DNA of 27,581 nt from a virus, in IMG/VR virus record IMGVR_UViG_3300037189_002759, positions 1 to 27,581 of that record, one strand, 5' to 3'. Below, in pieces: positions 1-27,581 of the stretch. Position numbers and translations under genes: made by a program. Under the pieces are notes generated by a model, which worked only from the letters and a program-made list of their open reading frames with translations, did not search any database and was not told the DNA's origin. Numbering within the stretch: position 1 is the stretch's first letter; every line of letters starts with the position of its first letter.

Positions 1-710
1 GCTGTTGCACCAATACCTATGGAGAAACCTTTAATTGTTCCACCTGATATACCATTATACACTGTTGAGCTTAATGATATCCATTTACCTTCACCATAGC
101 TAAATGTAGAGCTAAATGGGTTTGTGGTCGCGGTTGGTCTAGTGCTAGTCTGGTATGCATGAGTATCAAAATCTGCTGTGCCACCGGCATTATAATAAAA
201 ATGTCTGTTCTTAACATAGATTGACGCTGAAGTAATAGTTTTTCCAGCAACCTTGGCTAAGTCTGTAGAAGAGAACCAAAACGATGCTGTTTTTTGAGAA
301 CCTGCAGCAGGTCCTTGATACATCATTCCAGCATCAGTATATGTTCCGCTACCTGTGATAAGGTTGCTTCCAGCCCAGGAGGCTGAACCGGAGGCAGTAA
401 ACGTAACTGTCGTTTCAGTTACAACTGGCGTTGTTACTGGAGCCGTTGTAGCAGCAATAGTGATTCCTTTTAAAGTATTTTGCAGTGAAGCAAAATCTGT
501 TGCACTAGTAATAGTATCAGTCAAATATTTTATCTGATATTGCAAGGTTGCAATTTTTTGTTGATGACGAACATCATTTGCATCCATATTTGAAAGCTTT
601 GAAATAATTCTTGACATAGCTGCATCGCCAAGTTCATCAAGTTGCTTATCTACCCAGCGAGCCCATTTCTGCATAGATTCCGGGGCGTTAGAGATTGGTT
701 TAGTTGACAT
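1..710 (-). CDS. Minor tail protein, partial (runs off left edge)
   Basis: An open frame starts at the ATG at 708-710 and stays open for 236 codons to the window edge, so the C-terminus is missing. It overlaps the end of the upstream hub gene by 11 bp (TTATGTC junction). The N-terminus (MSTKPISNAPESMQKWARWV...) is followed by a predicted helical segment to about residue 75. A Thr/Pro-rich linker (around TTAPVTTPVVT) and a beta-rich region follow, with the pattern 'YQGPAAGSQKTASFWF', 'KTITSASIYVKN', 'DTHAYQTSTRPT' and 'GEGKWISLS'. That layout resembles the beta-sandwich domain of many actinophage minor tail proteins found after the tape measure gene. A tail-tip or receptor-contacting role is inferred from position and fold pattern; no enzymatic motif is visible in the part present. 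Confidence 0.75.
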   Translation of the reverse strand, partial: MSTKPISNAPESMQKWARWVDKQLDELGDAAMSRIISKLSNMDANDVRHQQKIATLQYQIKYLTDTITSATDFASLQNTLKGITIAATTAPVTTPVVTETTVTFTASGSASWAGSNLITGSGTYTDAGMMYQGPAAGSQKTASFWFSSTDLAKVAGKTITSASIYVKNRHFYYNAGGTADFDTHAYQTSTRPTATTNPFSSTFSYGEGKWISLSSTVYNGISGGTIKGFSIGIGAT

Positions 711-2364
711 AAGAGTTCAGTGTATCTCCTAACGGCATTACTGCCATATCTGAAAAAGTCATAGCATTGTAGTATGAACCAATATCGGTAAAACTTTTTG
801 CAGGATAATATGAATTAAAACTAGTAAAAGTATTAGCTCCATATAAAGCTACAGCACCAGAAGTAAGAGTTGCAAAAGTTGTAAGTAAAGTTGTTGTAGT
901 AAATGTTTGAAAATTTGTTGAATAAGTTGAAACAAGGTCATCAAATATAGTATCAACTTTACCAGTTATACTAATTCCAGATTCAGAAATATTTGCGCTA
1001 GCAACACGATAGTAACCATTATTATAGAAAAATCTAGACCCAGCAATATTATTTATTTCATCTTCAAGTTTTGATGTGCCAATTGTTAAACTAACATCAA
1101 CCGACGGCCCCGTAGCAAAAGCTGCTGACTGCGATAAATGATATGAAGAATCTGATATAAATGGATTATCTACAGTGGCTTTAGAATCTCTTGAAATAAA
1201 GTTTTTATCCGCACCAGTAGAAACGGAACGCAAAATTTTATTTACAACAACTCCTTCTCCGCAAATATAGAGGGCTGGTACATCGTCACTTGAGGATTCG
1301 GCAAGTTTAAAAGGTTCAACATATGCTGAATTAGCTTGATTTGGTGCTTGAATGTTTATTTCTAGTTGCATTGGATTATCTTCAGAAACCGATACAGAAA
1401 CTTTACCACCATTACTATTCCACCAATCAGGTGGTACTGGAATATTTAAGTTGTCTAAAACAACGTAGATAGATTTTCCTTGACCACCTTTAAACCCCTG
1501 AGGAATGCTTTGTACGCAAACAGGTTGAAAAATTTTAGAGCTAGTAGTTGAATTTTGAATATCAACTACTTCTTTACGCGTCTCCCCCATATTGACTGAA
1601 TAAACTGTTTCAGCTTTATAAATTAAAGAATCTTGTTCCCAAGTTGTGTCATAATCATAAACTTCAATAGTTCGCGAAGTTCCAAGCAAAGTGACGTTTG
1701 TTGAGGTTCCGCTTCGTTCCGTAACCGGAATAGTATTTTTTCTAATTTTTTGTAGGCGGACATAGCCGTTAGCATCGGCATAAATATCTGCCTTATTTGC
1801 TATGCAAAACATTTTAATATAGTCCCAAACATTGCCTTTCCATGCGGGATAGGCAACTGGTACATCAAAAGCAGTGTCAATAGTTACTTTAGTTATTCCA
1901 ACAAGACTGCAGTAATACTTAAAAGCAGTAGATTGCGTTGCTGTAGCTCCAAAGTGTGGTTGAGCAGTTTTTTCAGAATTAAACTTAAATAGAATACTGT
2001 CAATGCTTAGCTGAAGGTTATCTCCATCGCTAACAGACATTGAACTTACCGTGCCGTTAAAAGTTCCACGCCCATAAGTTTGTTTTTGATAATCATATTT
2101 TGATTCTCCAGAAAACATTCCATAATCCATCAAAGAAACTTCGCGCCCCAAAAGGGCCGTACTTCTATTTGCCCCTGAAAGATTGACTCTATTTCCATTA
2201 GCATCAATTTTTGTTAAAGCTGCTGGTGCAGTAACATCCATGGACCAAGTTGAGCCAGAAGCATCGGTAGCATCAGTTGGAATTGCTTCAATATTTACAG
2301 AATATGTTTGTACATCACCAATTCGGGCTAAGGTTGAGTCAATTGTGGAAAGTTCTATAGCCAT
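700..2364 (-). CDS. Tail hub / minor tail protein (Tal-like)
   Basis: A 554-residue protein, third after the tape measure in transcription order counting from it (tape measure, Dit-like, this gene). It starts at ATG 2364, overlapping the previous gene by 10 bp, and ends with TAA at 700-702. The N-terminal third has short beta segments, and the middle contains 'WDYIKMFCIANKADIYADANGYVRLQKIRK'-type sequence (about residues 180-210). That pattern is common in phage tail hub proteins, in which a small domain is followed by a Dxx-DANG turn. The C-terminus is rich in Thr/Ser/Phe and ends in aromatic repeats (TLLTTFATLTSG, FNSYYPA). By position it should cap the tail tube and hold the fibres, forming the baseplate hub. 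No peptidase or glycosidase motif is seen. The family call rests on synteny and general pattern, not a diagnostic motif. Confidence 0.7.
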   Translation of the reverse strand: MAIELSTIDSTLARIGDVQTYSVNIEAIPTDATDASGSTWSMDVTAPAALTKIDANGNRVNLSGANRSTALLGREVSLMDYGMFSGESKYDYQKQTYGRGTFNGTVSSMSVSDGDNLQLSIDSILFKFNSEKTAQPHFGATATQSTAFKYYCSLVGITKVTIDTAFDVPVAYPAWKGNVWDYIKMFCIANKADIYADANGYVRLQKIRKNTIPVTERSGTSTNVTLLGTSRTIEVYDYDTTWEQDSLIYKAETVYSVNMGETRKEVVDIQNSTTSSKIFQPVCVQSIPQGFKGGQGKSIYVVLDNLNIPVPPDWWNSNGGKVSVSVSEDNPMQLEINIQAPNQANSAYVEPFKLAESSSDDVPALYICGEGVVVNKILRSVSTGADKNFISRDSKATVDNPFISDSSYHLSQSAAFATGPSVDVSLTIGTSKLEDEINNIAGSRFFYNNGYYRVASANISESGISITGKVDTIFDDLVSTYSTNFQTFTTTTLLTTFATLTSGAVALYGANTFTSFNSYYPAKSFTDIGSYYNAMTFSDMAVMPLGDTLNSYVN

Positions 2365-3281
2365 GCTTCAACTTCTTTTAATTTAGTTGTCATGTTAATT
2401 AATTTATTGTTTCCAACAATATTTTTATATTGAATTGTTGGTGCATCCATGACGCAACCAGTAGAGCCCTGTCCTGGACTCCAGCTTGTTCCATAATAAA
2501 CTGATTGAGTATACGCATCATGGTTATGTCCAGCAACGCTTGTGCTTACAAAATAAGTGGCTACACCGCCACGAATAGTGATAGTCGACGGTGTGGCATC
2601 TGACTTAGAAATATATATTCTTACAGCTTTTACACGCGGCGAAGCGCCTGTAACGTTGCTAAATTGACCAGAACTATCAAAAACACTTGTTCCGCTAATG
2701 GTCAACTGGTTTAAAGTTACAGTTGTACCTTCTGTTCCATCATAAAGAATAGGCACAGCCTTAAGGCTTGCAGTTCCAGTAGCAGAATAACAAAAACCAA
2801 CCTGCAAGAAATGTTCTTCTGGAACAAGCAAAGTTAAAGACCTAGATGTTTCTGCAGTATTAGTTACAGTATATAGTGCGCTTTGATATGGATAGCTTCT
2901 ATTTGTTGTTGAGTGAGTTACTGGCGTTGGTTTGTTATCGCTAGAAATGTGGCTTGGCCAGTCACGCACAGAAAGCATTGGTGCAGCCCAATGCGGTGGA
3001 AGAATATTCTTAGCAAATGGGTCTTCCCAATAGAGCAGACCGCCACCATAAAGTCCATCTTTAAAGTTCTTGATAACCTGCAAATCATCTAATGTGCCGT
3101 TCCAGCTTAAATCATAAGATTTAGCTGAGCCAAAAGAGGATTTAACAAAGCTTCCACCATTATTAAAAGTTTGTTCAGAACTAAATCCAGTAGCCCCAGC
3201 ATTCATATCAGCTAGTGGAGCTTTAATCCAAGTACCATAACGCTGGTTACCAAACCAAACTTTACCATCATATACAGCCAT
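2355..3281 (-). CDS. Distal tail (Dit-like) minor tail protein
   Basis: A 308-residue protein directly downstream of the tape measure, joined by a TAATG overlap (ATG at 3279-3281 inside the tape measure stop). A GAGAGGG Shine-Dalgarno-like stretch lies about 9 nt upstream. The N-terminus (MAVYDGKVWFGNQRYGTWI) and the segment 'SYDLSWNGTLDDLQVIKNFKDG...GLLYWEDPFAKNILPPHWAAP' match the usual form of the first minor tail protein after the tape measure in actinophages, which forms the distal tail ring. The remainder is beta-rich, with a predicted jelly-roll-like segment around residues 120-250 (TSRSLTLLVPEEHFLQVGFCYSA) that could be a carbohydrate-binding or accessory module. Function is assigned mainly by gene order. 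Confidence 0.75.
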   Translation of the reverse strand: MAVYDGKVWFGNQRYGTWIKAPLADMNAGATGFSSEQTFNNGGSFVKSSFGSAKSYDLSWNGTLDDLQVIKNFKDGLYGGGLLYWEDPFAKNILPPHWAAPMLSVRDWPSHISSDNKPTPVTHSTTNRSYPYQSALYTVTNTAETSRSLTLLVPEEHFLQVGFCYSATGTASLKAVPILYDGTEGTTVTLNQLTISGTSVFDSSGQFSNVTGASPRVKAVRIYISKSDATPSTITIRGGVATYFVSTSVAGHNHDAYTQSVYYGTSWSPGQGSTGCVMDAPTIQYKNIVGNNKLINMTTKLKEVEAWL

Positions 3282-6200
3282 TAGTTAGACCCTCTCATTG
3301 CAAGTAACCTATTTCCTCTATTTGCACTAGTAGCAATTTGCCTATCATCTGAATACAGATTTATTGGACGGTTAGACATTGCCATTAGCTGATTTACTGC
3401 TTCAGGGGATAATTCTACCACAATATTTCCACTTCCAGATGAAGCAGATTGTTGAGAACCGTAAGACTGTCTATATGATTGCATCCTATTTAACGCATTT
3501 AAAAAGTCTATGCCATATGTCTTTACTGCTCTAGCATTAACAACATACTCACCATTTGAAAGCATTTTAGGAACGCTGTCGCTTGTACTGCTTCCCGGAC
3601 CAGTTACTAAACCACCGCTAGACATGTTATTGCGGTCTAAAAGTCCACCACCGCCAAACGAACCTCCAAGCATTCCACCCACAAAGCTTGGCATTCTAGT
3701 TGGCCTCATGCTAATTTCACCAGTACTACGCATTTGTTGTCTCCAAGAATGTAAACTTGAATCTATTCTTGCATTAGAGTATTTGTCTAAAGACTTTATT
3801 CTTCCTAGTTCGCCGTGAGTTTCACCCCTATTTTGGTCTTTATTGTTTCGAGCTTTCCATTTACTATCCATCTGTTTTCCAAACCACTCACCAAGAATTT
3901 GAGTCCAGTCTTTACCAACAGGGTTAGGTTTTTTATTGGCAGGAAGATTGCCCTTATTAATAGCATTCAAAACATAAGGCCCAAGCGCCTTAGCAGCATC
4001 TGCTTTAATAACATATTCGCCGCTAGATAGCATAGCTGGAACAGAATCACTTGTGCCGCTTCCAGGACCGAAAACTTTTCCACCAGACTCATAACGCTTT
4101 CCAACAAAGCCACCCATAGCTTTTTTCTCATATTCGTAAACAGCATCGCCGCGTTCGTTATATCCGGCAAGCTTCCAACCCTCACGCATGTTGCCCCAAC
4201 CATCTTTTGGTGAGTCTTTAGCGTTTTTATACAAAGCTTCATTAACATTCTTAACATACATTGGGTCAGTTGACTTACCTCCATGTTGAAGGTAATCAGC
4301 AAATTGTTTATTGTTAGACTTTGAAATATCTATAACACCAGCATTAACACTATGTGTGTATGGGTTATACTCTCCAGGATAAAGTTTTTCATGCTCTTTA
4401 CCTAGTTCAGCAAGACTCTTAGCATCCTTCCATGCGGATGCTGCTTTCTTCTGCGCTGCGCTAAGATTAATTGGATTAACAACTTGTGTATACGGATTGT
4501 ATTTTCCAGGATTTAGAGCAGCATGAACTGAAGCAAGGTCAGCTAAAGGCCTGCCAAATTTTTTAACAATTGGCGGCTCTTTATAAAAGTTAACCGAGCC
4601 GTCATATGGGTTGTAATGCCCAGGGTACATCTTTCTGTGCTTTGCTGCCAGCCCAGCACGGTCAGACTCTTTGTATCCCGTAGGAAGCGCGTGCTTTTTA
4701 TTCCATGTAGCTAGACGTTTTTCATAGTCAGCTTGCTGATATTCAGCATCATAACCAGTCCATTTTGACTTGCCCTTATTGCTACCCCATATGTTATCTT
4801 TACTTCCGCCATTGCCAGCGTACCAGTTTCTTTCAACGTTACCCATATAGCTGCTTTCCCCATTCCAGCTAGATGGTGTAAACGCTGAGGCAGCAAAGTT
4901 TATTGGCTGCACTGCAAGGTTTATTGCATTTAATCCAACATTTCCAACGTCATACCAGAACCCACCTGCCTGCTGTGCCTGTGTAGGACCACGCACGGCA
5001 GTAGGCTTTAGGTCTTCAATTGGGGTAGTTGATGGGTTATATCCAACAACCTTACCACTTTGACCCTTTTTCTTCTTTTTATCAGTTTTACTTGTATCTT
5101 TAGTAGATGTTTGGTTTGCTGGATTCTCACTAGACTTAGCCCACCATTCCATAAAAGCTCTAGTACCAGGGTCTGCAACAACTTTAAGAGTAAGAGTATT
5201 AGGAAGTTTATTTACAATAGTTTTAAAATCCTCAAAAGACTTGACGTATGGAGCAAGTTCATTTTCAGCAAAACCAAGTCCCATAGCTTTAGTTTTAAAC
5301 TCTGATTTCAAAGAATCTGCTTTTGCTTTAATTCTATCTCTATCAGCTTTTTGATTTTTTCCAGTGTATTTGCTATATTCATTTGCCAATGCTGCAAGTT
5401 CTGAATTATAATCACCAACAAGTCCAAGAATTGTATCACGGTTTGCAATAGCGCCTCGACTATTTCCGGTTAATCCAGTACTAGCATCTTCTGCGGCCTT
5501 ATTGTATTCAGCTTGTTTATTTGTGATTTCACTTCTTTTAGTATCAAGTTCTGCACGGATTTTATCAGCACGAAGAGTATCGCCATATTTTAAAGCAATA
5601 TTAAGTTGATATTCAAGAATATTTTTATCTGCAGTCATTGCGGATATTTCCTGATTAATGGCTTGCATCTGTTTTTTAGCCTCAGAAAGTCTATCCGAAA
5701 CACCAGCCCATGATGTTTCTAACTTATCAACTGCTTCAACAGAACCATATCTGATAGTAAATGCGGCACCTATAATCGTTGAAAGGTCACCAACATAATC
5801 AGTTAATGTGTAAACCCTCTTAATTGTTTCATTTAGGTTATTGTCAAATTCATCAAGACCATCACCAGCGGCACCAGTAGCGCCCTTAAGGGCTTTCCAA
5901 ATTTTAGTATTTCTTAATCCAGCTTCTGTAGTGCCATCAAGGGCTGCTGCAATATCATTAAGGTCTCCATAAAGTTGGTCACGATATTGTTTTGGAATTA
6001 GTCCATCAGCAAACCATGCACTCAAGTAATCTTGTGCACCCTTGCCAGGGTCAGCTAATGCCATGCCAATCATATCGCTAATTTTAACATTAGCCTGTTG
6101 AGCAAGTGCATCTAAATCTAGTCCTTGGTCAAACCAAGACTCAAATTTCTTTTGCACAACATCATCTTTCATGACTGCCTGAGCAAGCCACTCTTTAGAA

Positions 6201-9200
6201 TTTTCACCTAGAGCAAGTGTTTGATTTTTAACTGACTCGGTTACATGAGTAACTTTATCATCGAGTTCAACTACGGAGCCTGTAGCATTTTGCATGCTTT
6301 CAGCCCATGTTGTAATTTGTTTTTGCTGAGTTGTAACCTTGCTTTTATAGGTTCCAATAGCATCAGCACCATCCTTCCAAGCAGAAGTATCTTTATAAAT
6401 TGCTTCACGGAAAGAGGCAATACCACCGCCGGCCTCCTCAAGGTTAACCTTAAGTCCCTCGATATAAGAAGATATTGCGCTAACAGCCATAAGCACAACA
6501 GATATTGCACCAGCTGCCATTGTAAGTTTAGTAAGCGCTCCACCAAACTTATTTGTTATAGATTCACCAGCAGTCATAAGCGCAACTGTTTCAGCCTGAG
6601 CAACATTTGTTCCAGCAAGGGCAGCTTGCTTAGATTCAAGTGCAATAATTTCACCTTGAATAGCAGCTGCATCTGCCCGGCTAGCCGCAATTGATGCTTC
6701 CGTGGCGACGGTATTACCAGTTGTTGCACCTAGGGAAGCTTCTTTAACTAAAATTTCATTTTCAAGCAATGCTAAAGCAGCTTGCTTAATTGATATCTGC
6801 TCACCAATAACTGCTATCTCTTCTTGCGTTGCTAAAGCTGATGCAGTCTTTGCTTCAGCCTCTGTCATAGCGGCAGCACCATTTGCTTCGGTAGCAGTTG
6901 TGTTTGCTACTTTTGCATCAGTGTTTTCCAATGTGGCAATAGTATCTTGATTTGAAGTTAAGGTAGCTTGAGCCATTCCACTCTTTTGGTCAATCATTCC
7001 CTTAGTTGAGTCAAATCCAGCTCTTCTTGCATCAGCACCAGCCCTAAGAGTTAAGTCCTCACTGCTACCGCGTGGAGCAATTTTAATTTCCCCAGCAGCT
7101 TCCATTTCTTTAATACGTTTTTTGCTAGCAACTTCAATACGGCCATTAGAGCGAATGATAAGCTGCTCTTGACCCATAAGCATTTTTCTGAAACCATTTA
7201 ATCCAGTATCTTGACCCGAAATTTTACTTAAAGAAACTTGAGCTGTTCTAAATGCTAGAGTAGCTGCGGTTGCTTTCATGCTAATCATCTTGTAGGTAAC
7301 CATGACCGCTATTAGTCCTGCAATTCCAGCAATAATTTGCATTGCAACTTTAGCCATTGGATTTTTTGACCATTCATTCATTGATGTTATTAGCCAATTT
7401 ATAGCGTCAACAGCAAGTCCAACAGCTGGAGAAAGTGCCTGCCCAAATGCATCTTGAAGCATTTTAAGCTGATTATTCATTAATTCCATTTTAGTTGCAA
7501 GATTGTCTTGAGTCTTTGCGTATGAATCTGACAAGAATGAACCATTAGCGTAAGACTCTTGAGCATCAGCCATTGATTGATTATAAACATCCATATTGTT
7601 AGCAAGCTTCTGCAATGTTGAGACTTCACGTGTTTCCTTGATGTTTAGACCATCAAGTGCACCAGTCATGTTCTTGCTATTCTTAAGACCATCAAGCATT
7701 GCTTTAAAGAAACCTTGAGGGTCGCTCTTCCAAAGTTCTTTAGCCTGAGAAGCGCTCATACCTAGGTGCTTGGCATATGCATCAAGAGGCTTACCTCCAC
7801 CTTCAACGGCACGATTAATATCACCAAACAAACGCGTAATAACACCACGTGCTTGTTCAGGTGCAATACCCAGAGATGACATGGCTGTAGCCAAGCCAAC
7901 AACTTCATCTGCTGCAAAACCAGAATTATTTGCTGCTGCAGCAATATTTTCTGTCAATGTGAGAATTTCTTCATCAGTAGCAACAGCATTAACTCCGGCA
8001 AAGGCTACGGCAGAACCAAGCTTATCAAAGTCCTCTGAGGGAACTTTAGCTAGCTGAGCAATTCGACCAAACTTTTGCGCGACAGTATCTGAAGCAAGTC
8101 CAGTAATTGCCGAGAACTTTGTCACCTGTTCTGTAAAGTTTGTGATACCATCAGCCTTAATACCCATCTGTGCACCAAGGGTAGTAATCTTAGATAGTTC
8201 ATCAAAAGCTACAGGCAGCTCACCAGTTAGCTTAACAATTTCATTACGCATTCCAGCAAATTCATCTGGAAGGGGCTGCATTGCTCTTTCAACAGAAGTA
8301 AAAGATGTTTCATATGATGCAAATGTTTGAACAGCTTTTTGGAATTCTCTTCCAACACTCATGAGAACACGCTGGAACTGCTGATAGGTATTCGCAACGT
8401 CATACAAGGCATAGCGTCCGCTAATCCAGGAATCCATCATCTTACGGTTGTATTTCTCAACCTGAGCCATGACGGTCATCTCGCCCTTCATCTGACCCTT
8501 AATCATCTCAGATGCAGCTTTTCTTTTTTTAGCTTCGGCCTCTATGCCTTGGTCCATCCAGCTTTGATGAGTAACATTGTCATACGCTCCAGGAGCTGCA
8601 GTTCCTTCAAGGTTAGGAAGTTTAGTATCGTCTTTCTGTTTTCTCTTGCGGATTCCATCAGGAAGTTCAAAAGCGTCACGGCCATTCTTATATTTACCAA
8701 CCGGGCCTGAAGCAACAGAAGCATCAAGTTCGGCAATAAGCTGGCTTACGGCTTGAATAGTTTCAGTGTAGCCCTTTTCTTCTGCAACCTTAAGCTCAGC
8801 TAGAAGCTGTTTCTTAATGTTTGTGATTTGAGATTTACCGGCAACACGGTCTTTTGCACCACGCACGCCTTCAGCAGCAAATACATCAACCTCAGCAGAA
8901 GTTAGCTGTCCATTGCCATCACGCATGCGACGCTTGCCAACAGGGCCAGACTTAATACTCTTTTGAACGTAAGCTAGTTCTTGTTCAAGTCTGCTAATAA
9001 GAGTTGGGCCAAGACCGCTAGCAACTGCAGAAGTTAAAGATTTTTGAATTCTCTGTTCTGCGGCTTGTAGCTCTGCTAGTGGTGCGGCAATAACACTTCC
9101 AGGAATTCTAGGAGTCTTCGGCTGTGCCTGAGTCTGCGTTCCAAGCTGAGTATCAATCTCAGCTTGAGTTTCCTTGATTTGTTTTTCAAGTTGTTTCTGC

Positions 9201-12200
9201 AAATCACTCTTAGGAATTCTAGGCTTCTTTGCCCTAAAACGATTTTGCCAGTCGCCACCAGCATCAAGCTCCATGCTTCTAATTCCGCCATTAGCCTGAA
9301 TCTGTCTTTGATACGCATCTGCAACATCAGGTCTTTCGGCCATTTTCTTTGCAATTTTAGCTCTAAGGGCTAAAACATCTTTAGCTTGCTGTGGGCTTGC
9401 AGACTTTCCCTGAGTCTTCATTATGTTATCTAGGTCGGCAAGTAGGAGCTTAAGTCTAGACTGGTCTTCCTCAAGAAGGTCAACCTCATATTGGAACTCA
9501 GCCTGCGCCTTTAGCTTGCGTATCCGAGCCTTTTCTTTCTCAAGGTCATCAATAAGCTTTTGCTGTCTAGCTGCAGCATCACCAGCTTCTTGTGCGGCCT
9601 GCTGAGGGTCTTGAGCAGGAACTACAGGTTCTACTGCAGGCTTAGGAGCTGGAGCCTGCTGTGGGCCGTATGGAGGCTGTAATTGACCGCCATGCACAGC
9701 TTCCTGACGCTTGAAACTTTTCATTTCTGTTGGACTGCCAGTTACATATTTTTGCGGGTCTTCCTTAGGGGCAAACTTGCGAGAACCCCAAATAGCATCA
9801 GAAACTTTTTGCCAAGTGGCACCCAATAGCTGAACTGATTTACCAAGCAAATCTGGCTTTGACATCCCAGCTTGGCCAGCAGCATTTCGCATAGTAAAAG
9901 CATTAACTAGAGTAGCAGCGGTATCAATGGTAGGGTCGTGAGCTACAGCAGTTTTGTCTGCAAGTTTAGGTGTATTGCCAACAGGTGGAATAAGTTCTGC
10001 ACCCATAGTCTTGCCAGTAAGAAGCTCGTACATTGCCCCAACTTTACCGGCAACCTTGCCACTCAAGTCCCTCATGTAACCGCCAAGCATCTTACCCATG
10101 CTTTGAGTTTCTACAAGAAGACCCTTGTCCTTAAATTGACCCGCAGTTGGAGCCGCTATACCGTAGTGTGCAAACTCTTTACCAAGAGTAGTAAGGTCGC
10201 TAAGTGGTTGGCTATGAATTGCAAGAGGAATGCTCTCATCATAAAGCTTTCTAAGAATATGTGCAATATCTTCAAGCTGATTAACGTATTCTTGTTCACT
10301 ACCTGTAGTTTTTTCTTTTCCATAACCAAGACTAGTAATTCGCTTAATAAGGTTAGGTAGAATGTCTGTGGTAATATTCTTGCCAGTGCCAAGTAGGCCA
10401 AGCGCATCAGCTGCACCCATACTGAAGCGAGTGCCATCTTTGGGTGGCACAAGCATTCCGTGAGCCACACCAGTCATACTTGGTGTTACTACAGGAGTAC
10501 CTGGAAGTGCTCCAGGCTCGCGTGAGAACTCGCCTGCACCAGCAACTACAGAATAACCAAACACGCGGGCACGGTTTGTTTTTCCAGTATCCTTATCTCT
10601 GCTTATGCCAGTTGTTTCAATATCTAGAGCAACTAGAATATCCTCTGCTTTAGCTCTTGCAATATCAAGAAGTTTAAGATTTTCTGCATTTCTGCGCTCA
10701 ATTTCTTCTTGAGTTGAAAGCTTAAAACCAGGAGATTTAGCCGGTGGAACATAAGGTGGTGTGCCAGCTCCCGCTGCTCGACCAACATCAGCAAGTCTCT
10801 TTCTTTCTTCTTCCGTCCTCATTGAAGGCAAGGTAGAAGTTTGCTGTTCTGGCACAGGAGGTGCAGAACGCATCATCTTTAAACCATTTTGAATACGCGC
10901 CTTAGCAGCGTCAGTTCCCTCTTTTTCAAGTTTCTGAATAAGCTCAGCGGCGCTAACTCTAGCCTCTTCGCTCCAGCCAGTATGGAAGCTATCAGCAAGT
11001 TCTCTACCAGCCTTATCAAGTCTTGCAATACCATCAAATAGGCCTTCTTCAAGACCGTCAATTGTATTATCACCAGAACGCTTCATGCGCTTAGAAGGGG
11101 ACTCAATCTCCATCGTGCCTTCATAGCCATCAATAAAGCCTTGAGCGGTATCCGCACCAGCTTGCTCGGCTCTAGAGACTCCAGGTGCTAGACCAGCAGT
11201 AAGACCATTTACAGTCTCGCCATATTTAGCGCGAATAGCATCCATTGGTCCATAAGAAATTGGGCCCTGTCGAACTCCAGTATCAGTTGTTATTCTACCT
11301 TGAGTTACTGCAGCAGAAGACTTTGCAAAAATGTTAGCCATTTCATTAAGAAGGAAGTTATTAACATCAACTTGGCTACCATCGTCCATAGTGCCTTTTA
11401 GCCCATAGGCAGGCCCGTCAGTAGTTCTATCAAGCTTTTCAAGAATACCATTTAGCTTTTCAATTGGAAGTTCAGCTCCACCAGCTTTATCGGTTGAATC
11501 TTTTTTGCCAACTGAAACCATTGGGGCAGAAGCTTTTAACATATCCGCAATAAAACCGTTACGGTTTTTCATAAAGGCTTGAGCATAAGTTGATTCTGTG
11601 CCAGAAGCAGATGGCAAACCTAGCTCATTAAATTTACCTGTTTTACCAAGATTTCCAGCCATTGGAATTTTGTAGATATCTTCAAAGACTTTAGATAGAT
11701 ACCTAAGTGCAGTTACAACAGGGCTAACGCCTTCAGTAAAGTCATCAAAAATATTTTTAATCTCTTTAGTTATTGGCTCACCAAAATCATTTAGCATTGG
11801 GCTGCCATCTGCATTTAGCGCAGTTACTTTTTTAGTTCCAGAAGTTCTTGTAGAATTAAATAACTTAAAGAAAGTGTCAAGCTGAGGATTTGATTGACTT
11901 GAACCGGGAAGAAGAGACATTGAATCTGGAGTAGTAGTATCTTGTCTAGTCTGACCAGTGTCAGTGCGTATTTTATTGTCTTGAGTTAAAGCTGCAAAGT
12001 ATAAGACTGTGTTAAGGAATTCTTCTTGAAGAGATTGTAGAGACATGTGTATGTCAACAATATCTTGCTCACCTAAAGCCTTCCACTCCATCGGAGTAAA
12101 ATCTTCGCTAAGCATAGATAGTTGAGGTTCAAGCTTTGGGTTAGTTAGGCCTTCATTAACTTTTTGAAGAATATTTTGTATAACTTTTGTTAAGGCACTA

Positions 12201-14377
12201 TCTGGACCAATTATTCTTGCAACCGCTGCAATATCTTTACTTCCAGGCGTACCTGATGAATCTTTCTTTTTTGCCCCGACAGCACCTTCAATTGTTCCGT
12301 CAGCGCTTCTAATTCCGTATGGGCCAATAGCGTTAAGACCTATAGATGGAGTTTCTTTTAGGCCAAGAATTTCTTGAACAAGTTTTGCAAATCCTCTATC
12401 AAAGCCTTTTTCAATTTCAGTTTGAGTAATACCGATTGGCACAAGTTGCAGAGCTCTTCCAGCCTTGTCTTCTGCTGCAGCGTCAGAACTGCTTTCATCC
12501 CTTTCAGCTGAGGCACCTTTGGTAGTCTCACTGCTCCAAAACATTCCATTATCTTTTATTTTAGTTAGTGGAGTAGATGGGGATAGAATTGACTTATTTC
12601 CAGCTGCCCTTAATTCCTTGGCTCTAGTATTTGCCTTTTCGACAGCAAGCATTACAGCTTCAAAAACCATCTGCAATTCTTCAGCCGTTACAGCAGCAAT
12701 TTCATCACTTAATCCTTTACTTGCAGCATCGCTACTAACTGTATATATACCAGCTTTTTTATCTTTAGACTTGCTACCAAGCGATAGGATGTCAGTTAAT
12801 TCTTTTGTGCTTTGGTTTGCGTCTCGTAGGTTTTTAGCCATGTCTTCGCTAGCAGTAACAATAGAACCACTTGCTTCACTAGAATCACCTTTAACAAACT
12901 CACTATTAACAGCAGCTTCTGCAGAGCCTTTTTGTTTTTTAGTAGACCCTTTTTCATCATCTTCGACATAATTGCCAAATTCATCAATTAAATCTTCTAG
13001 GGCCTGTCTAAGTTCTGTTTCGCTATCGCTAGTATTTTCAAGTTGGCCTTTTAGCTCATCAATCATAGAGCTAAAGTCAGCCTTAGTATCTCTAAGAATT
13101 ACTGCAATTCCACCTTGACCCTTAGAGGCTTTGTCAGCTTGTTCTTGAGAAACTTTATTAGGAAGTAGAAGACGCAGTGCTGGAATCATGAAGTTAGCAA
13201 TAGCACCACCACCAGCCATTTGATTATCAAAAATAGTGCCAATACTACTAGCACCTCTAGCGGCAGCAGTTTCTCTTGCAAGCTTTAAAATCTTATCTGC
13301 AGCTTCGTTAATTGCACCATACTGCTTGCCACCAAGTGGAGCAGTTGACCTAGTAGCTGGAAGATTTCCAGGATTCTTAACACCACTTTCAGATGGCCCC
13401 CTAGAACCCCGCATACCTTTAGTAATTTCTTTAACACCACTAGTTTTGCTTGTGCTAGCGTCAGATAAAACATCTAGCTCATCTGTAACCCAAAGCAAGT
13501 AGTCATGAGTCTTTTTAATTTTTTTAACGTAGTCTTCAACAATTTTCTTGTCAGCTGCGCTTCCAGTCTTGTCAAGCTGTTTCTTTGCATCAGCATATTC
13601 TTGTCGCATCTTCTTTAAGGCACTAGATGTACGTTTTTGAACATCTTTAAAGTCTTGGACTTGCGCCTTCATTGCCGCTACTACTTCAGGGCCACGCTCT
13701 AGTTTTTCAAGTTCTTTTAGAAGCGCTATTCTTTCTGAGGCCGCTTTTCTATTAGCCTTTGCTCTAGCCTCATTGGCTTTTTTAGTCTCTTCATACTCAA
13801 CTTTAATTGCATTAAGAATATCTGGTGATTCAATTAATTTTTGAAGTTCTTTTTGAGCAACAGCAATTTCATCCATTTGCTTTGAAACACTAGCAGTAAG
13901 CTCTCTTCTTTCCTTCTGAAGTTTACCTAAAGCAGTTTTTATAACTTCAATCTGAGTATTGATTACAGGACCCGGAGAGCTAGACTTTAGAAGAGCTTGT
14001 AATGCAATTTGTCTGTCAGCAATAAAACCATCAAGCTGCTTAATTCTTTTTTGAATAGTACCAATAGCACTAGGTGCAGCTTTCTGCAAAGCTGCTGGCA
14101 CTTTTTCGGAAGCAAGGCCAGTTGTCTTAGTGTTTTTATCTCCAATTGAAACTTTAAGTTTATTGATTCTAGCTACAGATGCCTCAACCTTATCAAGGTC
14201 TTTTTGATACTTAGTATCAATTTTTACCTTTATTGGAGCAACTTTAAAATTGATAGACTTAAGCTCTTCACGTACAACTCTAGCTTTTTTGCGAGCATCT
14301 GCGACAAAGGCAGCAAGCTCCTTGCTTGCTGCGCTTATATCTAACCCAAGGGATATATTAAAGTCTTCGCCAGCCAC
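3281..14377 (-). CDS. Giant tape measure protein with embedded DEDDh exonuclease domain
   Basis: About 3,698 residues, setting tail length and ejected with the DNA. I prefer the GTG at 14375-14377, preceded by AGGAG four bases upstream. A TTG at 14398 in the same frame has no ribosome site and lies in a small inverted repeat. Layout, numbered from the GTG: Lys/Glu/Ala-rich coiled-coil-like region 1-320; low-complexity linkers; a tape-measure style 'IESPSKRMKRSGDNTIDGLEEGL' motif near 1090; Pro-rich linker 1205-1217; DEDDh exonuclease domain about 1247-1498; Pro-rich linker about 1565-1595; coiled coils to about 1990; canonical phage tape-measure core (PhageMin_Tail-like) about 2015-2260; hydrophobic membrane-type helices about 2343-2365 and 2617-2640; Ala/Gln/Glu-rich coil between them; three YNPY repeats about 3247-3345; two 'SDSVPxMLSxGEYV' motifs near 3445 and 3600. 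The core normally sits near the N-terminus, so about 2,000 residues are an extension. No lytic transglycosylase or peptidase motif was recognised. Confidence 0.93.
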   Translation of the reverse strand: MAGEDFNISLGLDISAASKELAAFVADARKKARVVREELKSINFKVAPIKVKIDTKYQKDLDKVEASVARINKLKVSIGDKNTKTTGLASEKVPAALQKAAPSAIGTIQKRIKQLDGFIADRQIALQALLKSSSPGPVINTQIEVIKTALGKLQKERRELTASVSKQMDEIAVAQKELQKLIESPDILNAIKVEYEETKKANEARAKANRKAASERIALLKELEKLERGPEVVAAMKAQVQDFKDVQKRTSSALKKMRQEYADAKKQLDKTGSAADKKIVEDYVKKIKKTHDYLLWVTDELDVLSDASTSKTSGVKEITKGMRGSRGPSESGVKNPGNLPATRSTAPLGGKQYGAINEAADKILKLARETAAARGASSIGTIFDNQMAGGGAIANFMIPALRLLLPNKVSQEQADKASKGQGGIAVILRDTKADFSSMIDELKGQLENTSDSETELRQALEDLIDEFGNYVEDDEKGSTKKQKGSAEAAVNSEFVKGDSSEASGSIVTASEDMAKNLRDANQSTKELTDILSLGSKSKDKKAGIYTVSSDAASKGLSDEIAAVTAEELQMVFEAVMLAVEKANTRAKELRAAGNKSILSPSTPLTKIKDNGMFWSSETTKGASAERDESSSDAAAEDKAGRALQLVPIGITQTEIEKGFDRGFAKLVQEILGLKETPSIGLNAIGPYGIRSADGTIEGAVGAKKKDSSGTPGSKDIAAVARIIGPDSALTKVIQNILQKVNEGLTNPKLEPQLSMLSEDFTPMEWKALGEQDIVDIHMSLQSLQEEFLNTVLYFAALTQDNKIRTDTGQTRQDTTTPDSMSLLPGSSQSNPQLDTFFKLFNSTRTSGTKKVTALNADGSPMLNDFGEPITKEIKNIFDDFTEGVSPVVTALRYLSKVFEDIYKIPMAGNLGKTGKFNELGLPSASGTESTYAQAFMKNRNGFIADMLKASAPMVSVGKKDSTDKAGGAELPIEKLNGILEKLDRTTDGPAYGLKGTMDDGSQVDVNNFLLNEMANIFAKSSAAVTQGRITTDTGVRQGPISYGPMDAIRAKYGETVNGLTAGLAPGVSRAEQAGADTAQGFIDGYEGTMEIESPSKRMKRSGDNTIDGLEEGLFDGIARLDKAGRELADSFHTGWSEEARVSAAELIQKLEKEGTDAAKARIQNGLKMMRSAPPVPEQQTSTLPSMRTEEERKRLADVGRAAGAGTPPYVPPAKSPGFKLSTQEEIERRNAENLKLLDIARAKAEDILVALDIETTGISRDKDTGKTNRARVFGYSVVAGAGEFSREPGALPGTPVVTPSMTGVAHGMLVPPKDGTRFSMGAADALGLLGTGKNITTDILPNLIKRITSLGYGKEKTTGSEQEYVNQLEDIAHILRKLYDESIPLAIHSQPLSDLTTLGKEFAHYGIAAPTAGQFKDKGLLVETQSMGKMLGGYMRDLSGKVAGKVGAMYELLTGKTMGAELIPPVGNTPKLADKTAVAHDPTIDTAATLVNAFTMRNAAGQAGMSKPDLLGKSVQLLGATWQKVSDAIWGSRKFAPKEDPQKYVTGSPTEMKSFKRQEAVHGGQLQPPYGPQQAPAPKPAVEPVVPAQDPQQAAQEAGDAAARQQKLIDDLEKEKARIRKLKAQAEFQYEVDLLEEDQSRLKLLLADLDNIMKTQGKSASPQQAKDVLALRAKIAKKMAERPDVADAYQRQIQANGGIRSMELDAGGDWQNRFRAKKPRIPKSDLQKQLEKQIKETQAEIDTQLGTQTQAQPKTPRIPGSVIAAPLAELQAAEQRIQKSLTSAVASGLGPTLISRLEQELAYVQKSIKSGPVGKRRMRDGNGQLTSAEVDVFAAEGVRGAKDRVAGKSQITNIKKQLLAELKVAEEKGYTETIQAVSQLIAELDASVASGPVGKYKNGRDAFELPDGIRKRKQKDDTKLPNLEGTAAPGAYDNVTHQSWMDQGIEAEAKKRKAASEMIKGQMKGEMTVMAQVEKYNRKMMDSWISGRYALYDVANTYQQFQRVLMSVGREFQKAVQTFASYETSFTSVERAMQPLPDEFAGMRNEIVKLTGELPVAFDELSKITTLGAQMGIKADGITNFTEQVTKFSAITGLASDTVAQKFGRIAQLAKVPSEDFDKLGSAVAFAGVNAVATDEEILTLTENIAAAANNSGFAADEVVGLATAMSSLGIAPEQARGVITRLFGDINRAVEGGGKPLDAYAKHLGMSASQAKELWKSDPQGFFKAMLDGLKNSKNMTGALDGLNIKETREVSTLQKLANNMDVYNQSMADAQESYANGSFLSDSYAKTQDNLATKMELMNNQLKMLQDAFGQALSPAVGLAVDAINWLITSMNEWSKNPMAKVAMQIIAGIAGLIAVMVTYKMISMKATAATLAFRTAQVSLSKISGQDTGLNGFRKMLMGQEQLIIRSNGRIEVASKKRIKEMEAAGEIKIAPRGSSEDLTLRAGADARRAGFDSTKGMIDQKSGMAQATLTSNQDTIATLENTDAKVANTTATEANGAAAMTEAEAKTASALATQEEIAVIGEQISIKQAALALLENEILVKEASLGATTGNTVATEASIAASRADAAAIQGEIIALESKQAALAGTNVAQAETVALMTAGESITNKFGGALTKLTMAAGAISVVLMAVSAISSYIEGLKVNLEEAGGGIASFREAIYKDTSAWKDGADAIGTYKSKVTTQQKQITTWAESMQNATGSVVELDDKVTHVTESVKNQTLALGENSKEWLAQAVMKDDVVQKKFESWFDQGLDLDALAQQANVKISDMIGMALADPGKGAQDYLSAWFADGLIPKQYRDQLYGDLNDIAAALDGTTEAGLRNTKIWKALKGATGAAGDGLDEFDNNLNETIKRVYTLTDYVGDLSTIIGAAFTIRYGSVEAVDKLETSWAGVSDRLSEAKKQMQAINQEISAMTADKNILEYQLNIALKYGDTLRADKIRAELDTKRSEITNKQAEYNKAAEDASTGLTGNSRGAIANRDTILGLVGDYNSELAALANEYSKYTGKNQKADRDRIKAKADSLKSEFKTKAMGLGFAENELAPYVKSFEDFKTIVNKLPNTLTLKVVADPGTRAFMEWWAKSSENPANQTSTKDTSKTDKKKKKGQSGKVVGYNPSTTPIEDLKPTAVRGPTQAQQAGGFWYDVGNVGLNAINLAVQPINFAASAFTPSSWNGESSYMGNVERNWYAGNGGSKDNIWGSNKGKSKWTGYDAEYQQADYEKRLATWNKKHALPTGYKESDRAGLAAKHRKMYPGHYNPYDGSVNFYKEPPIVKKFGRPLADLASVHAALNPGKYNPYTQVVNPINLSAAQKKAASAWKDAKSLAELGKEHEKLYPGEYNPYTHSVNAGVIDISKSNNKQFADYLQHGGKSTDPMYVKNVNEALYKNAKDSPKDGWGNMREGWKLAGYNERGDAVYEYEKKAMGGFVGKRYESGGKVFGPGSGTSDSVPAMLSSGEYVIKADAAKALGPYVLNAINKGNLPANKKPNPVGKDWTQILGEWFGKQMDSKWKARNNKDQNRGETHGELGRIKSLDKYSNARIDSSLHSWRQQMRSTGEISMRPTRMPSFVGGMLGGSFGGGGLLDRNNMSSGGLVTGPGSSTSDSVPKMLSNGEYVVNARAVKTYGIDFLNALNRMQSYRQSYGSQQSASSGSGNIVVELSPEAVNQLMAMSNRPINLYSDDRQIATSANRGNRLLAMRGSN
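4344..4640 (-). repeat. Three YNPY repeats in the tape measure C-terminal region
   Basis: Three copies of a roughly 40-residue unit with the conserved part L-x-x-x-H-x-x-x-x-P-G-x-Y-N-P-Y-x-x-x-V-N occur at about residues 3247-3263, 3285-3302 and 3328-3345. The copies read 'HRKMYPGHYNPYDGSVN', 'HAALNPGKYNPYTQVVN' and 'HEKLYPGEYNPYTHSVN'. The DNA copies differ at many silent positions, so the repeat is kept at protein level. Function is unknown to me; a surface or wall-binding role is only a guess. Confidence 0.85.
9884..10639 (-). other. DEDDh (DnaQ-like) exonuclease domain inside the tape measure protein
   Basis: All five expected catalytic residues are present in order. Motif I is 'ILVALDIETTGI' with D1252 and E1254. 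Motif II is 'IPLAIHSQPLSDLTTL' with D1394. Motif III is 'VAHDPTIDTAATLVNAF' with H1480 and D1485, the exact H-x4-D spacing of the DEDDh subclass. Intervening text also fits the family: 'VVTPSMTGVAHGM' resembles the segment after strand 3, 'LLVETQSMGKML' resembles 'iDTlxlar', and 'KVGAMYELLTGKTM' resembles the helix before motif III. Spacing between motifs I and II (142 residues) and II and III (86) is longer than in DnaQ (about 91 and 59), so loops are expanded. Numbering is from the GTG start at 14377. Known family activity is 3'-5' exonucleolysis of DNA or RNA using two metal ions; activity here is inferred. Confidence 0.85.
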
Positions 14378-14396
14378 GCTTCTCCTAAATGGATTC

Positions 14397-14414
14397 AATA
14401 TGTATACACATATT
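14397..14414. repeat. Small inverted repeat between chaperone and tape measure
   Basis: AATATGT at 14397-14403 and ACATATT at 14408-14414 are perfect 7-bp arms around a 4-base centre. It covers the alternative TTG start of the tape measure and the chaperone stop, which supports the downstream GTG with its AGGAG site as the true start. It is AT-rich and weak, and may have no function. Confidence 0.4.
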
Positions 14415-14829
14415 ATACACTATCTCTTTCCATTAAAGATTGCAAATATGACCTGCGAGTAGGCATAGGCCCATCATCATAGGTATAAGCAACAATATAT
14501 GGAGTCTCACCATAACTCTTACGTGTTTTCTTGTTTTCTTTTTCACTCCACTTATCAAGCTCAGCTTTAGCAAAGCATTTGCCAACTTTAACTTTAAAGC
14601 CAACATTATTTGCTTCTTCATTTCTGCACACCCAGATTGGATTACCACACTCATTACAAGTTTCATCCTCAAGCATTTGATAAGCTTCAAGAAGTAAAAA
14701 GTCAAAAGGAACCCAAGGGTCGCTAGGCTGTTCATGGAACAGCATAGCGGATGGGCGAATACCGTTTATTACACCAGTTTTAATCTTAACAAGGTAAGGG
14801 CGATTGCCCGGCCATGTTAAGACCTCGGT
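14413..14829 (-). CDS. Tail assembly chaperone T segment, made as G-T fusion by -1 frameshift
   Basis: This is the second part of the GT protein. After the slip at 14829-14835 the ribosome re-reads the A at 14829 and continues TEVLTWPGNRPYLVKI... to TAA at 14413-14415. That adds 138 residues for a fusion of about 347 residues from the 15455 start. The segment contains 'FDFLLLEAYQMLEDETCNEC' followed by 'GNPIWVCRN', a CxxC plus C cluster frequent in actinophage T segments, probably a small zinc-binding knuckle. An internal ATG at 14745 could start a 110-residue stand-alone form but has no convincing ribosome site. The T part is known to bridge the tape measure and the tail tube protein. Confidence 0.85.
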   Translation of the reverse strand, partial: TEVLTWPGNRPYLVKIKTGVINGIRPSAMLFHEQPSDPWVPFDFLLLEAYQMLEDETCNECGNPIWVCRNEEANNVGFKVKVGKCFAKAELDKWSEKENKKTRKSYGETPYIVAYTYDDGPMPTRRSYLQSLMERDSV

Positions 14830-15455
14830 AAAAAACCTGCGTCAGTTAGCTGTTCAAAATAGCCGCTAGCAAGAGTTAGCTTTTGCATGTTCTCAACAAG
14901 CACATTCCAAGAATCTGCAGCAACAAGCTCACGCATCTCAAGCATCTCTTCAGTAGTAAAAACATGCTCGTCAACATTACCATCAGCATCAATTACTCTA
15001 ACAATGTTTTGTGCTACTAGAGCTGAAATATAGTACTTAACCCAATCAGGATTATCAGTTGCTTCGCGACGACCTTCTTCTGGCGGATATTTTTCATTAG
15101 TCTTCTTTATGACATCTTCAACAATCTTCTGACTTACTCCACGCATCACAAAAGTAACAGCAGACTTCTTTAGCTTTTCAGCAAGCTCTTCAGACTTAGC
15201 TTCATTTTTCGCTAGCTCTTCTTCATCAATATAACCATTCATTAGGTCATTAAGTTCAGCAAGCTGGAATGCTGTATCCGAGTCAAGGTAAATAGTAGCT
15301 TCCTTAGTTGGATATCCTCTACCTTTAATAACTTCACTCAAGTTAAATACGCCCTGTGACTGTGCTGTGTCGACAATTTTTAGAATCTGCTCAGCAGCTT
15401 CATTTGGCTGTGGGATTGCTGCAGTCTCTTCTGCAGTAGTAATTTCTTCGCTCAT
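14817..15455 (-). CDS. Tail assembly chaperone G (zero-frame product)
   Basis: A 212-residue acidic protein from the ATG at 15453-15455, preceded by AAAGG seven bases upstream; a TTG at 15470 in the same frame overlaps that site and is unlikely to be used. It lies just upstream of the tape measure, where the G-type chaperone is always found, and ends at TAA 14817-14819. The sequence is helical and charged (SEELAEKLKKSAVTFVMRG, EEMLEMRELVAADSWNVLVENM) and ends 'YFEQLTDAGFLPRS'. In this family the protein coats the tape measure and recruits tube subunits without being part of the virion. Ribosomes that slip at 14829-14835 make the longer GT form instead. Confidence 0.88.
   Translation of the reverse strand: MSEEITTAEETAAIPQPNEAAEQILKIVDTAQSQGVFNLSEVIKGRGYPTKEATIYLDSDTAFQLAELNDLMNGYIDEEELAKNEAKSEELAEKLKKSAVTFVMRGVSQKIVEDVIKKTNEKYPPEEGRREATDNPDWVKYYISALVAQNIVRVIDADGNVDEHVFTTEEMLEMRELVAADSWNVLVENMQKLTLASGYFEQLTDAGFLPRS
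14829..14835 (-). promoter_or_regulatory. -1 programmed ribosomal frameshift site (TTTTTTA)
   Basis: On the coding strand the heptamer T-TTT-TTA lies in the correct X-XXY-YYZ phase of the upstream chaperone frame (GGT TTT TTA), three codons before its stop. A -1 slip enters an open frame that continues without a stop through 14413. A short GGGC-AATC-GCCC hairpin lies at 14798-14809, about 19 nt downstream, farther than the usual 5-9 nt, so its role as a stimulator is doubtful. Position and phase match the G/GT frameshift known in most long-tailed phages. Confidence 0.9.
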
Positions 15456-15503
15456 TATTGCGCCTTTCAAAATAGTTTATTCGCACATTAAGGGGGGGTT
15501 TAA

Positions 15504-15544
15504 GGTCGGAGCAGGGCAAATGGGCGCAAGTCCCTGCCCCGACC
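15504..15544 (-). terminator. Stable GC-rich hairpin between tail tube and chaperone genes
   Basis: GGTCGG-A-GCAGGG (15504-15516) is complementary to CCCTGC-C-CCGACC (15532-15544) apart from one central mismatch, giving a 6+6 bp stem with a 15-base loop. On the minus strand it is followed by TTAAACCCCCCC rather than a T tract, so it is not a canonical Rho-independent terminator. Placed right after the high-copy tube gene and before the low-copy chaperone and tape measure, it could be an attenuator or a 3'-end stabiliser that lowers downstream expression. Confidence 0.5.
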
Positions 15545-15558
15545 AGTCTAATTAGACT
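15545..15558. repeat. 14-bp perfect palindrome at the tail tube stop
   Basis: AGTCTAATTAGACT is its own reverse complement and overlaps the TAG stop of the tail tube gene (15557-15559). It directly abuts the large hairpin at 15504-15544, so RNA here could form two stacked stems. A protein-binding site is an alternative reading. Confidence 0.5.
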
Positions 15559-16867
15559 AAGCTAGAACAACATTCTTGCCAAGCTTACCCTGTGGGGCAA
15601 AGTTGACCATGAACTTAATGCTGTCTTCACCTTCGGTGTTTTCTTTTACAGCGTCTGCAGTAAACTTGTAAATAGATACAACATCAGAAGCAGCATAAAC
15701 GCTTGTAGCAGTCTTGTTTACACGTACAGTCAAGTAGCCAGTAGGACGAGTTGAACCTGTTGAAAGGTAGAAAGTGTCCCATGCTAGAGTCTGTGCGTTG
15801 AAGAAAGTTGCAATGTCGCCAGCTACAAGTAAAGTAGCATTTGCTCCGCTTAGGGTAACGGTTGTATTTGGGCTTGAGTAGCTAACAGCAGTAACAGTTA
15901 GGTCCTTGAATCTGGTAGTCAAGCCATCAGCAGACATAACTTTAACGCTCATACCAACTTCAACCTTAGAGGTGATGTCAGTAGAAACAACAAAGGTACT
16001 TGCTGCAGCAGCACCGGAAACAACAGTTGCTGTGCTAGTTGACTTAGGGCTACGGAAGAAGTTCAGCATACCTGACATCTGAGCAAAACCACGAGTCTGA
16101 ACCTGTCCTTCATCCAAAATTGAACGGTCTTCAATCTTGTTTGAGTCCTGGTTACCAAGCTCAAAGCTATCCCAAGCAATAGCTTCGGTTAGGTCATAAG
16201 ACTTAGTAGTATCTGCAAGGATAGTCAAAGCAGTACCAGTTAGGAAAGTTGATTCAGTAGTTACGTTAGCAACAGGAGTCCAAGAAACCTTAATCTTACC
16301 GTTAGAAGTAGTCTTAGTTCCAGTTGTTGCAGCAGTAGTACCAAAGGCAGTTGCAGTACCAGTTGGAACAGTGTAGTTAAGCTTAACCTTACCAGTTGTC
16401 AAGAATCTTGCACCAAAGCGAATCATTTCGCCATCGCCAAAAATATCTACTGGATAGTCTGTCTTAACACCAAAGATGCTAATAAGGTCACCACCAACAA
16501 GGGTATCACTGTGAAGCTTTCCAACGCGCTTGATTAGGTAGTACTCAGTATCTACAGTGTTGAACAAGTCGCGGAACTTGTTGTAAACAGAAGTTGCTGT
16601 AAGACTCTGGTCACGGAAGCCATCAAGAGATGCCTCGTAATTAAAGTAGGTTGGAGTTGTTACGTCAGCATTGTCAACCAAGCTGAGTGAGTTATCTGAC
16701 TGTGAATCTGTTTGGTTTAGAGTGTAGTCATCTGTAACTGCGGCAGAGATGTTGAAAACCTTAGTTGAGCTTGTGAGTTCTGCAAAAGTTGGGTTCTTCC
16801 AGTCAGCAAAAGCATCTGAGCTTGCAACGTATATGCCCACATTTGGGCGTAGCATTTTACTAGGCAT
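15557..16867 (-). CDS. Major tail (tube) protein, enlarged
   Basis: A 436-residue protein that starts at ATG 16867 behind GAGGAA. It is encoded between the tail terminator side and the chaperones, the standard place for the tube subunit that forms the tail lumen. The N-terminal part (MPSKMLRPNVGIYVASSDAF..., 'YNKFRDLFNTVDTEYYLIKRVGKLHSDTL', 'IFGVKTDYPVDIFG') has the character of tube proteins, as does the C-terminal 'GEDSIKFMVNFAPQGKLGKNVVLA'. Many siphophage tube proteins are shorter. Two Ser/Thr/Val-rich beta segments at about residues 154-222 and 274-348 look like additional domains, the second reading like an immunoglobulin or SH3-like module ('DITSKVEVGMSVKVMSADG'). They may project from the tube surface. 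Confidence 0.82.
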   Translation of the reverse strand: MPSKMLRPNVGIYVASSDAFADWKNPTFAELTSSTKVFNISAAVTDDYTLNQTDSQSDNSLSLVDNADVTTPTYFNYEASLDGFRDQSLTATSVYNKFRDLFNTVDTEYYLIKRVGKLHSDTLVGGDLISIFGVKTDYPVDIFGDGEMIRFGARFLTTGKVKLNYTVPTGTATAFGTTAATTGTKTTSNGKIKVSWTPVANVTTESTFLTGTALTILADTTKSYDLTEAIAWDSFELGNQDSNKIEDRSILDEGQVQTRGFAQMSGMLNFFRSPKSTSTATVVSGAAAASTFVVSTDITSKVEVGMSVKVMSADGLTTRFKDLTVTAVSYSSPNTTVTLSGANATLLVAGDIATFFNAQTLAWDTFYLSTGSTRPTGYLTVRVNKTATSVYAASDVVSIYKFTADAVKENTEGEDSIKFMVNFAPQGKLGKNVVLA

Positions 16868-16870
16868 TAT

Positions 16871-17056
16871 TTATTCCTCGTTCTCGGTGGATGTTCCAAA
16901 GGAGAAACCCTTGGCTTTTTTAGTTTTTGTTTCAGCTCCTGGAGCGTCAACGTCTGAATCTAGCGGAGCAAGGTAAGCACCTAGAATTGGGTGCTCTAGG
17001 TAATGCTCTGGTACTTCTACCTCTTCGCCAGTAAGTGTGTTAATATAAGTTGCCAT
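16871..17056 (-). CDS. Small conserved-type protein before tail tube gene
   Basis: A 61-residue hydrophilic protein (MATYINTLTGEEVEVPEHYL...), with ATG at 17054-17056 behind a strong AGGAAAGG site. It ends 3 bp before the tube gene. The first half has 'TGEEVEVPEHYLEHPILGAYL', and the tail is charged and Gly/Ser/Thr-rich. Short proteins of this size and pattern sit at the same place in other actinophage tail modules. I do not recognise a named family; a role in tail completion is inferred from position only. Confidence 0.7.
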   Translation of the reverse strand: MATYINTLTGEEVEVPEHYLEHPILGAYLAPLDSDVDAPGAETKTKKAKGFSFGTSTENEE

Positions 17057-17077
17057 TATAGACCTTTCCTATCTTTA

Positions 17078-17509
17078 CTATGATACCACATCTGTATTAA
17101 CATAATAAATAAATGTTATTTCAGATATGTATTTTATTGGTTTTACGGAGTTATCAAATACTAGGGAACCAGTATTTGGAGCCGGTGTTAGTTCACTGGC
17201 ATTTACTGGCTTGAATCCAGTAAGTTTATTTAAAACAAGGTCAGCTACCTGCCTTGCAGAACGTTCTGTTGGCCCAACGCAGGCTACTGAAACAAAGCTT
17301 TCACCTAAGTCTTGGCGCACAGATAAAATTCCTCTACCAACCATAGCTCTAGAATATCCGCCAAAAAGTGGCACAATAAAAGGAAGCATTTGACCGGCAG
17401 AGTATTGAAGTATGTCATCTGTTGGAAAAGTATTTTCATAAACAGTTTGTGGAAGCTCTTTAAGCTTCACAGTTATAGCATCTTGGGTAGGAAGTAGGGA
17501 TAAACTCAT
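17078..17509 (-). CDS. Tail terminator protein (tail completion)
   Basis: A 143-residue protein whose ATG (17507-17509) overlaps the TGA of the preceding gene by 4 bp (ATGA), with AAGG about 6 nt upstream. The sequence 'GILSVRQDLGESFVSVACVGPTERSARQVADLVLNKLTGF' and 'SEITFIYYVNTDVV' gives an alpha/beta pattern like that of the terminator ring proteins (lambda gpU type). Its place between the gp10-like neck protein and the tube gene agrees. It would form the hexameric ring that stops tube growth and joins tail to head. The assignment is by order and fold pattern, with no diagnostic motif. Confidence 0.68.
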   Translation of the reverse strand: MSLSLLPTQDAITVKLKELPQTVYENTFPTDDILQYSAGQMLPFIVPLFGGYSRAMVGRGILSVRQDLGESFVSVACVGPTERSARQVADLVLNKLTGFKPVNASELTPAPNTGSLVFDNSVKPIKYISEITFIYYVNTDVVS

Positions 17510-18045
17510 TTCTTACCTTTCTTATAAAATCTAGACATTTCTGAATCAATCTGTTTACGAACAACAATCATAGCTCGCCTTGTTGCATGCATACCACGCT
17601 TAACATTGCTTCCAGGCATTTCAGAACCATATTCCTGCATTGCAAAATAGTTCTTGTCGCTAGCCCAAGGTTTAAAGTTAGGACTTCTCATCATATCAAT
17701 TTTAGCAGAATATTTGCTTGAAGGTCGAACATTTCTAATGTTACCAAATGTTCCTTCAGCATATGGAAAACCAAAACTAGCTTTATATGCCTTAGTTGCT
17801 GGGTCCCACTTAGGTCTACTAAATGAAACAGACTCCAGCATTTTTCCCGTCTCAACACGTGCACCATAAGCATTACCTCGTCTACGGTTAGCCTGCACAT
17901 GCCATTGCGTGCCTGTAGGTGAGCCACCTAAAATAAATTTACGTGTCTCAATAGCACCGGTTCTAGCAGCACGTCCAATAATGCGTCTAATCTTCTCAAC
18001 TTCTTGCTCAAGTTTTTCCTCAAGCCCAAATGAACTCTTAGGCAT
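17506..18045 (-). CDS. Neck / tail completion protein, HK97 gp10-like
   Basis: A 179-residue basic protein. It carries the family pattern 'TGTQWH...RRRGNAYGARVETGKMLESVSF' in the N-terminal half and 'NYFAMQEYGSEMPGSNVKRGMHATRRAM' in the C-terminal half. The latter is like the 'QEYGT...HPFLRPALR' end of HK97 gp10-type proteins. The start ATG at 18045 overlaps the head closure gene by 8 bp. The protein should act in connecting the finished tail to the head. The long middle (residues about 75-130) is somewhat expanded. Confidence 0.75.
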   Translation of the reverse strand: MPKSSFGLEEKLEQEVEKIRRIIGRAARTGAIETRKFILGGSPTGTQWHVQANRRRGNAYGARVETGKMLESVSFSRPKWDPATKAYKASFGFPYAEGTFGNIRNVRPSSKYSAKIDMMRSPNFKPWASDKNYFAMQEYGSEMPGSNVKRGMHATRRAMIVVRKQIDSEMSRFYKKGKK

Positions 18046-18511
18046 AGTTAGGCTTTATGTCTTGATTAACTTCACAAACAATACCACGTGACCATGTATT
18101 TGAGCTGTTAATTACTGATTTAACTGAATATGTAAAATTTAACATTTGCGCGTCAGCTGGTGAAGCAGTTACTTTAACTTCATGGCCTGGGCGAATATCT
18201 GCAATGGTGTGATTAAATCCTGTAATATCATTTCTCATGATATTAAAAAACATTGCAACATCTTTAGTTGATGCTGGAAGAAAATCATTACTACCTTCAG
18301 CTGCAGTAAAAGGTCGGTTTGGCTGTATTCTAGCCCAGCCTTTATAGAGTATGGTTGGAGTACCGCTCCAAGTATTGTTTGTTGCATTATAAACTTTATC
18401 AACATTGTTTGGTTTAAAAATTTGTATATATGCTAAAGCAAACCCATCCTCAACTGGACGATGATGAGTTGTCCAACGTGGGTCCAAAACTGGACGACTA
18501 TTTAAAGCCAA
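18038..18511 (-). CDS. Head closure (head-tail stopper) protein
   Basis: A 157-residue protein, with ATG at 18509-18511 overlapping the adaptor gene by 10 bp. The region 'TILYKGWARIQPNRPF' followed by 'IRPGHEVKVTASPADAQMLNFTYSVKSVINSSNTWSRGIVCEV' is the usual pattern of actinophage head closure proteins (DUF6093-like in my reading): a beta barrel that closes the portal channel after packaging. Position between adaptor and neck protein is standard. The exact family is inferred. Confidence 0.72.
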   Translation of the reverse strand: MALNSRPVLDPRWTTHHRPVEDGFALAYIQIFKPNNVDKVYNATNNTWSGTPTILYKGWARIQPNRPFTAAEGSNDFLPASTKDVAMFFNIMRNDITGFNHTIADIRPGHEVKVTASPADAQMLNFTYSVKSVINSSNTWSRGIVCEVNQDIKPNYA

Positions 18512-18897
18512 TCGTTATCCCACTTTTCTGTAGGGCTAGCAACAATAAATGTTTCAAATGAATCATACATATCATCTTCGCGAGCCTCGTCTTGAAGCTG
18601 CTTAGCCTGTGCACGAAGTTCAGCGCCTAGCTTAGCTCCATCAGTAGAGAAGTCATAGGTCTTAATAACTTTGCTAATTAAGGCTTCAGAGGTTGCCAAG
18701 GCAAGCTTTGCGGCAGCGGCAGCTCTTTTAATATTGTTGCTATAAAGCGTAATGAAAGCTTGAATTTGAGCATCATTAAAAATATAAGACGAAGCCGCAG
18801 TAAGGTCTTTAGGATTTTCTAACTGTTCCGTATCTGGAATAAGTAGGCGAACCTGACCAATAGCAGTTGAATAATTTGGGGGAGTAGTATCTGACAT
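18502..18897 (-). CDS. Head-tail adaptor (connector) protein
   Basis: A 131-residue, mostly helical protein. It opens with 'YSTAIGQVRLLIPDTEQLENP...IFNDAQIQAFITLYSNN' and continues with an Ala-rich helix 'IKRAAAAAKLALATSEALISK'. This matches the family of connectors (HK97 gp6 / SPP1 gp15 type) that form a ring under the portal, in which an R-L-l-I-P-D stretch precedes 'f.D..i.a.l'. The start ATG is at 18897; the AAGG upstream is about 12 nt away, so the ribosome site is weak. Confidence 0.8.
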   Translation of the reverse strand: MSDTTPPNYSTAIGQVRLLIPDTEQLENPKDLTAASSYIFNDAQIQAFITLYSNNIKRAAAAAKLALATSEALISKVIKTYDFSTDGAKLGAELRAQAKQLQDEAREDDMYDSFETFIVASPTEKWDNDWL

Positions 18898-18920
18898 GTA
18901 TCTATTGTACCTTATCTTTT

Positions 18921-19112
18921 TTAACTAATGATTGCATTAATCTCATCTTCAGTTAAACCTAATTTTTCTAATTTAGCTAAAGCTGATTGCCTAATAGCTA
19001 ATGCTTCAGTTTCTTGTCTAGTAGATTCTTCTCTTGCTGCGATTTCTTCTAGAGTTTCATCTCTTTCAGTTATTTCTCCAGTTTCACAGTTTATATCAGT
19101 TATTTTATTCAT
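18921..19112 (-). CDS. Small helical protein paired with the fibre gene
   Basis: A 63-residue acidic protein ([28 protein letters not shown]...), joined to the fibre gene by a TAATG overlap (ATG at 19110-19112). It has the form 'D.ETGE...R..T.EEIA.RE', then a helix, then 'ALAKLEKLGLTEDEINAII'. Short proteins of this form are frequent next to phage fibre or tail genes. The overlap implies translational coupling to the fibre, so a fibre-assembly or fibre-associated role is a reasonable guess but unproven. Confidence 0.72.
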   Translation of the reverse strand: MNKITDINCETGEITERDETLEEIAAREESTRQETEALAIRQSALAKLEKLGLTEDEINAIIS

Positions 19113-21433
19113 TAATTAACTCCATAAATAGTAGCGGTTCCGGTAGCACCGGTCCATGTATTAGTTGTTGCTTGAAATGAAATTTGACTTATTGCTGATG
19201 TGGTAGTTCCTACTCCCCATCTTGATGCGTTTGTTGTAGCACCAATTCCACCAGAAAGCCACATGGTTGGGTTTGGTGAATTGTAGTTTGGTATTTCAAC
19301 TGTGTATATGTTAGTTATTGTTGGTGAAGTTGCGATTGTAGTTAGCGGCATTCCATTAGCAGAACCTGCTGACGTTGAAGATGTGGTTGAACCAGTTGAG
19401 TATGTTGTATAAGCAACAGTAGAACCAGAGTTTACGCTCATGGAAAATGTTCCAGCTAGGCTAGGAACATTTGTAAATGATATTTGTACAACAAGCTTTT
19501 TGTAAGTTTGAGGAATTGAAGAAAATGATGGCTGTGTTCCGCTAAATATAGATTCAGCAATTTTAGTATATCCTTTATCTGCCCAAGTAGGGGTAACGCC
19601 AGTACCAGAGGATGTAAGCACTTGTCCGGCACTACCAGCTGAAGTGTTCATTCGAAGTTCTCTGGTAGTTCCAGAAAGGTCTAAGTTTCCAGTAATGCTT
19701 CCACCGAATGTTGAGAAAAAAGAACTCCAAGCCCAACCACCACTGACTGGTGCATAAACTGGCGCTTGACCATAAGATGGTGACACATACTGCATGAAAT
19801 CTGATGGTGAAATCGCTCTAAATGATGGTACTCCAGCAGCTCCTGTTGGTGCAGCAAAAAACCTTGATGCTGTTTGACTTGGAAGAGTAATGCTATTAAG
19901 AGTTAAGTCAGATGACCATTGAGTGTTATAGCTTGTGCCGTCAATCTTTGATAAAACTTGATTAGCAGTTCCGAGGGCAGGTACGCCCTGACCGTTAGTT
20001 CCGTTAGAGCCATTAGTTATAGTAAAAGTAGTAGTAGTTGCATCGGTAAAAGTAATCGTATAAGTATCAACTAAACCTGCTGTTGAAGTTTTAACTACTG
20101 TAGATATTCCTTTACCAGTAGTACCTGTCGCACCATTATTGACTGTGAATGTTGATGTTGTCGAATCAGAATAGGTAATTGTATATGTATCAACTAAGCC
20201 AGCAGTATTAGTTTTAGAAATTGTAGAAACTCCACGACCAGCAGCACCATTAGCACCATTAACTACAGTAAAAGTGGAAGTTGAAGCATCGGAGTAAGTT
20301 ATTGTATAGGTATCGGTAGAACCCGCAAGCCCAGTACCAGAAGTTCTAGCGATAGATGTAATACCACGACCAGTACCACCATTAGTGCCATTTGAACCAT
20401 TATATACAGTAAAAGTAGTTGTAGAACCGCTCGTATAAGTAATAGTAAAAGTGTCTGTTGTTCCAGCAGCACCAGTTCCAGATGTTCTAGCAATCGAAGT
20501 AATGCCATTACCTGTTGCACCAGTAGCCCCAGCAGGTATTCCAAAGTTAAATGTTGCTGCACTAGAATTTCCCACATTGGTAATAGTTGGAGTTGAACCA
20601 GCAGATAGTCCTGTGACAGTTCCTACTGCAATAGTTGCGGCAGCACCGTTAGTTCCATTAGTTCCATTGACTACTGTGAAGGTGGAAGTTGTAGAATCAG
20701 AATAACTTATTGTATAAGTATCAGTAGAACCAGCAAGTCCTGTGCCTGAGGTTCTAGTAATTGATGTAATACCACGACCAGCAGCGCCATTAGACCCGTT
20801 GTAAACACTGAAAGTACTTGTAGAACCACCTGTATAAGTAATAGTGAAAGTATCTGTTGTTCCAGCAGCACCAGTTCCAGAGGTTCTGGATATAGATAAA
20901 ACTCCATTTCCAGTAGCACCAGTATCGCCTTTTAGGCCAGTATCGCCAGTTAAACCAGTATCTCCTTTAGGACCTTGCAGACCAGTGTCGCCTTTTGGAC
21001 CTTGTAGACCAGTATCACCTTTAGAACCGGTTAAACCAGTATCACCTTTAGCTCCAGTAGAGCCAGTAGCTCCAGTAGGTCCTGTAGGGCCCGTAGGGCC
21101 GGCTGGTCCTGTAGCGCCCGTTGCTCCAGTAGCACCTGTAGCTCCAGTAAAGCCCATTGGGCCCTGTGGGCCATCATCACCAATAAGCCCCTGTAAACCC
21201 CTAGGTCCAGTAGGCCCTGTAGCGCCCGTAGGGCCAGTTGGTCCGGCTGGACCAGTAGCACCTGTAGCACCAGTTTCTCCACGCTCTCCTTGAGGCCCCT
21301 GTAGCCCCCTTGAGCCACCTCCGCCATCTCCAGAGCTATTAGGTTTTTTATCAATACGCTTAATTTCGCGTTCAACAGTATCAGCCCAATCTTGAGCTGG
21401 GTCTGGTAAATTATTATTTGGAAAAATTATCAT
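19112..21433 (-). CDS. Collagen-like and beta-repeat fibre protein
   Basis: 773 residues from the ATG at 21431-21433 (AAGG four bases upstream). A GTG at 21499 in the same frame is rejected because it lies before the terminator hairpin. Layout: N-terminal anchor 1-42 ([20 protein letters not shown], then a Gly-rich hinge); about 45 Gly-X-Y triplets at 43-176, rich in GPTGPTG, GATGATG and GPKGDTGLQ, expected to form a collagen-type triple helix; seven beta repeats at about 176-480; '[12 protein letters not shown]' linker near 485; C-terminal beta domain about 640-773 that could bind a ligand or trimerise the fibre. The gene sits inside the head module, between major capsid protein and head-tail adaptor, so it could be a capsid fibre rather than a tail fibre. 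Gly and Thr content is far above that of its neighbours. Confidence 0.85.
19985..20910 (-). repeat. Seven in-frame beta repeats in the fibre gene
   Basis: Six copies of a unit of about 40 residues follow the pattern G[38 protein letters not shown]. One divergent unit ([23 protein letters not shown]..., ending [11 protein letters not shown]) lies between the second and third full copies. The last two copies are shortened ([26 protein letters not shown]). Codons vary between copies, so the DNA repeats are imperfect. Confidence 0.85.
20905..21309 (-). repeat. Collagen-like Gly-X-Y tract
   Basis: About 45 consecutive Gly-X-Y triplets are coded here, with GAT, GPT, GPA and the 9-residue unit GDTGLQGPK repeated. 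The DNA is a run of imperfect 9-bp repeats (gly-codon pattern GGN), a likely site of slippage and length change between related phages. Confidence 0.9.
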
Positions 21434-21454
21434 GATGCCTTCATTATACCCTAT

Positions 21455-21493
21455 AAAAAGTCCACCCCGGAGCAAAAGCTCAACAGGGTGGAC
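21455..21493 (-). terminator. Rho-independent terminator / attenuator before the fibre gene
   Basis: Outer arms GTCCACCC (21460-21467) and GGGTGGAC (21486-21493) are perfectly complementary. Inside is GAGC-AAAA-GCTC (21470-21481), also a perfect 4-bp hairpin. On the minus strand the stem is followed at once by TTTTT (21459-21455), the classical terminator arrangement. It lies between the extended -10 at 21523-21531 and the fibre start, so it should end most transcripts from that promoter. Confidence 0.82.
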
Positions 21494-21517
21494 GGCCACG
21501 AAGGAGGGAACGTGACA
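21455..21517 (-). ncRNA. Candidate small RNA with anti-Shine-Dalgarno loop
   Basis: If transcription starts about 6-7 bases after the extended -10, near 21516-21517, the RNA would be about 62 nt. It opens with a 6-bp hairpin (21495-21516, one G-U pair) whose 10-base loop is UUCCCUCCUU, and ends with the terminator hairpin plus U5. The loop is complementary to AAGGAGGGAA, a perfect Shine-Dalgarno. C-rich loops of this kind are used by known bacterial small RNAs to bind ribosome sites. The RNA and its function are inferred. Confidence 0.45.
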
Positions 21518-21522
21518 ACTAA

Positions 21523-21531
21523 ATTATATCA
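21523..21531 (-). promoter_or_regulatory. Extended -10 promoter between capsid and fibre genes
   Basis: The minus strand reads TGATATAAT, a full TGn extended -10 plus consensus TATAAT, directly after the U tract of the capsid terminator. No good -35 is present, since that position falls in the terminator stem, but extended -10 promoters do not need one. It could drive the candidate small RNA and, by read-through, the fibre gene. Confidence 0.55.
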
Positions 21532-21536
21532 GCAAT

Positions 21537-21564
21537 AAAAAACCCCGCCTTTTGAGCGGGGTTT
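21537..21564 (-). terminator. Rho-independent terminator after major capsid gene
   Basis: AACCCCGC (21541-21548) and GCGGGGTT (21556-21563) form a perfect 8-bp stem with a 7-base loop, extendable by flanking A-T pairs. The minus strand continues into TTTTTT. The stop of the major capsid gene is about 17 bp upstream on the transcript. Termination after the most abundant protein is common in phage structural operons. Confidence 0.92.
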
Positions 21565-21580
21565 CTTAGTTGGTTAAATG

Positions 21581-22708
21581 TTATGAACCAGCACCAGTAG
21601 AAGCAATTGTTCCGGTAGGAAGCAAGAATCCACCAGTAGCAATGTGACGAATTCTCATTTCAAAGTCGTCATTGTCGAATCCACCCTCGCGAGCAGGAAC
21701 GGCACCGCCACCTAGGTATAGACCACCACTAGCCTTAACACGAAGCTCAGGAGTCTCGTATCCACGAAGGAATCCAAGAACCAAACCTGGGTTTAGCGTG
21801 TCAGCAGGTACAGGAAGTAGGAACCAGTAGTTGTCTGAGCTAGAGTTAATCTTCTTCAACCATGGGTTTACAACAATTTCGATTGAAGCTGCAAGCGGGT
21901 TGCCTGTAATAGTAGACTTAACAACTGAACCAGTTGTAGTCTCTGTACGAACCTGCTGGATAGCAAGAATCTTCTTAGCTGTTAGCTCTAGACCAGCATT
22001 TACAACAAGCACGAAACGGCTCAAAGGCACAGCGTTACGAGAGTTGTAAGTCTGTAGGTTAGCCTGTGTAATCGCAGCCTCAAGAGCTTCAAGGCTTAGA
22101 GGTGCGTTAACGGCAGTACCAAGAGCAGAGTTAGCTGTTAGAAGGTTCTGGTTAGCAGTCTTGAAGTTAGTGGTGTTTAGACCACCAGAAGCAACAAGCT
22201 GCTTAGTAACTTCTTCATCTTCCTTACCGGCAGCCTTACGAGCAAGCTCGATAGGTAGACGTTCTAGAATAGAGATGTTTCCATCATTGATGATAGATTC
22301 CCATGAGAAGCGGATACGCGCACCGGCCTTCTTTACGTTGAACTGAGCTTCGGTGAAAGAGAACCAACCAGCAGTTGGGTACTCATCATATTCAGCAACA
22401 GTTGCAAGTGAGCCATTACGGAATGTATCACCAGCGTTGTCATAACCTTCATCGTCATAAGCCATGTTCATATACTTAACTGGACGGAAGTCGTCTACAA
22501 CAATCTTTTGTGCAAGCATGTCCCAAATCTTAGGCTGTGCAGCATAGTTTTGGAGCATGATTTTGTTAATAACAGGAGCGAGCTGTGTAGGTAGGTCGCT
22601 TGTGGCAATACCTTCCTGAAGTCTTAGCTTGGCAGTGCGGTCACCTTGGATAGCACCTTCAAGAATCTTCGCAGCTTCGACCTGACGTGGAGTAATATTT
22701 TCAGTCAT
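21581..22708 (-). CDS. Major capsid protein (HK97 fold)
   Basis: A 375-residue protein with ATG at 22706-22708 and AAGG six bases upstream. The sequence has the usual order for an actinophage-type capsid subunit: helical N-arm; 'LAPVINKIMLQNYAAQPKIWDMLAQKIVVDDFRPVKYMNM'; an E-loop-like stretch 'TVAEYDEYPTAGWFSFTEAQFNVKKAGARIRFSWESIINDG'; a spine helix 'ILERLPIELARKAAGKEDEEVTKQLV'; and a C-terminal 'FLRGYETPELRVKASGG...DDFEMRIRHIATGGFLLP'. Neighbouring protease-scaffold and decoration genes agree. A strong terminator follows. No separate scaffold gene is needed because it is fused to the protease. Confidence 0.93.
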   Translation of the reverse strand: MTENITPRQVEAAKILEGAIQGDRTAKLRLQEGIATSDLPTQLAPVINKIMLQNYAAQPKIWDMLAQKIVVDDFRPVKYMNMAYDDEGYDNAGDTFRNGSLATVAEYDEYPTAGWFSFTEAQFNVKKAGARIRFSWESIINDGNISILERLPIELARKAAGKEDEEVTKQLVASGGLNTTNFKTANQNLLTANSALGTAVNAPLSLEALEAAITQANLQTYNSRNAVPLSRFVLVVNAGLELTAKKILAIQQVRTETTTGSVVKSTITGNPLAASIEIVVNPWLKKINSSSDNYWFLLPVPADTLNPGLVLGFLRGYETPELRVKASGGLYLGGGAVPAREGGFDNDDFEMRIRHIATGGFLLPTGTIASTGAGS

Positions 22709-22721
22709 TTTTTACCTTACC

Positions 22722-23066
22722 TTACGCAGCCGACTGCACTAGAATAACTGGAACATAACCAGCGGTGCTGGTTGTCTTAGCTTTCAATGCGTGACCAATG
22801 AATTTGTTGCTTGTTGCAGTTGTGGTAACAACACCTGCAGATGTAACATACATGTTAGCGCCTACAGTTGTAGTAACTAGAGTTGAGAATTCGAACACGC
22901 CTGTACGTCTAAGAGTAGCGTAGTAGCTACCATTATCTCCAGCTTTTGCATCAACCTCAGCAACGCCAATAACCTGACCAACCTGAACCAAGTCGCCTGA
23001 CTTAACAGTGCTTGCTACAGGAAAGACTAGGGAATCGGCTTTGATATAAATTTCGTTATTAGCCAT
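22722..23066 (-). CDS. Capsid decoration protein (DUF2190-like)
   Basis: A 114-residue beta-rich protein starting at ATG 23066 behind AAAGG. The pattern 'KSGDLVQVGQVIGVAEVDAKAGDNGSYYATLRRTGVFEF' followed by 'NMYVTSAGVVTTTATSNKFIGHALKAKTTSTAGYVPVIL' fits the DUF2190 decoration family: small beta-barrel proteins that bind and stabilise the expanded capsid. It sits between protease and capsid genes with gaps of about 12 bp on either side. Confidence 0.88.
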   Translation of the reverse strand: MANNEIYIKADSLVFPVASTVKSGDLVQVGQVIGVAEVDAKAGDNGSYYATLRRTGVFEFSTLVTTTVGANMYVTSAGVVTTTATSNKFIGHALKAKTTSTAGYVPVILVQSAA

Positions 23067-23078
23067 GATTTACCTTTC

Positions 23079-24035
23079 TTACTTTCCGCTAATGCGAGCT
23101 GCAATTGCAGAAAACTCGTCTAGCAGGTTAGATGATTTAGCAACAGATTCATGGATAACTCCAACTTCCTCTGATGCGGGGGCGAATGCCTCACGAAGAG
23201 AGGTAGCATAAGCCTTCTCATCTGCGATTAGCTCGTCAAGAGACTTGACGTTGTTATCTGACTTAAGGCTTTCAGCAACACGCTGAAGAGCAATCTTAGG
23301 TAGACCTGATTCGTTGAACTTTTCCGCAATGTCTACAGCATCAAGAGCAGGAGCCACATCGGCCTCGTCCCCTTCAACCTCAACAGGCTTAGCGGATTCG
23401 ACCAGTACAGAGACTGACTCTACAACTGGCGACAGTGCCTCAACGAAGGCATTTTTGAGGTCAGCAATTGCTGCATCAAATTCTTCCTTAGTAATGGACA
23501 TACCATTTCCTTCCGATAGTGATTCGCTAACTTCAGTCAGCGATTTTCTTGAATAGCTTTCAAGGAGGTTAAGAAACTTACCGCCCGCTCCAGCCACCGT
23601 TACGACATCGACGCTAGTCAAAGGGTCTTCAATAAGCGATTCGATAATTGGGCCTTCACGACCCTCTGCCTCACCATGTTGGGCATCCCCAAAAGCATGG
23701 ATTGACAAACCAATGTCTCCAGCCATTTCCTTAATAATAGGAGCATAACTAGAGTAAAATTCAATGTCAGCGTAAAGCGCACCTTCAGAAAAAGCTGCAT
23801 CAGTAATTAATTTACCTGCAAGTTTTTGCACATCACGCTCAGGGCGAGAATTAGCGTCTGGGTGGTTCATAAATACCTTTGTGCCAGCTTTAAAAACGCC
23901 AGGACCAAAATTTGAAAGCAATGATTCAGAATAATAACCTGAAGAACCCCATCCAGATTGGATGATTTTTACACGCCATTTATTCTTACCTTCACTGGCA
24001 TTAAAGCCAAGTGACTCACTTAGAGTAATTGTCAT
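23079..24035 (-). CDS. Capsid maturation protease fused to scaffold
   Basis: 318 residues from the ATG at 24033-24035, chosen over the in-frame ATG at 24050 because GGAG lies five bases ahead of it. The N-terminal half is a protease domain: 'VFMNHPD' with H58 and 'DIGLSIHA' with S111 have the H...S spacing of the S78 prohead protease family, and E132 or E136 before 'SVDVVTVAGAGG' is a candidate third residue. The C-terminal half (about 165-318) is acidic and helical (EEFDAAIADLKNAFVEAL, EGDEADVAPALDAVDIAEKF), typical of scaffold that is digested during maturation. It would shape and then mature the procapsid built from the neighbouring capsid protein. Confidence 0.85.
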   Translation of the reverse strand: MTITLSESLGFNASEGKNKWRVKIIQSGWGSSGYYSESLLSNFGPGVFKAGTKVFMNHPDANSRPERDVQKLAGKLITDAAFSEGALYADIEFYSSYAPIIKEMAGDIGLSIHAFGDAQHGEAEGREGPIIESLIEDPLTSVDVVTVAGAGGKFLNLLESYSRKSLTEVSESLSEGNGMSITKEEFDAAIADLKNAFVEALSPVVESVSVLVESAKPVEVEGDEADVAPALDAVDIAEKFNESGLPKIALQRVAESLKSDNNVKSLDELIADEKAYATSLREAFAPASEEVGVIHESVAKSSNLLDEFSAIAARISGK

Positions 24036-24083
24036 AAAATCTCCATACATTTAACATTCGCTATATGTAATGATACCATACTA

Positions 24084-25505
24084 TTATGCAGTTGGTTGAT
24101 TATCCATACTTCTCAAAGAATTATCACTATTAGACATTTGACCTACAGTTCCTGTATTACCTTTTGATGGTGTAGCACTGCTGCTAGAAGTAGCGGCAGG
24201 TGCGGTTGTAGCCGTAATATTATTTACTTTATCTTGAGCAAAAGGTGAAATCCCCTTGTGCATTGGTACAACATCAAGTTCATCAAGGATAGCATCACGA
24301 TATTCATCTTCCCACAAAGCACCAGCCTCGTAAGCTAATGAGATAGCTTGAATCTGTCGGTAAGTAGCTTCAGACTCCATCTTAGGCCATTTAACCTCAA
24401 CGCTACGCGCACCCATAAACTTTAGAACACGCTTAAACATTTGCTCCCAAATCTTTTGACGAGCCTGCATAGCCTTAATAGTTGGAACATCCAAAGTCTG
24501 TGCAGTGCCATAAGCACCAGAAGAACCAGGGTCAGACATAAGTGTAACAACAGAAACTTCCAAAGCAGAAGCAACCATAGCGGCTAAGGCGCGGCCACTA
24601 CTCAAGTCAACACTACCAGCTCTAGGCAAAGAAGAAAGTTCCATGTCAGCACCAAGAATAGCTGTAGAACCTGCAGAATTAGGTGTAGCAATGGTTGCGG
24701 CCGCAGCAGTGGCACCAGTTTTTGAACGAGACTTTAACTGCCAAGCAAACATAGCCAAAGATTTTAGAATGCGAGAACCATCTTTAAGATACTCATTATA
24801 TGCGTGAGCCCAAGGATAAGCAGAGAAAGCATCGGGCACGCCCCAAATAGTTCCAGTTCGTTTGTTGACCATAGAAGAAAACATTACCTTAGTTGAATCA
24901 ACTGGCTGGTTTTGAATGCGTCTAGCATAGTTGCCAACAGGGGTATAAAGGTCTGAAGGATACCAGACAGAAACTTGCACAGGTTGCGCACCAGTTTCTT
25001 GACTGTGACGAGTCCAAGACCTGCGATAATAGCGAACAAACTCACTGTCATCTGGGTCAGTAACCCAACCAGTAATCTCGCTAAAAGGAATTCTTTGAAC
25101 TTTCTTAGAAGATATATCACCTAGGATAAAAAATTGTCCAGCAGTAAAATGCGCATGCTCATTGATGGCCATAGCCTGTGAACTAAACAAAACTGTTTGC
25201 GCATTATCAGATTCTAATATCTCACGAACACGGGCAGAAAGACCCTCAAATTCAACACCTTTACCAAATACATAGCTAGTTCTAAGGCCCAAACCACGTT
25301 TCAATAAAGGATTACCGTCAACACGCTCACTCAACTGTGTAGCCAAAGTATGCAGGGATTCAAGGCTAAAAGCATCTAAAGAGTTTAGATACTCACCAAA
25401 AGGGGCCCAACCCTTATCATCCATAGACAAAATAACGTCAGCCATACGCTGATATGATTCAGAAAATCGCTCTGAATTGTTAGAAAAATCTTCAAAATCG
25501 TCCAA
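24084..25505 (-). CDS. Portal protein
   Basis: 473 residues, starting at TTG 25505 with GGAG five bases upstream; no nearer ATG has a better site. It lies between large terminase and protease, the fixed place of the portal. Features include an early 'SLESLHTLATQLSERVDGNPLLKRGLGLRTSYVFGKGVEF', a central 'IPFSEITGWVTDPDDSEFVRYYRRSW', and 'VSVVTLMSDPGSSGAYGTAQTLDVPTIKAMQARQKIWEQMFKRVLKFM', the stem-helix region usual in actinophage portals. A low-complexity Ala/Thr/Ser-rich C-terminus follows (TATTAPAATSSSSATPSKGN). It forms the dodecameric DNA channel. Confidence 0.92.
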   Translation of the reverse strand: MDDFEDFSNNSERFSESYQRMADVILSMDDKGWAPFGEYLNSLDAFSLESLHTLATQLSERVDGNPLLKRGLGLRTSYVFGKGVEFEGLSARVREILESDNAQTVLFSSQAMAINEHAHFTAGQFFILGDISSKKVQRIPFSEITGWVTDPDDSEFVRYYRRSWTRHSQETGAQPVQVSVWYPSDLYTPVGNYARRIQNQPVDSTKVMFSSMVNKRTGTIWGVPDAFSAYPWAHAYNEYLKDGSRILKSLAMFAWQLKSRSKTGATAAAATIATPNSAGSTAILGADMELSSLPRAGSVDLSSGRALAAMVASALEVSVVTLMSDPGSSGAYGTAQTLDVPTIKAMQARQKIWEQMFKRVLKFMGARSVEVKWPKMESEATYRQIQAISLAYEAGALWEDEYRDAILDELDVVPMHKGISPFAQDKVNNITATTAPAATSSSSATPSKGNTGTVGQMSNSDNSLRSMDNQPTA

Positions 25506-25524
25506 AATATCTCCAAATCAATTA

Positions 25525-25538
25525 AATATAATTATATT
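25525..25538. repeat. AT-rich palindrome between terminase and portal
   Basis: AATATAATTATATT is a perfect 14-bp palindrome in the 33-bp gap between terminase stop and portal start. It contains TATAAT on both strands but lacks a -35 or TGn extension on either, so a promoter is possible but poorly supported. Confidence 0.35.
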
Positions 25539-27056
25539 CTACCATGTCCAGTCAGAATAAAAAGGATAAATGTTATCCATCATGTTAGCATCAACCAAAA
25601 CAGTATCACCAGGTTTAGAATTACCATAAGGAGAATTCAACAACTTAGACATATCTAGCCCTGCATACATAGCAGCATCCAGTCTGTCAGGAGATTTCAT
25701 ACCCCTAGAACGCATATCATCTTTAGATTCAATTTGAATAGAACCTTTAGCACTAAACTTATATTTAATTGCCATCATCTCATCTAAAAGGTCTTTATCG
25801 GTTAAATCTAAGTCAATTCGACCCATAATCATGCCTTCACGTAAAGAATCATATCCACAAGCACGGGCATTAAGCCATCTCATGTTATCTGGAGAAGCAG
25901 CAGAACCAATAATGCTAATAACAAAATACTTACCCTGACACATAGTTGCCAACATATCTACAACAGGCGCTCCAAGGCCAGTAGCATCCACACGAACCTC
26001 AGACGCACCCAAAGCTACAGCCATCTCATGCACACGGTTAGCCGACTCTACAGCATTAGCTTTAGACCATGTAGACATGTGACGTAAACGGCCACCCCTA
26101 TTCGAATAAACAACAGAATCATCATCACCAAAACGTGCCAAGTCAACACCCAACACCACCGGAATATTCATATCCTCTTCAATCTCACAATCGATAGCCT
26201 TATCGATAGCTTGCTGAGAGAAAAATGTGGTGTCATCTTCTTCAGGGAACTCAGCCAAAATTTTTGAGCGATATCTAGCTGAATCAATACCCCAAGCAAC
26301 CTTCTGACGCTCAACCCAAGCTGGTTGAATAAGCAGAGGCTTCAAATCATCTGGAACTTTTTCACCAGTAAAATTTGGTGTATCAAAAGCAGAAATTTTT
26401 ATTTTATTCCAAGTCTCATCCTCACGCATAATTCTATGAAATTCAGTACCCCTACGGTCTGGGTTACCAATAGCCAAAACTCTAGAATCCGCAGTAGTAG
26501 TAACAGCTTCAGCAGCAGTATACAAGTCAGCAGGAATACCACCAGCCTCATCCAAAACCACAAACACATACCTTCTGTGAATACCTTGGAAAGCAGAAAC
26601 AATATCAGTATCAGCAGGACGACGGCCAAAGCCAATCAGCGTGCCATACTCATCATCAAGCTTCCACTCCTCAGACTGATTAATATGACCTGGAAGACTA
26701 AAGCCATTAACCGCAGCCAGCTTATGATTATCTTTCAACTCACGAAACAACACACGCGCAATCTGAGGATAAGTAGGCGCAGAACAAATCAAAGCAACCT
26801 CATACGGGTCATGGACAGCAATCCACCAAGCACCCAAAATACCAGCAACCGCAGACTTACCAGCACCATTACAAGACACCACGGCAGTGTGCGTATGGTC
26901 TACTAACGACTGACCAATCTCAGCCTGCTTAGACCACAATGTCTTACCCAAAACATCAGAAGCCCAAGCTGCAGGGTCAGTCAAATAAACTGAGTTCTTA
27001 GAGCGATTACGCAAATCCTGAATCACACCATCAATCACGTCATCAATCATCATCAT
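25539..27056 (-). CDS. terL: Terminase large subunit
   Basis: About 505 residues. It is the ATP-driven packaging motor and nuclease. Walker A is 'SCNGAGKSA' at about residues 61-69 and Walker B is 'FVVLDEAGG' near 169. The RNase H-like nuclease acids appear as 'VLGVDLARFGDDDSVV' near 302, 'VDATGLGAPVVD' near 353 and 'SPDRLDAAMYA' near 455. The start is one of three successive ATGs at 27056, 27053 and 27050, behind AGGGGGG; the third has the best spacing. A further in-frame start at 27071 lies ahead of that site and is unlikely. The start overlaps the end of the upstream small gene, whose poly-Asp tail reads the same bases in another frame. Confidence 0.96.
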   Translation of the reverse strand: MMMIDDVIDGVIQDLRNRSKNSVYLTDPAAWASDVLGKTLWSKQAEIGQSLVDHTHTAVVSCNGAGKSAVAGILGAWWIAVHDPYEVALICSAPTYPQIARVLFRELKDNHKLAAVNGFSLPGHINQSEEWKLDDEYGTLIGFGRRPADTDIVSAFQGIHRRYVFVVLDEAGGIPADLYTAAEAVTTTADSRVLAIGNPDRRGTEFHRIMREDETWNKIKISAFDTPNFTGEKVPDDLKPLLIQPAWVERQKVAWGIDSARYRSKILAEFPEEDDTTFFSQQAIDKAIDCEIEEDMNIPVVLGVDLARFGDDDSVVYSNRGGRLRHMSTWSKANAVESANRVHEMAVALGASEVRVDATGLGAPVVDMLATMCQGKYFVISIIGSAASPDNMRWLNARACGYDSLREGMIMGRIDLDLTDKDLLDEMMAIKYKFSAKGSIQIESKDDMRSRGMKSPDRLDAAMYAGLDMSKLLNSPYGNSKPGDTVLVDANMMDNIYPFYSDWTW

Positions 27057-27249
27057 CCCCCCTAAAACCAATATGCATTTCTGGAATATGATAATCAGGA
27101 GCAGGCTCCGATAATGAAGTCAAAGCCAAATTACCCCGCTCAGGCTTAGGACACTTGTGCATTTTACGCCACTCATTTAACAAATTCAACTCATCATCTC
27201 GCTCAGCAGAAAAAGCTGCACCACAACTACACGCCTCAGATAAACTCAT
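27043..27249 (-). CDS. Small Cys/His zinc-binding-like protein upstream of terminase
   Basis: A 68-residue protein with ATG at 27247-27249, overlapping the preceding gene by 14 bp and the terminase by up to 14 bp. The pattern 'CSCGAAF' near residue 7, then 'LLNEWRKMHKC' near 23-33, gives C-x-C and H-x-C pairs that could hold one zinc ion. The C-terminus ends in RGDDDD. Tiny zinc-ribbon-like proteins next to terminase genes are seen in other actinophages. A helper role in packaging is inferred from position. Confidence 0.7.
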   Translation of the reverse strand: MSLSEACSCGAAFSAERDDELNLLNEWRKMHKCPKPERGNLALTSLSEPAPDYHIPEMHIGFRGDDDD

Positions 27250-27581
27250 CAGAATCAGACTCCGCCAACAACTCGGCCTTAGCCATCAAAAGCCCCTGGC
27301 CCACCAAAGAATCAAGGTCATCAATAGCAACATCTGGAAAACGTTCACGCAACTCCTTCTTAGCAAAATTTAATGCAGCATCCATAGCTCGCAACATAAC
27401 AGTCTGCTGATAAGAAGACAAACGCAAAACATCAGCATCCAAACTAGACTTCTGAGAATCCAACCTACGACCCAACTCCTGCAAAGTTTGTAGCAAAAGA
27501 CGAGCCGAAGTTGGGTCCTTAAACTCAACAGCATTCTGCAACAAAGAATCCTTCAAACCATTCAACTCATGCACAAGCAAC
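27236..27581 (-). CDS. Helical protein upstream of terminase, 5' end cut by window edge
   Basis: At least 114 residues. The frame is open to the right edge, so the true start probably lies outside the window; a TTG at 27580 is the only start-like codon near the edge and cannot be judged. It is almost wholly helical and charged (SARLLLQTLQELGRRLDSQ, LRAMDAALNFAKKELRERFPD) and ends DSDEFI. Its place just before the terminase genes makes a small terminase subunit possible, but I see no helix-turn-helix or other diagnostic feature, so this is left as unknown function. Confidence 0.65.
   Translation of the reverse strand, partial: LLVHELNGLKDSLLQNAVEFKDPTSARLLLQTLQELGRRLDSQKSSLDADVLRLSSYQQTVMLRAMDAALNFAKKELRERFPDVAIDDLDSLVGQGLLMAKAELLAESDSDEFI

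Follow-up and report, generated by a model that had tools for sequence, protein, structure and literature searches.

The tape measure gene and its surroundings

The window analysed here is a virus record of 27,581 bases, which is 100% identical to positions 6860-34440 of a 54,906-base IMG/VR contig. On its minus strand, the genes follow the order terminase, portal, protease, capsid, tail fibre, connectors, tail tube, tail assembly chaperone, tape measure protein (TMP), and minor tail proteins. The TMP open reading frame (3281-14398, minus strand) is open for 3705 codons from a TTG. An in-frame GTG at 14377 is the likely start, giving a protein of 3698 aa, because AGGAG is found 4 bases upstream of it. 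Residue numbers such as D1252 are given from this GTG; numbering from the TTG adds 7. The protein matches Pfam PhageMin_Tail with E = 6e-13 and PHROG tape-measure families down to 1e-106, and its gene is placed after the chaperones and before the distal tail proteins, as is expected of a siphophage TMP. Judged by these matches and by gene order, the window is the structural module of an uncultured siphophage and the reading frame a bona fide TMP gene in its tail operon. The features of the gene are collected in Table 1.

Table 1. Positions in the window of the TMP gene and of the segments described in the text.
Feature	Position	Strand	Remarks
TMP gene	3281..14377	-	3698 aa from GTG (3705 aa from TTG 14398); PF10145 and five tape-measure PHROGs
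Proline-rich linker before the domain	10709..10891	-	15% Pro
Exonuclease domain as modelled	9863..10708	-	TTG numbering 1231-1512; includes a short N-terminal helix with an invariant Arg-Asn; from family alignment, AlphaFold2, and Foldseek
Motif I, D-I-E (D1252, E1254)	10616..10624	-	Invariant in 8 distinct homologues
Motif II, HSQPLSD, with catalytic D1394	10196..10216	-	Invariant D, and invariant His six residues earlier, in 8 homologues
Motif III, H-x4-D (H1480, D1485), the 'h' form of DEDD	9923..9940	-	AHDPxxD invariant in 8 homologues
Proline-rich linker after the domain	9539..9862	-	12% Pro
Conserved TMP core (PhageMin_Tail region)	7214..8581	-	Common to TMPs of ordinary size; C-terminal to the exonuclease
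Hydrophobic segments, candidate membrane-spanning part	6452..7348	-	TTG residues ~2351-2369 and ~2621-2649; hydropathy scan; C-terminal to the exonuclease

Several other features of this region were observed. The C-terminus of the TMP (3281-4100, minus strand) contains the motif GPGSxTSDSVPxMLSxGEYV twice. An SPSK...G...GLEEGL motif at TMP residues ~1060-1180 (~10850-11220, minus strand), just before the exonuclease, is conserved in the exonuclease family; motifs of this kind are common in TMPs. The major tail tube protein (15557-16867, minus strand) has 436 aa, and three stretches of it match a 171-position PHROG and a 167-position Pfam tail-tube family, which suggests extra or repeated domains. 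A tail-fibre-like gene of 795 aa (19112-21499, minus strand) lies within the head-tail connector block; two segments inside it, 20247-20525 and 20655-20924, form a direct repeat with 79% identity. On the longer contig of the phage, a class II glutamine amidotransferase (PF13522, 2e-17) is encoded near the packaging genes (L112:17262-18428, minus strand).

A DEDDh domain within the tape measure protein

The sequence-only reading had assigned a DEDDh active site to D1252, E1254, D1394, H1480, and D1485, within 9884-10639. We find this numbering to be correct for the GTG start, and all five residues lie within that interval, with minus-strand codons at 10622-10624, 10616-10618, 10196-10198, 9938-9940, and 9923-9925, respectively. 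The proline-rich linkers that it described on both sides are likewise present, with the proline contents in Table 1 compared with 3.7% overall. The D-x-E of motif I, the Asp of motif II, and the H-x4-D of motif III form the same catalytic set as in the DEDDh exonucleases of the DnaQ/RNase T superfamily (PF00929). A DEDDy assignment was set aside, since motif III is H-x4-D and not Y-x3-D. In the profile alignment, HSQPLSD of motif II falls on HNAAFD of E. coli DnaQ, and motif III is aligned with motif III of DnaQ. Relative to DnaQ, motif II of the TMP domain is longer by one residue, and about 25 residues are inserted ahead of motif III.

No exonuclease match was found for the domain in Pfam or PDB sequence searches, or with PF00929 (RNase_T) itself. 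The sequence-only reading had named the lack of a significant HMM match as grounds for abandoning the assignment, and formally this is the result obtained. The domain thus differs from the known DEDDh exonucleases both in lying below Pfam RNase_T detection and in being embedded in a tail protein. Since these searches did not recognise it, relatives were collected by scanning IMG/VR with the exonuclease domain and with the TMP core. Eight distinct domain-bearing sequences were obtained, those of the window, L002, L003, L004, L007, L015, L016, and L020; the window is the same phage as L001, L007 is a duplicate of L008, and L016 of L109. The homologues are 31-71% identical to the window and come from contigs of several metagenomes.

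The fold was predicted with AlphaFold2 from the eight-sequence alignment, with the domain of L015, the most compact homologue, as query. The model has pLDDT 87.3 and pTM 0.89. For the window's own domain, modelled from 4 sequences, the result was poor (pLDDT 45), and a fold search with it is meaningless; the good model is that of the homologue, and its transfer to the window rests on the family alignment, in which the two domains are 38% identical. The L015 model has an RNase H-like exonuclease fold, its strands and helices following the DEDDh order, b1-b2-b3-aA-b4-aB-b5-...-aE, the same as in PARN (2a1r) and TREX1 (7tqn). In a Foldseek search of the PDB, the best match was the nuclease domain of PARN (E 1.7e-4), with TREX1 at 4e-4. 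Further matches were Maelstrom, DNA polymerase II, Nibbler, oligoribonuclease (Orn), and other polymerase exonuclease domains, and the Foldseek probability was ~1 for most of the PDB matches. The named viral matches are mostly exonucleases, including DEDDh and 3'-5' exonucleases. The fold match, together with the positions of the five catalytic residues in the secondary structure, suggests that they would share one site.

A reference profile was built from nine known members of the DEDDh group, two of them from E. coli (DnaQ and RNase T) and the others phage exonucleases, and the TMP family profile was compared with it. The local score was 30.5, while the maximum in 200 column shuffles was 22.6; the global score was 27.3, as against 15.4 in shuffles, and the global alignment, unaided, paired each of the three motifs with its counterpart. 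When 28 overlapping segments along the TMP alignment were compared with the DEDDh profile, the two best matches both fell on the domain. Furthermore, a relaxed regular expression for the order of the motifs matched 7 of 20,000 shuffled whole TMPs, and among about 80 real TMPs it matched members of the family only. It is only from the profile-profile comparison and the structure model built on the family alignment that the DEDDh identity becomes clear; with the conservation described below, they support the earlier claim of a complete DEDDh domain in the TMP.

Conservation of the five catalytic residues in relatives had been proposed as a check, and they are invariant in 8/8 homologues down to 31% identity, in a segment of 282 residues that has only about 39 invariant positions altogether. 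The most divergent homologue, L015, has near textbook motifs, AFDDE, MHNIGYSD, and AHDPTID. Identity per 100 residues is mostly 0.13-0.37 in the N-terminal region and 0.50-0.57 over most of the exonuclease, so that in this alignment the domain is an island of conservation within a variable N-terminal half. In the two closest pairs, the dN/dS of the domain is ~0.19 and ~0.12; these values are rough, as dS is high. A kept active site together with purifying selection is what should be expected of an enzyme and not of a relic. As a separate observation, L015 and the window are 64% identical in the tape core and only ~31-38% identical in the exonuclease; hence, the L015 domain seems either to have evolved faster or to have been exchanged.

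Distribution among related tape measure proteins

The sequence-only reading had also called for a search of related phages for TMPs with or without the domain, and besides the eight distinct carriers this gave 71 shorter sister TMPs without it. These 71 proteins have homologous cores (28-44% identity), and none carries the exonuclease domain. As sequenced, all are shorter than 1,850 aa, and a few of them end at a contig edge downstream of the place where the domain would be expected. They include the TMPs of Curtobacterium and Stenotrophomonas phages. By contrast, every TMP found with a core identity of at least 57% carries the domain, and those that are complete have about 3,300-3,700 aa. Among the TMPs found, the domain thus appears only in one clade of giant proteins (~3300-3700 aa). 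Likewise, the TMPs examined from Curtobacterium, Microbacterium, and Arthrobacter phages (e.g., Commonplace, Yappy, and Amigo) have cores homologous to that of the window TMP but reach at most about 1,850 aa, with neither the exonuclease nor the long N-terminal extension. The alignment to the sister TMPs starts at residue ~1984, so the exonuclease belongs to an N-terminal addition of about 1,700 residues.

When two of the family domains were searched with tblastn in a collection of 50,697 phage records, no relatives were found. Bacterial and archaeal genome contigs, scanned twice, also yielded none, and so provided no prophage copy and no host link. The closest annotated relatives of the portal and the TMP belong mainly to phages of Actinobacteria, and because of this an actinobacterial host is a reasonable guess, though only a guess.

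Possible role of the exonuclease

What is the function of an exonuclease in a tape measure protein? TMPs occupy the lumen of the tail and leave it before the DNA. If the exonuclease behaves as the rest of the protein does, it would be carried in the tail and meet the cell at genome entry. During genome injection, the TMP of lambda has been labelled next to inner-membrane host proteins (PMC13190303), and TMP-related proteins are reported to serve as ejected effectors in actinobacterial contractile systems (PMC13277306). The hydrophobic segments of the window TMP, located C-terminal to the exonuclease, fit the same picture. Loading into the tail and delivery at infection, as the sequence-only reading had proposed, are plausible by analogy with what TMPs do.

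We propose that a TMP of this siphophage lineage acquired a DEDDh domain like that of DnaQ, TREX, and PARN in the N-terminal extension of ~1,700 residues, where a flexible proline-rich linker would flank it on each side. Being part of the TMP, it would be packed in the tail and pass out through the tube before the genome does. Once ejected, the TMP would be inserted in the cell membrane, and the domain, whether at the entry site or in the cytoplasm, would work as a metal-dependent 3'-5' exonuclease. Its target would be host or defence nucleic acid, the removal of which could ease the establishment of infection. We infer, with somewhat better than even confidence, that the TMP of this lineage carries a DEDDh 3'-5' exonuclease which is catalytically active, packaged in the virion tail, ejected before the genome, and directed at such a target. 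The results suggest, short of proof, that the viral DNA is accompanied by an injected nuclease when it enters the cell. More tentatively, the TMP may serve as the vehicle of a nuclease effector which destroys host or defence nucleic acid (e.g., retron DNA, guide RNA, or signalling oligonucleotides) at genome entry, and it would then be a tail-borne counterpart of the head-borne anti-defence proteins that are injected. Note that a globular domain of ~250 residues is large for the tail lumen and may have to travel partly unfolded. The N-terminus of a siphophage TMP is its head-proximal end; a domain located there might not reach the cytoplasm, or might work on the DNA end of the phage itself.

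The latter reading, in which the domain works on the end of the phage genome in the tail or neck, for example by trimming or holding the 3' end near the head, agrees with its N-terminal position upstream of the conserved core and with the need of DEDDh enzymes for a free 3' end. We nevertheless think it improbable, since the sister phages with homologous cores manage without the domain, and circularisation would be at risk if cohesive ends were trimmed. Action in the producing cell is another reading that we hold to be unlikely. Phage structural genes are expressed late and strongly, and a late-made TMP, or a domain cut out of it at the linkers, could degrade host RNA or DNA or trim replication products before or during tail assembly. 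The flexible linkers on both sides would allow such proteolytic release, but neither a protease site nor a separate start was found, and the in-frame fusion seen in 8/8 members would be an odd route to a free late enzyme.

The fold might also be catalytically silent and kept as a structural or nucleic-acid-binding module. Some proteins with the DEDDh fold have lost the usual catalytic set, and Maelstrom is among the fold matches. Retention of the five catalytic residues in 8 members to 31% identity, while most other positions have changed, makes a silent module quite improbable. The proposal that there is no real exonuclease, but a chance resemblance of motifs or a mis-assembled chimera, draws on the lack of an HMM match at family thresholds; we consider it very improbable, given the confident L015 fold with its exonuclease matches and the shuffle controls that the family profile exceeded. 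A mis-assembled chimera was set aside, since the same fusion and architecture are present in contigs from several metagenomes.

The enzyme domains known in TMPs mostly open the cell wall. A nuclease-bearing TMP, of which the sequence-only reading knew no described case, was not found in the literature searched, which covered few subscription journals; TMPs with wall-degrading domains are already known. The TMP of mycobacteriophage TM4, which has a peptidoglycan hydrolase motif (cited in PMC13277306), resembles that of the window in having an enzyme domain fused in the TMP and presumed to be delivered by the tail. Whereas the known enzymatic TMPs such as that of TM4 act on the cell wall, the domain described here has a nuclease fold and is N-terminal to the core. 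Ejected phage polyvalent proteins (PMC5512222) and effectors of contractile injection systems (CIS) such as Sle1 (PMC13277306) are also multi-domain or reconfigurable, and are presumed to enter the recipient cell by injection and to be active there, but their carriers differ from the window TMP. A text search of the polyvalent-protein paper (PMC5512222) found no mention of 'tape measure', and the Sle1 paper (PMC13277306) makes no mention of a nuclease effector.

With a conserved and apparently intact exonuclease, the TMP would also carry a cargo that acts on nucleic acid at the start of infection. The site of this cargo would coincide with the place where entry-sensing defences such as SNIPE work. 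The related phages without the domain provide a clean natural comparison.
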